A stretch of DNA of 64,000 bases from an uncultured Spirochaetales bacterium (GTDB taxonomy: Bacteria; Spirochaetota; Spirochaetia; Sphaerochaetales; Sphaerochaetaceae): positions 1 through 64,000 of the forward strand of contig CASFDA010000029.1 of the NCBI GenBank assembly GCA_949293335.1, read 5' to 3'. Each line of letters begins with the position of its first letter. Position 1 is the first letter of the stretch. This document shows, in pieces, positions 1-64,000 of this stretch. Under the pieces are notes generated by a model that did not search any database, was not told the origin of the DNA, and saw only the letters and a list, made by a program, of their open reading frames with translations. The translations under genes and the position numbers were made by a program.

Positions 1-1049
1 GGCTAGGGCCTTCAGGCCAAAGGATTCCAGATTCAGGGCAGCATTCCTGTCCCGATCATGTTTGGTATGGCACACGGGACACTCCCACTGTCTGTCACCA
101 AGCGTGAGCCCTCCATTGCGCCAGCCGCAGTTATGACATGTCCTTGATGAAGCAAAGAACCTGTCCGCTATGATCAGCGTCTTCCCATGCCAGAGACATT
201 TGTATTCGATCTGTCTCCTGATCTCAAAGAACGACGCATCCTGTATGTGCTTCGAGAGCTTATGGTTCTTCACCATCCCGGATACGTTCAGATCCTCGAT
301 GACTATCACGTCCGCTTGGCTGTCGCAGACGATCCTCTTCGTCATCTTGTTTATCGCATCCTTCCTGGTGTCGGTCTTCTTCTCATGGAGCACTGCTATC
401 TCATGTTTGAGCTTCTTCCAGTTCTCCGAACCCTTCTTCTTTCTTGCCAGCATCCGCTGGAGATGTTTCAGCCTTTTCTCATGCTGCTTCAGTATGCGCG
501 GATTCTCATAATCCGTACCATCCGAGCAGACTGCGAGACGCTCGAGGTTCAGGTCCACGCCTATGACCTTTGGCTTCTCCGGCTGTTCTGGAACTGGTGC
601 TTCAATGCCATCATCGAAGAGGCATGAGGCATATGCTGTTCCTGAAGGATTCACACTCACCGTGATGTTACTGAGCCTGCCCTGAGGCTGTGTATCACCG
701 CATCGACCCAGCCTACGCCCTGCACGTAGATCCTGTCTCCGTCCACATCGACCTTCCCCTTCTGCGGGATCCTGAAGCCCTTCCTCGACCGGTGCTTCGT
801 CTTGAACCGGGGATACTTCGCATTCCATCTGAAGAACGCCCTGAATGCAGATGAGAGGTCAGATGACACGCACTGAAGTGTCTGGGCAGGAGCATCTGAG
901 AGCCAGGGGAAGGCAGGCTTGAGGATATGGGCTATGAAATTGTTGAGGTCGAATGCCGTATGGCTCTCCTTCCTCCTCTCATAAGACTTGGAAGAGTATT
1001 CCAGGAGGCGGTTCCAGACAAAGCGGCAACAGCCGATGATCCTTGTCAT
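1..1049 (-). pseudogene. tnpB: IS200/IS605-family TnpB (OrfB) transposase-like nuclease, frameshifted and cut by the window edge
   Basis: TnpB proteins are RNA-guided RuvC-like nucleases carried by IS200/IS605 elements. The N-terminal frame (657-1049) contains the family hallmark IGCCRFVWN and the helical region with FFRWNAKYPRFK. Near 690-695 the frame breaks after GVGWVDAVIH; the continuation in another frame reads TVSVNPSGTAYAS, GVDLNLERLAV (first RuvC acid), VIVIEDLNV (second acid), a zinc ribbon (CHNCGW and CPVC) and DRDRNAALN (third acid), and is still open at base 1. The usual N-terminal KAYKYRIYP segment is absent although DEQREKM just upstream of the ATG is readable, so the 5' end also looks eroded. 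All three RuvC acids survive; only the frame is broken. A sequencing error at the frameshift cannot be excluded. Confidence 0.85.
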
Positions 1050-1120
1050 CTTCTCCCGTTGCTCATCTATATCAACCCCTGTAAGACGAGATATCTTTGA
1101 TTATTTAATCTCTTAGATAT

Positions 1121-1513
1121 TCACCATCCCAGTGCTGATCTGACAAATGGCAGTACTTTGACATCTGCAGGAAGCCAATCCACAGAGTCAAGCGCATCAG
1201 AAGAGATCCATTTCATTGCTTCGTGTTCCTTGATTGTTATATTGCCTTCTACGATGTGGCAAAGATAACAATCCATTATGAGATAAAAATCTTCAAATTG
1301 ATGTTCAATGGTACAAAGAAAACTATCAACAGCTATCGTTGTCTCAAGCTCTTCCTGTATTTCCCTGATAATAGTCTCTTCTCCAGTTTCCCCAGCTTCC
1401 CTTTTCCCTTCAGGAAACTCCCAAAAACCTTTGTATTTCCCGTATCCACGTTCTGTGGTCAGTATTTTATCTTTCTCTCTGATCACAGCTGCGCTGACTC
1501 TAATAGTTTTCAT
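1121..1513 (-). CDS. Nudix hydrolase, MutT-like
   Basis: Nudix hydrolases cleave nucleoside diphosphates linked to another moiety; MutT-like members remove oxidised dGTP. The protein is 130 residues from the chosen ATG. The Nudix box GX5EX7REUXEE is present as GKREAGE, then REIQEEL, at about residues 36-56, preceded by the MutT-type FWEFPEGK, where the usual PGGK has become PEGK. An in-frame TTG 48 nt upstream would add a hydrophobic extension not expected in the family, so the ATG at 1513 is preferred. A strong GGAGGTG lies about 25 nt upstream of that ATG, which leaves the start slightly uncertain. The gene stands alone between the TnpB remnant and the sugar-isomerase operon. The exact substrate cannot be read from sequence. 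Confidence 0.8.
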   Translation of the reverse strand: MKTIRVSAAVIREKDKILTTERGYGKYKGFWEFPEGKREAGETGEETIIREIQEELETTIAVDSFLCTIEHQFEDFYLIMDCYLCHIVEGNITIKEHEAMKWISSDALDSVDWLPADVKVLPFVRSALGW

Positions 1514-1687
1514 ACTTCCGAATGTTAGCAGAATTAATAATTCACCTCCATTTATACACAATATCCAACCGACACTACCCAGTACGTATTTAGAAAATTT
1601 TAGAGTACATATTAGTTCTAATTTTATTAAGACTAATTATAGAAATATTGTCGGACAAAGAAAGAGAAATTTATACTGATAAATTGA

Positions 1688-1723
1688 AACTCCTCCTGTG
1701 GAGATTTCTCTGCAGAAGGAGTT
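1688..1723 (-). terminator. possible rho-independent terminator of the TRAP/rpiB operon
   Basis: AACTCCT pairs with AGGAGTT around a partly paired interior. On the minus strand the hairpin lies about 40 nt past the rpiB stop codon and is followed by a loosely T-rich tract (TTTCAATTT). The interior mismatches and imperfect T tract make this a moderate call. Confidence 0.4.
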
Positions 1724-1763
1724 CAAAAGGACTTATTTCTAGCGAGGAAAAGATTAGTTCTTT

Positions 1764-2222
1764 TTAGTCAATGCTCTTGCCCGCATCCATTTCGGACAAA
1801 AGCTTTAGGACGTGTTTTGTTCGATCATCTGTAAAACCTCTTGCATTTAAAAAAGCCTTTATAAGGTCTTCTGCAAGCCAAGTACCGACAATCTTTCCGC
1901 CAAGGCACATCACATTCACATGATCATGTTCAACCGCCTGATGTGCACTCTGCCAGTCGTGAAGAACGGCCGCACGTATTCCAGGGATCTTGTTTGCGGC
2001 AATAACAGCACCTACACCCGTTCCGCAGAATAATATTGCTCTATCCGCATTTTCCTTAAGAAATGTCAAACATACTTTCTTTACAATTTCAGGGAAATAC
2101 ACAAGCTCCGTACTACTGCTATTTCCGATATCAATGACATTATTCCCAAGTTCTTTTAAAAAAGGAATCATTTCCTTCTTTAAATCATAACCAGCATGAT
2201 CACTTCCTACTATTATCTTCAT
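1764..2222 (-). CDS. rpiB: RpiB/LacAB-family sugar-phosphate isomerase
   Basis: RpiB interconverts ribose 5-phosphate and ribulose 5-phosphate; relatives (LacA/LacB, allose isomerases) act on other sugar phosphates. The 152-residue protein has normal family length. It has the N-terminal GSDHAGYDLK phosphate/substrate motif, the catalytic cysteine in FCGTGVG (about C66), and an HDHVNVMCLGG segment where standard RpiB has the SRxHNDANVLxLG loop. A clear AAGGAGG lies upstream of the ATG. It is the last gene of the gntR-dctPQM operon, 16 nt after dctM, which suggests that the imported compound ends as a pentose (or related) phosphate. The altered substrate loop means a sugar phosphate other than ribose 5-phosphate is possible. 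Confidence 0.85.
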   Translation of the reverse strand: MKIIVGSDHAGYDLKKEMIPFLKELGNNVIDIGNSSSTELVYFPEIVKKVCLTFLKENADRAILFCGTGVGAVIAANKIPGIRAAVLHDWQSAHQAVEHDHVNVMCLGGKIVGTWLAEDLIKAFLNARGFTDDRTKHVLKLLSEMDAGKSID

Positions 2223-2238
2223 CTATACACCTCCTTAA

Positions 2239-3525
2239 TTACCCTGCGTATCCAGCAAGACGCGGAAGCCAAAGTAAAACATCAGGGAAAACAGCAAACA
2301 ACAATGTTCCCGCAAAAAGTGCAGCAGTGAAAGGAAGTGCATTTTTAGCAACGTCCTCAACACTTGTCTTTGCAAGTCCAGCTGCAACAAAAAGACATGT
2401 TCCGACAGGGGGAGTAAGTACTCCAAATGAAAGTGACATACAGATAATAAGCCCAAAGTGAAGTGGATCTATTCCAAGCATCTCAGAAGCAGGAAGAAGT
2501 ACTGGACCAAGAATAATAAGTGCTGAAAGTGTATCTATGAAAGTTCCAACAATGAGCATCAGAAGAACAACTCCAATCATGAATTTTGTAGGAGTATCAA
2601 GAACCGTCAGTACGACAGAAGCAACTTTTGCAGGTATGTTTTCAAATGCCATTATCCATCCAAATAACGAGGCAATAGCCATCACAAGCATAACAAACCC
2701 TGTTGTCCTTGCTGTCTCTAGAAGTACAGAAGGCAAGGTTTTTAGAGTAAGCTCTCTATAACAAAAAGAGACTATAAGGGCATACATACATCCAACAGCT
2801 CCCGCCTCGGTTGGAGTCATTATCCCCAAAAGAACACCGCCCATAATAATAAATGGTGTAAGTAGAGATGGAACTGCATCAATAAATGACTTAAGTGTTT
2901 CCTTTGCAGGAACTTTTTCACCTATGGGAATATTCAATCGTTTTGCTTGAAGATAAAGAAGAACAAACAAACAACCTGCAAAAATAAAACCAGGAACATA
3001 ACCTCCAATAAAAAGAGAACCGATTGAGATGCTCGTCAGTCCCCCGTAAACAACGAATGGAATGCTTGGTGGGATAACTGCTCCCAGAGAGGACGATGAT
3101 GCCTCAATTGCCCCTGCAAGCCCCGAAGGATACCTATTTTTCTTCATTAAAGGAATTGTAATCGAACCGGTTGCTGCTACGTTTGCAACCGAAGATCCAG
3201 AAAGAGAAGCGAATATCACACTCGAAAAGAGCGCTATCATTCCTATTCCACCTCTTTTATGGCCAATAACATTTCTCACAAACGTCACAAGGCGTTTTGA
3301 AATTCCTCCAGCCTCCATTATCGCACCTACAAGAATGAAGAATGGTATTGCTGTCAAGGAGAAAGAATTCATTCCTCCATATATCTGCTGTGCTATCGTT
3401 GACCACGGAATATCAGGCATAAACATCAAAATATACACGAGGGACGAAAGTCCCAGTGAAAAAGCAATAGGAACTCCAATTATTAGAAAGAACCCAAATG
3501 TACCTAGTAGAATTACTGTTGCCAT
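2239..3525 (-). CDS. dctM: TRAP transporter large permease (DctM family)
   Basis: The large membrane subunit of a TRAP transporter couples substrate uptake to the sodium gradient with an elevator mechanism. The 428 residues form about 11-12 hydrophobic segments with typical DctM signatures: GGISKRLV after the first helices, SGSSVANVAATGSITIP, PPSIPFVVYG and LTPPVGTCLFVAAGLA. Length is normal. It follows dctQ with a single-base gap and has its own AAAGGAGG site inside the dctQ tail, so the two subunits are translationally coupled. It works with dctQ and dctP upstream and is followed by rpiB. Confidence 0.95.
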   Translation of the reverse strand: MATVILLGTFGFFLIIGVPIAFSLGLSSLVYILMFMPDIPWSTIAQQIYGGMNSFSLTAIPFFILVGAIMEAGGISKRLVTFVRNVIGHKRGGIGMIALFSSVIFASLSGSSVANVAATGSITIPLMKKNRYPSGLAGAIEASSSSLGAVIPPSIPFVVYGGLTSISIGSLFIGGYVPGFIFAGCLFVLLYLQAKRLNIPIGEKVPAKETLKSFIDAVPSLLTPFIIMGGVLLGIMTPTEAGAVGCMYALIVSFCYRELTLKTLPSVLLETARTTGFVMLVMAIASLFGWIMAFENIPAKVASVVLTVLDTPTKFMIGVVLLMLIVGTFIDTLSALIILGPVLLPASEMLGIDPLHFGLIICMSLSFGVLTPPVGTCLFVAAGLAKTSVEDVAKNALPFTAALFAGTLLFAVFPDVLLWLPRLAGYAG

Positions 3526-3526
3526 T

Positions 3527-4060
3527 CTATTTACCTCCTTTTTCCGTTTCTTCCTCTAATCCGATCTCTTTGAGGTCTACAATTGCTTCCTTTTTAAAAA
3601 ACATCCTTACAACCTCAAAAAGCATCATTGCAGAAGAGACGGGTACAGAAAGATAGCTCCATGCGGCAGAAATCTTTAAAAGCGGTGTACGTTGTTCGAG
3701 CTCTATCACTCCATTTACAAACTCAATTCCCCCTACAGTGAGAATAAACAGGAAGATAAAAACAAGAACAAGCACGATCCATCTATCGGCTTTGCGGAGG
3801 CAGCGTGGAAGCCGCCTCACTACAAAAGAAAGTGCCAAATGAGATTTAGTCGCAAGTGCATAGTATGCTCCAAGAAACACGACCCACACGAAGAAAAGCA
3901 TGCTCAGCTCCTCTGCCCACACCATGCTACGTCTGAAAACATACCTTGCAAGTACGTTACAAGAGACAGTTACGACCATTCCAGCAGTAAAGAGTGTTAT
4001 TATCCAAAGCGCAAGCTTCCGAAAGACAGAGCTTATTCTTCCGGCAATATCTTTATGCAT
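3527..4060 (-). CDS. dctQ: TRAP transporter small permease (DctQ family)
   Basis: The small membrane subunit stabilises DctM in the membrane and helps dock the binding protein. The 177-residue protein has four predicted transmembrane helices and the characteristic VWAEELSMLFFVWVVFLGA segment, in which a family-typical EE pair sits at the membrane surface. It starts 10 nt after the dctP stop with GGGGGAG upstream of the ATG. Sequence conservation in this family is low; the call rests on that segment, the topology and the position between dctP and dctM. Confidence 0.92.
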   Translation of the reverse strand: MHKDIAGRISSVFRKLALWIITLFTAGMVVTVSCNVLARYVFRRSMVWAEELSMLFFVWVVFLGAYYALATKSHLALSFVVRRLPRCLRKADRWIVLVLVFIFLFILTVGGIEFVNGVIELEQRTPLLKISAAWSYLSVPVSSAMMLFEVVRMFFKKEAIVDLKEIGLEEETEKGGK

Positions 4061-4070
4061 AACTCCCCCT

Positions 4071-5066
4071 TCAATATCCGAGGATCTCCCTAGTCTTCTT
4101 ATAGAGATCTTCGCTAATATCTGTACCTACAAATTGGTCATGTATTTTCGCTGTAGCATCTCTAAAAGCACCTATATCTTGTGGGTAATTCACTTCCATT
4201 CCTTCGGCAATCATTGCATCGGTTAATTCAACAGTAAGATCATCAACATAACCTCGATGCCAAAGTACAGCCTCTTCTGCAGCCTTTTCCAAAAGGGCCT
4301 GATCTTCTATACTCAATGACTGCCAAAAATTCTCACTCACAACAATTACTACAAACGAGAGTATATGGTTCGTCATTGACATGTATTTCTGCACTTCATA
4401 CAATTTCGACGGGTAAATGTTGATTACTGCATTTTCCTGCCCGTCAATAGTTTTCTGCTGTAGTGCAGTGTAAACCTCTCCGTAGGGCAATGCGGACGGT
4501 ATTCCACCAAGCGCTTCAGTGACAGCTAAATTGACAGGGCTCTCTGGGCTCCTCATCTTTAGGCCAACAAAGTCCTTCGGCATCTCCAATGGTCTTATAT
4601 TGTTCGTATAAACACGGGCGCCGTTGTTACTCCAGCCTAAAATGTGGAGCTTTTTTTCTGACAGCATTTTCTCAAGTTCTTCTCCAACCTCAGAATCAAG
4701 CACACGGAATGCATCATCATGGTTTTCAAAAAGAAACGGAAGAGAAAGAAGCGCAGCAGAAGGAACAAACTGAGAAAGGGGATCATGGCCTATAATAGTA
4801 AATTCAATGACTCCGTTCTGTACGCTCTGTATTACCTGAGACTCTTTTCCTAGTTGTTCTGCAGGATATACCGTCCCATCAAAACGTCCATTACTAAGAG
4901 TTCTAAGTGTATCTGTAAATTTCTCGGCAATCAGATCAAAGTGAGATCCATCGGCTGCAGTATGTGCCAGTCGATATTGGATATTCTCGCCGTCAGTATT
5001 TCCTCCTGCTGTCAATATACTTGATAAAAATATAGCTAGAATAAGCATAATAAATAATTTCTTCAT
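4071..5066 (-). CDS. dctP: TRAP transporter substrate-binding protein (DctP family)
   Basis: DctP is the periplasmic receptor of a TRAP transporter. The 331-residue protein has an N-terminal signal peptide (hydrophobic stretch to about residue 20, ending in SSILTAGG); there is no lipobox cysteine, so it is probably soluble in the periplasm. The GLKMRSPES motif carries the arginine that binds the substrate carboxylate in this family, and YGEVYTALQQKTIDGQEN is the standard following motif. AAGAGG lies 8 nt upstream of the ATG. It is the first transporter gene after the ADP-ribosylglycohydrolase-like gene. The ligand is expected to be an organic acid, possibly a sugar acid or phosphorylated/ribosylated compound, but this cannot be read from sequence. 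Confidence 0.93.
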   Translation of the reverse strand: MKKLFIMLILAIFLSSILTAGGNTDGENIQYRLAHTAADGSHFDLIAEKFTDTLRTLSNGRFDGTVYPAEQLGKESQVIQSVQNGVIEFTIIGHDPLSQFVPSAALLSLPFLFENHDDAFRVLDSEVGEELEKMLSEKKLHILGWSNNGARVYTNNIRPLEMPKDFVGLKMRSPESPVNLAVTEALGGIPSALPYGEVYTALQQKTIDGQENAVINIYPSKLYEVQKYMSMTNHILSFVVIVVSENFWQSLSIEDQALLEKAAEEAVLWHRGYVDDLTVELTDAMIAEGMEVNYPQDIGAFRDATAKIHDQFVGTDISEDLYKKTREILGY

Positions 5067-5084
5067 TGTTTAAACCTCTTGTCT

Positions 5085-6218
5085 TCATTTTCCTATCATT
5101 GAATCGAGTGTCTGAGAAATGCTCTCCATTCCTTTTTTATGGGAAATAAGAGCTTCATAAAGTTTCCAAGATAGTTCCTTCATTGGGATTTTCTGCATTG
5201 TATATGGATTGCCCGCTATTGCCTTATCACACTGTTCAACCCACTCTAAAGGAACCTCGTCAATTCCTTTGAACGCACCTGATATCGGTCCTAGCATACC
5301 TCCTATGCAGTCTGTATCGCGTCCAAGATTCGTAGCCCCTATCATGCCTTCCCTTATATCACCCTTTGTAATCTGAAAAAGAGCAAGTGCCTCTGCGGCT
5401 GTCTCAACACCATCAGCATACGGGTACGTCGGCATGAAGTGCTGTCTGATTGGTTCTCTGATTTCCTTGATGTCTGGATACTTACGAGCAAGTTCTAATG
5501 TCTCATCAATAATTTCCCTTGTCGTTTCAGAAACATTATTTCTTGCTGCATCAATAATACTTTCTACTGTGGCATCAGGACAAAAAGCTGCTGCCGTTGC
5601 TGCTGCAATTGCTTTTGATGATTCTGTACCTCCGCTTTCAGCAGGCTGAAGTAGAAGAGATACCTCCTGTGCATCATATGCAGCCTGGGTAGGATCACAT
5701 GCATTGATTATCCCTATAGGGCCGATCATATGAGGAGCATCGACAAGGCCCGGCCAGTAGGTCATCGAACCAATAAAACGAGGTGGAATACGTGAAAGAT
5801 AATCGCCACATGTAAGTCTGTCATAATGCATTCTGATATGTGGATTTACCAGTCGCCCGATATCTTCCCTCTTGATTTCTCTCTTCCAGACTTTCGCAAG
5901 ATCATCAACAGTAATACGTCCTTTCTTTTCGATAATGGCAAGAGCAAGTAGATATCTAATTTCAGCACCATCCTCGGTCATTCCTGGCTCCATATTCACC
6001 TCAAAATAATGAAGCTTAGGACTATTATTCCAGTACCTTACATCCCTGTCCTTCTGTACCCATGGCAAAAATCCCTCAACCCAGCCAAGTTTTTCTTCGA
6101 CAGCTTTCCAACCTCCTCCTGGAACACTAACCCACTCGACTGCAGCACCCATGGCCGATCCAATATTTGCGGCGGCCACACTTCCATAAATCTTTTTGAA
6201 TAAAAGATTTTCCGTCAT
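5085..6218 (-). CDS. ADP-ribosylglycohydrolase (DraG/ARH)-family hydrolase
   Basis: ARH enzymes use two metal ions to hydrolyse the glycosidic bond of ADP-ribosylated or related ribosylated compounds. The 377-residue protein is all-helical, with the acidic metal-binding motifs MTEDGAE near the N-terminus (TDDT in classic members) and NLGRDTDCIGGMLG near the C-terminus, which is the diagnostic DTD pair. The ATG at 6218 is preferred over one 60 nt upstream because AAAGGAGG lies 5 nt before it. The gene sits between gntR and dctP on the same strand, so it probably acts on the compound brought in by the TRAP system, freeing a ribose-type sugar phosphate for RpiB. That role is inferred from context; reversal of protein ADP-ribosylation is the alternative and looks less likely here. 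Confidence 0.82.
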   Translation of the reverse strand: MTENLLFKKIYGSVAAANIGSAMGAAVEWVSVPGGGWKAVEEKLGWVEGFLPWVQKDRDVRYWNNSPKLHYFEVNMEPGMTEDGAEIRYLLALAIIEKKGRITVDDLAKVWKREIKREDIGRLVNPHIRMHYDRLTCGDYLSRIPPRFIGSMTYWPGLVDAPHMIGPIGIINACDPTQAAYDAQEVSLLLQPAESGGTESSKAIAAATAAAFCPDATVESIIDAARNNVSETTREIIDETLELARKYPDIKEIREPIRQHFMPTYPYADGVETAAEALALFQITKGDIREGMIGATNLGRDTDCIGGMLGPISGAFKGIDEVPLEWVEQCDKAIAGNPYTMQKIPMKELSWKLYEALISHKKGMESISQTLDSMIGK

Positions 6219-6249
6219 ATATCCTCCTTTTTTAGTCTTTTGCAGACTC

Positions 6250-6864
6250 CTATTGAAACCAATTCCTTGACCCAACATGCCTAAGAGCTGCCGCAGATGC
6301 TCCTTCTGGATCTCTCTCTTTTATTTTTGATATAATTTCCTTAAGTTCCTTCTTCATCTCATCAATACTCTCTCTTACATATCCTTCCATTGAGAACATA
6401 CAGATGCTCTTGACATAAAGCCCGTTAAGGATTTTTTCAAGTTCGGCGTTATGTGAACACTTTGCAATTGCCGCATGAACATTTTCATCAAACTGAACCT
6501 TATTGGCTTCGCAAAACTCAGGATCAGAAAGCATTGCTTCTAGACCTTCGATTTCCTCTTTAGATGCATATTTGGCCGCAAGTTTTGCGGCAATTGCATC
6601 TAAATTACTCCTAAGTTCAAAGATAGAACGAACATCTTCAGGACTGAAAATAGTCACAAAAATTCCTTTCCGAGGAACATTTTGTAAAAGCCCCTCATTT
6701 GTAAGGCGCTGAAAGGCTTCTCTCAGAGGAGTACGGCCAAGACCAAAACGGCTAACCATATCCTGTTCCTGCAAGAATTCTCCAGGTTTAAGAGTATGGG
6801 AAATGATTGCATCTTTTATTGTCTTATAGGCTTTGTCTCGTTGTAATTCTTTATCTTTGTTCAT
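6250..6864 (-). CDS. GntR-family (FadR/FCD subgroup) transcriptional regulator
   Basis: This is the likely local regulator of the TRAP/ARH/RpiB operon. Residues 10-75 form a winged helix with the GntR signature LKPGEFLQEQDMVSRFGLGR followed by TPLREAFQRL. Residues about 80-204 form an FCD ligand-binding domain with metal-ligand positions retained (FDENVHAAI, and RHVGSRNW at the end). AGGTGG lies 4 nt upstream of the ATG. It is the first gene of the operon, 31 nt before the ARH-like gene. A perfect 19-bp palindrome lies 10 bp upstream of its start codon, consistent with autoregulation that would also control the downstream genes. Confidence 0.92.
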   Translation of the reverse strand: MNKDKELQRDKAYKTIKDAIISHTLKPGEFLQEQDMVSRFGLGRTPLREAFQRLTNEGLLQNVPRKGIFVTIFSPEDVRSIFELRSNLDAIAAKLAAKYASKEEIEGLEAMLSDPEFCEANKVQFDENVHAAIAKCSHNAELEKILNGLYVKSICMFSMEGYVRESIDEMKKELKEIISKIKERDPEGASAAALRHVGSRNWFQ

Positions 6865-6874
6865 CTTACCACCT

Positions 6875-6893
6875 AATATATTTGAAATATATT
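6875..6893. promoter_or_regulatory. 19-bp palindrome, likely GntR operator
   Basis: AATATATTTGAAATATATT is a perfect inverted repeat centred on G6884, directly upstream of the ribosome-binding site of gntR. Its size and position fit a GntR/FCD dimer operator that autorepresses the operon. The AT-only arms mean chance occurrence is possible in this AT-rich stretch. Confidence 0.5.
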
Positions 6894-7812
6894 TTACATA
6901 TATCTGTTTCTCATGCTATCACAGGATCTCATTATGTCAATCGAAATTGTTTTTCTCTCGGTATTACTACCTATACAATCCAACCCAATAAATTTATACT
7001 CATCAAAATTTTTTACTACTGGCTGAAGAGAGACTTCTTTTATTGCACTTATGCAGATATTAGACAAATATAATCAAGAAGTTCTCAAATAACGATAACT
7101 TCACAGCTGTCAATCAAGCATGACTAGCTTGAAGAATAATGAGTAGAACGACCATGCCCTGTTGGAAAAATATGGCAAAGTAATTTACATCAATACTGAG
7201 TCACATAAAGTCATATATCAACATACATAAATTGACTTCTCGAATTTCATTTCTTAAAAGGAACAATGTAACAAGAAGAAATACCAAGCAAAAATTCTAG
7301 TAGAAATTTATCTCAAGGATTTTCTTCTTATTGAGAATAAAAGCATTAATGACCCAATAATAAGACGTTTTGAGGAAGTTTACCGAGAATATGCCACTCT
7401 ACCGAAAGCAAGGAAATCTATTTTGGTTTCTAGACATAGGACAGACTGATATGAATCAAATTTCTCTTAGAAGATCTATCAAACATTGTCAAACTGTACG
7501 AGAAATAATGCCTGTACTAAAATGCACTCTATTGAAAGATAGATACAGTAATACCGACACATAAACACCATCGAAGATCAATCTTTGCATCGTCACCACA
7601 TTAATCAAATATGCTTCATGCTACACGGATTATCACTACCAACATTCAAATCGGTACAATCCATATGCTGCTTTCCTATGTTTTCCCACAGCAAAAAGAT
7701 GAAGACAAAATACCAAAGGTATGTCATCAAAAAGTGGTTCTGATCACCCTACTTCTATCTTGAAAAAACTGACTTTCAATGGCCACTTTATACTGCAAAC
7801 ATGCCCTGATAA
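6894..7812. other. gene-poor AT-rich region between gntR and the MATE gene
   Basis: No recognisable gene lies in these roughly 900 bases. The longest suggestive open stretch is 7258-7449 on the plus strand (63 codons, no good start), reading KYQAKILVEIYLKDFLLIE and then EEVYREYATLPKARKS; another is 7370-7564. Neither matches a family I recognise. The gntR promoter must lie at the left edge. The region reads like decayed coding or mobile DNA. Confidence 0.5.
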
Positions 7813-9168
7813 TCACTTTACAGGAAGAACTTTCCGTCTGATGAAGAAATAGCAAGAGAGGACAAGAGCCCCCGTAATGATCCAGGAAACAGGATAAACT
7901 GTCATCAATACGACAAAGTCATGGTGTACCGTTGCTACCGTATATGCCCAGATGAGACGGAAAACACAAACTCCGAATATCGTGAGGATGGCAGGCATCA
8001 TCGAATATCCGATACCACGCAGGGCAGCACCTCCTACTTCGTAAGTAGAGACAAGAAGATACAGAGTAAGGACGACCTTCATCCTAAACATTGCATAGTC
8101 CTGAACGACAGGATCAGATGTGAAGAGCGCAGTGAAGAACGTGCGGCCGAGAATGAATATCCAGCTGATGACAAAAGAACATGCAAGGGCAAGCAACAGC
8201 GATGTGCGGAATATCTTCCTGCATCGATCACTCTTTCCCGCCCCGAAGTTCTGACTTGTGAATGTAACAGTTGCCTGAGAGAATGCAGACACGACGAAGT
8301 AAGAGAAGTTGTCGTAGTTGAGGGAAACCGCAGTACCTGCGACAGCTGATGTGCCAAAACTGTTGACGACAGACTGGATGATGACATTGGAAAAGGAGAA
8401 GACCATGCTCTGTATTCCTGCAGGCACCCCGATACGCAATATGTTTCCAATGTATTTCCTGTCAATTGATAACATATGTACATCAAGGTGTACCTCGCTT
8501 TTCTCCCTGAGCAGGAACACGAGTATCATTGAGGAACTTATCACGTTGGAAATGACAGTTGCCAAGGCAACTCCTGCTACATCCAAGTGAAATACGATCA
8601 CGAGGAAAAGATTGAGGCCGGCATTGAATATTCCTGAAAAGACAAGGGCTATCAACGGTCGCTTCGTATCTCCGATGCACCTCAAAATCGCAGAACCGAA
8701 GTTATATATCATGATGAAAGGCATGCCAAGCGCATATATCCTCAAATAAAGAAGAGCATACGGCAATACATTCTCAGGAGTATTCATCGCAACAAGTACA
8801 GGCCTTGAAATCAAAAGGCCGAAAACCAGAAGGAATATCCCGCTTATGACAGCAAGTGTCATTGCAGTATGCACTGCCCTGTTTGCATTTTCCTTATCCC
8901 CGCTTCCAATGTATTTCGATACGACGACATTCGCCCCGACCGAAATTCCCACGAACAGATTGATTATGAGATTGATTACAGGTCCGTTACATCCGACAGC
9001 GGCAGTTGCCTCTGCAGGATCTGATGCGAAATGGCCTACGACGGCAACGTCAACTGCATTGAAAAGCTGCTGCAGGATACTGCTTGCAGCAAGGGGAATT
9101 GCAAAAAAGAGGATCTTGTCGGCTATCGAGCCGGAAAGCATATCCATCTTCCGTGTCTTCGCTTCCAT
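7813..9168 (-). CDS. MATE-family multidrug/metabolite exporter
   Basis: MATE proteins export cationic drugs or metabolites in exchange for sodium or protons. The 451-residue protein has 12 predicted transmembrane helices in two homologous halves. The first half begins with KMDMLSGSIADKILFFAIP and LQQLFNAVDVAVVGHFA, the standard MATE opening. The C-terminal half has the matching GTAVSLNYDNFSYFVVSAFSQ segment. GGAGCA lies upstream of the ATG. It is read in the same direction as the two redox genes upstream (80-nt gap), so it may be co-transcribed with them, but no functional link is evident. Substrate unknown. Confidence 0.93.
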   Translation of the reverse strand: MEAKTRKMDMLSGSIADKILFFAIPLAASSILQQLFNAVDVAVVGHFASDPAEATAAVGCNGPVINLIINLFVGISVGANVVVSKYIGSGDKENANRAVHTAMTLAVISGIFLLVFGLLISRPVLVAMNTPENVLPYALLYLRIYALGMPFIMIYNFGSAILRCIGDTKRPLIALVFSGIFNAGLNLFLVIVFHLDVAGVALATVISNVISSSMILVFLLREKSEVHLDVHMLSIDRKYIGNILRIGVPAGIQSMVFSFSNVIIQSVVNSFGTSAVAGTAVSLNYDNFSYFVVSAFSQATVTFTSQNFGAGKSDRCRKIFRTSLLLALACSFVISWIFILGRTFFTALFTSDPVVQDYAMFRMKVVLTLYLLVSTYEVGGAALRGIGYSMMPAILTIFGVCVFRLIWAYTVATVHHDFVVLMTVYPVSWIITGALVLSCYFFIRRKVLPVK

Positions 9169-9248
9169 AAAACTGCTCCACCGTGTGCATGATAGTACGC
9201 AAATTGATGCAAGGCAATATCACATATTGATAGTATTATCAGAGATGT

Positions 9249-9746
9249 TCAGTCGTTCACGTTGATACCAGAAAGTAGCTCCTCTGCCTCTTTTATCGGG
9301 AAATCCGAAGGAGAATCGGTTTTCAATGAAGAAAGAAGCTCATGCACATTCCTGCTTTGGATAAGCATGTACCCACCTTCCCGAAGAATGTCCTCACCAG
9401 ATAGGCGGGAAGACTTACCAATTGCTTTCAAAAGCCTTTTCAGGCCCTCTCCTTCAACTTCAGAGGAAAGGCGGAATGCATTCTTCTCCTCTTCTGCCTT
9501 AGCATAAGCCAAAGCCTTCATATTCGATGCAACCTTATCGTTCTTCTTCTGCTGAGCAGGAAGGGAAGATGGCATCATGCTGATAGCGCCACTTGGACAA
9601 GCGTCCATGCATACTCCGCATCCGATGCATTTGTCAGTATCTATTATGCTGTTTTCCGTGTCTGTCGCACCCGTCGGGCAGACATAAAGACAAAGGCAAT
9701 CCTTCGTACAGAGCCTCAAGTTCCTGACTGCGAAACGCTTTTTCAT
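9249..9746 (-). CDS. ferredoxin-like protein with two 4Fe-4S motifs
   Basis: The N-terminal 60 residues hold two cysteine clusters: CTKDCLCLYVCPTG and CIGCGVCMDACPSGAI, the latter a canonical CxxCxxCxxxCP site. The first is irregular but has enough cysteines for a second cluster. The remaining 100 residues are charged and helical and match nothing I know. A strong GGGAGGTGATAT site precedes the ATG. It lies 12 nt downstream of the rubredoxin-like gene and is probably in the same operon, which suggests a small electron-transfer pair, perhaps for oxygen or peroxide detoxification. The partner oxidoreductase is not visible here. Confidence 0.85.
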   Translation of the reverse strand: MKKRFAVRNLRLCTKDCLCLYVCPTGATDTENSIIDTDKCIGCGVCMDACPSGAISMMPSSLPAQQKKNDKVASNMKALAYAKAEEEKNAFRLSSEVEGEGLKRLLKAIGKSSRLSGEDILREGGYMLIQSRNVHELLSSLKTDSPSDFPIKEAEELLSGINVND

Positions 9747-9758
9747 ATATCACCTCCC

Positions 9759-10397
9759 TCAGACTATCTTGTCGAATTTCCATCCCGGAACCTTGCACAC
9801 GGGACAGATCTGGGGAAAAGAATCCCCTACGAAGATGAAACCGCATACAGAACAGACCCAAATGTTCGTATTCTCCAAAAACGCCTCCCCCTCTTTCTCA
9901 TATCTGGAAAGAAGGACATCGATCATCCGCTGGACCTTCTCTGCCCACGTAAGCGCCCTCAAAGCTCCCCTGTCCCCAGCTTCTTTTGCAATTTCCATGG
10001 CAGTCGGATAATACGAATTGAGGTTTTCCCTAACCTTCTCGGAAAGTCCGGATACATCAGGGATTGTGCCCTTGTCACTTTTCGAAAGAAAATAATCTGA
10101 AATCACACCGAAAAGTTCTGCTTCCTTTCCCTTGTACTGTTTTTCCGCACCTCTCTTGAGATTTGAAAAAAGAACAGAAAGCGCCAGAGGAGAAAGACCA
10201 TCCTCCGAAGGTATATTCTTTTCTTCTTTTTTTGCAGTATCCTCTTTTTTCAGAACCAGATCTCCGCTTTTTGGCTCGAAAAGATTTTTAGGGGCCCCGC
10301 ACATCGGACATGTCCAATTGTCGGGAAGAGATGAAAAAGGAACCTTCTCCACATCTTCATCGTAAATGTAGCCACACATCTGACATTCGTACTTCAT
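9759..10397 (-). CDS. two-headed rubredoxin protein with degenerate rubrerythrin-like core
   Basis: The 212-residue protein starts with a rubredoxin domain ([12 protein letters not shown], then [11 protein letters not shown], residues 1-45) and ends with a second rubredoxin-like knuckle ([12 protein letters not shown], then [11 protein letters not shown], residues about 180-212). The middle is helical and resembles the rubrerythrin four-helix bundle in layout ([10 protein letters not shown] and [11 protein letters not shown]), but the histidine of the diiron ExxH motif is missing, so an oxidase/peroxidase centre is doubtful. It precedes the ferredoxin-like gene by 12 nt. Likely an electron carrier in oxidative-stress defence of an anaerobe; exact role unknown. 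Confidence 0.85.
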
Positions 10398-10462
10398 GCA
10401 ACTTCCCTCTTTTCTTACAGTCTAGCATGGGAATTCAGGAAAGCAAAAATACGGAATGCAGG

Positions 10463-10924
10463 TCAAACTTTTTTTGCAACAACCTCCAATGCCTTTTCCA
10501 CAAAGCCATATGCATTCTTGACAACCCTCATTGCCGCAGGTTTATTTCCTTCAAACCTGGCAGAGGAAAGGGCAAGCATTGCCTTGTCTGCAGCAGTGAT
10601 GAATCTCAAAGCTTCGGATACGGAAGCATCAGAATGGTTATCGTAGAGATATGCCTGGATCAACCGTTCTATCCTTACAAACGAAGAATGCAACTTCCTG
10701 ATCCGTTTTGCAGAAGGCGTCCTCTTTGCCAGACTCAGACGTTTCATGATCTGTTCTGTGCGCCTGAGCTTTTCAATGGCAATCGACAATGTATTCTGAT
10801 AACACTTGAATACTAAAAGCAGAACAACGAGTATGGCGATTATCGCCAGCCAACCGTATACAGCATCCCGCACATATCTCCATACAGGTAGAATGACAGA
10901 AAGAATGTGTTCCATTGTAATCAT
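10463..10924 (-). CDS. unknown membrane-anchored helical protein next to an MscS channel
   Basis: I do not recognise this 153-residue protein. It has one clear membrane segment (residues about 22-40, YGWLAIIAILVVLLLVFK) followed by a basic, helical cytoplasmic domain rich in lysine, arginine and alanine, with no catalytic motif. Its start codon overlaps the stop of the upstream MscS gene as ATGA, so the two are translationally coupled and may work together. It could be an accessory subunit or anchor for the channel; that is inference from position only. Confidence 0.7.
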   Translation of the reverse strand: MITMEHILSVILPVWRYVRDAVYGWLAIIAILVVLLLVFKCYQNTLSIAIEKLRRTEQIMKRLSLAKRTPSAKRIRKLHSSFVRIERLIQAYLYDNHSDASVSEALRFITAADKAMLALSSARFEGNKPAAMRVVKNAYGFVEKALEVVAKKV

Positions 10925-11763
10925 TTCGATACCTCTGTCTTGGTGCTGCGCGATCTGTGTGTCGTTGCAGTTTTACGGGAACTGACTGTAATCTGATCAA
11001 ATGGAATCTCTATTCCCGCGACCTTGTATGCGTCATATACGGCCCGTTCTACAGAAAAGTATGTGTTCCAGTAATCGGAAGATGAACACCATACCCAAGT
11101 AAGCAAATCAAGTGAAGATGTGGCAGCCCTATTCAACTCAACACGCGGCTGAGGGGTTTTAAGTACCGTAGGACATGACCGGCAAGCTGCTATTGTGGTT
11201 GCTATCGCTTTATCGAGATCCGAATCGTAGTCGATGGAAAAGATAAGCTCCAGCCTCCTGGTTGGATTCGTGTTATAGTTAATGATCCTCGAAGTGAAAA
11301 CTGTCTTGTTTGGAAGTATGAGTTTCTTGTTTTCCGTTGTCGATAGAATCGTATTCATCAGCCTCAGCTCTTCGATAGTTCCCTCGTCATCCCCTATCTT
11401 CACGTAATCCCCGACTTTGAAAGGCCTGGTAAGGATCATCACAAGCCCGTTTGCAACGTTTGCAATGCTATCCTGGATTGCCAGTCCGATCGCCACACCT
11501 AAAGCCGAAAGAAGGGCGATCATCGAACCAAGCGGAATATTCATGATGCGCATGCAGTATAGGATGAGCACTATCCAGAGCATCACCTGCAAGGATGTCG
11601 TTATGAACCGTATGATTGCATTATCAAGGGACGAAAGAAGTAGCATACGCTTCACAAGAACAAGGAAAAGCTTGATCGCAAGAAGTCCGAACGCCAATGT
11701 TATTAATACGAAAACCACTGTCTGAAGAGGAGTATTCAGAACAGCTTCGATATTTTCTTCCAT
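10921..11763 (-). CDS. mscS: MscS-family mechanosensitive ion channel
   Basis: MscS channels open under membrane tension and release solutes on osmotic downshock. The 280-residue protein has three N-terminal transmembrane helices. The pore-lining TM3 reads IALLSALGVAIGLAIQDSI and is followed by the beta domain with RPFKVGDYVKIGDDEGT and the C-terminal alpha/beta vestibule. Length matches the classic small MscS. It ends with a basic, serine-rich tail. AGGAAACC precedes the ATG. Its stop overlaps the start of an unknown membrane protein gene. Confidence 0.94.
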   Translation of the reverse strand: MEENIEAVLNTPLQTVVFVLITLAFGLLAIKLFLVLVKRMLLLSSLDNAIIRFITTSLQVMLWIVLILYCMRIMNIPLGSMIALLSALGVAIGLAIQDSIANVANGLVMILTRPFKVGDYVKIGDDEGTIEELRLMNTILSTTENKKLILPNKTVFTSRIINYNTNPTRRLELIFSIDYDSDLDKAIATTIAACRSCPTVLKTPQPRVELNRAATSSLDLLTWVWCSSSDYWNTYFSVERAVYDAYKVAGIEIPFDQITVSSRKTATTHRSRSTKTEVSK

Positions 11764-12212
11764 GGTTTCCTATGATAGTTCCAAAATGATTATGGTCAAC
11801 ATTATTTGTACAGGCAACGCTATTACATGTAAAGATAATCTATGGTGTTCTTGCAGAGATAATAGAGATATTTAGAGCATCAGGACAGAATTCTGAGCAT
11901 ACACATTAATAACAAATAGACAAAGTATGTTATCTCGATAGATACCCACGCTTTCTCAAGAAGAGACATTCAAAGCATCAAAACTCTATCTTTCCCTGAG
12001 GAATTTAGGAAGAATATTGACACTAAAGGAGGTTTTATTGACTACAGGAAAGTGCTTACGTCAATGAAGTCTGATATCGACATCTCTGAAAGTGACACTG
12101 ATCCCATCAAAAAAAATGATACCGGTATCATAAAAAATGACACTAGTATAAAATTTTGTAATGCAGGAAAAAAGCAAAATACCGTCCATCAATAGAAAAC
12201 TGAAATAGAATT
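11764..12212. other. intergenic region with an unrecognised open remnant
   Basis: This stretch marks the left edge of the accessory island. A plus-strand frame is open from 11920 to 12195 (91 codons, no proper start), reading IDTHAFSRRDIQSIKTLSF, FPEEFRKNIDTKGGFIDYRK and then a repetitive KKNDTGIIKNDTS tail. It looks like the 3' end of a truncated gene, but I cannot name the family. Confidence 0.35.
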
Positions 12213-13226
12213 ATGAACACAGAACAGCTATTTATAAAAAAACAATGTATAAAGAAATTTATTAGCGGAATAAAAGAACTAAACTCTGCTTCATTCCGTA
12301 CTATTCCGTGTGACACAGAAACAAAAGTTCAAGAGGAAAGGATGTTAAAAAGAAGAAAAATGGAACCGATTGATGACTGTATCTTCCATTTTACCAAATT
12401 AGCCACCTTTAAAGATCATATATTGAAAGAAGATTCTCTACGTTTATCACCTTCTTCTCGGATGAGCGATCCTATAGAAAAGAACTGGTATTTCTCCAGA
12501 TTAAAAGAAATTGAAAACTTAAATATGGCAATGGCAAATAACATAAAAATAGCCTGCTTTTGTAAACCTTTTCATGAAATCGAATCTAACAAAATACCAG
12601 CGTATGCTTTGGCAAGGATGTGGGATCAATATGGCGATCATTTCAATGGTGTTTGTATAGGATTTGATCGCGTGAAACTTGAAAATCTATTGAACACACA
12701 ATTCCCTGAACATAACAGAGTTGATGAAATAAAATATACGATGAACTTGGATCCAGAATTTGAATTCGGGCATTCAAAGTCCAAATTTGATCAAAAAGTT
12801 CATGAAATATTAAATACTTCTACCAGAAAAATTGATTCATCACTTTTTTTGAAATTGTATAAAGAAACAGATCTATATGGATTGCTTTTTCATAAATCAT
12901 TGGATTATAGAGATGAGAATGAGTTACGCCTATCTGTCTATTCCAACCAAAATGGATATTCATATATCCATAAAATAAAATCAGCAATCAAACTGATAAT
13001 TATCGGTCCTAATGTATCAATTACAACTGCCTCACAATTCATTCTCGATCTTCCAGTTACAATTTATCGTCTTGTTTTCAAGTCACCTTACAGCATTATG
13101 GGCTCATCAATTTGTACAAGTTTTTCTCAAAGTTTCTGTAAACTTGAAATCCTCACGAACGATAACATCAAAATATGGCAAAAACTTGATAAGAGAAGAA
13201 TTGAATTGGAAGAAGAAGATTTCTAG
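12213..13226 (+). CDS. DUF2971-like protein
   Basis: From about residue 57 the protein follows the DUF2971 pattern: an opening CIFHFTKLATFKDHI, then RLSPSSRMSDPIEKN, a central RMWDQYGDHFNGVCIGFDR (WxxYGDxxxGVCIGF signature) and SLDYRDENELRL (YKDExEWR-type motif). The biochemical function of the family is unknown; it is often met among accessory and defence genes. The ATG at 12342 has a good GAGGAAAGG site and may be the true start, because the first 43 residues carry no domain. The gene is AT-rich and stands alone between the MscS operon and transposase scraps, as expected for acquired DNA. Confidence 0.75.
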   Translation: MNTEQLFIKKQCIKKFISGIKELNSASFRTIPCDTETKVQEERMLKRRKMEPIDDCIFHFTKLATFKDHILKEDSLRLSPSSRMSDPIEKNWYFSRLKEIENLNMAMANNIKIACFCKPFHEIESNKIPAYALARMWDQYGDHFNGVCIGFDRVKLENLLNTQFPEHNRVDEIKYTMNLDPEFEFGHSKSKFDQKVHEILNTSTRKIDSSLFLKLYKETDLYGLLFHKSLDYRDENELRLSVYSNQNGYSYIHKIKSAIKLIIIGPNVSITTASQFILDLPVTIYRLVFKSPYSIMGSSICTSFSQSFCKLEILTNDNIKIWQKLDKRRIELEEEDF

Positions 13227-13378
13227 GATAACAAAAAATATACAAAATTCTTGGTTCTTCTCGGAAAGTTGAGGGATGAGGGATAGAGATTGAAAGAAGA
13301 GCATGTGAGTTCTAAAGTTTTGTTAACCACAACAAAAAGGAACAAACACATACGCTTAGAACAAATTATGCAAACAGC

Positions 13379-13612
13379 CCAACACTTCAACCATATGAAT
13401 ACATCAATACAGAGATAGCAGAAGACGAGCATCGGCTGGTAGTACATCTAGAAAGCAGGAAAGATACAGCAGAAGAAAAGTGCCCATACTGCAATGGTCA
13501 TGTGCATATCCTGGGCAGCTTGAGCATGAGGCTGAGGGACATGCCGGTCTATACAGGGACGAGGCAGGATCTGGAGATAGAGTACCATCGCTATGTTTGT
13601 AATAGTCTTTAA
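13379..13612 (+). pseudogene. ISL3-family transposase N-terminal fragment
   Basis: The frame ending at TAA 13610-13612 reads EYINTEIAEDEHRLVVHLE, then EEKCPYCNGHVHILG, MRLRDMPVYTGTRQ and IEYHRYVC. This is the start of an ISL3 transposase: a zinc finger (CPYC ... RYVC) with the RLRDMP motif between. Nothing after the second cysteine region survives and there is no complete start, so this is a remnant of about 75 codons. Confidence 0.65.
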
Positions 13613-13670
13613 AGGGACAGTTGGAGGTGCGGACAAAACTTGGACCTAGGAATAAAGGAAAGATAAATAG

Positions 13671-14039
13671 ATGCTCGTACTGGAAGAGAGAATTAAAGCA
13701 GTAGAGCTGTATTTCAGGTATGGCAGGAAAGCATCAGCTGTCATAAGGGAGCTTTGTTATCCTGATCGCAAAATGCTTGTCAAACGGGTCAGAGAATATG
13801 AAGAGACAGGTAAGCTCCATGAAAGATGTGCAGGTAACAACAGATACAGTCAAGAAGACAAGCAGGAAGCCATTGATTTCTATCTTGGACACGGAAAGTA
13901 GATCAGCTACACGATCAGGAGCTTAGGCTATCAGAGCCGGCAGAAGCTGATGGAATGGATAGATGAGCTTGCGTCTGGAGAACGAATCATCCATGAAGGA
14001 TGTTTGAATGCAGATCAAGGTACGATTGAATTACGATAG
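13671..14039 (+). pseudogene. IS3-family OrfA-type transposase fragment with an in-frame stop
   Basis: The reading frame from ATG 13671 gives a helix-turn-helix protein (EERIKAVELYFRYGRKASAV, then RVREYEETGKL) typical of IS3/IS150-group OrfA. An in-frame TAG at 13899-13901 follows FYLGHGK, and the same frame continues with ISYTIRSLGYQSRQKLMEWI until TAG 14037. OrfB is missing. This is a decayed insertion directly upstream of the methyltransferase gene. Confidence 0.7.
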
Positions 14040-14133
14040 AGTAGCCAATTGACAAGAACGCTAGTTTTGAATGGATACAGTCCTGGACTTTACAAATTGA
14101 TTCTGATAATATACAGCCTAAAGGAGCTTATGT

Positions 14134-16134
14134 ATGTCTACATTCATCGATATGTTTGCAGGTGCAGGTGGTTTTAGCGAAGGTTTTCTGCAGGCTGAGT
14201 ATAAAGGAAACTATTTTGACTTTTTACTTGCGAGCGATATCAATCCAACATGTGAAGTAACCCACTACATAAGATATAATCTCCAACTAGGACTGAATAC
14301 TGCTTTTTTGACCAAAGACATAAGCGATCCCGATTTCATCGAAGTTCTTTTAGCCACGATAAAACATAAGTTCGGAAATAAAGAGATTGATGTCCTAACA
14401 GGAGGCCCTCCGTGTCAATCATTTAGTCTGGCTGGTGAAAGAAGAAAGAATGATAAGAAAGACGATTTATTTTCCTATTATCTCAAAGTCATAGGGACAC
14501 TCAAACCCAAGTACTTTATCATGGAAAATGTCGCAGGAATACTGACAAAAGACAATGGCCGAATAAAAGAGCGCATATTGCGAGAGATCCGCAATATCGT
14601 GGATTATTCTGCATTAGATCGATTTATCAAATCAGTAGAGAAAGGAATGGATATTAATCACTCATCCATTACAGAACTTAACCTGTGCATCAAGATACTG
14701 AAAATCTGGCAGGAAAATAATCGCCTCATTGAAGAAAGGAGGAATGATTATCTATCGATACTAGAGAATCTAGATGCTGAAAACCTGTCAACAACACAAA
14801 AATCCTTTCTTGAAGCCTCATTATTTGAAAACAAAAACACTATTGCCAATTCCATATTGGAGGAACTTTGTGCATCTCTTTCATCCCAACTCGTGGATGC
14901 TTTCAGAAATGACAAACAGACAACAGAAGATGAGAGAAATGTCATTCGCCAAGCTGTATCTTTGATTAGTAAAACAACTCTACTGAATAAACTTCAACAT
15001 GAAATTAAAAAGCAGATTAATACAGCCCAATTAAAAAGAAGCATATACAAAACCCAATTTGACCAGATTACCGATTGGCTTAATCTGGAAAGCATCATTG
15101 ACATTGCTAAAACGCAGTGTGACAAAATAATCTCAAATAGCACAAATTCAAAAGCCAAAGCTGTTTTGTCTTATATAAAACTGGCTCTTGAAATAATACC
15201 AGAAGGGCCATATGCCACTGTGCAAAGAGTAAAAGATCTTATAACAGAAAATGATATTGAATATCCCAATCTTGAATCTGATCTGAAAGCAATATCGCTA
15301 TACAAGATTGCTAAACCGATGATTCTGCATGCTTCTGATTACGGAGTACCCCAGAACAGAGTTCGTGTCGTTTTCATCGGCTGCAGAAATGATCAGAATC
15401 TCATAACGAGCATACCTCCTACGGTAACATCCTCAGAAAAGGTAACAATCGAAGAGGCAATTGGAGATCTTAATTATATAGAAATCGGGAGCCATCCTCT
15501 AAATTATGATTCTGCTTTCTATGCCAAATTCAAAAAAACAAAGAAATGGAACATCATGAGATATCAAGATGGCTCCTTATCTGCAGATAAGGAAAGCAAG
15601 ACATACATTGAATGGAGTCGCCAAGGTCGATTGAATCCAGAGAGATTCCCGAATCTTAAAAAAGAGGATCCTTCATATTCAAAAGCAAATTCTATGGCTG
15701 AATTTAAAGAAAATGATATTTTAAGAGCAAAACTTCAGAATCATGAAACATCAAATCACAACGAACTAGTGCAGAAACGTTATGAAATAATGAGGAAATA
15801 TGGAGGCTATCAGGAAGCTAAAGAAGCAGAACCAGACAATCCTCTGATGGAAACTAAAAAGAGGAACTATACTGTATTGAATCCAAATGATCAGGCTCCA
15901 ACCATTACGACGATGCCTGACGATTTTGTTCACTATGCTGCAAATCGTTCCCTTACAGTTAGAGAAATGGCTAGATTGCAGTCATTTGATGACAGTTTTG
16001 TATTCCAAGGAAAACGTGCAACAGGAGGAGACAAAAGAAAGGATGAGACTCCTCAATTCACTCAAGTTGGAAATGCCGTACCTCCTCTTATGGCGAGAGC
16101 AATTGCTATGGAAATTCTTAAGAACATTAAATAA
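14134..16134 (+). CDS. DNA (cytosine-5) methyltransferase of a type II restriction-modification system
   Basis: The enzyme methylates C5 of cytosine in a specific DNA site to protect it from the convergent nuclease. The 666-residue protein shows motif I (IDMFAGAGGFSEGF), motif IV with the catalytic Cys94 (GGPPCQSFSLAG), motif VI (MENVAGIL), motif VIII (VPQNRVRVVFIG, near residue 405) and motifs IX-X (LTVREMARLQSF and QVGNAVPPLMARAIA). Between motifs VI and VIII there is an unusual insertion of about 240 mainly helical residues, which explains the large size (typical m5C enzymes are 330-450). AAAGGAG lies upstream of the ATG. The gene is AT-rich, and its stop lies one base from the stop of the opposing nuclease gene. 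Confidence 0.93.
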   Translation: MSTFIDMFAGAGGFSEGFLQAEYKGNYFDFLLASDINPTCEVTHYIRYNLQLGLNTAFLTKDISDPDFIEVLLATIKHKFGNKEIDVLTGGPPCQSFSLAGERRKNDKKDDLFSYYLKVIGTLKPKYFIMENVAGILTKDNGRIKERILREIRNIVDYSALDRFIKSVEKGMDINHSSITELNLCIKILKIWQENNRLIEERRNDYLSILENLDAENLSTTQKSFLEASLFENKNTIANSILEELCASLSSQLVDAFRNDKQTTEDERNVIRQAVSLISKTTLLNKLQHEIKKQINTAQLKRSIYKTQFDQITDWLNLESIIDIAKTQCDKIISNSTNSKAKAVLSYIKLALEIIPEGPYATVQRVKDLITENDIEYPNLESDLKAISLYKIAKPMILHASDYGVPQNRVRVVFIGCRNDQNLITSIPPTVTSSEKVTIEEAIGDLNYIEIGSHPLNYDSAFYAKFKKTKKWNIMRYQDGSLSADKESKTYIEWSRQGRLNPERFPNLKKEDPSYSKANSMAEFKENDILRAKLQNHETSNHNELVQKRYEIMRKYGGYQEAKEAEPDNPLMETKKRNYTVLNPNDQAPTITTMPDDFVHYAANRSLTVREMARLQSFDDSFVFQGKRATGGDKRKDETPQFTQVGNAVPPLMARAIAMEILKNIK

Positions 16135-16135
16135 C

Positions 16136-17347
16136 TTATAAAATATATACCTGAGGAGAGCCTAACAGTAACGGCAAATCCTCAGGAAACATTTTGAACA
16201 GCATCCCATGATCTCTCCATTTTCCAGTCTCAGGATTTATGTGAGCAGCTAAATCAACAGTAATCTTTCCTTCTTCTAGTAGAGGAACAAACAAAGAGAC
16301 ATTCGGTTCCTTGGTGTGCAGAATCTTATTGTATTGGAAATATTCTCCATCCATGCGTTTAATCGAAGCTGCCTCTACCCAGAAAGTCTCATGATGTTTC
16401 AGAAGTAAAGCATCCTTCAAGTTCGTGAGCATCCACCCAGAAACATATTTAGAAACATTAACCTCCGAATAGATAAGCTGAAGCCTATCCTGTTCCTCCT
16501 GAACCGAAAGCTGAAGATTATATGCATTAGGTCTCGAAATCCTGCATGTTTCATATAGTTGTAGACGAGGCGTATCTGAATCGCGTGGTATCTGGATTTT
16601 TCCATATGTTTCTACTATTTCACGATACTTTAACCCCTCATCCGGTACCCGAGCAAATAATGTTTCCCGAGTTTGAGTTCTCTTATGTCCTCCTTTTGTT
16701 GTCCTAGTCGTCTTTAATTCAATTCCCTTATAATCCGGATTCTTAGAATTATTTCTTTTAATGCCTAATGCATTCTCCAATGTATCACCTACACCAGGAT
16801 CTCCTGGCGTTATTGATTTCAGATAACCTTTATCATGAATTTTCTGAATCTTATCGAGAAGTTCTTTAGCAATAGCATTCTTGACATATCTGGCTTCACT
16901 GATAATCTCTCTCGCAATTCCGTTGATATCAAGAACCGACTCACTGATTGCAGGATCTGATAAGTTGAAAACATAGATTCCATCTTTAATAACAATCAGT
17001 GCAAGTAAATTATAAGGATGGCAATATTTCTTCAGATCTCTAAACCAAATCCTTGGATCACCGTTTTTTGTAACTGGTCGATATAATGAAGCACTCGTTT
17101 TTATTCTTCCGGCACGTGTAACAAAATACGCGGGAACAACAACCTTATTTTCAGGTCCTTGCTTCTGCGCCTGATAGTTATGTACTTTCTCAGTTTGCAG
17201 CAATTCACGAACTGGAGCAGTTGCATCCATTATTGATTTTGCATACCCAGTTTCAGTAGGAACTAAAAATGCAACATTTACTCCTGTATTAGCAAAAACA
17301 GGGAAATACTGTTCTATCGGCGTATCTGATTTACTAAGCAAAACCAA
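16136..17347 (-). CDS. restriction endonuclease, MvaI/BcnI-like fold
   Basis: Residues about 181-215 match the MvaI/BcnI catalytic region: GDPGVGDTLENALGI, then NPDYKGIELKTTR, with D205, E210 and K212 placed as in the metal-dependent PD-(D/E)xK site of monomeric nickases/nucleases of this family. MvaI cuts CCWGG and BcnI CCSGG, so a related CCNGG-type target is possible but unproven. The N-terminal 180 residues carry no domain I recognise. At 403 residues it is larger than MvaI or BcnI (roughly 240-250). It faces the m5C methyltransferase tail to tail, a common R-M layout. Both genes look intact, so the system may be active. Confidence 0.8.
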   Translation of the reverse strand: MVLLSKSDTPIEQYFPVFANTGVNVAFLVPTETGYAKSIMDATAPVRELLQTEKVHNYQAQKQGPENKVVVPAYFVTRAGRIKTSASLYRPVTKNGDPRIWFRDLKKYCHPYNLLALIVIKDGIYVFNLSDPAISESVLDINGIAREIISEARYVKNAIAKELLDKIQKIHDKGYLKSITPGDPGVGDTLENALGIKRNNSKNPDYKGIELKTTRTTKGGHKRTQTRETLFARVPDEGLKYREIVETYGKIQIPRDSDTPRLQLYETCRISRPNAYNLQLSVQEEQDRLQLIYSEVNVSKYVSGWMLTNLKDALLLKHHETFWVEAASIKRMDGEYFQYNKILHTKEPNVSLFVPLLEEGKITVDLAAHINPETGKWRDHGMLFKMFPEDLPLLLGSPQVYIL

Positions 17348-17620
17348 CCTCCAGTTTCTAGTATAAAGCTTATCTTAGTATTCATCACGGTCACTCTGCA
17401 TTACATTTTGCTACTTTCCGTTACATCACCCCATGAAAACAAATAGGTTTGACACCGTAGCAAAACAGGTGTGAAAATCAGGTTGAGAAGGAAAGATCCG
17501 GATCATGAAGGCACAACGAAGCGGAGGTTGGGCAGGATAGCTTTTTTTGAATCACTGGACGCAACCCCTGTCTGAGAAGGTCAAGAACAAGGCAGGGCAA
17601 TGGCGGAACAGGTAGTTTTG
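17348..17620. other. short intergenic stretch with repeated TTTTGCTAC motifs
   Basis: No intact gene is seen. TTTTGCTACTT occurs at 17406-17416 and again at 17616-17626, and the inverse GTAGCAAAAC at 17457-17466 forms a perfect 10-bp inverted repeat with 17615-17624. These may be terminal repeats of an IS or a short non-autonomous element next to the IS30 remnant. Confidence 0.35.
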
Positions 17621-18088
17621 CTACTTCGCGAGTAGCTCTGGCCTGAGGATCACCTCTGTGGGATCGATCCTCCTTATGTTGAGTTTGTCAAGTATGTTTC
17701 TTCCATACAGGAACTCGAACATGTCATATGGAGACTTGCCACCCAATTCGGCACGTAAATATGAGTTGATGTGGCTCATCATGAGGTCGATGTCCTCCTG
17801 GGTATAGGGGTTCAGCGACCTTCCTTTTGGGATGATGCGGCGGATGAATTCATGGTTGTTCTCACATGCACCTTTCTGTTGACTCATGTTCAGATCGCAG
17901 TAGAAGATCCGTGTACAGATCTCACCTGTAGCCTTATCCGCCTCAATCGGGAGAGGATCAGAGAATTCAGATCCGTTGTCTGTCAGGAGGACAGGAAAGA
18001 TCCTTGAGAAGTCCTCCCGTCCGAGCTTGAGCTTCAGTTGGTCGAAGATCCCGATGACCGATGATGACGTATTGCGGTCACGGATAAA
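17621..18088 (-). pseudogene. IS30-family transposase C-terminal fragment
   Basis: The minus-strand frame reads TSSSVIGIFDQLKLKLG, then VLLTDNGSEFSDPLPIE with the second DDE aspartate, and QQKGACENNHEFIRRIIPKG with the glutamate, ending with the usual MFEFLYG ... RPELLAK tail. The N-terminal DNA-binding part and first catalytic Asp are missing: upstream of about 18088 the sequence switches to an unrelated plus-strand coding remnant. The element therefore appears truncated where it joins the BREX remnant. Confidence 0.8.
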
Positions 18089-18247
18089 ACACATCCAGAA
18101 GCAACTGTAGAAAAGCTTCAGTCGGAATTGTCTGTAACGGACAGGACAATCTACAGGGACATCGAATGGCTGAAAGAAAATGGCTATCTGGAACATATTG
18201 GATCAAAGAAATCTGGATCCTGGCATGTAACCAAGGAGCTTGAATAG
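18089..18247 (+). pseudogene. C-terminal winged-helix fragment of an AlbA_2/AAA_4-type protein
   Basis: The plus frame 18089-18247 reads ATVEKLQSELSVTDRTIYRD, IEWLKENGYLEHIGSKKSG and SWHVTKELE-stop, a winged-helix tail as found at the end of AlbA_2 (AAA_4) putative DNA-binding proteins. Genes of this type are found inside type 1 BREX loci near pglX and pglZ, and here the fragment stops 1 nt before the ATG of the pglZ remnant, which supports that origin. Its body was lost at the junction with the IS30 fragment. Confidence 0.55.
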
Positions 18248-18248
18248 G

Positions 18249-20070
18249 ATGAATGATAAAGAAGGACAGATAAGGAATCTATCCTGCTCTCAGAGCTGGA
18301 TCTGCCACACTCCTTTATCGGAGTTCTCAGAAAGCATCTTCCTTTCTTCAAGAACAAGAGACTGGTAAAGAAGCTGGGGACATTGGTAAGTGCAGACATG
18401 AGCGGGATGGCTTTGAACATCTTATTCTCGCAATCACAGCAGGAGAAGATTCATTCAATCTCCAGATGGTCATTGATGCGCTTGTCGCTGACTGGGCCGA
18501 GAGCGGGAAGCTTTATGAGACAATGAAGGAATATGGCCTCACTCCTCTCTTATGGAATGACATTGCATCACTCTATGGATATTCGAAGGAAGAACCCAGC
18601 ATTGAGGACTTCTATCTTTCAGTGTTTGAGACCTCACTTCAGCATTTTCTTGGTGCAGAGACAGCACTTCAGGCAGATGCCTATGGCCTCCTGAAGCATT
18701 GGAAGGATTCCGGGAAGTTCAAGGAATCTGGCCTTTACAGAACCCTCTCAGAAAAGGCAGCAGAAGAGCTTTCCACCCCTAAACATGGCTGACCTTCCTA
18801 TTGAGTCACTTGCCTCCTTTGATGACTACTCGTTCATCGAAGAGGAAATCATCGCAAGACTGACATCCAGCGTCCTCAACCAGACGATGAGTCTTGAACC
18901 GATCAGGCAGATTGCAGAAAGAAGGAGAAGCTCTTTATGGTACGGTGAATACAGTTCTGCCTATCAGAGCATTGTCCTTGCGAAAACGATGCTGAACGCA
19001 GTGCAGAACATTTCTTTCTCAATGGATACTCCGGATGCCGGAATAAGCAAATATGTCAAGGAGTGGTCACATATAGACAATGCGTACAGGAACTTCAAGA
19101 CACAAGTCAGAAGCTGTCTGAACATCAATCATGATATGGAATCTCTCAATGATAAAGTCGAGTCTGTCTATGTGAACAGCTTCCTCATCCCTCTTGGAGA
19201 AAAGTGGACACTGCTTGCTGGAAAGATGCTTGAGAAAGGCTGGGAAGCAGAAGGGTGCATCCAGAGGCAGAGCATCTTTTACCATTACAACATCAAGAAC
19301 CTCCAGATGAGAGGGAACAAATCAATAGTTCTGATATCTGATGCGATGCGTTATGAAATCGGAGAAGAGCTTGTAAGCGAGATGAACTCACAGCAGAGAT
19401 ACAAGGCAACAATACAGCCGATGCTGGCATCTGCTCCTACTTACACACAGCTTGGAATGGCAGCCCTTCTTCCGCATGAGACACTTGTAGTCTCACCGGA
19501 TGGAAGCGCTGTCTATGCAGATGGCGCAAGCACTCAGGGAATCGTAAACAGAGAAAAGATCCTGAAGAATGCAGCAGAAGGGAAAGCCACAGCATTGGAC
19601 TCGGATGATGTTCTCAGGATGAAGAGCGATGACCTGAGGACAATCATCAGGGAAAACTCAGTAATCTATGTCTACCATGACCTTATTGACCGTGAGGGAG
19701 AAGACAATCTCTTCAAGGCATCTCACGATGCCATTACAGAGCTGAAGGAGATCATCAGGAAACTTGGATCTTCGAATGCGAACACAATATATGTCACAAC
19801 AGATCATGGTTTCCTTTTCCAGGAGAGCAAACTAGAGTCTCATCAGTACTTTTCTGACGGCACGGTAAGAGGAAAGGGTGTTCATCAGGTAAGCGGAAGA
19901 CGATGTGCAATAGGCTACGACCTTGAATCGTCAGATTCCCTCATGATTGCAAAGCTGAAGGACATCGAACTTTCAAACGAAGATGATCTTGAAGTCGCTT
20001 TCTCCAACTCAATACTCAGAATGAGGGGGAAAGGGGTAAACACGAACTTCGAATCTCCGAAGTTTCATTG
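18249..20070 (+). pseudogene. pglZ: BREX pglZ remnant (alkaline-phosphatase-fold), multiply broken
   Basis: PglZ is the alkaline-phosphatase-superfamily component of BREX anti-phage systems. The remnant starts MNDKEGQIRN, then loses the beginning of the protein. Pieces in three frames follow: LLSELDLPHSFIGVLRKHLP (about 18280-18400), then FEHLILAITAGEDSFNLQMV to 18790, then the frame from 18785 with the phosphatase-core motifs VLISDAMRYEIGEEL and YVTTDHGFLF. The C-terminus breaks at about 20065-20070 after NSILRMRGKG, short of the usual ending. At least two frameshifts plus loss at both ends make it non-functional. No brxA, brxB, brxC, pglX or brxL is in the window. Its GC is closer to the host than that of the neighbouring defence genes. 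Confidence 0.82.
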
Positions 20071-20292
20071 TTTAAGTCTTTCAATCCTACGTACTATAGC
20101 AACCTTTGCCAGATCATTTTTAAGCTTTCTCATCTATTATCAGTTTGAAAGACCTCTCTTATGTCTGCATACCACTCATAGTTCACAGCCAGCCTGTACG
20201 GCCTCATTCACTGTGGTTAGGCCAAAGAATCATCTATGTTTTTTGCGAAGGGGATTAGCAAAAAGCTGAGTAATTTAAAAGTATTTTCTTTT
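20071..20292. other. junction sequence between the pglZ remnant and the DUF2806 gene
   Basis: Homology to PglZ stops near 20070. The following 200 bases hold no recognisable gene on either strand; the plus-strand frame stays open by chance to 20269. It is probably rearranged or mobile DNA. Confidence 0.4.
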
Positions 20293-21261
20293 TTACCTCT
20301 GCAACATATCGAGAGTATTGTAGTTAATTTGTCCATCAGAATCAACAAAATTTATGCTATGCGCCGTAACGTTAGTTTTCTTATATTTACTTCTTATATG
20401 CTCCAAACAATCCAATATGTATGTCTTGTTCTGCTCAGGCTGAATAGCATCAAGCAGTTGATATCCAGCCTCTGTGAAAATATATACAGGCAAAGATATT
20501 TTATCAACTTTAGGTGCTGTACCTGCGATTATCCCCAAAATATGCGGATTCCATACAATCTCCGTTTTTTCATTGGAAATAGAAAGGTTTAGACTCAGAC
20601 TCTGAGATGACATTATTCCACACTCCTCCAACTTTATAATGTGTGAAAAATAAATACCATATTTATTCATTAGCGAATCATCTTTCAAAAGAAATTTGAG
20701 ATATCCATGAGTTAAAGATAGTGCGGCTACCTTCTGAAATAGTTGTGCCTCTTCTTTAGTTATATTTCGTAATTTCTCCAAGGTCCGATAGGAGTACCTA
20801 CTTGGGGACTGAATTTCTCCAGCTAAAATACGCCCCCATATTTTTTGCATATCTTCATTACTGATATTTTCCACTGCGTTGAAAAAGCGAAACATCCAAT
20901 CTGGATCAACAGGGTCGCTACTCACGGAATCAGCTCCCTGAAGTTCTTGATATGCATTATCCGCTACTGCCTCAATGTTTTGCTGCTTTGTGATTTCTTG
21001 ATATGCCAATCGGCTACTTGCTCTTTTTGCTATTTCTTCAAAATCACTGGTGTCAATCGAAACACCTGTAGAATCATACACAATCGGAACATCGCAATTA
21101 TTTCGTACTGCATCGGATATAATTTTTAACTCATAAGCTTTTGCATCGGCCATTTTTCTAATATGCCGAGGTTCATAAGCCTTGCCAATAGCTCCAGAAA
21201 CCGCCTCAATTAGTTTTTCGGCTGGAGATACTAATGCTTGAATAACTTCTGATTTACTCAT
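20293..21261 (-). CDS. DUF2806 domain protein
   Basis: The protein (322 residues from the chosen ATG) matches the DUF2806 pattern: PVDPDWMFRFFNAVENISNE, DMQKIWGRILAGEI and YRTLEKLRNITKEEAQLFQK in the middle, with a C-terminal part near SLPVYIFTEAGYQLL. The function of the family is unknown; members occur sporadically, often on mobile or defence-rich DNA. A TTG 12 nt upstream could also start it, but ATG 21261 is preferred because GGATGG precedes it. It stands alone between IS and BREX debris and appears intact. Confidence 0.8.
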   Translation of the reverse strand: MSKSEVIQALVSPAEKLIEAVSGAIGKAYEPRHIRKMADAKAYELKIISDAVRNNCDVPIVYDSTGVSIDTSDFEEIAKRASSRLAYQEITKQQNIEAVADNAYQELQGADSVSSDPVDPDWMFRFFNAVENISNEDMQKIWGRILAGEIQSPSRYSYRTLEKLRNITKEEAQLFQKVAALSLTHGYLKFLLKDDSLMNKYGIYFSHIIKLEECGIMSSQSLSLNLSISNEKTEIVWNPHILGIIAGTAPKVDKISLPVYIFTEAGYQLLDAIQPEQNKTYILDCLEHIRSKYKKTNVTAHSINFVDSDGQINYNTLDMLQR

Positions 21262-21524
21262 TTTTCCATCCAATTAGTCCTAGAATTAAATTCCACAAAT
21301 TTCTCCAAAGCAATACTACCTTCTTTAAAACATAACTCTTGGGTAAACTCGTGGACAAATCGGTTTACTACTTTCTATATGAGACATCGAATTCCTCCAC
21401 ATAATTTTCTAACATCTTATCCATGAAGTAAATCAGCTTTATGTAGAATTCTTCATCAACGGTCAATTTCATCTAAAAATTCTTACCCGCCAATTTGGAG
21501 TGACCCCTTAAAGTTGGACATATA
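21262..21524. other. intergenic region ending at an IS3 terminus
   Basis: No gene is seen. Just before the IS3 OrfB remnant the sequence AGTGACCCCTTAAAGTTGGAC (21500-21520 region) looks like the terminal inverted repeat of an IS3/IS150-group element. The promoter for the DUF2806 gene must lie in 21262-21500. Confidence 0.4.
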
Positions 21525-22136
21525 TCAAGAAATCATTTTAAAGGCAAGTTTCCTGTATTGTAAAGGTGACATTCCTTTGAGTTTCACCTGTATTCTTCTC
21601 TTGTTGCACCAACTTATGTACTCGTCTATTGCTAAATACAAATCCTCTGTTTTCCTGTATTCCTTCTACCTGCCGAACCATATCGCCTTTTTCAAAGTCG
21701 AAAAGAATGTCTCCATCTTGCTGTTGTCCAAGCAGTTTCCCTTCCTTGACATGCTCTGTATTATGCAGTGATCGTCAAGCCTTCTGACCCATGAGGGATG
21801 CTGGTACTGGTATCCCTGGGCCAAATGCATTATGAGTCCGGCAAGACAGCGGTTCTTGTCGAACGCCTTGTCGAGCATGTCCATCACGAGTTTCATTCCT
21901 GGTGATGTCGAGTACGAATAGCTTATGATGGAACCGTCGCAGAAATCCTTTATCGGAGACAGATATACCTTTGTCGAATCAGCCAGCCTGAATTCGGTAA
22001 CATCCGTTGCCCATACAGTGTTCGGTCTTTCCGCATCGAACTTCCTTCTCAGTATGTTGTCAGCGATCCTGCCGACTTTGCCCTTGTATGAGCTGTACCT
22101 TCTGTAGCCATTTCTGGCAATCATTATTATTCCCAC
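21525..22136 (-). pseudogene. IS3-family OrfB transposase remnant, frameshifted and lacking a catalytic Asp
   Basis: The frame contains the rve integrase core: IARNGYRRYSSYKGKVGRIA, NTVWATDVTEFRL (first Asp), then LIMHLAQGYQYQHPSWVRRL and NCLDNSKMETFFSTLK (Glu). At the second catalytic position the usual HSDQGWQYQ has become HLAQGYQYQ, so the aspartate is replaced by alanine. Near 21667 the frame shifts and the normal tail (YLAIDEYISWCNKRRIQVKL, then GMSPLQYRKLAF) continues to a stop at 21525. The N-terminal HTH region is missing. The element is dead in at least three ways. Confidence 0.85.
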
Positions 22137-22223
22137 TCTATTGTTGCAGGTGGTTTTTAGGTTACATCATATTCTCAGGAATCGCAAGGAATACTCGATA
22201 CTGACAATCACATCGGAGGAATA

Positions 22224-23246
22224 ATGAGAAAAATAACAGTTCTGCTTATCGCAATGCTTATGACGACAGCGGTTTACGCTTCAGTATTCACAAATTCTCT
22301 TGGACGCAGCGCTGAGCTGCCTGACAAAATAGAGAGAATCGTACCATCAGGCAATCTTTCCCAGATGGTACTCTACTCCGCAGCACCAGAGATGATGACT
22401 GGCTGGTCGCAGAGATTATCCGGAAGCGCTGAGAAGTACTTCCAGCAGGATACTGTGAATCTTCCTGTATTCGGCACATTCTATGGAAGAAAAGCAAATC
22501 TCAACAAAGAAGCTCTGATGGCCGCTGATCCTGATGTCGTTATAGACAGGGGAGAGATAAAGGGAAATCCTGAATCGATGATGCAGGATCTTGACTCGCT
22601 CTCTGAGGATATCATGATACCGGTGATCTTCATCGAGGCATATCTTGAGAATACGCCTGAGGTATATAGGACACTTGGTGAGCTTCTTGGAAAGGAAGAT
22701 ACGACAGAACTGCTTGCTGTTTTCGCTGAGGATATACTCCAGATGGCAGAGTATGCAAGGAAGGAAATAAAGGATCCAGTAAGCGTATACTACTCATCAT
22801 CACCTGATGGTCTTGAGGCAATTCCTGAAGGAAGCTTTCATGGCGAGGTGATTGAGATAGTAGGTGCAGAGAATGCAGTACCGGCATCCTTCATCACTGA
22901 TAAAAACACGATATCCATGGAAGAACTGTACATACTGAATCCTGATGTAATTCTTCTTGGTAATGAGGATGCATACAAGGAAGTGATGAATAGCAGTCTC
23001 TGGAAGAACCTTGACGCGGTGAAGAACGGAAAAGTATATCTTGTTCCTTCTGAGCCATATTCCTTCATAGACAATCCACCAGCAACAAATAGGCTCATAG
23101 GTATATACTGGCTCGGCAATCTTCTCTATCCTGAGCTCTACCCTGTGGATATCATAGAAAAGACCCAGAAATACTACAGCCTATTCTACAGATATGATCT
23201 CAGCCGTGAGCAAGCTGAATCGATACTGAGATATGACAATCTTTGA
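22224..23246 (+). CDS. ABC transporter periplasmic binding protein (Fe-siderophore/cobalamin type)
   Basis: This 340-residue protein belongs to the BtuF/FepB-like binding-protein class that delivers siderophores, heme or cobalamin to an importer. It has a signal peptide (MRKITVLLIAMLMTTAVYA, no lipobox cysteine) and the helical-backbone two-lobe layout: ERIVPSGNLSQMVLYS at the start, ADPDVVIDRGEI, the central GEVIEIVGAENAVP and NPDVILLGNEDAY. GGAGGAATA precedes the ATG. No permease or ATPase gene follows; the next gene is on the opposite strand. The rest of the transporter is elsewhere or was lost when the adjacent IS3 element inserted. Confidence 0.88.
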   Translation: MRKITVLLIAMLMTTAVYASVFTNSLGRSAELPDKIERIVPSGNLSQMVLYSAAPEMMTGWSQRLSGSAEKYFQQDTVNLPVFGTFYGRKANLNKEALMAADPDVVIDRGEIKGNPESMMQDLDSLSEDIMIPVIFIEAYLENTPEVYRTLGELLGKEDTTELLAVFAEDILQMAEYARKEIKDPVSVYYSSSPDGLEAIPEGSFHGEVIEIVGAENAVPASFITDKNTISMEELYILNPDVILLGNEDAYKEVMNSSLWKNLDAVKNGKVYLVPSEPYSFIDNPPATNRLIGIYWLGNLLYPELYPVDIIEKTQKYYSLFYRYDLSREQAESILRYDNL

Positions 23247-23315
23247 GATATTGATATGTATATCAAGCAAACGACAGGCACTGCCTGCCACAAAAAATAC
23301 ATAAATTCAATACAG

Positions 23316-24821
23316 CTACTTCCCTAGAATTCTGAACCATTCAAACTCATCGAGGCCAATCCTAGATAAGGATTCTGCATATTTTCTGACAATCCTGAGG
23401 GAATGCATCTCATTAACCCTTCCACAATATCTATATTGCTTTTGTTCTTTGTCTAAATAAATCCACTCATTATTAATATACTTGGACTCAACAACATGTT
23501 TGTCAGTAGAAAATATAATAGTATGCATGTCAAATGATTTACTTTTAACTTCAAAAGCTATATCTGTGCCAAGGATTATAGATATATTTTGCTTTTTAGA
23601 AGTAATATTTATGTTCTTTTTAAAAAGAGGCAGAAATAGAAACTTTCTTTCACCATCCGTTATTCTTAAAGAATCACAACGTTGTTGTATGCACAAGAAA
23701 AATAAATCGTTTGATTTATCTTGAATAATAGTTCCTAACGTAAGAATGTGAGGTTTATTATCATTAATAGAAAAATCCACACACAAATGTGATAATCTAG
23801 CAAATTTAACAAAAGATTCAAACATTTTAGATTCATCATCTAGCAAATTGTGAACAACTGGATGTTTTTTGCAGGCAGAATCTACTTTTTCCTTATGTTC
23901 TTCTGTGGATGAAAAAGGCTCTATCCCTAAGAGACGTTTTATATCTTTTTTTTCATCACAACCATCATTTATTTTTTTGATATAAAAATTCATCCATCTT
24001 TTTTCAAATAATAAAAAATCATTACTTTGTGACACAAGTAATTCATACAACACATTGCTGTATAAGTTAAACAAAATATCCAATGAGCTATCTGCATCCA
24101 TAATACAAGATTTATGATCTAAATATGCATAATCTATATCTTCTGAAAATTGATTTAGGATTTCAAAAATATTCTCTTTTATCAATGTTGAACACTTTAA
24201 TGCAAATTCTGGTAAGAAACCATGATTCATATTTTCAAATTCCTTCATAAGGAAAACTGGTACTTTGTCTACTGGAAGTAATCCTTTAGACAATTTACCA
24301 TCAATTTTTGTATCAATGTCTTTTTTACGAAAATATATTCTTACAGAATGAAATTTTAAAAGATATTCTTCTTTAATATTTTCTGTTTCTATTCCGTTTT
24401 CCTGTAATTTCTGTTTAGCCTCATTAAAGACACTTTCAACACTTTCATTTGTATAAATAAGAAATAACTTCAATTGATTTTTACACACTTCAAGTACCGA
24501 ATACAAAAATTTTATCGCAAATTTTCCGCGTATATCAGATTCGACATCTGCTGTAGGGTCAATATTGTCTGGCAATGGAAAATCAATAAGCCAATCAAGA
24601 ACGGTTATATCAGCATTCTTTGCCAATCTAATACAAATATCGACATCTTCCATACGCTTTGGTGCATAAAGAGTACATAATTTACCATTCTTAGCAAATT
24701 CTTCAGTAAATTTATTAAAATCAAAATTCTTAATCTTGTTTTTTTTCTCATTATATTTATCGGCTTCATCGTCAATAAATAATATTGTACTCAAAAATTC
24801 ATCTGCTGGATTACTACTCAT
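23316..24821 (-). CDS. receiver-domain protein with unknown C-terminal region (third gene of the methyltransferase/kinase cassette)
   Basis: Residues about 10-170 form a response-regulator receiver domain with all key positions kept: acidic pair D17-D18 in ILFIDDEA, phospho-acceptor D76 in ADITVLDWLIDF, the conserved Thr124 in LFLIYTNES, and a lysine near 166 in IYFRKKD. The remaining 330 residues match no domain I recognise; no HTH or nuclease motif is visible, so it is not an ordinary transcription regulator. The ATG at 24821 is preferred for ribosome-site spacing (GGGAG). Its start overlaps the end of the kinase gene, so the two are co-translated. Likely the phospho-acceptor partner and possibly the effector of the cassette. 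AT-rich. Confidence 0.75.
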   Translation of the reverse strand: MSSNPADEFLSTILFIDDEADKYNEKKNKIKNFDFNKFTEEFAKNGKLCTLYAPKRMEDVDICIRLAKNADITVLDWLIDFPLPDNIDPTADVESDIRGKFAIKFLYSVLEVCKNQLKLFLIYTNESVESVFNEAKQKLQENGIETENIKEEYLLKFHSVRIYFRKKDIDTKIDGKLSKGLLPVDKVPVFLMKEFENMNHGFLPEFALKCSTLIKENIFEILNQFSEDIDYAYLDHKSCIMDADSSLDILFNLYSNVLYELLVSQSNDFLLFEKRWMNFYIKKINDGCDEKKDIKRLLGIEPFSSTEEHKEKVDSACKKHPVVHNLLDDESKMFESFVKFARLSHLCVDFSINDNKPHILTLGTIIQDKSNDLFFLCIQQRCDSLRITDGERKFLFLPLFKKNINITSKKQNISIILGTDIAFEVKSKSFDMHTIIFSTDKHVVESKYINNEWIYLDKEQKQYRYCGRVNEMHSLRIVRKYAESLSRIGLDEFEWFRILGK

Positions 24822-27801
24822 TATTATCATCTCCCTTTCTCTTTGAAATTTTGAAAGTAACCGTCATATTTGGTTGAGGATTGTCCAAAACAAGATCATA
24901 AGCATCTGCTTCAAGAACCTCTCTACTTATACTTAAACCCATACCACGTCCATTCGGTTTTCTTGAAAACATCATTTCAAAAATCCGTTCCTTATCTTGG
25001 ATTTTTACAGGTGCTCCATTATTTGAAATATATATTCCATTTTCATCGGCATGAAGTCGGATTATTTTATTTTCCACATTGCTGTTACTTAACCAATAAA
25101 TGGCATTATCAACAATATTTACAAAAACTGGATAAAAAGTTGATCGAAAACCGTATATGCTACCCCTCTCAAAACCAGCAGTATGTTTAAGACTGACATT
25201 ATGTCTTCCCATGCGTGCCTTAAAAAGATCAATAAGAAACAAATTGATATCTTTTAGCGGAATATCTTCTCTTCTACGGTTTAATCGTTTTGACATAGGA
25301 GTTAATAAAGAAAGATAGCCGTCAAGATGATCAAAATTAATTTTGAGATTTGTATATATACCTTCAATTTTTGACTCTATATCAGCCCATCCTTTCAAAT
25401 CTTTTAAACCCTGCTTTATAGAATTTGAAATTGCATAGAATTCATGGTTTAGTATACCAACAGCAAGACCAAGTTGACTGAGTTCTACATCAGATAGAAG
25501 TCTGGATTTCATGTCATCAAGTTCTGCTGACATTGCATCAGAAATTTGAGCACTAGTAATATATTCACCATCAATATTTCGTTCAATATAAAAGCTCTCA
25601 AATTGCCGTATTATATTTTCCATAACTTCTTTATTCTTACTACTTACAGCATTAATTTCAGCTTCAAGGCGGTTCCTTTCTTTTACAAGATCAAAAGTAC
25701 CTGAGGAAACAGATGGAATCCGTACAAATTGTTCTTTTACCTGTCTAATCTGCTGATCTAGATTCTGAATCAACTCTGATGTAACTTCCCTAACTTTTGC
25801 AGATGTCTGTCTAACTATATCATCAGCATCGCTTTTGAGTTTTTTATTAGATTTAAGAGCCTCCAAGGAAATCTGATTAACGGCGGTCTCTAGCCTTTTC
25901 TTTTTATCAATGCTGAAATTACGTTGTTCCATCAGACGCGAAATTTTTTCAGTAATTTCAGTACGGGCCTTATCAAAAAGATTCGTGTTCAATGATTGCA
26001 TTTCATCTTGATAAATATCATAATCCTGAAGCATAGCTTTTGTAAGGGCAAATCCACGTGGAGGCTGTACCTCTATAGATTTTTTATATTCCTGAAGTAC
26101 TCTGTTTGTATCACTCTCCAATACAATCAACTTTTCTCCTGCTTCGTCTTCATTTTCGAGGTTACAGACAACCTGTAAATCCTGCTCAAATCTGTTAAGA
26201 ATAGTCCTCACATAAGAATGAAATTCTTTTTTTGAAAGACGAGCAAAGAAAAGATCTAAAGCCTTCGAAAAACTATCCTTTCTTGCTCTTGCTTGTTTCT
26301 CTCTTCGTTCAAGTGCTGCATGCAGTTTATTGATTTCTGTTTTCTTTTGCTGATAAAAATCCGAATAAGGAGAATCGTCAGCATAATTAAAGAAATCAGC
26401 AGCAAGCTGAACAAAGAAATTTTTTAATATCGCCTGAAGCTGCTTATATGCCTTATTTTCAATAAACCCCTCTCTACCTGCTTTTTCAATGAGATTTCGA
26501 TTTTGATTATTATCTATCTCTATAGCCCCAAACATTCTTCTATATGAGAAGAAATATGTAGAGGCTCTCTTGGACCTATTCTTCTCTATGTCCAAGAAAT
26601 CATAATCGGAATCGCCATATGGCAATATTCGAATGTTGTTTCTATATATGTACAAACCTCCATATAAGTCACCTTTTGCTTTGATTCTTGCATAATCTAT
26701 TGGATCTACCCGAGAACTTTTTTGTTCTCCCTGAAGATATGCAATATTGATGCGAAATGGACCACATTCAGTAGGCTTATTTCGATTTCCATTCCAAGGT
26801 ATTATATGGTCGTATGTTTTTTCCCCGTATATTCTGATTGTACCATGGAATTGTCCATATAAGTCAAACTCACCTGAAAAATGGTGATCTGCCATATTGA
26901 AATCTTCAACTGTGAAAAAACTATCCTCTTGAATGATTGATATGAATGAATTTAAATCATGGCCACGGAAATCTCTGAATGCAATATTGATATCGGGATC
27001 AGGATGGCCAGGAATCATTGTATTATGGAAACCGGCAAGCATTTTTTCAAGTCGACTTGCCTCATCTGAATTTTTATCTCGTTCTGTATCTATATAAAGA
27101 GTTTCTGAAACTGGAGAAATAAAAAACCATGTTCCACCAGAAGAAGTATCCATAGAGAAATTTCCCGGGAGAGAAGCGGTAAGCTTCTTTGGATCAATAT
27201 CAAAACTTTTAACCTTAGTAATAAGTTCCTGAGAAACATCTTTTCCTACTTTTACATCATTCAACAATGTTTCTATTGCATTCATGCTTATATTACATAA
27301 TTTACTTATTTCTGATGCAGTAGGAACATGGTCATATTCTTCTATAGGAATTACAATATCTTCAAGATTTATAAATGGAAATTCAAAAATATTCCAGTTT
27401 ATAAAACAAGCCACAATTTTTGATTCTTTTAGTAATTTAGATTTTGTAAGGATGAGAACTTGATCCCCTATTGAGGCAATTGCAAGCCGACCAATTCCTT
27501 TAGATCCCATTATTTTTCGAGGCGACTTTGAAGGATCGCAAGGTATCCTATCTAAGTTTTCAGTAGTTTTACTCTCCGTACCGAGAGTCAACCACCGATT
27601 TTCAAAATCTTCACGGGTCATTCCTATACCATCATCTTGAATTATCAAAAGGTTTTTTTCGCGGATGAGGTTTGCAGAAAAATTATCTGCATATGCATCA
27701 TGTGCATTTTTAATAAGCTCATTTAATGCAGTAGGAATACTTGCAATCTGTTGTCTGCCCAACAAATCAAGGGCACGCGCACGTGTTTTAAATTTAGCCA
27801 T
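24814..27801 (-). CDS. dual GHKL protein: MORC/MutL-like ATPase plus C-terminal histidine kinase
   Basis: The 995-residue protein has two different GHKL modules. N-terminal residues 1-110 resemble MORC/MutL/Hsp90 ATPases: ELIKNAHDAYAD (catalytic Glu28, Asn32), IIQDDGIGM and MGSKGIGRLAI. Residues about 500-760 are long charged helices, probably coiled coil. The C-terminus is a histidine-kinase core: GILNHEFYAIS with His786 and the following Glu as in HisKA H-boxes, VNIVDNAIYWL (N box), IFEMMFSRKPN (F box) and GRGMGLSISREVL (G2). No membrane segment or signal peptide is present, so it acts in the cytoplasm, probably sensing DNA or its modification state. It overlaps the methyltransferase gene by 8 nt and the receiver gene at its end. 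This layout recalls prokaryotic MORC/MutL-like ATPases in R-M neighbourhoods. Confidence 0.85.
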   Translation of the reverse strand: MAKFKTRARALDLLGRQQIASIPTALNELIKNAHDAYADNFSANLIREKNLLIIQDDGIGMTREDFENRWLTLGTESKTTENLDRIPCDPSKSPRKIMGSKGIGRLAIASIGDQVLILTKSKLLKESKIVACFINWNIFEFPFINLEDIVIPIEEYDHVPTASEISKLCNISMNAIETLLNDVKVGKDVSQELITKVKSFDIDPKKLTASLPGNFSMDTSSGGTWFFISPVSETLYIDTERDKNSDEASRLEKMLAGFHNTMIPGHPDPDINIAFRDFRGHDLNSFISIIQEDSFFTVEDFNMADHHFSGEFDLYGQFHGTIRIYGEKTYDHIIPWNGNRNKPTECGPFRINIAYLQGEQKSSRVDPIDYARIKAKGDLYGGLYIYRNNIRILPYGDSDYDFLDIEKNRSKRASTYFFSYRRMFGAIEIDNNQNRNLIEKAGREGFIENKAYKQLQAILKNFFVQLAADFFNYADDSPYSDFYQQKKTEINKLHAALERREKQARARKDSFSKALDLFFARLSKKEFHSYVRTILNRFEQDLQVVCNLENEDEAGEKLIVLESDTNRVLQEYKKSIEVQPPRGFALTKAMLQDYDIYQDEMQSLNTNLFDKARTEITEKISRLMEQRNFSIDKKKRLETAVNQISLEALKSNKKLKSDADDIVRQTSAKVREVTSELIQNLDQQIRQVKEQFVRIPSVSSGTFDLVKERNRLEAEINAVSSKNKEVMENIIRQFESFYIERNIDGEYITSAQISDAMSAELDDMKSRLLSDVELSQLGLAVGILNHEFYAISNSIKQGLKDLKGWADIESKIEGIYTNLKINFDHLDGYLSLLTPMSKRLNRRREDIPLKDINLFLIDLFKARMGRHNVSLKHTAGFERGSIYGFRSTFYPVFVNIVDNAIYWLSNSNVENKIIRLHADENGIYISNNGAPVKIQDKERIFEMMFSRKPNGRGMGLSISREVLEADAYDLVLDNPQPNMTVTFKISKRKGDDNNE

Positions 27802-28834
27802 TTATATTTCCCAATAATGATAACCCTACTCGCCTTGCAAATTCACAAGGAACAGCATTTCCTATAAGCTTTGCTGCTTTGCCCATTGAAGAAGTCCTAA
27901 ACTCATATGTTTTAGGAAACGTCTGCAACGTAGCCCCTTCCCGTATTGAAAGTCCTCTATTTTCTTCTGGATGGGCAAACCTTCCATTTGATATACTATA
28001 AAATTTAGTCGTAATTGTAGGAGCTGGTTTGTTCCACCACATTCGAGCAAATGTATCTCGAAAGCAATTGTCTTTTCCTTCAAAACATTTCAACTGTAAT
28101 TCTGGAATATTTGCCCAGTCAAAACGTGTTCCACCATCAGAATGTGTTTTTTCAAGCCGTCTGAGACAAACAGGACTAAGGCCAGCACAAGAATGATTGA
28201 AAGGAGAATTATCCCTGTTTCCCGCAGGTATTCTTGGAAATCCATTTTTCTCTCCAATAAAATCTGCAACTACAGGAATTTCATTGCTTTCTGCTGGAAA
28301 AGTAAGATTAATATCAAGCCTAGTTGCAATCAAAGAAAATCGTTTACGTGATTGAGGAACACCATATTTACTCATATCCACAACTGCAGAAACGATTTTC
28401 TTATATCCGCAATTATTTATTTTTTCTAAAAAAGATGGAAGAACACTTACTTTATTTGAAAGAATACCAGGAACATTCTCTACAAGAATATATGCGGGTT
28501 TGAAATACTCAACGAATTGAGCAAATCTTGATAATAAATCTTTTGTTTTTATTGATTTCTTCCTATCCGTATTTATTATGCTGTAAAATTGACAAGGACT
28601 ACACCCGACAAAAATCATTTCATCATCATTTTTTTTGACATTGATTTTTTTTTCCAAATAATCAAATGATAATTTTTCAATGTCTGATTCAATAAAAATC
28701 GTTCCCGGATTGTTAAATTCATATGTATCTTTTGCATCATGGTCTATATCTATGCCTGCTATGACGTCAATACCTGCCATACGAAGACCATATGTCATAC
28801 CGCCGCCACCACAGAAAAAATCAATAGCTTTCAT
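27794..28834 (-). CDS. DNA (cytosine-5) methyltransferase of the GHKL/receiver cassette
   Basis: The 346-residue protein has the full m5C set at normal length: motif I IDFFCGGGGMTYGL, motif IV FVGCSPCQFYS with catalytic Cys81, motif VI LVENVPGIL, motif VIII VPQSRKRFSLIA, motif IX LSIREGATLQTF and motif X IGNAVPCEFARRV. The target-recognition region lies between about 200 and 280. It is the first gene of a three-gene operon and overlaps the dual-GHKL gene by 8 nt. No nuclease gene is adjacent, so the methyl mark may serve as a self-signal for the ATPase/kinase instead of simple restriction protection. This is inference. Low GC suggests acquisition. Confidence 0.93.
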   Translation of the reverse strand: MKAIDFFCGGGGMTYGLRMAGIDVIAGIDIDHDAKDTYEFNNPGTIFIESDIEKLSFDYLEKKINVKKNDDEMIFVGCSPCQFYSIINTDRKKSIKTKDLLSRFAQFVEYFKPAYILVENVPGILSNKVSVLPSFLEKINNCGYKKIVSAVVDMSKYGVPQSRKRFSLIATRLDINLTFPAESNEIPVVADFIGEKNGFPRIPAGNRDNSPFNHSCAGLSPVCLRRLEKTHSDGGTRFDWANIPELQLKCFEGKDNCFRDTFARMWWNKPAPTITTKFYSISNGRFAHPEENRGLSIREGATLQTFPKTYEFRTSSMGKAAKLIGNAVPCEFARRVGLSLLGNING

Positions 28835-29248
28835 AATGGTAACTGCAACTCCTATCCATTATAGATTATGGAATACAAAGAAATTGAAGTCAATGAATCG
28901 CATTGACTCAAAATAATCTACGCGTTACTTGCAGAAGTAAATGCAAGTTTGAAGAAGTGGTTGCCTGTATTTATATCTGCAAAGAAGCAGGGATGGATCA
29001 AGGTCGCAAAGAGAATTGATCATGGATACAGGGATGAACTATTTCTTCTCATTGATTCAGTTCATCTCCATCCCTTCTGTCAGATCTCAATCCCACAGAA
29101 AAACGTGAAGAGCCTTTAAAGATTCTGGCGTGGAAGGAATTTGAAAGGAAAAATCTGAAATAATAGCTATATTTGACACAAAATAAGAGAATCGTCATAA
29201 AACAATTCCTTGCAGTATAACGATTCTCGTAATAGCGATAAAATCTAG
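28835..29248. other. intergenic region between the cassette and guaA, with an unrecognised remnant
   Basis: The promoter of the three-gene cassette should lie at the left end. A plus-strand frame open from 28907 to 29119 reads YALLAEVNASLKKWLPVFIS, then KVAKRIDHGYRDELFLLIDS; it has no good start and matches no family I know, so it may be debris of a truncated gene. The guaA terminator lies at the right end. Confidence 0.4.
29187..29228 (-). terminator. likely terminator of the guaA transcription unit
   Basis: GAGAATCGT (29187-29195) is a perfect 9-bp inverted repeat of ACGATTCTC (29220-29228), with a 24-nt loop. On the minus strand it starts about 20 nt past the guaA stop and is followed by TTATTTTG. 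The loop is longer than usual for an intrinsic terminator. Confidence 0.5.
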
Positions 29249-30799
29249 TCACTCCCACTCGATAGTTCCTGGTGGTTTACTTGTTATGTCATAGAGTACT
29301 CTATTTACTCCAGGGACTTCATTACATATCCTAGATGCAGCTCTCTGCAGGACATCATACGGCATTCTATACCAGTCAGCAGTCATCGCGTCCTCGCTTG
29401 TAACTGCGCGAAGGGTACAGACTTCACGATAAGTCCTCTCATCGCCCTGAACCCCTACACTCTTTACCGGCAACAGATCAGCAAGGGCCTGCCAGATTTT
29501 GCCATATAGCCCAGCTTTCCTGATCTCTTCGATAAAGATTGCATCGATGTCTCTTAGCGTATCCAGTCTTTCCTTGGTCACTTCACCAATACATCTGACA
29601 CCAAGGCCAGGACCTGGGAACGGATGACGATAAGTAAGTTCATCAGGTAAACCAAGTTCCTTGCCCAGTGCACGAACTTCATCCTTAAAGAGATCCTTGA
29701 GTGGTTCCAGAAGCTCCCATTTCAGATCAGAGGGAAGGCCACCAACATTGTGATGACTCTTGATCGTACTCGAAGGTCCGCCGGAAGGACTTCTGGATTC
29801 GATCACATCCGGATAGAGTGTTCCCTGCGCAAGAAATGAAATATCGTTACATTTTCTTGCTTCTTTATAGAACGTCTCAACAAAAAGCTTTCCGATGATC
29901 TTTCGCTTTGACTCTGGATCACTCACCCCCTTCAACGCAGATAGGAATACCTCCTCTGCATCTGCATACTGGAGTTTCATATTGAAGTGCTTGCCGAAAA
30001 GGTTGACAACGCTCTCAGCTTCATTCTTCCTTAAAAGGCCATTATTGACGAACACGCACACAAGTTGATCACCAACAGCTTTATGGATAAGTAGTGCTGC
30101 AACAGAAGAATCAACACCGCCAGAAAGGCCTAGAAGAACATTCTTATTGCCTACCTTCTCCCTGATGCTTTCCACCGAGTCATTGATGAAAGATCCCATG
30201 TTCCAGTCATTTCGTGCCCCACAGACTTTGAGAACAAAGTTCTCTATCATCTTCGTGCCCTCAACCGAATGGACTACCTCCGGATGGAACTGGATGCCAA
30301 AGAACTTTCTCCTGACGTCTTCCACACCTGTATAAGGGCAATTATCGGTAGAGGCAATGCATTCAAACCCAGGAGCAAGAGAGACAACGGAATCTCCGTG
30401 ACTCATCCACACCTGACTATGCCTATTCACTCCATCAAACAGGATGGATGGCTTGTCGACAGAGATGTTTGCAATCCCATATTCCTTCTTCTCAGGGCAT
30501 TCCACTTTACCGCCCAGCATGAGGGACATGACCTGCAGTCCATAGCATATGCCAAGAATGGGGAGACCAAGAGAGAAGATCTTCTCATCAGGACGAGGAG
30601 AACCTGGAGTGTTCACAGATGACGGACCACCTGAAAATATGATCCCCCTTGCCCCGCTATTCCTGATCTCTTCCGCACTGATAGTGAAAGGAACAATCTC
30701 AGAGTAGACGTCACATTCGCGTACGCGTCGGGCTATGAGCTGGCTATACTGTGCCCCGAAATCAAGGACAAGTATTGTGTCGTGTTTGCTGTTCGCCAC
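29249..30799 (-). CDS. guaA: GMP synthase (glutamine-hydrolysing)
   Basis: GuaA converts XMP to GMP using ATP and glutamine, the last step of guanine nucleotide synthesis. Residues 1-195 are the class I glutamine amidotransferase domain (ILGICYGLQ with the nucleophile Cys and GIQFHPEVVHS with the catalytic His). Then comes the ATP-pyrophosphatase P-loop LLGLSGGVDSSVAALL and a C-terminal dimerisation domain ending NRVLYDITSKPPGTIEWE, the normal GuaA ending. The 516-residue length is standard. It starts with GTG, 5 nt after GGAGGTG. It lies downstream of the ECF transporter genes on the same strand. Confidence 0.98.
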   Translation of the reverse strand: MANSKHDTILVLDFGAQYSQLIARRVRECDVYSEIVPFTISAEEIRNSGARGIIFSGGPSSVNTPGSPRPDEKIFSLGLPILGICYGLQVMSLMLGGKVECPEKKEYGIANISVDKPSILFDGVNRHSQVWMSHGDSVVSLAPGFECIASTDNCPYTGVEDVRRKFFGIQFHPEVVHSVEGTKMIENFVLKVCGARNDWNMGSFINDSVESIREKVGNKNVLLGLSGGVDSSVAALLIHKAVGDQLVCVFVNNGLLRKNEAESVVNLFGKHFNMKLQYADAEEVFLSALKGVSDPESKRKIIGKLFVETFYKEARKCNDISFLAQGTLYPDVIESRSPSGGPSSTIKSHHNVGGLPSDLKWELLEPLKDLFKDEVRALGKELGLPDELTYRHPFPGPGLGVRCIGEVTKERLDTLRDIDAIFIEEIRKAGLYGKIWQALADLLPVKSVGVQGDERTYREVCTLRAVTSEDAMTADWYRMPYDVLQRAASRICNEVPGVNRVLYDITSKPPGTIEWE

Positions 30800-30853
30800 T
30801 AAGCACCTCCAACAGGTAAACTTTAGCAGTTATTTACTTCTATCTCAATAAGA

Positions 30854-31399
30854 TCAGGAAGCTTTCTTCATCTCCCTGCCACTGACCCATCTGAGGCTGT
30901 CCAGTTTCGGATAACTATGCCGTACAGCCTTGTAGAGAACTGTTCCAATCGCACTTCCAACTCCTGCCTGGACAAGGTTTCCCGGAACCTCGACAAGACT
31001 TGTGCGGAAATCCAACAGGAAAAATCCTGTAAAGAGAAAATAACCGAGAGGAACAATAACAAGAGCTATGATAAATGCAACAGCTGTCTTGAAAAGAGGA
31101 ATTTCACCCCTTGTGTTGCACAAAAGACCGATCAAAAGACCTTCTAGGCCATGGACGATAAAAGATATCGGAGCCCACACGGCGTATCCTGAGATCACAT
31201 CAGCGAGCGCAGAACCGATTGCAGCTGACAAAAATCCGGGGACAGGACCAAAGGCAATTGCTGAAAACACGATTGCCGAATCGATCAGGCTCACATATCC
31301 GTTTGTCGCAGGAACAGGAACCCGTATGATCAGAGTGAAGACTACAGTAAGTGCAGTAAGGGCTGAAATGAGTGTAAGCCGAAAGTTATTTTCTTTCAT
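30854..31399 (-). CDS. ECF transporter substrate-capture (S) component
   Basis: S components bind a vitamin or other micronutrient in the membrane and dock on the EcfT/EcfA module. The 181-residue protein has about six transmembrane helices. It carries the S-component pattern NGYVSLIDSAIVFSAIAFG, then PGFLSAAIGSALADVISGYA and FIVHGLEGLLIGLL, as in the HmpT-like group. The ATG at 31399 overlaps the EcfT stop as ATGA, with GAGGAT upstream, and is preferred over one 36 nt earlier. It belongs to a dedicated (group I) operon with its own ATPase and EcfT. Substrate unknown; the following guaA gene gives no firm clue. Confidence 0.85.
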   Translation of the reverse strand: MKENNFRLTLISALTALTVVFTLIIRVPVPATNGYVSLIDSAIVFSAIAFGPVPGFLSAAIGSALADVISGYAVWAPISFIVHGLEGLLIGLLCNTRGEIPLFKTAVAFIIALVIVPLGYFLFTGFFLLDFRTSLVEVPGNLVQAGVGSAIGTVLYKAVRHSYPKLDSLRWVSGREMKKAS

Positions 31400-32145
31400 A
31401 TCAATATCCTCACTATCAAAAAAATCCATGGACATATTAGTCCAAGAGGGACAAGAAGCACAATAGAAGAAAATCGGGGAAGTGGATGCAGATTAGTGAC
31501 CTCGATGCCCGGTTCATATCCCTTCTCGCTGAGGGCAGAAGATGTCACCTCGACATTCTTCAATGTATATACAATCAGGGAAGTAAGCACATCGAGAATG
31601 CCTTTATTTCCACCATCACCTCCTGTCCTGAGGGAAATGGCCTCCTTTATCTCATCGTAACGGCGGGCAAGTTTCTCGATATACGAAAGGGACAGCATCA
31701 TTGACAGGGCCATCTGATAGCTTAGCCCGAAAGATGTCAGCGCAGAGAGGATCATCTCCAGACGCTCAGTTGCAAAAAGAAGTGTGAATAGTACAGAAAT
31801 CCCAATAAGACGCAACGCGATTGTCAAAGAGTGAACAATGGCATCAGAAGTAATGATTGTAAAGGACGAGATTTCTAGAAAAGCTTCTCCATCCCTGTAT
31901 GTGAACGGAGCAATGATGAAGATGACAATGAGAATGAAAAGAATCGGAGAAAATGATCTTCTCATTCCTTTTGCACCTGCAGTCAAGAAAAGGAGGAAAA
32001 GGAGAAAAAGGGCAAAGAAAAATAACGATGAAAGATAGTTTACAGCAACAAAGAAAACTACAGAAGAAAGTATCCCCATCAACTTCACTCTTGGATCAAG
32101 ATGATGGAGAAGATCATCTTTGTAGATGTAAGAAGAACTTCTCAC
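31396..32145 (-). CDS. ecfT: ECF transporter transmembrane coupling protein EcfT
   Basis: EcfT is the scaffold that couples ATP hydrolysis to movement of the S component. The 249-residue protein has the CbiQ/EcfT layout: N-terminal helices after HHLDPRVKLMGIL (the usual HxLDPRxKL start), a middle membrane bundle, and the cytoplasmic coupling region with ARRYDEIKEAISLR, which carries the A-R-G-like motifs that contact the ATPase. It starts with an ATGA overlap with the ATPase gene and ends overlapping the S component gene. Confidence 0.92.
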   Translation of the reverse strand: MRSSSYIYKDDLLHHLDPRVKLMGILSSVVFFVAVNYLSSLFFFALFLLFLLFLTAGAKGMRRSFSPILFILIVIFIIAPFTYRDGEAFLEISSFTIITSDAIVHSLTIALRLIGISVLFTLLFATERLEMILSALTSFGLSYQMALSMMLSLSYIEKLARRYDEIKEAISLRTGGDGGNKGILDVLTSLIVYTLKNVEVTSSALSEKGYEPGIEVTNLHPLPRFSSIVLLVPLGLICPWIFLIVRILI

Positions 32146-33461
32146 GAGAGAACTCCAGCTTTCATATGATATCGCGGGAAATCCAGATCCTTGATGTTCT
32201 CATCATGCGTAATCAGGAGAATGCCTATTCCCTCTTTCGTATAAGCATCCAGTGTTCTCGCTATCTCTTCATAAGAGAGTGCGACATCAGGCTCATCGAA
32301 AATCGCGAACGGTCGTGAAAGAATATAATAGATCGCGAACTGAAGAAGCTTTGCCTTCCCGTATGAAAGGGACGAGACATATTCATTCCTATCTAGCGAG
32401 AAGATTGCCAAAGCCTCCTCTATCTTCCCTTCATCCTTGGTGACAGAATGAAGCTCGTCAGAAACGGTGGCGAGATAAAGAGAAGGATAAGGATCCTGCA
32501 TCAGATATGAAATCTTTGCCCTCCTCTCCTTATCGCTCAAAGCAACTCCGTCAAGCATCACAGCACCTTCCTTCTCTCTGTATAGACCGACCAGTATACG
32601 GGAAAGAGTGCTCTTTCCCGAACCATTATCCCCAACAAGGAGTTTTATCTCACCGCTGCTGAGAGAAAACCCATCGGCAGAAATATTTATCGAGGAGTGG
32701 ATGGAAGATCCCTCATGAGAAAGTGTGAATCTGATATTATTCGCAGCAAGCGTATGTTTCTTCTCCACTTGCGAAGGGGAAATTGAAGGAAATGCCCGTG
32801 ATGAAATCCTGTCCAGCACTACAAGATTGCCTTCGCTGATCGTATAGACCTTAGAAAAAAAACCTTCGTAAAGAGAAAGGTACCGTGATGACAGGACTAT
32901 AACATACTTCTTGTTCTCAATCTGCCTTTTCAGAAGTGATGCATATTTTTCTGAAAGCTCGTCGAATGATTCGTCATAAATCGTGAGAGTACTGTCGATG
33001 GCATCATTGACAGCAAGAGAAAGCCTTCTCCTCTCACCCCCGGAAAGCTCCATTGTCCCGCTTTCAGAAAGTTCCCCGAGATCATACATGGAAAGGATCT
33101 CATCCCTTCTCTTTACAAGATCGCCATAATTCATTCCCTTCACGGCAAGAGGGAAAGCCACTTCGTCCCTGACTGTCGGGAAAATGATCAGTTCGGAAGA
33201 ATCCTGCGCGACACGGGAGACAAATGAGCTTTTGTTGTCAAGAGTACGGACAGACACCCCGTCAATCGAAAATGAGAAGGAGGACAAGGATCCATCCTTC
33301 TCGTCAATTGCCCCTGTGAGTATCTTCGCAAGTGTAGTCTTCCCACTTCCGGGAGGAGAGAGAATCAGAATCCTTTCGTTTTCTTCCATCGACAGAGAAA
33401 ACGACGAAAAAAGACTTTCTTCCCCCTGATAGGCGAAATCCAGAGATGATATTTCAAGCAT
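32142..33461 (-). CDS. ecfA: ECF transporter ATPase, two ABC domains fused
   Basis: The 439-residue protein contains two ABC ATPase domains in one chain, where most ECF systems have separate EcfA1 and EcfA2. Domain 1 (about 1-220): Walker A SPPGSGKTTLAKIL, signature ELSGGERRRLSLA and Walker B TIYDESFDE. Domain 2 (about 230-439): Walker A VGDNGSGKSTLSRIL, a degenerate signature SSLSYGKAKLLQFA, Walker B FAIFDEPDV and switch ITHDE. The first domain lacks the usual H-loop histidine context and the second lacks the GGQ, so the two ATP sites are probably asymmetric. It starts with a 1-nt overlap with plsC (TGATG). Confidence 0.92.
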   Translation of the reverse strand: MLEISSLDFAYQGEESLFSSFSLSMEENERILILSPPGSGKTTLAKILTGAIDEKDGSLSSFSFSIDGVSVRTLDNKSSFVSRVAQDSSELIIFPTVRDEVAFPLAVKGMNYGDLVKRRDEILSMYDLGELSESGTMELSGGERRRLSLAVNDAIDSTLTIYDESFDELSEKYASLLKRQIENKKYVIVLSSRYLSLYEGFFSKVYTISEGNLVVLDRISSRAFPSISPSQVEKKHTLAANNIRFTLSHEGSSIHSSINISADGFSLSSGEIKLLVGDNGSGKSTLSRILVGLYREKEGAVMLDGVALSDKERRAKISYLMQDPYPSLYLATVSDELHSVTKDEGKIEEALAIFSLDRNEYVSSLSYGKAKLLQFAIYYILSRPFAIFDEPDVALSYEEIARTLDAYTKEGIGILLITHDENIKDLDFPRYHMKAGVLS

Positions 33462-34195
33462 CAGACTTTCTTCAGCCCTTCGTAGGCTGTCCTTATCTCA
33501 GTCTCGACCTTTTCGTGAACAACCCTCAGCTCATCTTCATCCATGTCCCTTGTGACAATCGGAGGAAGAATCTTGAAATATACATCTGTAATCCCAAAAC
33601 CACGCGGATCCTCAAGCAATCTCCTTGAGTTCTGCAGCGCGACAGGTATGATCGTCGCCCTTGCCTTGGTTGCCATCTTGAAAGCCCCTGCCTTGAACTC
33701 CGCTATCTGATAATCTTTGCTGCGGGTACCCTCTGGAAAGATGGCCATAGGAATTCCTTTCTTGATGTTCTCGCTTCCCTTGCTTATTGCCTTCAGGGAT
33801 TCCTTGAGGCTCTTCCTGTTTATGAAAACACAATTGAACTCATACATCAGTGCATTGAGCACCGGGACCTTCCTCAGTTCGACCTTTCCAATTACACCAC
33901 ACCAGAACTTGGCGTTGAAAAGAAGAGGAATGTCTATCATCGACTGATGATTGGAAATAATACATATGTTCCGGTCATTCTCAGGCACATTCTCCCTGCC
34001 TTCAATATGGACCCGTGCCCCGAAACAGATCCAGATCCATTTGACAGCAATCGTAATCCAGAAATGAAGCCAGAGATCTCCGATCTTCCTGAGCTTCAAC
34101 AGGTAGAAAATGCCGGAAAGCATTGCGATGATCAGCACAGGGACGAAAATCGGAACCAGGAAAATAATTGAAATTGCGCGCCTGAACTTGCCCAT
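33461..34195 (-). CDS. plsC: 1-acyl-sn-glycerol-3-phosphate acyltransferase
   Basis: PlsC transfers an acyl chain to lysophosphatidate to make phosphatidate, the precursor of membrane phospholipids. The 244-residue protein has an N-terminal membrane segment and the acyltransferase motifs in order: SNHQSMIDIPLL (HX4D catalytic motif), VFINRKS, and FPEGTRSKDYQI. GGAG lies 7 nt before the ATG. It is one base after the helicase gene and overlaps the ECF ATPase gene, in the long mnmE-guaA gene run; no functional link with those neighbours is apparent. Confidence 0.95.
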   Translation of the reverse strand: MGKFRRAISIIFLVPIFVPVLIIAMLSGIFYLLKLRKIGDLWLHFWITIAVKWIWICFGARVHIEGRENVPENDRNICIISNHQSMIDIPLLFNAKFWCGVIGKVELRKVPVLNALMYEFNCVFINRKSLKESLKAISKGSENIKKGIPMAIFPEGTRSKDYQIAEFKAGAFKMATKARATIIPVALQNSRRLLEDPRGFGITDVYFKILPPIVTRDMDEDELRVVHEKVETEIRTAYEGLKKV

Positions 34196-34196
34196 G

Positions 34197-35630
34197 TCAT
34201 TTCTCCTTCGAAAAGAGTCTCCTGATGAACGAAAAGAATCCTTTCTCTTCTTTTTGAACAGGGATGGAAGAGAGTCTTACTTTCTTCAAATCCTTTCCTT
34301 CCGGCAGTGTCAGCTTCTTCTCCTCTTTCGGAAGACTCTTCTTGTACTCTTTCCTGTACTTCTTGTCTTTCCTCTGCGGAACTCTTCTTTCCCTGTCCTT
34401 TCTTCCCGAAGGCCTCACTGCAGCACTAAGGGGAGCCTTTCTAATTCTATCATCTCTTTTTGAATATCTGCGAGGTGGTCTGTAATCTTTGCTCTTGTCC
34501 TCGACCGGCTCAAGTCCGCATTCATCTGCCCACAGCACAGGTATCTTCATCTGAATATAATCTTCTATAGCTTCAAGACCATAGATATATTCTTCGCAGG
34601 CAAGGGTTATTGCCTTACCGCTCTTGCCGGCACGTGCGGTTCTTCCAATCCGATGTACATAGTTCTCAAAATCTTCTGGAATATCGTAGTTCACCACAAG
34701 TTCCAGATCATCAATCTGGAGACCACGGGCAGCCACATCTGTTGCGACAAGTATGGTTATCTCGCCTTTTTTCAGTTCCTCAAGAGTCCTAAGCCTTTTC
34801 TTCTGCTCCATATCACCCATCAGGTATTTTGACTTATATCCATTCAGGGCAAGACGGTCTGAGACCTCCACAGTCTTTTCCTTAGTGTTCGTGAAGATGA
34901 TGGCAGATGAGGGATTCGTTTTATGCAGCAACGACAGGAGGAGTGGGAACTTCTCTTCCTTTGAGACATGGAAAAGTTCCTGAACGATGTTCTTGACCGT
35001 TATCTCTTCAGGCTCAACGTGTATTTCCATCGGTTCGTTCATGTACTGCCATGCAAGATTCTGTACTTTGACTGATAACGTTGCCGAAAAAAGCATCGTC
35101 TGCCTTTCCTTGCTGTTGACCGAATACCTGAAGACCTCCTGGATATCAGGGTAGAAACCCATGTCAAACATTCTGTCTGCCTCATCCAGAACGATGATAT
35201 CAAAAGCAGAGAAATCCAATTTACCGCTCTTCCGGAAATCCAGAAGACGCCCTGGCGTACCTACGACCAGTGCACTATCAAGTTCCTTGTTCTGCCTCTG
35301 ATAACCAACACCTCCATAGAAACATCCGACAGAATAGCCATCAATATACTTCGAAAATGATTTGGCATCGTTTTCGATCTGGACAGCAAGTTCCCTGGTC
35401 GGAGCAATCACCAGAGCTTTCTCTTTTCCCCCGGCCATGACATATTTCTGGAAAATGGTCAGCAGATAACAGAGGGTCTTCCCACTTCCTGTCTTGGACT
35501 GGACCATGACATCCTTTCCCGAGAGAGTATGTGGAAGTACACTTTCCTGACATTTTGTAAGAGATGAAAACGAATGTTCCCCTATTGCCTTAAGGATTCG
35601 TTCATCCAGTTTTAATTCATCAAATTGCAT
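34197..35630 (-). CDS. DEAD-box ATP-dependent RNA helicase
   Basis: This helicase remodels RNA, probably in ribosome assembly or mRNA decay. The 477-residue protein has all core motifs: Q-motif LTKCQESVLPHTL, Walker A VQSKTGSGKT, PTRELAVQI, VGTPGRLLDF, the DEAD box VLDEADRMFDMGF, SAT (LFSATLS), and ATDVAARGLQIDDL and YVHRIGRTARAG in the second RecA domain. From about residue 375 to the end there is a strongly basic Lys/Arg-rich tail (RRYSKRDDRIRKAPL and following), typical of RNA-binding extensions in RhlE-like helicases. Confidence 0.95.
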   Translation of the reverse strand: MQFDELKLDERILKAIGEHSFSSLTKCQESVLPHTLSGKDVMVQSKTGSGKTLCYLLTIFQKYVMAGGKEKALVIAPTRELAVQIENDAKSFSKYIDGYSVGCFYGGVGYQRQNKELDSALVVGTPGRLLDFRKSGKLDFSAFDIIVLDEADRMFDMGFYPDIQEVFRYSVNSKERQTMLFSATLSVKVQNLAWQYMNEPMEIHVEPEEITVKNIVQELFHVSKEEKFPLLLSLLHKTNPSSAIIFTNTKEKTVEVSDRLALNGYKSKYLMGDMEQKKRLRTLEELKKGEITILVATDVAARGLQIDDLELVVNYDIPEDFENYVHRIGRTARAGKSGKAITLACEEYIYGLEAIEDYIQMKIPVLWADECGLEPVEDKSKDYRPPRRYSKRDDRIRKAPLSAAVRPSGRKDRERRVPQRKDKKYRKEYKKSLPKEEKKLTLPEGKDLKKVRLSSIPVQKEEKGFFSFIRRLFSKEK

Positions 35631-35670
35631 AACAAGTCAAAAAGATATTGATTTAAGCCTGTTCTGTCCA

Positions 35671-36465
35671 TTACTCCCATTCTCCAATGAATTCCGAGAG
35701 CGCCAGAACGGTCTCATGTGCTCTTTTCGAGACCTTTTTCCCATCAACAGAACGTATCGGAATGGCCTTCATGCTGGTTGAAGTGAGAAAAAGGCTGTCC
35801 ATCGAATATAGTTCATCAAGGGACAGGGCCTTTTCCTCTATCCTTATTCCATACTTTTCCGCGGCCTTGATCAAACCGAGTCTGGTCACACCAAGAAGGA
35901 CCATGTCATCGGGTGCAGTCCTGATCACGTTATCTTTGATTCCATAGAAGTTTGATCTTGTACCTTCTAGTACCAGATTATTCCTGTCAACCATCAGAGC
36001 CTCGAAAGCGGAACGCTTTTCTGCGCTCATCAGAGCAAGGAGAGAAGGAAGCATGTTGCTCGTCTTCACATTCGGAAGATACCTTTCCGCATGATATGTA
36101 ACCACATCAACGCCATCAGAGTAATACACATCAGGATACACTTTGATCGGAGAGTGGTTGATGAAGACCTTCACATCATCACTTCCAAAGAGAAGGATCC
36201 GGAATGTCGCATTCTCAAGATCCTCTGTCCTGGCAAGCAACTCCAGCCAAGCTGAAAGCTCTTCGTCACTGAACGGATTCTCGATCCCGATTGCTTCTGC
36301 TGAGAGATTGAGACGTTTCAAATGTTCATCCAGATGCACGAATTTATTGTTCTTTCTCTTCAATGCCTCATAGACAGAATACGAGTACTGGAATGCCCTA
36401 TCGAGCACACTGACAGTACACTCGCTCTCATCCACGACTTTTCCGTTGACTATTCCCTTGTTCAC
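35671..36465 (-). CDS. class IV PLP-dependent aminotransferase (D-amino acid / branched-chain type)
   Basis: Class IV enzymes include D-alanine aminotransferase, branched-chain aminotransferase and ADC lyase. The 264-residue protein has VSVLDRAFQYSYSVYEALK at the start, the PLP lysine in YLPNVKTSN (about residue 145), the conserved glutamate in VLEGTRSNFYGI, and the phosphate-binding LLGVTRLGLIKAA. The length fits DAAT-like enzymes. The GTG start has AAGGATGAG upstream. It lies between ftsK and the helicase in a cell-envelope/division context, which would suit D-amino acid supply, but the substrate cannot be decided from the motifs. Confidence 0.88.
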   Translation of the reverse strand: MNKGIVNGKVVDESECTVSVLDRAFQYSYSVYEALKRKNNKFVHLDEHLKRLNLSAEAIGIENPFSDEELSAWLELLARTEDLENATFRILLFGSDDVKVFINHSPIKVYPDVYYSDGVDVVTYHAERYLPNVKTSNMLPSLLALMSAEKRSAFEALMVDRNNLVLEGTRSNFYGIKDNVIRTAPDDMVLLGVTRLGLIKAAEKYGIRIEEKALSLDELYSMDSLFLTSTSMKAIPIRSVDGKKVSKRAHETVLALSEFIGEWE

Positions 36466-36476
36466 TTCTCATCCTT

Positions 36477-39461
36477 TCATGGCATTTTTATGAGAACTCT
36501 GGGCTTAGAGCCATTCGCCTCTGAAATCAGCCCCTCCTTCTCCATGTCATCTATGAATCTTGCTGCTTTGTTGTACCCTATCCTCATGCGGCGCTGCAAG
36601 TAAGAGGCGCTGATGGATTTCTTCTCGAAAAGTATCTGCTTTGCCATCTCATATTCCTCTTCCTCACTATCGTATGTAGCATCATCAGAATAGGAACCTT
36701 CGTCTTCATCACTCTCGCTCTCCTGATAGGCATTGAAGATCTCAGGATCAAGGTAATCGGGCTCTCCGTATTTCTCTTTCAAGTCAGCGACCATCTTCTC
36801 CACCTCCGCGTCGGAGATGAATGCTCCCTGTATCCTCTCCATTCCGGGCGACGTTGGAACCTTGAGGAACATATCGCCCCTTCCAAGGAGGTTCTCAGCA
36901 CCCACTTCATCAAGAATGGTTCTCGAATCAATATACGAGGAGACAGCAAACGCTATTCGCGATGTGATGTTGTTCTTGATCGTACCTGTAATGACATCAG
37001 TCGACGGACGCTGCGTCGCAAGGACAATATGGATTCCGACAGCACGTGCCATGGCAGTAAGACGGCCTACATATGTCTCGATATCTTTTCCGATCGTCGC
37101 CATAAGGTCTGCATACTCATCCATGATGAGGACTATGTACGGAAGCTTCTCGGCAGCGATATGCTCCTCTCTTATCTTCTCGTTGTAGGCCTTCAGAGAA
37201 CGTACGTTCATACCGCTTACCATATCATAGCGCCTTGACATCTCATCAACGAGCCACTTGAGGATATTCTTGACATCCTTTTGATCTGTGATCACAGGAG
37301 TGAGCAGATGAGGGATCCCATTGTATATCTTCAGCTCAACGACCTTCGGGTCAACCATTATGAGGCGGACTTCATTCGGGCTCCGTTCATAGAGGATAGT
37401 GGCAATAAGACAGTTTATCCCTACACTCTTTCCGCTTCCCGTCGAACCAGCAATCAGGAGATGTGGCGCTGCTGCAACATCAATGGAGACCGGACTTCCT
37501 GTGATGGTCTTTCCAAGAACCATTGGCACTGCATATTTCTTTGATATCTCCCGGTCATTCTCAAAAGACTCGAGCATCTCCTTGAAGCCGACTACAGAAC
37601 GTTTGAAATTAGGTACCTCTATTCCGACTGCCCTCTTTCCCGGGACCGGTGCCAGAAGCCTGATATGTCTTTCGCCAAGGGCATATGAAATATCATCGAC
37701 ACGGGTCTTCACCTTCTGGACCGCAACACCTTCCTTCAGACGGTATTCATACATTGTGACGGTCGGTCCTTTGATTATGTCATCCAACTCGACTTCGACA
37801 TTGAACTGACTGAGCGTCTCGATTATGAGCTCCCCCCTGGCCCTTGTCTCAGCATCTATCTGATAGGCTTCTTTCGGATACTCCTTCAGGAAATCCTTCA
37901 AAGGAGGATTGTAACGCATACGGGAACGTTCCTTTATTCCTCGCATTCCCTTCTCGTTTGACATAAGTCCGCTGATTCCCACTGTATGATAGAAACTGTC
38001 CCTCTGCTCAGCAATTTCCTCTTCGTCAGCTCCCTTATATTTTCCCTTGTGCTTCTCGTCGAGAGATGGAATATCCTCAGCTTTCAATGGAGTTTTCTCG
38101 TTTTCCTTCTTCGCACTCTTCTCACTTTCGAGTTTTTCAAGTGCTGCACGATAAGGATTCTCTTCTTCTGTCTTCTGTTCCTCTATTTCAATAATCTCAT
38201 CATCTTCAGGTGGCAAAGGTTTTTCTTCCACCTTTTCCTCTTCTATCTTCGGCTCCTTCTTCTTTCTCAAAGATTCAAAGAGCTTATAACGAGGATGATC
38301 CTTGGAGAGATTCGAAGGGGCAAGACTATCATCCTCCGCCTCTTCATTCTTGACTTTTTCCGGTTTGGGGACAGGCATCTGCTTTTTCTTCTGGCCATCA
38401 TCAGAACCTATCTCTTTCAAGCTTTCGATCGTCGCCTCAAGTATTCCTCCGCTTTTAAAATGCGTTGGTGCGTTCTCAAGGCGGACCTTCTTCTCTTTTT
38501 TAGGTTTTTCATCTTCCCAATCAGGGCCAAGCTCTTCCTTGTACGATTCCCCATCATCGAACTGATCCAGTTCCATAGAACGCTTGAAACTTGTCTCCGG
38601 ATCGTCAGTGACCTTCTTCAGGTCCTCATGCGGTTCTATGGTAGAAAAGTGCGGGATATCGCTCACAGACGGGAAATCCAGAGGATCGTCCGATGAGTAC
38701 TTCTTCGATACGACAGGGGCCATCTCTGGCTCGTCATTTGTATTGAAGCTTTCAACTATCTCGTCCTTCTCATCCCTTTTCTTTCTTCGCTTTTCCTCTT
38801 TCTTCCTCTTTTTCTCAGCCTTCTTCTCTTCTTTCGCCATCTCCTTCATAAGAGGATTATCCAGATTACCAGAAGATGACTCTTCTTCATTTTCAACTGT
38901 TTCAGGACGTGTCGAGAATGTCTCTACATTCTCAGTTTCCTCTTTCTGTGCATCCTCCTCGAGACGGGCAAGCTTCTCTTTCCTCTTCTCACGCCATTTC
39001 CTGTCAGCAGGAGCAAGCAACGGGAAAAGAGAGAAAACGATGAGGACTGATGATATGGCCAATATTATCAGGCTGATATTCTCATCAGGCGAGATTCTTT
39101 CCATCAGGATTTCTGGAGTCATGATCCCTTGTGATAGGTGAAAGAGTCCAAGAACGATAAAATACGGGACGTAAAGGAAAATGAGAATCAGAAATGAATA
39201 TGGCTTACGTCCTCTGAATGCAAGAGAGAGGACAAACTCAATGGAAAGAAAAGCAATCAAGTCTACAAGGACATTCGGTGAATTGACTGGGAAAAAAGAG
39301 AAATTGTCAATCAAGAAAGAAACAGCTTCTTTCTGATAAGGCAGGGCAAAGGATCCTGTATAGAAACGGCAGAACGATACGAATGCCAGTGCCAGAAAGA
39401 GAAGAAGTATGTATACAAATGAAAGGAACGAACCTTTTTTCGCTTTTGCCTTACGTGCCAT
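36477..39461 (-). CDS. ftsK: DNA translocase FtsK/SpoIIIE
   Basis: FtsK pumps chromosome ends away from the division septum and aids dimer resolution. The chain is about 994 residues: four N-terminal transmembrane helices (residues about 10-160), a long acidic and Lys/Glu-rich linker (about 165-480), then the alpha/beta motor with Walker A LLIAGSTGSGKSVGIN and Walker B IVLIMDEYADLM, and a C-terminal gamma winged helix (ISASYLQRRMRIGYNKAARF) that reads polar DNA motifs. The ATG at 39461 has AGAGG 6 nt before it and is preferred over an in-frame GTG two codons earlier. It overlaps the end of rsmG. Confidence 0.96.
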   Translation of the reverse strand: MARKAKAKKGSFLSFVYILLLFLALAFVSFCRFYTGSFALPYQKEAVSFLIDNFSFFPVNSPNVLVDLIAFLSIEFVLSLAFRGRKPYSFLILIFLYVPYFIVLGLFHLSQGIMTPEILMERISPDENISLIILAISSVLIVFSLFPLLAPADRKWREKRKEKLARLEEDAQKEETENVETFSTRPETVENEEESSSGNLDNPLMKEMAKEEKKAEKKRKKEEKRRKKRDEKDEIVESFNTNDEPEMAPVVSKKYSSDDPLDFPSVSDIPHFSTIEPHEDLKKVTDDPETSFKRSMELDQFDDGESYKEELGPDWEDEKPKKEKKVRLENAPTHFKSGGILEATIESLKEIGSDDGQKKKQMPVPKPEKVKNEEAEDDSLAPSNLSKDHPRYKLFESLRKKKEPKIEEEKVEEKPLPPEDDEIIEIEEQKTEEENPYRAALEKLESEKSAKKENEKTPLKAEDIPSLDEKHKGKYKGADEEEIAEQRDSFYHTVGISGLMSNEKGMRGIKERSRMRYNPPLKDFLKEYPKEAYQIDAETRARGELIIETLSQFNVEVELDDIIKGPTVTMYEYRLKEGVAVQKVKTRVDDISYALGERHIRLLAPVPGKRAVGIEVPNFKRSVVGFKEMLESFENDREISKKYAVPMVLGKTITGSPVSIDVAAAPHLLIAGSTGSGKSVGINCLIATILYERSPNEVRLIMVDPKVVELKIYNGIPHLLTPVITDQKDVKNILKWLVDEMSRRYDMVSGMNVRSLKAYNEKIREEHIAAEKLPYIVLIMDEYADLMATIGKDIETYVGRLTAMARAVGIHIVLATQRPSTDVITGTIKNNITSRIAFAVSSYIDSRTILDEVGAENLLGRGDMFLKVPTSPGMERIQGAFISDAEVEKMVADLKEKYGEPDYLDPEIFNAYQESESDEDEGSYSDDATYDSEEEEYEMAKQILFEKKSISASYLQRRMRIGYNKAARFIDDMEKEGLISEANGSKPRVLIKMP

Positions 39462-39463
39462 AA

Positions 39464-40105
39464 TCACCTCTGAATCACAAGGAGATTCCTCTCTTCATCT
39501 AGGAAAGGAACATCGAGAGGAACAATGTCAAAATCCATTTTTCCATAAAGGGCTGAAACATCTTCCATCTCATGACGAATATTCTGTTCAGGTCCCTTGT
39601 AAAGTACAAGAAAACCACCATCCCTCAAAAGGGAAGCAAGTACAGGATAGACATCAGCAAGAGGCCTGAACGCGCGTGCTGTAACGATATCGAACTGCAC
39701 ACCGATATCCTCTGCATCCCTCCCTTCGACTTTAACATTTTCAAGTCTGAGAACCAACGACAGATTCTTCAAGAATGAGACCCTGCGGGACATTCTTTCT
39801 GCAAGAGTAACAGAAAGATCAGGAAGCAATGAGGCAATGACCACCCCGGGAAAACCCGCCCCGCTTCCAACATCAATCAAATCTTTTTTCCCGAGAGAAG
39901 AGATAAAGTTTACCCCAGCAGCAGAGTCCAGAACATGCTTCACTATGATCTCTTCTTCATCATTAGATCCAACAAGACCATATTGGGGATTGAAGAGCAG
40001 GATTTCGTCAAGAAAGGTATTGAGAATCCTTTCCTTAGAGAAATCCAGAGATAGCAATTTCAATCCTTCTGCCAGAGTATCCCTCATAGAACTATTTTTT
40101 CCCAT
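39464..40105 (-). CDS. rsmG: 16S rRNA (guanine527-N7)-methyltransferase RsmG
   Basis: RsmG (GidB) methylates G527 in the 530 loop of 16S rRNA; its loss gives low-level streptomycin resistance in several bacteria. The 213-residue protein has the SAM-binding motif DLIDVGSGAGFPGVVIASLL and the family motifs VTARAFRPLADVYP and FLVLYKGPEQ. Its start overlaps the end of mnmG, the classic gidA-gidB order. An internal ATG at 40087 is an alternative start. Confidence 0.96.
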   Translation of the reverse strand: MGKNSSMRDTLAEGLKLLSLDFSKERILNTFLDEILLFNPQYGLVGSNDEEEIIVKHVLDSAAGVNFISSLGKKDLIDVGSGAGFPGVVIASLLPDLSVTLAERMSRRVSFLKNLSLVLRLENVKVEGRDAEDIGVQFDIVTARAFRPLADVYPVLASLLRDGGFLVLYKGPEQNIRHEMEDVSALYGKMDFDIVPLDVPFLDEERNLLVIQR

Positions 40106-41879
40106 GTCCTTTTATCGCGATCGCGAGAATCGCATAATCTGTGACTCTGATACCTGAGATACGCCCCGCCTGAGCGAGTGTCATAGGACGGATGAGAGAC
40201 AATTTCTCCCTCGCCTCCGAGGAAAGGGCCACTAAAGTATTATAATCAAAATCAGGAGGAATGGTTACATTCTCATCCTTGAGATAATGTCCGACTTCCC
40301 TCATTTCCCTTGCAATATAACCCTCATACTTCACGTCGAGTTCGACTTCCTCGAGTATTCCTTCATCCTCAGAAATGGAGAAATCTGAAATGTGTCTTTC
40401 GGGTTCCTTGAGGACATCATACAGATTCTTGTCACCAGATCTCCTCGATTTCAGGAGAGCCTTGACATCATCCATTCTCCTTATCTTTTCCTCAAGCCGC
40501 TCAACCTTCTCTTTGTCTGCAAGGCCGAATTCATAGGAAAGCTTTGTAAGACGCTTGTCAGCATTCCCATGCCTCAGCGACAGTCTATACTCAGCCCTGG
40601 AAGTGAACATCCTGTAAGGCTCGTTGGTCCCTTTCGTGGTAAGGTCATCAATAAGCACTCCGATATAACTCTCACTGCGCTTGAGGACAAGCGGACTTTC
40701 TCCGCGAAGTCGCCTTGCAGCATTCATTCCAGCAACTATACCCTGCCCTGCCGCTTCCTCATATCCTGATGTTCCATTGGTCTGCCCCGCGATATACAGA
40801 TTCTTCATCAGTTTGCTTTCAAGAGTCGGATAGAGATAAAGAGGATTTATATAATCGTATTCAACAGCATATCCAGGCCTCATCACTTCCGCTCTCTCAA
40901 GACCGGGAAGCGTTCTGATGAATTTCTCCTGAACCTTCTCTGGAAGAGATGATGAAAGTCCATTGAGATACATCTCTTCTGTTCCTATTCCCTCCGGTTC
41001 CACAAAGATCTGATGCCGCTCACGCTCAGGGAAACGGACCACCTTGTCCTCGATCGAGGGACAATACCTCGGACCCTTGCCTATAATCTTTCCTCCGTAA
41101 AGAGGAGAGAGATGTATGTTCTCCCTGATGATCTCATGCGTCCTGTCATTTGTGTACGTTATGTAGCACGGTATGTTCGGGCGATCGATCTTCTCATAGT
41201 CAAACGAGAACGGGAGCATCAGCTCATCCCCCTTCTCCAGTTCAAGACGGGAAAAATCAAGGGAGCTTTTCCTGACACGCGCAGGAGTTCCAGTCTTCAA
41301 ACGACCGATTGGGAAACCTTTCTTCCTGAGATTTTCTCCCAACTCAGAGGCGGCTTCCTCTCCTAGTCTTCCTTCTTCCCTGTCATATTCACCTATGAAG
41401 ATCTTTCCCTTCATGAAAGTACCGGTTGTAAGGACAATAACCTTTGCGCTTATCTCATTTCCCCTTTTTGTCCTCACGGCGCATGCGGCACCCCCTTCGG
41501 AGAGAATGTCCGTCACTTCATCCATAAAAAGATGAAGATGCCTCTCCTTCTCGAGCGTCTCCTTTGCCAGCCGTGAATAGGAGAATTTATCTGCTTGCGC
41601 ACGTGGTGCCTGAACCGCGGGGCCCCGCCTCCTGTTGAGGATACGGAACTGTATCATAGTGCTATCTATCAGATGTGCCATCTCTCCGCCAAGGGCATCG
41701 ATTTCCCTCACGATATTGCCTTTGCTGAGTCCTCCTATCGCGGGATTGCAGGATAGCCGTCCGACCGCATCAAGACTCTGCGTTATGAGAATCGTCTCAT
41801 AACCTTCACGAGAAAGAGCAAGGGAGGCCTCTATGCCCGCGTGTCCAGCCCCAATTACTATTGCATCATAATCACTCAT
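40092..41879 (-). CDS. mnmG: tRNA uridine-5-carboxymethylaminomethyl modification enzyme MnmG
   Basis: MnmG (GidA) and MnmE form the complex that modifies the wobble uridine of certain tRNAs, using FAD, GTP and methylenetetrahydrofolate. The 595-residue protein has the FAD-binding start VIGAGHAGIEASLALSREG, the signature IGGLSKGNIVREIDALGG, the C-terminal NADH/FAD region YIAGQTNGTSGYEEAAGQG, and SRAEYRLSLRHGNAD. It begins on the last base of the mnmE stop codon (TAATG), so the two partners are translationally coupled. Confidence 0.98.
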   Translation of the reverse strand: MSDYDAIVIGAGHAGIEASLALSREGYETILITQSLDAVGRLSCNPAIGGLSKGNIVREIDALGGEMAHLIDSTMIQFRILNRRRGPAVQAPRAQADKFSYSRLAKETLEKERHLHLFMDEVTDILSEGGAACAVRTKRGNEISAKVIVLTTGTFMKGKIFIGEYDREEGRLGEEAASELGENLRKKGFPIGRLKTGTPARVRKSSLDFSRLELEKGDELMLPFSFDYEKIDRPNIPCYITYTNDRTHEIIRENIHLSPLYGGKIIGKGPRYCPSIEDKVVRFPERERHQIFVEPEGIGTEEMYLNGLSSSLPEKVQEKFIRTLPGLERAEVMRPGYAVEYDYINPLYLYPTLESKLMKNLYIAGQTNGTSGYEEAAGQGIVAGMNAARRLRGESPLVLKRSESYIGVLIDDLTTKGTNEPYRMFTSRAEYRLSLRHGNADKRLTKLSYEFGLADKEKVERLEEKIRRMDDVKALLKSRRSGDKNLYDVLKEPERHISDFSISEDEGILEEVELDVKYEGYIAREMREVGHYLKDENVTIPPDFDYNTLVALSSEAREKLSLIRPMTLAQAGRISGIRVTDYAILAIAIKGHGKK

Positions 41880-43192
41880 TATTTACCCAAACAAAACTTG
41901 GAGAAGAGATTCTCCAGAACATCATCACTTGTCACCTCTCCCGTAAGACGGGAAAGAGAAGAAAGTGCATCACGGAAATATATAGCCTGAATATCGAGAG
42001 GAGAGTCTGAATTCTCGAGACTGCTTCTTAAAGTCGATAAAGTTCTTTCAAGATCACCTTTCTCCCTTTCTGACGAAATCGGGACAACATCATCATCCAT
42101 GTCCTCTTCACTTTTGAAATATGACGCTATCGCAGCAAGAAGTTCAGGTATGCCTTCGTTCGTCAGAGAGGAAAAAGATAGCCCCTCCCTCTTATGCAAA
42201 TCACTCTTAGGATAGACGACAATTACATTATCCTTCCCTTCAAGACGTTCATCCATTGTCCCGTCATCAGAAAGATAGAGAATAAGGTCGGCCTCATCCA
42301 ACAGAGCACGTGTCCTCCTGATCCCCTCCTTCTCAATTGTTCCAGCACTCTCCCTGAGTCCTGCAGTATCGAAAAGACGAACAGGAAGACCATTTATGGA
42401 TATATCTGCCTCAATGTAGTCACGCGTAGTGCCTTCTTCATCGCTTACAATCGCCCTTTCTTCCTTCAAGATGGCATTGAAAAGAGACGACTTTCCTGCG
42501 TTAGTAGGTCCGGCAAGGACAACAGTGACACCATCTTGGTAGATTCTTGATGTCTTGTAAGTTCCTATTATCCTTTCAATCCTTTCTGCAATATCCTTTA
42601 TCTCCTCATCTGGGTAGACCCACTCATCTATTATCTCGTCCTCAGCATAGTCAAGATACACTTCAAGAGAAGAAAGAATGTCCAAGAGTTCATTCTTTAT
42701 TCTACTTATTTCCGAAGAGAGTGATCCTGTGAGCCTGGAAAGCGCAGAAGAAGCAGAGACTTCACCTCTGCTTGAGATGAGTTCCTCGACTGCCTCAGCC
42801 TCCAGAAGATCCATCTTCCCGTACATGAAGGCCCTGTATGTGAACTCACCAGGGAGAGCCTGACGGAAAGAAAGTGTCTCAAGAAGAGCGGAAAAAGACC
42901 TTATGATGACAAGACTTCCATGGGTCATGACCTCAACAGCCTCTTCTCCAGTGTATCCATGCCCTCCTGAGTATTTGATGACCATAACCTCATCAAGACG
43001 CTTTCCATTCTTGTTCAGAAAACCATGCACTGCCATTCCGCTCGGACAAGACGAAAGTTTTCCCGCGTTTGAAAAACATTTGGAAAAAAGTTCTATGCAT
43101 CCTTTTCCCGAAATGCGGAAAAGGGCAATAGCTGATTTATGGTAACCTGTTGCAAGGCCATATATTGGCACATCCAGCTCATATCCTTCCAT
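41879..43192 (-). CDS. mnmE: tRNA modification GTPase MnmE
   Basis: MnmE is the GTPase partner of MnmG. The 437-residue protein has an N-terminal folate-binding domain (LPGEFTYRAFMYGKMDLLEA), a G domain inserted in a helical domain, with P-loop LAGPTNAGKSSLFNA, the G2/G3 region EGTTRDYIEADI and LFDTAGLRES, and the C-terminal catalytic motif FCLGK-stop (C[I/L/V]GK). It is the first gene of the long minus-strand run and is divergent from epmA across a 69-nt gap that must hold both promoters. Confidence 0.97.
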   Translation of the reverse strand: MEGYELDVPIYGLATGYHKSAIALFRISGKGCIELFSKCFSNAGKLSSCPSGMAVHGFLNKNGKRLDEVMVIKYSGGHGYTGEEAVEVMTHGSLVIIRSFSALLETLSFRQALPGEFTYRAFMYGKMDLLEAEAVEELISSRGEVSASSALSRLTGSLSSEISRIKNELLDILSSLEVYLDYAEDEIIDEWVYPDEEIKDIAERIERIIGTYKTSRIYQDGVTVVLAGPTNAGKSSLFNAILKEERAIVSDEEGTTRDYIEADISINGLPVRLFDTAGLRESAGTIEKEGIRRTRALLDEADLILYLSDDGTMDERLEGKDNVIVVYPKSDLHKREGLSFSSLTNEGIPELLAAIASYFKSEEDMDDDVVPISSEREKGDLERTLSTLRSSLENSDSPLDIQAIYFRDALSSLSRLTGEVTSDDVLENLFSKFCLGK

Positions 43193-43261
43193 GAAATGTG
43201 ATGATAATCATTCTTTTCCCTCTCTTGCAATAAAGTGTGAATTGGAAGAACCTTTCTTTCC

Positions 43262-44278
43262 ATGAGAACATTCAATTTCGGCTATCAGAAAAAACGCTCG
43301 GAACTATACAGGAACATCAGGTCATTCTTTGACGACAGAGGATATCTGGAGGTCTTTACCCCGACACTATCCCCGTACTTGATTCCTGAACCAACTATCA
43401 AAGTATTCGAAACGAAATTCATAACACCATACTCGCCTGAGCATAGCCTCTACCTGATTCCATCTCCTGAGATATTCATGAAGGAGATGATCTCAAATGG
43501 TTCAGGGAGCATCTACCAGATATCATCATGCTTCAGGAACAGCGAACAACTCGGTGCTATTCATAACATCGAATTCTCAATGCTGGAATACTACACAGTC
43601 GGTTTTGATGAAACAGACTCAATTGCGCTCACCGAGGAGATGCTCAGAAAGACGAAGATAGAGGGAGCAGAAGACATAATAGGTTCACCTTTTTCCATAA
43701 TGAGCATGGATGAAGCTTTCTGGAAGTATGCGGATATGGATCTGGAGAAAGCGCATAGCATTGGAAAGATCCGGGAAGAAGCAGAAAAAAGAGGACACAT
43801 CATCCCCGAAGATGAATCCTGGGATGATACTTTCAACCGAATCTTCATCTCTGCTGTAGAACCCAATTTGCCACACACTCCAACGGTGATCAAAGACTAT
43901 CCGAAAGAGATAGAGTGTCTTGCAAAAGACTATGAGGACAGGCCATACAAGAAACGGTGGGAACTATATATCAATCAGGTTGAGGTTGCGAACTGCTACG
44001 ATGAGGAAACAGACAAGAACCGGACAAGAACCTATTATGAAAAGGAATGGAAGAGGATGAACGATGAAAGGAAGGGAACTGGTGATGTCATTCCAGCTGC
44101 TGATTTCTCGTTCTCCGAGCTAGACATGAAAGCATCGAGTGGTGTTGCCATGGGCCTGGACAGGCTCTTGATGATCTCTCTCGCTCTAGACGACATTAGT
44201 CCTTTACTTTCCTTCCCTCTTTCTGATATGTTATCGGATGGAAAGAACTTAAATCAGAATACAGAGGTTAATAGATGA
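43262..44278 (+). CDS. epmA: EF-P lysine lysyltransferase EpmA (GenX/PoxA)
   Basis: EpmA is a truncated lysyl-tRNA synthetase-like enzyme that attaches beta-lysine to a conserved lysine of elongation factor P. The 338 residues form only a class II aminoacyl-tRNA synthetase catalytic core with no anticodon-binding domain: VFTPTLSPYLIPEPTI, the motif 2 region YQISSCFRNSEQLGAIHNIE with FSMLEYY, and motif 3 GVAMGLDRLLMISL. No strong ribosome site precedes the ATG. It overlaps efp by 4 nt (ATGA), and an epmB-like gene lies 0.5 kb on, which supports the assignment. Confidence 0.94.
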   Translation: MRTFNFGYQKKRSELYRNIRSFFDDRGYLEVFTPTLSPYLIPEPTIKVFETKFITPYSPEHSLYLIPSPEIFMKEMISNGSGSIYQISSCFRNSEQLGAIHNIEFSMLEYYTVGFDETDSIALTEEMLRKTKIEGAEDIIGSPFSIMSMDEAFWKYADMDLEKAHSIGKIREEAEKRGHIIPEDESWDDTFNRIFISAVEPNLPHTPTVIKDYPKEIECLAKDYEDRPYKKRWELYINQVEVANCYDEETDKNRTRTYYEKEWKRMNDERKGTGDVIPAADFSFSELDMKASSGVAMGLDRLLMISLALDDISPLLSFPLSDMLSDGKNLNQNTEVNR

Positions 44279-44838
44279 TTAAAGCAGGTCAGATTGAGAA
44301 AGGCACTGCTCTCTTGATCAAGGGACAGCCATTTTTGTGCATCGAGCGTGAGTTCGTAAATCCGGGAAAGGGTTCGGCATTCGTACGCCTTAAGCTCAAG
44401 AGCCCGGCAACAGGACAGACGCTTTCAGAGACAATGAAGAGCCAGGACAACGCAGAGGATATCTCAATCGAAGACAGGGACTTCCAGTACCTATATAACG
44501 ATGGAGAGAACTTTTCTTTCATGAACACAGAAAGCTATGAGCAGATCGAAGTTCCCATGAAGAGCTTTCCTGACTACGAGTACCTGATGAAGGATGGTGA
44601 GACATACCGCATCACAATGTGGGAAGATCAGGTCCTCGATATCCAGATTCCTTCAAAAGTAGTTTATGTCGTCGCAGAGACAGAGGATGCAGTCCGCGGT
44701 GATACAGTCCAGGGCGTTACGAAAGACGCTGTTCTCGAGACAGGCCTGAAGATCAGGGTTCCTGGATTCATCAAGCAGGGAGAGAAGGTCCGCGTCAACA
44801 CAGAGACCAAGGAATACATCGAAAGAGTAAACTCATAA
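44275..44838 (+). CDS. efp: elongation factor P
   Basis: EF-P rescues ribosomes stalled at polyproline stretches. The 187-residue protein has three beta-barrel domains at normal length. The modification loop REFVNPGKGSAFVRLKLK has Lys32 in the PGKG turn, the expected target of EpmA. The C-terminal GLKIRVPGFIKQGEKVRVN (ending EYIERV) is the usual EF-P signature region. It is coupled to epmA by an ATGA overlap and followed by a strong terminator. Confidence 0.97.
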   Translation: MIKAGQIEKGTALLIKGQPFLCIEREFVNPGKGSAFVRLKLKSPATGQTLSETMKSQDNAEDISIEDRDFQYLYNDGENFSFMNTESYEQIEVPMKSFPDYEYLMKDGETYRITMWEDQVLDIQIPSKVVYVVAETEDAVRGDTVQGVTKDAVLETGLKIRVPGFIKQGEKVRVNTETKEYIERVNS

Positions 44839-44850
44839 GGAAAAAGAAAA

Positions 44851-44881
44851 GCCCCTTTGCGACCAGCGAAGGGGTTGTTTT
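44851..44881 (+). terminator. rho-independent terminator after efp
   Basis: CCCCTTTGC (44852-44860) pairs with GCGAAGGGG (44866-44874) around a 5-nt loop, with one G-U pair, and is followed by TTGTTTT. It lies 13 nt past the efp stop and before the convergent riboflavin kinase gene, and the A-rich left flank lets it serve both strands. Confidence 0.85.
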
Positions 44882-44893
44882 CACATCAAGCAA

Positions 44894-45289
44894 CTACGGA
44901 AGAGCAAAGAATTTCCTCACTTCCTTTTCGTCTTCCTTCACTCTCTCATGTACCTCTTCGAGGGATGAGAATTTTTTTGTATCCCGAATCCACCCAGTCA
45001 ATTCAAGTATCATGCCGACACCATAGATATCCATATCAAAATCAAGTATCGTCGTCTCGATGCTTACCCTGTCATCATCATCGACAGATGGTCTGAGTCC
45101 TACATTCGTAAGTCCCATGAAGAAACCGAAAGGAAGACGAACAACCGAGGCATATACTCCGAATTCTGGAACTTTGGAAAAACCAGAGAGGGATAAATTG
45201 GCTGTCGGCATTCCTACAGTATGCCCCTTTCCCTTCCCATGGACTACAATACCTGAAAGTATGATGGGATTCTCCAAAACCTTTACCAT
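44894..45289 (-). CDS. stand-alone riboflavin kinase (RibF C-terminal domain only)
   Basis: Riboflavin kinase phosphorylates riboflavin to FMN. In most bacteria this domain is fused to FAD synthetase in RibF (about 300 residues). Here the protein is only about 131 residues and holds the flavokinase signature VVHGKGKGHTVGMPTANL, then TNVGLRPSVDDDDRVSIETT and ILDFDMDIYG, with no nucleotidyltransferase domain. The ATG at 45289 has GGAGA 7 nt upstream and fits the domain start; longer in-frame options run into the divergent promoter region. FAD synthetase would have to be encoded elsewhere. Confidence 0.85.
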   Translation of the reverse strand: MVKVLENPIILSGIVVHGKGKGHTVGMPTANLSLSGFSKVPEFGVYASVVRLPFGFFMGLTNVGLRPSVDDDDRVSIETTILDFDMDIYGVGMILELTGWIRDTKKFSSLEEVHERVKEDEKEVRKFFALP

Positions 45290-45365
45290 ATCCATTTCTC
45301 CAAACATCTCAAAGATATATAATCTCGCTAGTTCTTGCAAAGATATGAGAGGTTGAAACCACCAA

Positions 45366-46397
45366 ATGTATATAAAGACAAAGAAAGATCTGGAAAAGAG
45401 GCTTGTACTGAAAGTAGACGAGAGAAAGTGGAGTGAGGACATGCCTCATCTGCCAATACTCATATCCGATCACATCTTCTCCCTTATTGATCCAGATGAT
45501 CCTGACGATCCCATCAGGAGACAGTTCGTGCCATCTTGCCTTGAGGAAGAAGACAATGTCGGCGACATGGATCCGCTTGAGGAAGTCAGGAATGAAAAAG
45601 CAAAGAGATTCATACACACATATGAAAACAGAGCCGTACTTTTGATGACAGACCGGTGCTTTTCCTATTGCAGGCATTGTTTCAGGCGCCGCTTCACGGG
45701 AACAGAGATCGGGGAAGTGCGCGATGAAGAACTGGAGGAAATAGGAGCATACATCAAAGAGCACAGTGAGATAAAGGAGATCCTGCTTTCTGGCGGTGAC
45801 ATGTTCACGATCAGCAACAAGCGCATTGATCAGATACTCTCCTTTTTGAAGGCAAGAAGGGATGACATTATCCTCCGTCTCTGCACAAGGGCACTTGTAT
45901 CAGAGCCGAAGAGATTTGATGACGAGCTCTTTTCAGTTCTCAGGAAGAATCAGAAAGGTGCTCCTTATTTTCTGATGACGCAGTTCAATCACCCAAGAGA
46001 GATTACTGCAAAAAGCATTGGAATAATTAACAAGTTCATCGACATCGGGATAATACCTTTCAACCAGAGCGTGCTTCTGAAAGGGGTGAATGATTCTGCG
46101 GATGTACAGGTTGAACTTGCAGAGAAACTACTTCTCAACAGGATAAAGCCCTACTACCTTTTCCAGGGAGACCTTGTGAAAGGAACAATACATCTCAGAG
46201 TCGATGTGAAAAAGGGGCTAGAGATCGAGAAAGAGATGAGGAAACGCCTTTCCGGACTTGCTATGCCGGCATATACGATGGATCTCCCCCAAGGCGGAGG
46301 AAAAGTGATCATGACCTACAATTACTACATCGGTGAGGATGAAGATGGATATAAAATAGAATCCCCCTTCGGTGGGAAGAGGGATTATCCAAAATAA
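45366..46397 (+). CDS. epmB: radical SAM lysine 2,3-aminomutase-like protein, probably EpmB
   Basis: EpmB converts L-lysine to (R)-beta-lysine, the substrate EpmA attaches to EF-P; the family also includes lysine and glutamate 2,3-aminomutases. The 343-residue protein has the radical SAM cluster motif CFSYCRHCFRRRF (CxxxCxxC), the SAM-binding EILLSGGDMFTISN, the KamA motif LMTQFNHPREIT and LLKGVND. The length matches EpmB, shorter than clostridial KamA. The location 0.5 kb downstream of epmA-efp on the same strand strongly supports the EpmB role. EpmC (hydroxylase) is not seen. Confidence 0.88.
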   Translation: MYIKTKKDLEKRLVLKVDERKWSEDMPHLPILISDHIFSLIDPDDPDDPIRRQFVPSCLEEEDNVGDMDPLEEVRNEKAKRFIHTYENRAVLLMTDRCFSYCRHCFRRRFTGTEIGEVRDEELEEIGAYIKEHSEIKEILLSGGDMFTISNKRIDQILSFLKARRDDIILRLCTRALVSEPKRFDDELFSVLRKNQKGAPYFLMTQFNHPREITAKSIGIINKFIDIGIIPFNQSVLLKGVNDSADVQVELAEKLLLNRIKPYYLFQGDLVKGTIHLRVDVKKGLEIEKEMRKRLSGLAMPAYTMDLPQGGGKVIMTYNYYIGEDEDGYKIESPFGGKRDYPK

Positions 46398-46410
46398 GCT
46401 GATATCTTTA

Positions 46411-48600
46411 TTACAAAAGAGAGGAGAGAATGCGGTCAACTTCGCTTCTTCTTATATTATTGCGGACGGTACTATAATCTGCATTCGGATCTGGTTCTCC
46501 AAATACAGGGTTTCCTCCGATCACATTCTCCGGAACAGTGATATTGTATGCACTCAGGTCAAGTCTCGAAAGAACTTCGTACACAAGCCTTTCAACAGCG
46601 TTCACTGTGTTTTCCTGATATGCTGAAAGTCCAGGATATTCCTTGCCTCCTTCACCAGAGAGTGCACTCAGGATATCTGCTGAAGTATTGTAGATTATCT
46701 CATCAAATGCAGTCTCCCCATCACCCTGAGTCGCAAGGAGGAGGTTCTCTCCTACTTTATCAGCCACAATATTCTCAATTCCTTCAAGCGAAGTCATCAC
46801 GCTGTCTGTAATTTCGGATACGAACGCATCCTTGTTCTCAAGGACCTTTGAAGTGACTTCAGATACAAACTCATCCTCATGAGAAAGGACTTCAGCAACC
46901 ACCTCGGATACAAACGCATCCTTTTCAGCAAGAACATTCTCTGTAACAGACGCTACGAATTCATCCTCATGCGCAAGAACCGCATCCCTAACTTCGCTGA
47001 CGAAGACATCCCTGTTTTCCATCACCTTGGATGCGACCGCATCAACAAATTCAGCCTCGTGTGAGAGGACTTCATTTGTGACATCTTCAACAAATGCGTC
47101 TCTTCCTTCGAGTACCTTTTCAGACACGCGCTCGATGAAGTAAGGTTCATTCTCAAGCACCACAGATGCAACGCGCTCTACAAAGTAAGGCTCATTCTCT
47201 ATGATCCTGTTTACAATATCCTTTACATATGCAGCTTCGTTGGCAAGAACAGCGTCTGTAACTTCAGACACGAACGCATCCCTGTTTTCCATCACCTTGG
47301 ATGCAACTATATCAACAAACTCATCCTCATGCGCCATTACAGCTTCGGTTGCAGCCTGAACAAGCTCTTCCTTATTGCTGTCGACTGCAGTCCTGATGTA
47401 TTCCTGCACAAACGGCCATTCATTATTGACATAACTGATCACATTGTCTGTTATGCTCTTCTCGATGCTTGCCTCGGTCTGTGTCCTGACAAGAGCAGCA
47501 ACTTCATTTACAAATGCATCTCTTCCAGAGAGGACTTCAGCTGCGACTTCAGATACAAACGCATCCTTTCCTCTAAGGACATTCTCTGTAACAGACGCTA
47601 CGAACTCATCCTCGTGAGAAAGGACTTCTGCTGCAACTTCGCTGACAAACGCGTCTTTTCCTTCAAGTACTTTGGCAGCGACTTCAGACACGAACTGATC
47701 TTTGTATGTGAGGACCTCGGAAGCCACTTGGGATACAAACGCATCCTTTCCTCTAAGAACATTATCTGTAACAGACGCTACGAACTCATCCTCATGAGAA
47801 AGGACCGCAGCTGCAACTTCAGCGACGAACGCGTCTTTTCCTTCAAGCACTTTGGCCGCCACTTCAGACACGAACGCATCCTTTTCAGCAAGGACATTCT
47901 CTGTCACAGATGCTATGAACTCATCCTCATGAGAAAGGACCGCAGCTGTAACTTCACTGACGAATGCATCCTTTTCTTCAAGCACTCTGTCTGCCACTTC
48001 GGACACGAACTGATCTTTTCTGGAAAGAACTTCATTTGCAACTTCTTCCACAAAGGCATCCTTGTTTGCCATTACCTGAGCTGCAACCTGATCTATTACA
48101 TAGGAAGCATTCTCATTTATGTATGCTGTAACGTCATTCCTGACGCTCTCCTCAACTTGAGGAACAAGGGCTGCTATCTCACTTTCCTTTGCGCTGATCT
48201 TGCTGTCAATATCGGCATTGACGGAATCTTTCACAAGCGCATAGAGAGCCTCAGGATCCTGTGAGACACTATCTATGATCAATGATACGATCTGATCCTT
48301 ATCTGCCTCATCCAATGTCACAGAAGCAGATGCTGAAGCATCGCCTACTTTTGAAGAGAGAGCAGTTGCGAGACTGTCGATGAAGGCCTCATCCGAAAGA
48401 AGATAGTCTTTCAGCTCTTCCTTGTTAGCATCACTCAGCTCAGAGAGGCCGAATACAGCGCTCATGCCCTGCGCCTGACGATTTTCTGCACTTTCCAACC
48501 CTGAGCCTTCTGCTGGACGAACTTGCCAGATCAGAGCAAAAAGAAAGATTGCAAGAACCACGGAGAATGACAAAATCACGTATCTCAAGTGTTTACCCAT
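46411..48600 (-). CDS. membrane-anchored protein of tandem 15-residue helical repeats
   Basis: I do not recognise a named family. The 729-residue protein has an N-terminal membrane anchor (LRYVILSFSVVLAIFLFALI) and then two arrays of 15-residue repeats, about 14 and 13 copies, of the type KDAFVSEVAAEVLSH / EDEFVASVTENVLAE. Hydrophobic residues recur at fixed positions (F-V, V, V-L), giving amphipathic helices. A 15-residue period fits a right-handed coiled coil (15/4), as known from YadA stalks. The DNA shows matching 45-bp tandem repeats. The ATG at 48600 has GAGGTTGG upstream. The C-terminal 100 residues are non-repetitive. Probably a periplasm-spanning or surface stalk or tether. Confidence 0.75.
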   Translation of the reverse strand: MGKHLRYVILSFSVVLAIFLFALIWQVRPAEGSGLESAENRQAQGMSAVFGLSELSDANKEELKDYLLSDEAFIDSLATALSSKVGDASASASVTLDEADKDQIVSLIIDSVSQDPEALYALVKDSVNADIDSKISAKESEIAALVPQVEESVRNDVTAYINENASYVIDQVAAQVMANKDAFVEEVANEVLSRKDQFVSEVADRVLEEKDAFVSEVTAAVLSHEDEFIASVTENVLAEKDAFVSEVAAKVLEGKDAFVAEVAAAVLSHEDEFVASVTDNVLRGKDAFVSQVASEVLTYKDQFVSEVAAKVLEGKDAFVSEVAAEVLSHEDEFVASVTENVLRGKDAFVSEVAAEVLSGRDAFVNEVAALVRTQTEASIEKSITDNVISYVNNEWPFVQEYIRTAVDSNKEELVQAATEAVMAHEDEFVDIVASKVMENRDAFVSEVTDAVLANEAAYVKDIVNRIIENEPYFVERVASVVLENEPYFIERVSEKVLEGRDAFVEDVTNEVLSHEAEFVDAVASKVMENRDVFVSEVRDAVLAHEDEFVASVTENVLAEKDAFVSEVVAEVLSHEDEFVSEVTSKVLENKDAFVSEITDSVMTSLEGIENIVADKVGENLLLATQGDGETAFDEIIYNTSADILSALSGEGGKEYPGLSAYQENTVNAVERLVYEVLSRLDLSAYNITVPENVIGGNPVFGEPDPNADYSTVRNNIRRSEVDRILSSLL

Positions 48601-48695
48601 ATCCAACCTCAACAAAGAAAAGGACGAGATTATTGAAAAAACGCCTTCAACTTTAATTTTAGATTCTAAAGCAAAGAGGTATCACGTGCAATTAT

Positions 48696-49289
48696 TTATT
48701 CTTTTTTGTCCCTTTTCTCTATTTCTTTTATGCATTCAAGAACTTTCCTTTCAAGTTCAGCCTTTGATCCTGTGTTTTCAATCACGTATACATCTTTATT
48801 GGAAGAGAAGATCTTTTTCCCTATGTTTTCCTGACTTCTGGTCCTTTTCTCAAAATCTTCTGCGCTGGTTCCGTTCCGCAGAAAAGCCCTCTCCTGCCGC
48901 ACTTCATACGGTGCTGTCACGAATAAAAAGCAATCAGAGATCTCATCAAGACCAAGACGCTCGAGAATAGCCGCATTTATGACCACATCGGAAGAAGATG
49001 AATCAATTATCTCCTTCGTCTTTCTCCTCATGTATGGATGGCTTATGCTCTCAAGTTTCTCAAGATTTTCCCTTGCGGAGAAACAAAGTTTCGACAATGC
49101 CTTCCTGTCGACAAAACCATCATCTGTTTCGACTGCGGAGCCAAATGCATCTATTATCCTCTCTTTCTCATCAATTAATGCATCATGCCCGAGCTTGTCC
49201 TCATCGATTATCAGATAGCCGGAAGAAGAGAGGATTTTAGCCACTTCGTCTTTCCCGCTGCATGAAAGACCCAATAGTCCGATGACCAT
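48696..49289 (-). CDS. coaE: dephospho-CoA kinase
   Basis: CoaE phosphorylates dephospho-CoA, the last step of coenzyme A synthesis. The 197-residue protein begins VIGLLGLSCSGKDEVAKIL (P-loop, with SCSGKDE in place of the usual TGGIASGKS), followed by IIDEDKLGHDAL (the conserved substrate Asp) and the CoA-binding HPYMRRKTKEII motif. It overlaps the polA stop (TGATG) and is the last gene of the nadE-polA run. The P-loop is slightly unusual but complete. Confidence 0.93.
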   Translation of the reverse strand: MVIGLLGLSCSGKDEVAKILSSSGYLIIDEDKLGHDALIDEKERIIDAFGSAVETDDGFVDRKALSKLCFSARENLEKLESISHPYMRRKTKEIIDSSSSDVVINAAILERLGLDEISDCFLFVTAPYEVRQERAFLRNGTSAEDFEKRTRSQENIGKKIFSSNKDVYVIENTGSKAELERKVLECIKEIEKRDKKE

Positions 49290-52132
49290 CAGTGCATACC
49301 TCCCCAGGACGGGAATGCCTCCAGGGAAGCTCTCACCGGTACAGGAAGCTTAGTAGTGTTCTCCATCGTCTCCTTGATTATTACAGATAGCCTTTCGCAG
49401 TCATTTTCAGGGCATTCGAATATCAGTTCATCGTGCACTTGAAGAAGGAGCATATCCAGAAGTTTGTCATCAAGAGCGAGCATCGCCCTCTTCATGACTT
49501 CACTTGCACTTCCTTGGATGACAGTATTGACAGCGACCCGCTCAGCCGCGCTCTTTTCTGTCTTGTTCCTGCTGTTGATTCCGATAACAGTCCTGCGGTG
49601 TCCGAACATCGTAGTCACGTAACCTTTTTCCTCGGCACTCCTGACTGTCTGCTGGACAAAATCCTTGACCCCTGAATATCTATCAAAATATTTCTTGATG
49701 AAATCACTTGCCTCTGCTCTGGAAATATCAAGCTCATTCGACAGACGGAAAGCGGACATTCCATACATGATCCCAAAGTTTATCGTCTTTGCGATTCTCC
49801 GCTCAGAAGGAGTTATTTCATCGATCTTTTTCCCGAAAAGGAGGCCTGCAGTATACCTATGTACATCCTCTCCACTCAAGAAAGCTTCAGACAAAGCCTT
49901 ATCCCCGCTCATATTCGCAAGCATCACCAGCTCGACCTGCGAATAGTCTGCGCTTATGAACGTATATCCATCCTTTGCCACAAACGCATCCCTGATGAGC
50001 CGTCCCTCTTCAGTCCTTACCGGAATGTTCTGAAGATTCGGGTCACTGCTTGAAAGACGTCCGGTAGCAGTCCCTGTCTGATTGAAACTGGTATGTATCC
50101 TTCCATCCTTGTCCTTGAGCGTCGGAAGGACATCGATATAAGTACTCTTCAGCTTTGCGCTCTGCCTGTACTGAAGAATATCCTCGATTATCTTTCCACC
50201 CTCTTTCCTGAGGCTCTCGAGCGTAGAGACGTCTGTTGAATAACCCCTCTGTGTCTTCTTTCCGGTCTCGAACTTCTTCTCTTCGAACAGAACCGTTCCA
50301 AGCTGCCTCGTCGAGTTGATGTTAAATTCGTGTCCAGCCTCCTGATAAATTGAAGAGACGAGAGACTCGATCGATTTCTCACTCTTTTTCCTGAGTATCT
50401 CCATCTTCTCATCAGAAAGCAGTATTCCGTTCCTTTCCATCGTCGCAAGCACACGGATCAGAGGAAGTTCGATCGTCATGTAGGGATCTATCAGGTTGCT
50501 GTCCTTCAGTCTTGCGGAAAGCAGCTTGTATAGACGCAAGGCAAGGTCGCTGTCCTCCCCGGAGTACTTGACTGCATCATCAATGCCAACATCGCTGAAA
50601 TCCATTCCATTCTTCACGACATCTGAAAAGTGCAGGGTCTTGTATCCCAAGTATTTCCCAGCAAGGTCATCCAGACTGAAACGCTGAGCGTTCGAATCCA
50701 GCATCCAGGCGGCAACCATCGTATCAAAGGCAATGTTCTTTATGTCCTCACCTATACGCCAGAGAACCTTCAAGTCAAACTTTATATTCTGCCCGACAAC
50801 CCTGAGACGACCTGATGTTATATAGTCATGAATGACTTTGATTATCTCATCTTTCCATGGAACTGGCTCTTTTGAGATGACGAGAGGAACGTAATAGCCT
50901 TTCTTTATCTCATATGAGAATGAGAAACCGACAAGTTCGGAAGACTCTCCAAGACCGGTAGTCTCTGTATCGAAAGCAATCAGGGAAGAGTTCTTCTTCA
51001 TTGCATCCTCAAACAGCATCCGCAGGGTCGAGGCATCCTCAACCAACTTGTATTCACCCTCTCCCCGAAGCGCAAGCTCCTCTTTCGTAAAACCGTCATC
51101 GCTTTCCGCAACTACACTACTCTCCTCTCCTATCCTCTTGAGGAGCATCCTCGCCTGATGAGCCTCGAAATCCTTTTTCGCGTTTTCCCTGTTGACCCTA
51201 TTGAAAGAGAGGGAAGAGAAATCAAAATCATCATCAAGGGCATCAAAAGAGAGAGTGATCAGCTTTCTGGAAAGTTGCGCCATCTCCTTGCCTTCCTCGA
51301 GCTTCTTCCTGCTGACTCCTGCGATATTCGAAAGGTTGCGGTAAATCCCATCGAGGGAGATGTACTCCTCCAATAGCTTCCGGGCACCTTTTTCGCCTAT
51401 TCCCTTCACCCCGGGAACGTTGTCTGCAGAATCTCCCAAAAGCGACAGGTAGTCCAGCATTTGCTCGGGATATACTCCATACTCATTCCTGACTTCATCT
51501 CTTCCATAGAGGCTGTACTCTCCGTTGCCTTTTCCAGGCCGTAGCGCCTTGACAGATGGAGAGACAAGCTGGAGCAGATCCTTGTCCCCTGTGACCATGA
51601 TGGTCATCACACCCTCTTCTGTTGCCTTCCTAGTCAGGCTTGCCATCACATCATCTGCTTCAAATCCTGCTTTCGAAAGGACTGTGATGTTCATCTTCTT
51701 CAGAGTCTCTGTGATCATCGGGACCTGTGCGTGAAGATCTTCCGGAGCCTTATCCCTGTTCGCTTTGTACTCCGGATACATTATGTGCCTGAAAGTCGGT
51801 TCCTTTTCATCCATCGTCACAGCGATGTAGTCCATCGTGTACTTGTTCATGAGCATGAGAAGCGTATTGAAGAAACCGACATATGAACTTATGTTATGCC
51901 CATCCCTATCGGTAAGAGGACGGGAAAGGAAAGCAAAATAGGAGCGGTATATGATCGAATAGCCATCGATGACGTAAAGAGTCTTCAAGTACTCTCTTTC
52001 TTCCTTCTCTTTCTTTATCTCTTTCTTCTCCCTCTCATCCTGCATCCTCTTTGCAAGATCTTTCTCCTTCTTCTCTCTTTCAGCTTTCAGCATCTCCTGA
52101 TCAAGGTCGGAAGATGAAAACAAATCGTCCAT
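49289..52132 (-). CDS. polA: DNA polymerase I
   Basis: Pol I fills gaps and removes RNA primers. The 947-residue protein has a 5' nuclease domain (LYVIDGYSIIYRSYFAF, then EADDVMASL), a 3'-5' exonuclease domain whose ExoI motif IAFDTETTGLG is intact, and a family A polymerase domain (DPNLQNIPVRTEEGRLIRDA, FISADYSQVELVMLA, RIAKTINFGIMYGMSAF, VHDELIFECP). Before the 5' nuclease there is an unusual charged, probably helical extension of about 50 residues (KAEREKKEKDLAKRMQDERE and so on). The ATG at 52132 overlaps the upstream stop, with GGAGG 4 nt before it. Confidence 0.98.
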   Translation of the reverse strand: MDDLFSSSDLDQEMLKAEREKKEKDLAKRMQDEREKKEIKKEKEEREYLKTLYVIDGYSIIYRSYFAFLSRPLTDRDGHNISSYVGFFNTLLMLMNKYTMDYIAVTMDEKEPTFRHIMYPEYKANRDKAPEDLHAQVPMITETLKKMNITVLSKAGFEADDVMASLTRKATEEGVMTIMVTGDKDLLQLVSPSVKALRPGKGNGEYSLYGRDEVRNEYGVYPEQMLDYLSLLGDSADNVPGVKGIGEKGARKLLEEYISLDGIYRNLSNIAGVSRKKLEEGKEMAQLSRKLITLSFDALDDDFDFSSLSFNRVNRENAKKDFEAHQARMLLKRIGEESSVVAESDDGFTKEELALRGEGEYKLVEDASTLRMLFEDAMKKNSSLIAFDTETTGLGESSELVGFSFSYEIKKGYYVPLVISKEPVPWKDEIIKVIHDYITSGRLRVVGQNIKFDLKVLWRIGEDIKNIAFDTMVAAWMLDSNAQRFSLDDLAGKYLGYKTLHFSDVVKNGMDFSDVGIDDAVKYSGEDSDLALRLYKLLSARLKDSNLIDPYMTIELPLIRVLATMERNGILLSDEKMEILRKKSEKSIESLVSSIYQEAGHEFNINSTRQLGTVLFEEKKFETGKKTQRGYSTDVSTLESLRKEGGKIIEDILQYRQSAKLKSTYIDVLPTLKDKDGRIHTSFNQTGTATGRLSSSDPNLQNIPVRTEEGRLIRDAFVAKDGYTFISADYSQVELVMLANMSGDKALSEAFLSGEDVHRYTAGLLFGKKIDEITPSERRIAKTINFGIMYGMSAFRLSNELDISRAEASDFIKKYFDRYSGVKDFVQQTVRSAEEKGYVTTMFGHRRTVIGINSRNKTEKSAAERVAVNTVIQGSASEVMKRAMLALDDKLLDMLLLQVHDELIFECPENDCERLSVIIKETMENTTKLPVPVRASLEAFPSWGGMH

Positions 52133-52887
52133 CACACCTCCAGCACCATGCCGTCATATGCACTCTGGGCAAACGGCATATAGCTTCTATTTATTTCCTC
52201 GCACGAGGTTTCATGATTGATATGGGTAAAATAACATTTTCCCGGCTTGATTTTCCTGGCAGCCTCAATAGCCTCAGAAAAAGAAAAATGTGTCGGATGA
52301 CTCTTTTCCCTCAGCGCGCCGATGACAAGGACATCCAACCCGGCAAGTGCCTGATATGTCTCATCAGGGATAAATGAAACATCTGTAAGATATGCGAAGT
52401 TGCCTATCCTGTAGCCAAGGATATCTATGCAACCATGACGAAGAGGAAGAGCCTCTATCTCAATGTCCTTTATCCTGAAAGTCTCAAATGGCTCCACTAT
52501 ATGTCCGGTTGCCATTGGAAGACCATGGAAGAAGCGGTCAGAAAAAGCATATGGAAACTTCTTTTCTATCTCTCCAATTGTTCTCTTATCTCCATAAATG
52601 GGCATCCTTTTGTCTAGAGAGAACACCCTCAAGTCATCAAAACCCATGATATGATCTGAATGTGCATGGGTATAGACAATTGCATCGAGCCTATTGAGAC
52701 CTGAACGCACTCCGCCTAAACGGAACTCATATCCAGTATCGATGACTATATCGGTCTCCCTTTCATGAAGCCAGATGCTCGACCTATATCTCTTGTCCCT
52801 ATCGTCCTTGCTTCTGCAGACCGGACAAGAACAGCCAAGAACAGGAATTCCATGACTTGTACCGGTTCCGAGAAAGGTAACTCTCAT
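52132..52887 (-). CDS. metallo-beta-lactamase-fold hydrolase, PhnP-like
   Basis: PhnP-type enzymes hydrolyse phosphodiesters such as cyclic ribose phosphates. The 251-residue protein starts VTFLGTGTSHGIPVLGC, then CPVCRSKDDRDKRYRSS (a PhnP-like structural zinc region), with metal ligands in YTHAHSDHIMGFDDLR and a late FTHINHETS. The length matches PhnP. No phosphonate genes are nearby; it lies between an unknown membrane protein and polA with start-stop overlaps, so a general phosphodiesterase role is more likely than phosphonate use. Confidence 0.88.
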   Translation of the reverse strand: MRVTFLGTGTSHGIPVLGCSCPVCRSKDDRDKRYRSSIWLHERETDIVIDTGYEFRLGGVRSGLNRLDAIVYTHAHSDHIMGFDDLRVFSLDKRMPIYGDKRTIGEIEKKFPYAFSDRFFHGLPMATGHIVEPFETFRIKDIEIEALPLRHGCIDILGYRIGNFAYLTDVSFIPDETYQALAGLDVLVIGALREKSHPTHFSFSEAIEAARKIKPGKCYFTHINHETSCEEINRSYMPFAQSAYDGMVLEV

Positions 52888-53318
52888 TGCCCTTGCTCCA
52901 AAGCCTGAATGAATGATGATACCTCTTCCGGCATGTTTCCAGTAAGCATTCTCGCGACATTCGAATTCGAGAAGATATCATCTATGCTCTGTCCAGTGCT
53001 CTCTAGATAGCTGTCCGCCTGTGACGCAACCGCTTCAATATCATTCTCACTCAGGGAAGTGGAAATGATGCCTGACTGCATCAGCATCGATACGATCTGA
53101 GAGCCTTCCCTGCCTGTCACGAAGGACAGGAAACTTCCATCCTCGTTCGGCACTGCACTGGCATCTGGTTCCGATGCCGAGACAAAACCATCACTTTGTG
53201 ACGAGATTCCAAAGAAACTTACAGAGAAACCGGGGAAGAGGAAATAGATGGCAAAATAGATCACACTTGTGATCAATAGGAGGACAAAAGAAGAAAGAAG
53301 TACCTTCAGATGTTCCAC
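52884..53318 (-). CDS. unknown membrane-anchored protein
   Basis: I do not recognise this 144-residue protein. One membrane segment at residues about 7-33 (LSSFVLLLITSVIYFAIYF) is followed by a serine-, acid-rich domain with no cysteines and predicted short helices (IEAVASQADSYLESTGQSID). The GTG start has GGAG upstream. It overlaps the MBL-fold hydrolase gene by 4 nt and follows the outer-membrane-like gene by 9 nt, so it is expressed with both. It may be an envelope protein; no function can be given. Confidence 0.7.
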   Translation of the reverse strand: MEHLKVLLSSFVLLLITSVIYFAIYFLFPGFSVSFFGISSQSDGFVSASEPDASAVPNEDGSFLSFVTGREGSQIVSMLMQSGIISTSLSENDIEAVASQADSYLESTGQSIDDIFSNSNVARMLTGNMPEEVSSFIQALEQGQ

Positions 53319-53327
53319 TTTCAGCTC

Positions 53328-53903
53328 CTAGACGAGAATGAATGAAAGACCGAGTGTCAGGGCACTATTCTCCCAGCTGGGCACATAGTTGTCCTCCCGG
53401 AAAGAACCTGTTGCGGGGACAGAATATTTCAGATCAATCTCCATGGTGTCGTTGATTATGAAACCAAGACCGATGCGATAAGTGAGATGTGAATTCTCTA
53501 CCAGTTCCTTGAAGCCAGTAAATGCCTGATGAGAAGATCCATAATACCCCATGTACCATTCACCATTTTTCTGTACTATCGGCATTGAAATACCGACTCC
53601 AGCGCTGATGCGTATGAAATCCTCAACCTTGAAATAGAGGTCAAGCCCGATATTGTTGTCAAAGACTATGCCATCTGCCAGAGGTGCGATCTGAGAAGAG
53701 AAATCAAGGCGCAGGAAGAATATGTTTATCCTGAGATCAGGACCATATGATATATTCCTCCAATCCCAGAATTCCGAATTGCCACCCATGGCGCTGTAGC
53801 CTTTGCTGTATCCCAGATTCAGCCCCAGTTCCAAGAAGTCAGCACAAAGCGAAAAAGGGACCAATGCAATCAGAAGAACAAGAACTATCAGTTTCTTTCT
53901 CAT
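53328..53903 (-). CDS. outer-membrane beta-barrel-like protein
   Basis: The 191-residue protein has a clear signal peptide (KKLIVLVLLIALVPFSLCAD, cleavage near the AD) and then alternating hydrophobic/aromatic strands (LELGLNLGYSKGYSAMGG, YGPDLRINIFFLRLDFSS, LTYRIGLGFIINDTMEIDLK), ending in a terminal aliphatic strand SALTLGLSFILV as in small beta-barrels. The ATG at 53903 follows GGAGGAGAAAG. It overlaps the nadE stop. It could be a small porin or barrel lipid/ligand-binding protein; the family is not recognised. Confidence 0.75.
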   Translation of the reverse strand: MRKKLIVLVLLIALVPFSLCADFLELGLNLGYSKGYSAMGGNSEFWDWRNISYGPDLRINIFFLRLDFSSQIAPLADGIVFDNNIGLDLYFKVEDFIRISAGVGISMPIVQKNGEWYMGYYGSSHQAFTGFKELVENSHLTYRIGLGFIINDTMEIDLKYSVPATGSFREDNYVPSWENSALTLGLSFILV

Positions 53904-55789
53904 CTTTCTCCTCCACATGTATCAAAACCATCAAGAAACGAAGAAATTACAGCATCGCTAGGCATTCTCCAGTCAGAACGCGGACTGAACGTAACTGAAC
54001 CGACCTTAGGGCCATCTGGAAGGGCACTTCTCTTGAACTGCTGTGCAAAGAAACGCCTGAGGAACGTCTTTTCCCATTTCAATATAATATCTTCATCGTA
54101 GATTCCAGTAAATGCAAGCTTTGCAAGGCGGAATATCTTCCGTGGGGTAAACCCAAGACGCACAAAGTAATAGAGGAAGAAGTCGTGTAGCTCATAAGGG
54201 CCCACTATGTCCTCCGTGACTTGGCTGATCTTTCCATCTTTCGCAGGAAGGAGTTCCGGAGAAACAGGAGTGTCCAATATATCTTCAAGTGTCTTGCTTT
54301 CCGGTCCGTTTTCCATTCTTACATAATTCACAAGATGTCTGACGAGGGTTTTCGGAATCGAAGAGTTCACACCATACATGCTCATATGATCTCCGTTGTA
54401 TGTTGCCCAGCCGAGAGCAAGCTCCGAAAGGTCTCCTGTGCCGATCACAAGCCCTGAGTACATGTTTGCCTTGTCCATCAGCACCTGAGTCCTCTCACGG
54501 GCCTGCGCATTCTCATATGTAACAGAATAGTCATCCTCTTTCTGTCCTATGTCCTCAAAATGGGAGAGAACGCTCTTCTTTATGTCGATCTCTTCAAAAG
54601 AAACACCAAGGGCAAGAGCTAGGTCCCGCGCATTGCGGAGGGTACGTCCTGTTGTTCCGAAACATGGCATCGTGATCGCAAGGATATCCGTCCTCGGCCG
54701 CTTGAGCATATCAAGCGCGCGGACAGACACAAGAAGTGCAAGTGTGCTGTCAAGGCCACCGGAGAGACCTAACACAAGCTTTTTTGCCCCTGTATGCTCA
54801 ATCCTCTTCTTCAATCCCATGGCCTGAAGATCAAGGATGAGTGACGATCGGGATGTCAGATTCTCCTTCTCTTCAGGAACGAACGGATACGGAGAGAATT
54901 TCCTTGTAAGGGAAGTCCATTGTTCTTCGAAAGATATGTCCACGAAAGCATAGTCATCTTCCCTTAAACTGAATGTCGTCATCTTCCGGCGTTCAGAAAT
55001 CAGCCTTCCGTTGTCGATTTCAGAAATCAGCAAGCCTTTATGGAAATTGCTTTCATTCAGCACTGCGCCATTTTCCGCGATTGCCATCTTTGAAGAGAAG
55101 ACCAGATCTGTAGAACTCTCCCCGTCAGACGCAGAGGCATATACATATCCGGAAAGGCCTTTCCCGCTGGTGCTCCTGATCAGTTCCATTCTATACTGAT
55201 CCTTGCCTACAACCTCGTCAGATGCGGAGAGATTGGCAATAATCGTCGCGCCGTTTTGCACGTGGAAGCTTGAAGGAGATGTTGCGACCCACAAATCCTC
55301 ACATATTTCTGCCGCGATCCCGATATCCCCGAAGCGATGTATTATCCTGTTTCCGATCGGAACACCTTTTTCATACACATAACCGGAGAAAGATGGAGAG
55401 AACCATCTCTCTTCCTGGAATTCCCCATATGCAGGGATATGGCTCTTCAAAGTAAACGAGAGTATCTTGCCGTCCTGGATGGCAACAGCACTGTTGTAAA
55501 GTTTCCCTTTATAGGAAAGCGGGAAACCGACAAAAGAGAGGACATCAGAACCTTTTGTTCCTTCACAGTAACGATGAAGTCCATCCTCCGCGCTCTTTAT
55601 AAGCTGAGAGGAAAGAAACAGGTCCTGTACTGTATAACCTGTAATGGAAAGCTCAGGGAATACAAGAAGCTTGACCCCCTTTTCTCTTGCCTCACGAAAG
55701 AGACTCAGCATCTCATCCACATTGTACTTTACGTCGGCAACCCTGAGGCTCGGACTTGCTGCAGCAACCTTCAGAAAACCATCAAACAT
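53900..55789 (-). CDS. nadE: glutamine-dependent NAD+ synthetase
   Basis: NadE amidates nicotinate adenine dinucleotide to NAD+. The 629-residue protein has an N-terminal nitrilase-type glutaminase domain (VFPELSITGYTVQDLF with the catalytic Glu, IAAEICEDLWVATSP with the nucleophile Cys) and a C-terminal ATP-dependent synthetase with LVLGLSGGLDSTLALLV and GTGDLSELALGWATYNGDH. The ATG at 55789 gives the family-typical start FLKVAAASPSLRVADVKYN; a start 54 nt upstream would add a hydrophobic stretch not expected here. It heads the nadE-polA-coaE run. Confidence 0.96.
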   Translation of the reverse strand: MFDGFLKVAAASPSLRVADVKYNVDEMLSLFREAREKGVKLLVFPELSITGYTVQDLFLSSQLIKSAEDGLHRYCEGTKGSDVLSFVGFPLSYKGKLYNSAVAIQDGKILSFTLKSHIPAYGEFQEERWFSPSFSGYVYEKGVPIGNRIIHRFGDIGIAAEICEDLWVATSPSSFHVQNGATIIANLSASDEVVGKDQYRMELIRSTSGKGLSGYVYASASDGESSTDLVFSSKMAIAENGAVLNESNFHKGLLISEIDNGRLISERRKMTTFSLREDDYAFVDISFEEQWTSLTRKFSPYPFVPEEKENLTSRSSLILDLQAMGLKKRIEHTGAKKLVLGLSGGLDSTLALLVSVRALDMLKRPRTDILAITMPCFGTTGRTLRNARDLALALGVSFEEIDIKKSVLSHFEDIGQKEDDYSVTYENAQARERTQVLMDKANMYSGLVIGTGDLSELALGWATYNGDHMSMYGVNSSIPKTLVRHLVNYVRMENGPESKTLEDILDTPVSPELLPAKDGKISQVTEDIVGPYELHDFFLYYFVRLGFTPRKIFRLAKLAFTGIYDEDIILKWEKTFLRRFFAQQFKRSALPDGPKVGSVTFSPRSDWRMPSDAVISSFLDGFDTCGGER

Positions 55790-55867
55790 AACAATAAGGA
55801 TGATACAAAAGAAACTTAAAGAGAGGAAGTTCTCCCTGTTCATGTTATATTAGTTGCAGGAGAGTTT

Positions 55868-57601
55868 ATGGAAAGCAATCTGAGTCTTTCCGGAATCTGG
55901 AGGATGAGGCCTCTCGATTACGGAACAGTTAGGAAGTACACATCCCTCTTTTCTGACAACGGAGAGATGGAGATCGACACCCAGAACAGCATATACACGA
56001 CACTTGTGACCAGAGGCGGAGTTGAAGAGAGTGTAAGATTTCTCAGCAATCTTTTCTGGATAGTGAAAAGGAAATTCTCGCTGGACATTAAAAACGGAGA
56101 GAGAGCTATTGTCAAAGTACCCTCAGCCTATTTGATTCTCATCAACGGGAAAAAAGCCGAAGGAAGGGAGATAACCAATCTCCTCAAGAATGGAGAGAAC
56201 GAGATCGAACTCATAGTGTCCTCATCATTCAGAGGCAATGCATCCATATCAGTCTCGAAAGAAGGTGTCCTTGACTATATCAGCACCAAGACAAAACAAG
56301 CCGAAGGTGGAAAATGGAACCTTTCTTTCCGCTTCAAGTACTTTTCGTTCAGGAAACAGACACTGCCACTGGAGATCAGATTCCTCTCGAAAGAGATAAA
56401 GACTTCGTTCGAGCTGGAAGAAGGTTATCAGTCATTCGAGTATAGCCTGGCCATCGAAGAGAAAGTGGATGCATGGAACATCAGGGGAGATGGAAAACAG
56501 AAAAGCTATCCATCAAGCATAAAGCTCGGTAATACAGTCTTTGAAAAAAATATTTCCTTCAGAGATGTCAATCTAGTCAAAGATGCCCTTTATCTGAACG
56601 GAAGGAGGCTCTTCCACATGGGTGCCATCTGGCCCAAAGGGATTGCAGCAGACAGAAGAAGGTATGAAATGCTCCTGAGCAGTGCCTGCGATGCGAACAT
56701 GAACGTCATCGCCATTGAAGAAGGGCACGAAGGTCATATGTTCTACAACATTGCAGACAGACTGGGGATCCTCATACTTCACCGGGAAAAGAATGAAGAA
56801 TTCTCGGATCACCCATCATACGTATATGCAGATCTGGACAAGCTGAAGATTTATACAGCAAAAAAAGATGGAGATGACTACAGGAGCAAATGCATAAATG
56901 CAATCAATCTGGAACGCTGGGTTTTGAAGTCACGCAGTTCCAATGAGACAAGAGGAGTTCTGTATGACGACCTCTTTTCAACTGTAACAGAAGACGGGAA
57001 ATGGGAACCCAGCCATTATGGGGCACGCCGCTTCTTCTCCGATCTTGTACCAATCATGTATATCGAGGACGGGAAACTCAGAATCTTCGCATCCAATGAC
57101 AGCGCAGAAGACACAGATATGGACATCTCTGTAAAATTCATGCGTTATGACGGGGAAAAGAGAAAAAAGTACATGCACAGCATCTCTGTTCCCGCCCACT
57201 CGCATGCGGAGGTGAGAACGGTTGACCTTTCGAAAGTCGACGTAAAGAATGAATTCGTATACGTCAAGCTCCGGACTGCAGATGTGCATAGGGAGCTATC
57301 TCTCCTGCTTGCCCCTATCGAGGAGTGCGCATTCAGGAATCCCAACCTGAACGTAACTGTCAACAAAGCCGGCTCTTCCTCCTATTCTTTCAGAGTAAAA
57401 TGTGCAAAACCTGCATTTGCGGTGACTTTGGACATAGAAGGGATAGCAGGGAAATTCTCTGACAACTTCTTTGAAGTCCGTCCATCAGGTGAGAAGATGG
57501 TTCTGTTCACACCGTACGAGGAGACAGATATCGATACCATAATCTCGCGCCTGAGGGTTTATGACATCTACTCAAGCTGGAAGAAAGAAGAGAACTGCTG
57601 A
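55868..57601 (+). CDS. degenerate GH2 (beta-mannosidase-like) protein
   Basis: Parts of the protein align by eye with GH2 beta-mannosidases: the N-terminal jelly-roll (LSGIWRMRPLDYG ... FSLDIKNGER ... LILINGKKAEG), the loop opening the TIM barrel (ALYLNGRRLFHMGAIWPKGI, then SACDANMNVIAIEEGHEG and MFYNIADRLGILIL), and the region after the barrel (HYGARRFFSDLVPIMYIEDG). But at 577 residues it lacks about 250 residues of the barrel, including the WCGNNE acid/base and the nucleophile region, so hydrolysis is unlikely. It may be a binding or regulatory pseudoenzyme, or a gene in decay, though the frame is fully open. GGAGAG precedes the ATG; it is divergent from nadE. Confidence 0.65.
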   Translation: MESNLSLSGIWRMRPLDYGTVRKYTSLFSDNGEMEIDTQNSIYTTLVTRGGVEESVRFLSNLFWIVKRKFSLDIKNGERAIVKVPSAYLILINGKKAEGREITNLLKNGENEIELIVSSSFRGNASISVSKEGVLDYISTKTKQAEGGKWNLSFRFKYFSFRKQTLPLEIRFLSKEIKTSFELEEGYQSFEYSLAIEEKVDAWNIRGDGKQKSYPSSIKLGNTVFEKNISFRDVNLVKDALYLNGRRLFHMGAIWPKGIAADRRRYEMLLSSACDANMNVIAIEEGHEGHMFYNIADRLGILILHREKNEEFSDHPSYVYADLDKLKIYTAKKDGDDYRSKCINAINLERWVLKSRSSNETRGVLYDDLFSTVTEDGKWEPSHYGARRFFSDLVPIMYIEDGKLRIFASNDSAEDTDMDISVKFMRYDGEKRKKYMHSISVPAHSHAEVRTVDLSKVDVKNEFVYVKLRTADVHRELSLLLAPIEECAFRNPNLNVTVNKAGSSSYSFRVKCAKPAFAVTLDIEGIAGKFSDNFFEVRPSGEKMVLFTPYEETDIDTIISRLRVYDIYSSWKKEENC

Positions 57602-57621
57602 CTTTTCCCCGCCATCGTTTT

Positions 57622-58695
57622 CTAAACTTCATCGAGAATGATGGCACTCTCCTCATGGCTTGAACCGGGATAGAAATCAAAAACCTTTCCCTTGGTGGCC
57701 TTGTAGCCCTGAAATCTTCCTATATCCCGTGAGAGCGTAGTGCTGTCGCAGGAAATATAGATTATCCTCCTTGGCTTCCAAGAGGAAATCAGGGAAGGGA
57801 CCGTTTCTGAGAGGCCTACTCGAGGAGGGTCCACGATAACCGTATCCGGCCTTTTCTTTATCCTGAGGGCGAAAGATGCGACATCCTGCGAGAAGATATC
57901 AGCCCAAGGAGCATTCTTGCCGAGCAATGCGATTGCATTACTGTCTTTTTCAACAGCAATGACATCCTTTTGAGGGAATAGACGGGAGAACGTCCCTACC
58001 CCGGAGTAGAGATCAACGATGAAAGAGCCAATCGCGTTTTCCTCTACAAAAGAGAGAAGAGAAGGAAAAAGGTACCTGTTTGACTGGAAGAACGCATGCG
58101 CAGAGACGCTATAGCCAAAACAATTGACTATATTCTGTCCAGAAGAGAGTCCGTCATCCCCTTCAAAAAGAGAAAGTTCATCTCTTTTTCCAAAACTCTT
58201 CCAGGCATCCTCTTTTTGCAGGAACTCATTGAGCCTATCCGAAAGAAGCGGGCAGGAGGTGACAGGAATCACTTCTTTCCCGTCTTTTCTGAAGAATCCG
58301 ACAGTCTTGCCGCTCCTGTGCAAGCGCACCCTTATCCTATATCCCCTCTTCTTGCCGAACTCGGGAGGAAGGAACGGTATCTCATAGCTGACCTTACCTA
58401 TCCTCTTCAGGTTCTCCCTTACGCTCTCTTCTTTCAGCATAGCGGACCCCTTTTCTGAGACATGGAGGAAATCACATCCGCCACATACTCCATAAAGAGG
58501 ACAGATCGGATCTTCCCTGTATTCACTCTTTTCAATGATCTTTGTTGCATAGAAGAAGGAAAGCTTTCCCATTTTCCTTATTTCCCTGCACTCGCAGAGC
58601 TCGCCAGGGAGTGCATTCTCAACAAAAGCAACACTATTCTGGACATGTGCAAGGCCATAGCCGCCAGAGACATACTTCTCAATTCTCAGCTGCAT
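57622..58695 (-). CDS. RNA (uracil-5-)-methyltransferase, RlmD/TrmA family
   Basis: These enzymes methylate C5 of uridines in 23S rRNA or tRNA. The 357-residue protein starts with a TRAM-like RNA-binding domain (IEKYVSGGYGLAHVQNSVAF), then a cysteine cluster CPLYGVCGGCDFLHV that may bind 4Fe-4S, the SAM-binding VDLYSGVGTFSRLF, DPPRVGLSE, and the catalytic cysteine in IYISCDSTTLSRDIG. It is shorter than E. coli RlmD (433 residues). The exact uridine target cannot be assigned. It overlaps the pepF stop region (same strand). Confidence 0.92.
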   Translation of the reverse strand: MQLRIEKYVSGGYGLAHVQNSVAFVENALPGELCECREIRKMGKLSFFYATKIIEKSEYREDPICPLYGVCGGCDFLHVSEKGSAMLKEESVRENLKRIGKVSYEIPFLPPEFGKKRGYRIRVRLHRSGKTVGFFRKDGKEVIPVTSCPLLSDRLNEFLQKEDAWKSFGKRDELSLFEGDDGLSSGQNIVNCFGYSVSAHAFFQSNRYLFPSLLSFVEENAIGSFIVDLYSGVGTFSRLFPQKDVIAVEKDSNAIALLGKNAPWADIFSQDVASFALRIKKRPDTVIVDPPRVGLSETVPSLISSWKPRRIIYISCDSTTLSRDIGRFQGYKATKGKVFDFYPGSSHEESAIILDEV

Positions 58696-60364
58696 TCCTG
58701 AAGTCTCCGATTATCCTCTCGATTATGTCAAAACTTGAAAGCCAGAAAGCTTTATCTCCGATATCAAAACCAAACTTGGAAAGAAGAGATGAAAGATCTG
58801 GAGATGGCCCTCTATGCAACAGATCCCTGTACTCTCTAAAGTCCAGTCCCTTTTTCCTGAGAGCGAGTGCAAGGAGGAATCCAAAGGCATATGGATAATT
58901 GTAATATGGTGTCTCAAGCGAATAGTAGTGGCTCTTTACCGCCCACATGAATCTGTGCTTCTCGCTGACTATATCCCCATAAGCCCTTTCCTGACTTCTC
59001 AACATCAGTTCGGAAATCCTTTCCGGAGAAAGCGGGCCGTTCTCCCTTTCAGAGAAAAAACTATCCTCGAAGTAATATCGCGATGCGATATCTATTACAA
59101 TCTCAGACAACGAGGAGACAAAATAGCTCAAGACAGACAGGCGTTCATCTCCACTAACTTTCTTCATCAGGTATTCAAATAACAGTATCTCGCCAAACGC
59201 ACTTGCAGTCTCCGCAAAACTCATCGGATAGAGTGCCAGCAGAGCTTTCTTATCAGACACCACCTGATCGTGATAAAGGTGTCCCAATTCGTGGGCGAGT
59301 GTGAAAACCGAAGAAAGAGATGAGTCGAAATTGAGGAAGACCCTGCTCTCCCCGCTTTTCAGGAACTCTGTGTCGAAAGCGCCAGAAGCCTTTCCTTTCC
59401 TCATCTTTCCATCGATCCAGGAGTTGGAAAGCGCTTTTTGTGCGGTATCTGCCATCTCCGGAGAAAAGTCCCTATAGCTTGAGATAACCGTATCCATCGC
59501 CTCGGAAAAAGAGAATTTCAGACTCTTCCCGATCGGAGCAGAGAGATCATACCAGCATAGTTCATCCAGAGAGAGGATTTTTTTCCTCTCTTCAAAATAG
59601 GAGTGGAATATTCCCTTTTTCTCCTCAATGGCAGAAAAGAGGGCATCAAGAGTCCTTGCGCTGATTGAGAAATTGAAGAGAGATTTCTCTTTCGGATTCC
59701 TCCAGTTCCTCTTCTTGTCAAGATACAGAGCCGCGCCCTTTACTCCATTAAGGGCATAGGAGAAGGCGATCTCATTCTTCTCAAGAAGCCTGATCTCCTC
59801 CTCATAACTCTCTTTCCTCACACTCCTAGAACCATCTTCTGCTCTGGACCGGAGCTCGTTCAGGGTAAATTCGTCGGTAGCTATTGTTGCGGTGAGTGAA
59901 GACTGAAGATTCTCAAATGCAGAAGAGCCATAGGAAGTGATGGCAGCTGACATCTCCTCCTCTTTCTGCGAAAGAAGATGCTGCTTCTCCTCTTTCGCCT
60001 TGAAAAAGAATGGTTCGTATTCAGGATACAGAGAAAAATCATCCTCAAACTCATCCAATCTGGAATAAAAGTCTCTCATTGAAGAGTCGAAAGATGAGAG
60101 CAGAAGAGAAATACTCTCGCTTTCTGAAAGTGCCTTCTCATCGTAAGCATCACATTCGCTTATGCATGTAATATATGAATTGAGGTTTGAGGAAATGGCG
60201 GTTCCCTCATCCATCAGGAGAAGCAGAGCGGGAAGGTCATCCTCTTTTCTGATTGCGTTGCTGATGAATGCCAGCCTTCTCTTGTCGCTCTCATACTCTG
60301 GAGAGGAAAGAGAAGGATATATATTCTCAAGTGACCAGAATGGTGCATCGGGTGTGTTTTCCAT
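58679..60364 (-). CDS. pepF: M3-family oligoendopeptidase F
   Basis: PepF is a cytoplasmic zinc peptidase that degrades short peptides. The 561-residue protein has the zinc site VFTLAHELGHLYHDQVV (HELGH, with the third ligand Glu in SFAETASAFGEILLFEYL) and the PepF layout: N-terminal helical domain, then YHYFEER-type middle and a C-terminal YYNYPYAFGFLLALAL motif. The ATG at 60364, 15 nt past the regulator's stop, is preferred over an upstream in-frame TTG. It is probably co-transcribed with the NtrC-type regulator. Confidence 0.94.
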   Translation of the reverse strand: MENTPDAPFWSLENIYPSLSSPEYESDKRRLAFISNAIRKEDDLPALLLLMDEGTAISSNLNSYITCISECDAYDEKALSESESISLLLSSFDSSMRDFYSRLDEFEDDFSLYPEYEPFFFKAKEEKQHLLSQKEEEMSAAITSYGSSAFENLQSSLTATIATDEFTLNELRSRAEDGSRSVRKESYEEEIRLLEKNEIAFSYALNGVKGAALYLDKKRNWRNPKEKSLFNFSISARTLDALFSAIEEKKGIFHSYFEERKKILSLDELCWYDLSAPIGKSLKFSFSEAMDTVISSYRDFSPEMADTAQKALSNSWIDGKMRKGKASGAFDTEFLKSGESRVFLNFDSSLSSVFTLAHELGHLYHDQVVSDKKALLALYPMSFAETASAFGEILLFEYLMKKVSGDERLSVLSYFVSSLSEIVIDIASRYYFEDSFFSERENGPLSPERISELMLRSQERAYGDIVSEKHRFMWAVKSHYYSLETPYYNYPYAFGFLLALALRKKGLDFREYRDLLHRGPSPDLSSLLSKFGFDIGDKAFWLSSFDIIERIIGDFRNAAEN

Positions 60365-60378
60365 ACCACAATGATAAC

Positions 60379-61713
60379 TCAAAGATTGATATTATACTCC
60401 CCTATCTTCGTTATCAGTGTGCGACGTGATATTCCAAGCTCATCGGCTGCCTTGGTCCTGTTGCCTTCCCATCTCTGCAGAGCCTTTATGATCGTGAACT
60501 TCTCAACATCGTGAAGATTGTACAACTCATCCGGTATAGGCATCTGCTTGTCCATCGTCTTGCCAGAAGAGACCGAACGGGAGAACATCAGGTCGTTTTT
60601 CCTGATAGTCGGACCTTCTGAAAAGATCAGGGCCCGTTCCAATATATTCTCCAGCTCCCTTACATTACCGTAGAATTCATGTTCCTTGAGCGCTTCAATC
60701 GCCTCAGGAGTAAATCCATCGATATGGCGTCCCATGCTCTTCCCGATTTTCGAGACGATATGGATGGCAAGAAGGGGAATGTCATCCTTTCTTTCACGCA
60801 GTGGAGGAAGCTCGATCCTCACTACATTGAGCCTGTAAAAGAGATCTTCCCTGAATGATCCTTTCTGTACCATCTTCTCCAGGTCCTTGTTTGTCGCTGC
60901 CACAATGCGGGCATTTATCGGCATCGCATCGGTTCCGCCGAGTCTCGTGATCTTCTTCTCCTGCAGCACCCTCAGGATTTTCACCTGCAGAGATATCGGC
61001 ATGTCCCCGATCTCATCGAGAAAGAGCGTTCCTCCTGATGCAAGCTCAAAAAGTCCGATCTTCCGCCCGTTTGCACCTGTGAAAGCACCCTTTTCATACC
61101 CGAACAATTCTGACTCGAGAAGGTTTTCCGGGACTCCTCCTATGTTTATAGGAACAAATGGCCCTTTCGAAGAACTCTGCTTGTGGATTTCCCGTGCAAC
61201 GACCTCTTTTCCTGTTCCGCTTTCGCCAGTGATGAGTACAGTCGCGCTTGTATCCGCTATCTTCGAGACGACTTCCCGTATCCTTGCCATGGCGTCGGAA
61301 GAGCCGATAAGAGAACTATCTTCACTTTTTGAGTTCTCCACGACAGCTTTCAGATTTCTTGTCTCTACAAGCGATTTTATCTTTCTTACGATCTCATCAG
61401 GCTCAAAGGGTTTTTCAACATAGTCATCAGCGCCCTCTTTCAATGCCTGCACAGCATCGTTTATCTCTCCATGGGCGCTTATCATTATCACAGGAAGGGG
61501 AAAACCTTCAGACCTGATCCATTTGATCAGCTCAAGACCATTCAGGCCAGGCATCTTCAAGTCTACAATAACCGCATCGTATACTTCTTCGCGGAGCATA
61601 CGCTTTGCAGATAATCCATTTTCAGCTACAGAACAAGTGAACTGATATAGCGAAAAGTATTTTTTCATCAGATTTCTGATGTTCTCTTCGTCGTCGCAAA
61701 TGAGTACCCTCAT
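60379..61713 (-). CDS. NtrC-family sigma-54-dependent response regulator
   Basis: The 444-residue protein has three domains: a receiver (ILICDDEENIRNLMKKY; phospho-acceptor Asp in DAVIVDLKMPGLNG), an AAA+ sigma-54 activator domain (ITGESGTGKEVVAREIH Walker A, the GAFTGA sigma-54 loop in EKGAFTGANGRK, and GGTLFLDEIGDMP Walker B), and a C-terminal Fis-type HTH (AADELGISRRTLITKIGEY). GAGAGAGG precedes the ATG. It is downstream of the membrane kinase (159-nt gap) and shares an operon with pepF. Its targets need sigma-54 promoters; none were located here. Confidence 0.96.
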   Translation of the reverse strand: MRVLICDDEENIRNLMKKYFSLYQFTCSVAENGLSAKRMLREEVYDAVIVDLKMPGLNGLELIKWIRSEGFPLPVIMISAHGEINDAVQALKEGADDYVEKPFEPDEIVRKIKSLVETRNLKAVVENSKSEDSSLIGSSDAMARIREVVSKIADTSATVLITGESGTGKEVVAREIHKQSSSKGPFVPINIGGVPENLLESELFGYEKGAFTGANGRKIGLFELASGGTLFLDEIGDMPISLQVKILRVLQEKKITRLGGTDAMPINARIVAATNKDLEKMVQKGSFREDLFYRLNVVRIELPPLRERKDDIPLLAIHIVSKIGKSMGRHIDGFTPEAIEALKEHEFYGNVRELENILERALIFSEGPTIRKNDLMFSRSVSSGKTMDKQMPIPDELYNLHDVEKFTIIKALQRWEGNRTKAADELGISRRTLITKIGEYNINL

Positions 61714-61872
61714 CCTCTCTCCCCTTCAAAATGCAATTCATGCCAATGGCATCATGAGAAGGAAAAGATAAGCAACTTATCTCTCTTTCTCCCCCTGAGG
61801 AAACTCCATACCCATTCCTTTGCAACCATATAATACTGTTTTTTCTCCGTTTTGGCAAAGAATGAGAGAAAA

Positions 61873-63195
61873 TCAAGAAAGCTTTGCTTTGAGAGAGACT
61901 GACACATCCGTGCCACCACCATAGCGATCGAGAATATCTATGCTGCCCCCGGCGGCCTCTACAAACTGCCTCGATATCGAAAGACCGATACCTGAACCAT
62001 GGATCTTTGTCGTATAGAAGGGATCGAAGATCTTGTTCCTGTCCTCCCCTTTTATACCACAGCCTCTGTCCATAACGTGTATCACGTAAAATCCTTTCCT
62101 GTTTTTCTCAAGAAAGATCTCGACCGGTTTTTTCTCCATGTCCTCCATAGATTCGAACGCATTCTTGATGAGATTCTCGAATACAGAACGGAACCGGTCC
62201 TTGTCAAACATTACGAAGGCCTTTCCCTCTACTGTAAAGGAAAACTCTATATCACCTTTCCCCCTGAAGAGAGAGAACAATGACGAAAGTTCTGTCTTGA
62301 GCTCCATTTCCTCTGGATTTCCTATTGGATTATGCAGGAACTCAGAGACTTTGTCCGCAAGGGCAATCAATCTCCTTGTCTCGTTCTCAATCACCTGGAA
62401 ATCCTCTTCATTCTTTCCATCGCTCGTCTTTTTCAGAATGGCAAGCTGGAGCATGATCGCGCTCAGAGGATTCTTTATCTCATGGGTAAGAGTACGTGCG
62501 GCCTGACCAAGACTCACAAGCCTCTCCTGTTTTGCAAACAATTCCCTGTATCGCTTGTTCTCGCTGAGGGTATGGAGGATTATGAAGTATACTGCAACGA
62601 GAACCAGAGAAAGCAATGCCATTGATACCTCAACAAGAAGCACAGTCCTTCCATATTCTGATGCATCGTATGACATGTATATGATATTCGGGAAATCCAT
62701 CAATCCGAGTTCTGGAGCCACAAGGAGGCTCTGGCTGGTCGGGATTATGGCCTTCCTGGAAAATCGGACGTATTCGACCGTGTTGGTATAGCTATCGTAA
62801 TTGGAAATTGAATTCGTGAGAGTATTCCTCTCTCCCCATTCGAAATTGACAACGGGCAAGCGCGTATACACATCTCCTTCGCTATAGAGGAGGTTTCCGT
62901 AACTTGAATAGATTCCAAAGCCACGTACGCCAGATTCGGCCATCACCACAGAAATGGGAATCGTTGAGTCCTCTATCGCAAGGACAACATTATTCAGCGC
63001 TCTCTCCACACTGTTCTCCATCTGGAGACGGGCAATAGAGAGAAGGGTTATCGTGATGAAAAGAATGACAAGAAGCACCGCAACAAGGCCCAATGTAGTG
63101 AATATCTTGTTTCTGAACACACTTGTCGAGGAGAGTGCCCTCCTCTTCTTTTCTCTCTTCTTCTCGGAATCGTTGGAAAACATGGTTAAGGACAT
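61873..63195 (-). CDS. membrane sensor histidine kinase paired with the NtrC-type regulator
   Basis: The 440-residue protein has two transmembrane helices (about residues 35-60 and 190-215) bracketing an extracytoplasmic sensor domain of about 120 residues, then a HisKA core: LTHEIKNPLSAIMLQLAIL with the phospho-His, N box FENLIKNAFESME, G1 VMDRGCGIKGED, F box FDPFYTTK and G2 GSGIGLSISRQFVEAAGG. The ATG at 63195 (GGGATGG upstream) is preferred; longer in-frame starts run into the divergent hslO promoter. It should phosphorylate the downstream regulator. The signal sensed is unknown. Confidence 0.92.
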   Translation of the reverse strand: MSLTMFSNDSEKKREKKRRALSSTSVFRNKIFTTLGLVAVLLVILFITITLLSIARLQMENSVERALNNVVLAIEDSTIPISVVMAESGVRGFGIYSSYGNLLYSEGDVYTRLPVVNFEWGERNTLTNSISNYDSYTNTVEYVRFSRKAIIPTSQSLLVAPELGLMDFPNIIYMSYDASEYGRTVLLVEVSMALLSLVLVAVYFIILHTLSENKRYRELFAKQERLVSLGQAARTLTHEIKNPLSAIMLQLAILKKTSDGKNEEDFQVIENETRRLIALADKVSEFLHNPIGNPEEMELKTELSSLFSLFRGKGDIEFSFTVEGKAFVMFDKDRFRSVFENLIKNAFESMEDMEKKPVEIFLEKNRKGFYVIHVMDRGCGIKGEDRNKIFDPFYTTKIHGSGIGLSISRQFVEAAGGSIDILDRYGGGTDVSVSLKAKLS

Positions 63196-63261
63196 TCTAC
63201 CATCCCTGAAGGAGAAACACGAGCTACAAACAAAGCTTGAAGCTGTGCTAGAATAAACGGC

Positions 63262-64000
63262 ATGATTTATAAGACTATAGAGGACGAAGAACTCAGAGAA
63301 CATATTTCGTCTATTTCTCCGGATGGAAGGGAGATATACATATTCAAAGATGCAAACGCAAGGATATATGCAGTCAATATGACAAAAAGCCTGAACCAAA
63401 TGAAGGCGAACCACGATATCGGGATGCTCGAGACCTATATCCTTTCGCAGGCATACATAGCAGCGGCATTGCTTTCTGCCACGATCAAGGGGAATGACAG
63501 AGTGAGACTTGAAATCGAATGCGGCGGTCCTATCAGGGGACTGAGCGTCGAGTCTTCTGCAAACGGAGAGGTACGCGGTACCCTGATCGAGAAAACAATC
63601 CCACTTGAAAAGGCACCAGCTGAAGATGAGATAAACCTTCTTTTCGGCCCGGGATTCCTAACTGTCACGAAGACAATAGAAGGGGCAAAGACACCTTTTT
63701 CAGGAACTGTGATGCTCCAGTACGGAAACATCGCGAAAGATCTTGCTGTGTATTTTCAAGAAAGCGAACAGACCCCTACTCTGTTCTATATAGCGGTAAA
63801 GATGGGAGAAAAGGGAGAGGTACTCGGGGGAGGAGGAATCTTCCTTCAGCTTCTTCCATCTGCAGATGAGAATCTGATAGAGAGGCTTGAAGAGAAACAA
63901 AAGGAACTCAGGGGGCTTGGTACTGCGCTGATGGAAGGAGAGAGCATAAACGAATACATAGAGAGAGAATTCGCATCTTTTTCTCCTGTTCACCTTTCCT
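63262..64000 (+). CDS. hslO: redox-regulated chaperone Hsp33 (5' part; runs off the window)
   Basis: Hsp33 is a cytoplasmic holdase activated by oxidation of its zinc-bound cysteines. The open frame from ATG 63262 runs to the window end (246 residues). It has the Hsp33 core layout: ARIYAVNMTKSLNQMKANHD, YILSQAYIAAALLSATIKGN and DRVRLEIECGGPIRGLSVES, then GEVLGGGGIFLQLLPSAD, which is characteristic of the family. The C-terminal zinc/redox-switch domain (CxCx and CxxC) lies beyond the window. It is divergent from the sensor kinase with a 66-nt gap. Confidence 0.93.
   Translation, partial: MIYKTIEDEELREHISSISPDGREIYIFKDANARIYAVNMTKSLNQMKANHDIGMLETYILSQAYIAAALLSATIKGNDRVRLEIECGGPIRGLSVESSANGEVRGTLIEKTIPLEKAPAEDEINLLFGPGFLTVTKTIEGAKTPFSGTVMLQYGNIAKDLAVYFQESEQTPTLFYIAVKMGEKGEVLGGGGIFLQLLPSADENLIERLEEKQKELRGLGTALMEGESINEYIEREFASFSPVHLS

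Follow-up and report, generated by a model that had tools for sequence, protein, structure and literature searches.

In Salmonella laboratory strains, the StySA BREX system is a type 1 BREX that was disabled through pglZ, with the whole operon present and pglZ and brxC mutated (excerpts of PMC9009780). An early-stop pglZ allele with intact BrxC gave no modification in that system, except when brxB was replaced. A BREX-linked Schlafen RNase with a minimal histidine kinase and a wHTH is described in excerpts of PMC12839542. In addition, GIsul2 integrates at the 3' end of guaA, in which GAGTGGGA lies, and islands of this type carry a duplicated guaA 3' tail with the GAGTGGGA core (excerpts of PMC9376610).

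The locus reported here lies in a stretch of 64,000 nucleotides (the window). As in StySA, BREX-1 was disabled through pglZ, but nearly all of the operon is gone. The SLFN_AlbA_2/HATPase_c_4/winged-helix architecture of the Schlafen RNase recurs in two related genomes (G023 and G044), where the gene is located inside the operon; of two copies in the window, one is reduced to its tail and the other to its start. As in GIsul2-type islands, a guaA 3' tail with its core is duplicated, but no integrase gene was found beside the block in the window, and the cargo is a dead BREX remnant and a DUF2806 gene. Overall, we consider with good confidence that the locus is a dead type 1 BREX remnant, probably put together by short-homology joins, which most likely moved between species as a passenger of a guaA island.

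Genomes and Reference Loci

The genome of the window (G000) is a draft that is 99% complete, and the comparison set comprised 48 genomes of the genus, each query being run against all of them. G022, a draft metagenome bin of an uncultured Spirochaetaceae, carries the same block on contig CALXOL010000002.1 (C2, locus L011). The intact BREX-1 reference loci were those of G023 and G044 (L013 for G044), and the PglZ reference from L012 was 837 aa long. L044 refers to contig C27 of G000, L046 to G008 and L049 to G012. The family TIGR02687 (BREX-1 PglZ type A) has a profile length of 844 and a cut-off of 270.35 bits. The features of the locus are as in Table 1.

Table 1. Positions of the annotated features in the window.
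Feature	Position	Strand	Evidence and remarks
IS30-family remnant, 3' transposase part	17442..18088	-	81% DNA identity to G046 and G020 copies; transpos_IS30 E 1.5e-12, below cut-off
Block shared with G022, 4,045 bases	18094..22138	.	Equals L011 9310-13354; 9 mismatches, no gaps
Schlafen/AlbA_2-HATPase-winged-helix gene, 3' end (copy 1)	18094..18247	+	HTH_11 E 1.7e-7; aligns to SLFN_AlbA_2 protein tails
Second AlbA_2 gene, first codons (copy 2)	18249..18274	+	Fused to pglZ at the shared AGGACAGATAAG
pglZ pseudogene	18263..20051	+	Residues ~95-691 of 837; TIGR02687, PF08665, PADLOC PglZ; alignment/tblastn to L012/L013
RelE/ParE-family (HI1419-type) toxin gene, 5' part, broken	20042..20138	-	79-87% DNA identity, 8 loci of the genus
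DUF2806/TIGR03899-type gene, intact, 326 aa	20293..21273	-	PF10987 E 4.1e-45; TIGR03899 E 5.3e-36, below cut-off
IS3-family remnant, 3' transposase part	21487..22138	-	transpos_IS3 179-327 of 369, E 1.8e-47; 84% to G014 over 21487-22117
Displaced guaA 3' tail copy, reads KPPATIEWE-stop	22127..22156	-	Its GAGTGGGA core contains the end of the shared block
guaA, own 3' end	29249..29278	-	Oriented like the displaced tail at 22127

Identity and Lesions of the pglZ Remnant

The profile search showed that window positions 18695-20266 matched TIGR02687 over profile positions 274-706 with 319.8 bits (E 3.2e-95), above the family cut-off, and that 18274-18789 (profile 114-270, E 6.4e-12) and 18260-18523 (profile 91-159, E 2.7e-4) covered preceding parts of the profile. 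The remnant scored 334.1 bits in the genus-wide search of 48 genomes. The Pfam PglZ domain (PF08665, E 5.5e-51) was covered from position 2 to 179 of 179, and PADLOC gave the same assignment. The alkaline-phosphatase-fold PglZ identity proposed in the earlier note was thereby confirmed, and a non-BREX phosphatase was ruled out by the best family match. This match and the intact operons of the relatives also bear out the assignment to type 1 BREX. Judged by sequence, the pseudogene is the middle part of a BREX-1 PglZ type A. It shares the sequence, the core domain and the place after a Schlafen/AlbA_2 gene with the copies of G023 and G044, but differs from this family in having two frameshifts, missing ends and no partner genes.

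In the alignment to the intact relatives the reading frame shifted twice, near 18405 and near 18786, and approximately the first 94 residues and everything past residue 691 of 837 were missing, so that the intact ORF of about 840 aa is not present and, judged by sequence, this copy cannot give a whole PglZ. A pglZ that is frameshifted and truncated at both ends had been described before, and this description stands. The fragments, however, occupy two frames and not three as had been counted, the third frame (codons from 18249) being the start of another AlbA_2 gene. The same codons had been read as about ten N-terminal codons of pglZ that precede a deletion. They are absent from intact pglZ and match the second AlbA_2 gene, so the view that pglZ simply lost an internal part of its start was rejected. 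Assembly error as the cause of the frameshifts, which the earlier note had wanted excluded, is ruled out to the extent that assembled sequence allows: the independently placed copy in G022 carries identical lesions. The genome search found no second PglZ in G000.

The dN/dS of the window copy against either intact pglZ was 0.08, and that between the two intact genes was 0.07; these low values indicate that pglZ was constrained for most of its history. The synonymous to nonsynonymous changes were 79:38 on the window lineage, whereas the lineages of the two intact genes had 40:10 and 46.5:11.5. This weakly suggests that the window lineage spent some time under relaxed constraint, the signal being weak because the window branch is longer and saturated. 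Within pglZ, three of the four differences between G000 and G022 alter the residue read. A frame of 494 aa (18785-20269) keeps the whole Pfam PglZ domain, and this together with the low dN/dS would fit a protein that is still expressed and functional alone. Such activity is nevertheless very improbable: no ribosome-binding site was visible by eye upstream of 18785, the BREX partner genes are absent from the genome, both the ratio of changes on the window lineage and the altered residues relative to G022 speak against it, and the early-stop pglZ allele of StySA did not support modification (excerpts of PMC9009780).

BREX Genes in the Genus

A contiguous and intact brxA-brxB-brxC-pglX-AlbA_2-pglZ-brxL operon was found in G023 and G044 (2 of the 48 genomes), which supplies the intact locus that the earlier note proposed to look for in related strains. 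Matches to brxA, brxB and brxC were confined to these two genomes. The Schlafen/AlbA_2 gene between pglX and pglZ is of full length in both and directly precedes pglZ, in agreement with the expectation of a winged-helix gene just before pglZ in type 1 BREX. A SAVED-domain gene (L013 13872-15206) lies directly behind the intact BREX of G044.

The search of G000 for the five other BREX-1 genes (brxA, brxB, brxC, pglX and brxL), which had been suggested as a check, found none of them in this 99% complete genome. A working type 1 BREX gene set is not present and the pglZ wreck alone remains. As there is neither a whole PglZ nor any of these five genes, G000 has no BREX defence at the sequence level, and the earlier proposal that the host lost BREX is upheld.

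Traces of PglZ occurred in six of the 48 genomes: intact in G023 and G044, and broken in G000, G022, G008 (fused to the brxL end) and G012 (truncated). PglX matches were found in nine genomes: two were of full length, one in G032 was marginal (37%, E 9.5e-4), and those in G005, G006, G008, G010, G022 and G036 were scraps of the C-terminus; G008 and G022 had both a pglX scrap and a broken pglZ. BrxL matches were found in four, two of them full, one a C-terminal end in G008 and one a 28% relative in G011. An AlbA_2 gene lay directly behind the pglX scrap in all six scrap-bearing genomes. It was open in G005, G008 and G010 (to contig end) and broken in G006, G022 and G036, and the open copies indicate that the Schlafen gene sometimes outlives the BREX operon. 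Full BREX-1 in two, broken pglZ in four and pglX-tail footprints in six of the 48 genomes thus form a natural series of BREX decay. A decayed BREX is of a known and ordinary kind; the unusual part is a near-unchanged dead module shared by distant species. Among the titles and abstract openings listed for BREX pseudogenes, remnants, frameshifts and decay, none mentioned a dead BREX block common to different species.

Joins at Both Ends of the Remnant

The winged-helix scrap upstream of pglZ was correctly taken as an AlbA_2-type tail in the earlier note, given its HTH_11 match and its alignment to SLFN_AlbA_2 proteins. Full-length homologues carry SLFN_AlbA_2, HATPase_c_4 and a winged helix, and the window keeps the winged-helix tail alone. 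In G022 the tail extends approximately 330 bases further to the left, and a whole Schlafen/AlbA_2 copy is present on contig C27 of G000. A literature search for AlbA with BREX returned nothing useful.

The start of the second AlbA_2 copy matches the start of the AlbA_2 follow-on gene in C27 (L044 1774) and in G008 (L046 7583). At the left join, the 12-base AGGACAGATAAG is common to the window, C27 and intact pglZ. At the right join, the partner of pglZ is the start of the toxin gene in antisense orientation, and the 10-base ACGAACTTCG is common to the window, intact pglZ (L012) and the toxin gene of G011. The intact toxin homologue of L066 matched TIGR02683 with E 7.4e-38. Shared stretches as long as 10-12 bases would hardly be expected by chance at either join (roughly estimated at ~1e-5 each), so the joins were likely made at short homology between parents of the kind seen in the relatives. 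By this route pglZ would have lost its left end to the AlbA_2 copy-2 start and its right end to the toxin start, and would have taken two frameshifts besides.

The outer ends had been ascribed to IS or to junctions of no known kind. This is right for the left outer cut, where the IS30 remnant cuts the Schlafen/AlbA_2 tail at the left edge of the scrap block, and wrong for the right cut of pglZ, which is the toxin gene. A right-hand truncation of pglZ by an IS was rejected accordingly; the IS3 remnant lies beyond the DUF2806 gene.

A Block Shared by Two Diverged Species

The block is 99.8% identical between G000 and G022, its nine differences are spread out and neither of its flanks is the same in the two genomes, whose guaA genes are 74% identical. 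Two deeply diverged species therefore share 4 kb at 99.8% within different surroundings. Common descent cannot explain this identity at such a guaA distance, since most of the 4 kb is dead DNA, and with the different flanks it indicates that the block moved recently with its lesions. As both species carry one and the same wreck, lesions included, at least one of them received pglZ dead. Plain local decay of an ancestral BREX, with the G022 block due to common descent or to an assembly or binning artefact, would fit the finding of BREX wrecks and pglX-tail footprints elsewhere in the genus, in several further genomes. An artefact of binning or assembly behind the shared block keeps some weight, given that the two genomes are drafts and that G022 was binned from a metagenome. 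This explanation is unlikely, however, in view of the gap between 74% and 99.8%, and the differing flanks and scattered differences are unlike a mis-binned duplicate.

The DUF2806 gene is the sole whole gene in the shared block. Its DNA was found over most of the gene in G000 and G022 only, and as stretches of ~30 bases elsewhere among the 48 genomes. The protein search gave kin in 309 plasmid records, 306 of them predicted conjugative, and in 2 phage records; coverage did not exceed 80% in any. Among the 20 matches listed, the plasmid kin reached at most ~67% coverage at ~33-35% identity. The block could have been kept and moved for this gene, as an unrecognised gene of defence or of a mobile element, with pglZ as ballast. 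This reading is compatible with passage on a guaA island and would fit the restriction of the gene to the two sharing genomes and its distant plasmid kin, but we regard it as possible and rather doubtful: the literature search found no functional data on DUF2806, PADLOC has no model for it, and the plasmid kin are of low coverage and identity.

No copy of the block was found in plasmids. Phage records gave one partial match, in an unannotated record, to block positions 3189-3402 (window ~21282-21495). Viral contigs had no match to the junction 27-mer and no DUF2806 kin. No RNA element was found within 17000-23000 and no tRNA in the whole window.

Duplicated guaA Tail and Probable Island Movement

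The guaA 3' end is present as a direct repeat on one strand, with a third tail on C27 of G000. The duplication was expected 0 times in 100 shuffles, the search pattern having been written from the two copies found. The shared block ends inside the GAGTGGGA core of the displaced tail. It most likely formed the end of a genomic island when it travelled, with the dead BREX remnant as a passenger. Turnover at a defence hotspot, as proposed in the earlier note, is supported and can be refined, as a guaA tail is duplicated at this site in the way that marks island integration. In the proposed sequence, pglZ would have died before the block travelled on a guaA-integrating island, integration at guaA would have occurred by site-specific recombination, and the IS30 element would later have cut the left end of the block in G000.

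In the window, no integrase or tyrosine recombinase gene was seen in the vicinity of the block, which speaks against island integration. The block of G022 joins an AT-rich arm followed by ORFs, the second of which has a weak integrase match (phrog_1, E 3.3e-8), and this would fit site-specific integration at guaA. A trio of tyrosine recombinases at L011 13584-19669 was rejected, as only this second ORF has such a match. Other observations speak against such integration: the G022 junction past the block has only 12 core bases, one of them mismatched, and no further guaA tail, and G022 has the block on contig C2 but guaA on C4. A 12-mer core with at most one mismatch is, moreover, expected 0.38 times per window by chance.

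We tentatively suggest that guaA-type islands may serve as scrap carriers in the genus, in which dead, short-homology-fused defence genes cross between deeply diverged species and the Schlafen gene outlives BREX. If so, a dead system in a genome need not mean that its lineage once had a working one. Counts of defence loss usually take a pseudogene as the mark of a system once active in the lineage, whereas at least one of the two species here received its wreck dead.

Two stretches of G022 (L011 1015-1166 and 6194-6313) match window positions 29115-29267 and 28995-29114, just beyond guaA. They lie 5 kb apart in G022 and are candidate island-end repeats. The stretch L011 6194-6313 is also found beside the broken pglZ of G012 (L049 6864-6985). 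An RVT_1 gene (L011 6710-8281, E 4.9e-8), possibly a defence RT, lies just left of the G022 wreck.

Neighbouring Genes

The two other methylation-linked systems noted earlier are both present in the window. One is a type II restriction-modification pair at 14134-17374, apparently whole, in which the genes of a C5 methyltransferase and an MvaI/BcnI-family endonuclease are convergent. Genes for Response_reg_2, HEF_HK/HATPase and a C5 methyltransferase are in a row at 23316-28834, flanked by guaA and its displaced tail, and resemble a conflict or restriction-like module. Finally, a substrate-binding-protein gene region between both guaA tails (22171-23289) is 93% identical to G011:C44, compared to 72% for guaA between G000 and G011, and was therefore probably also transferred recently.
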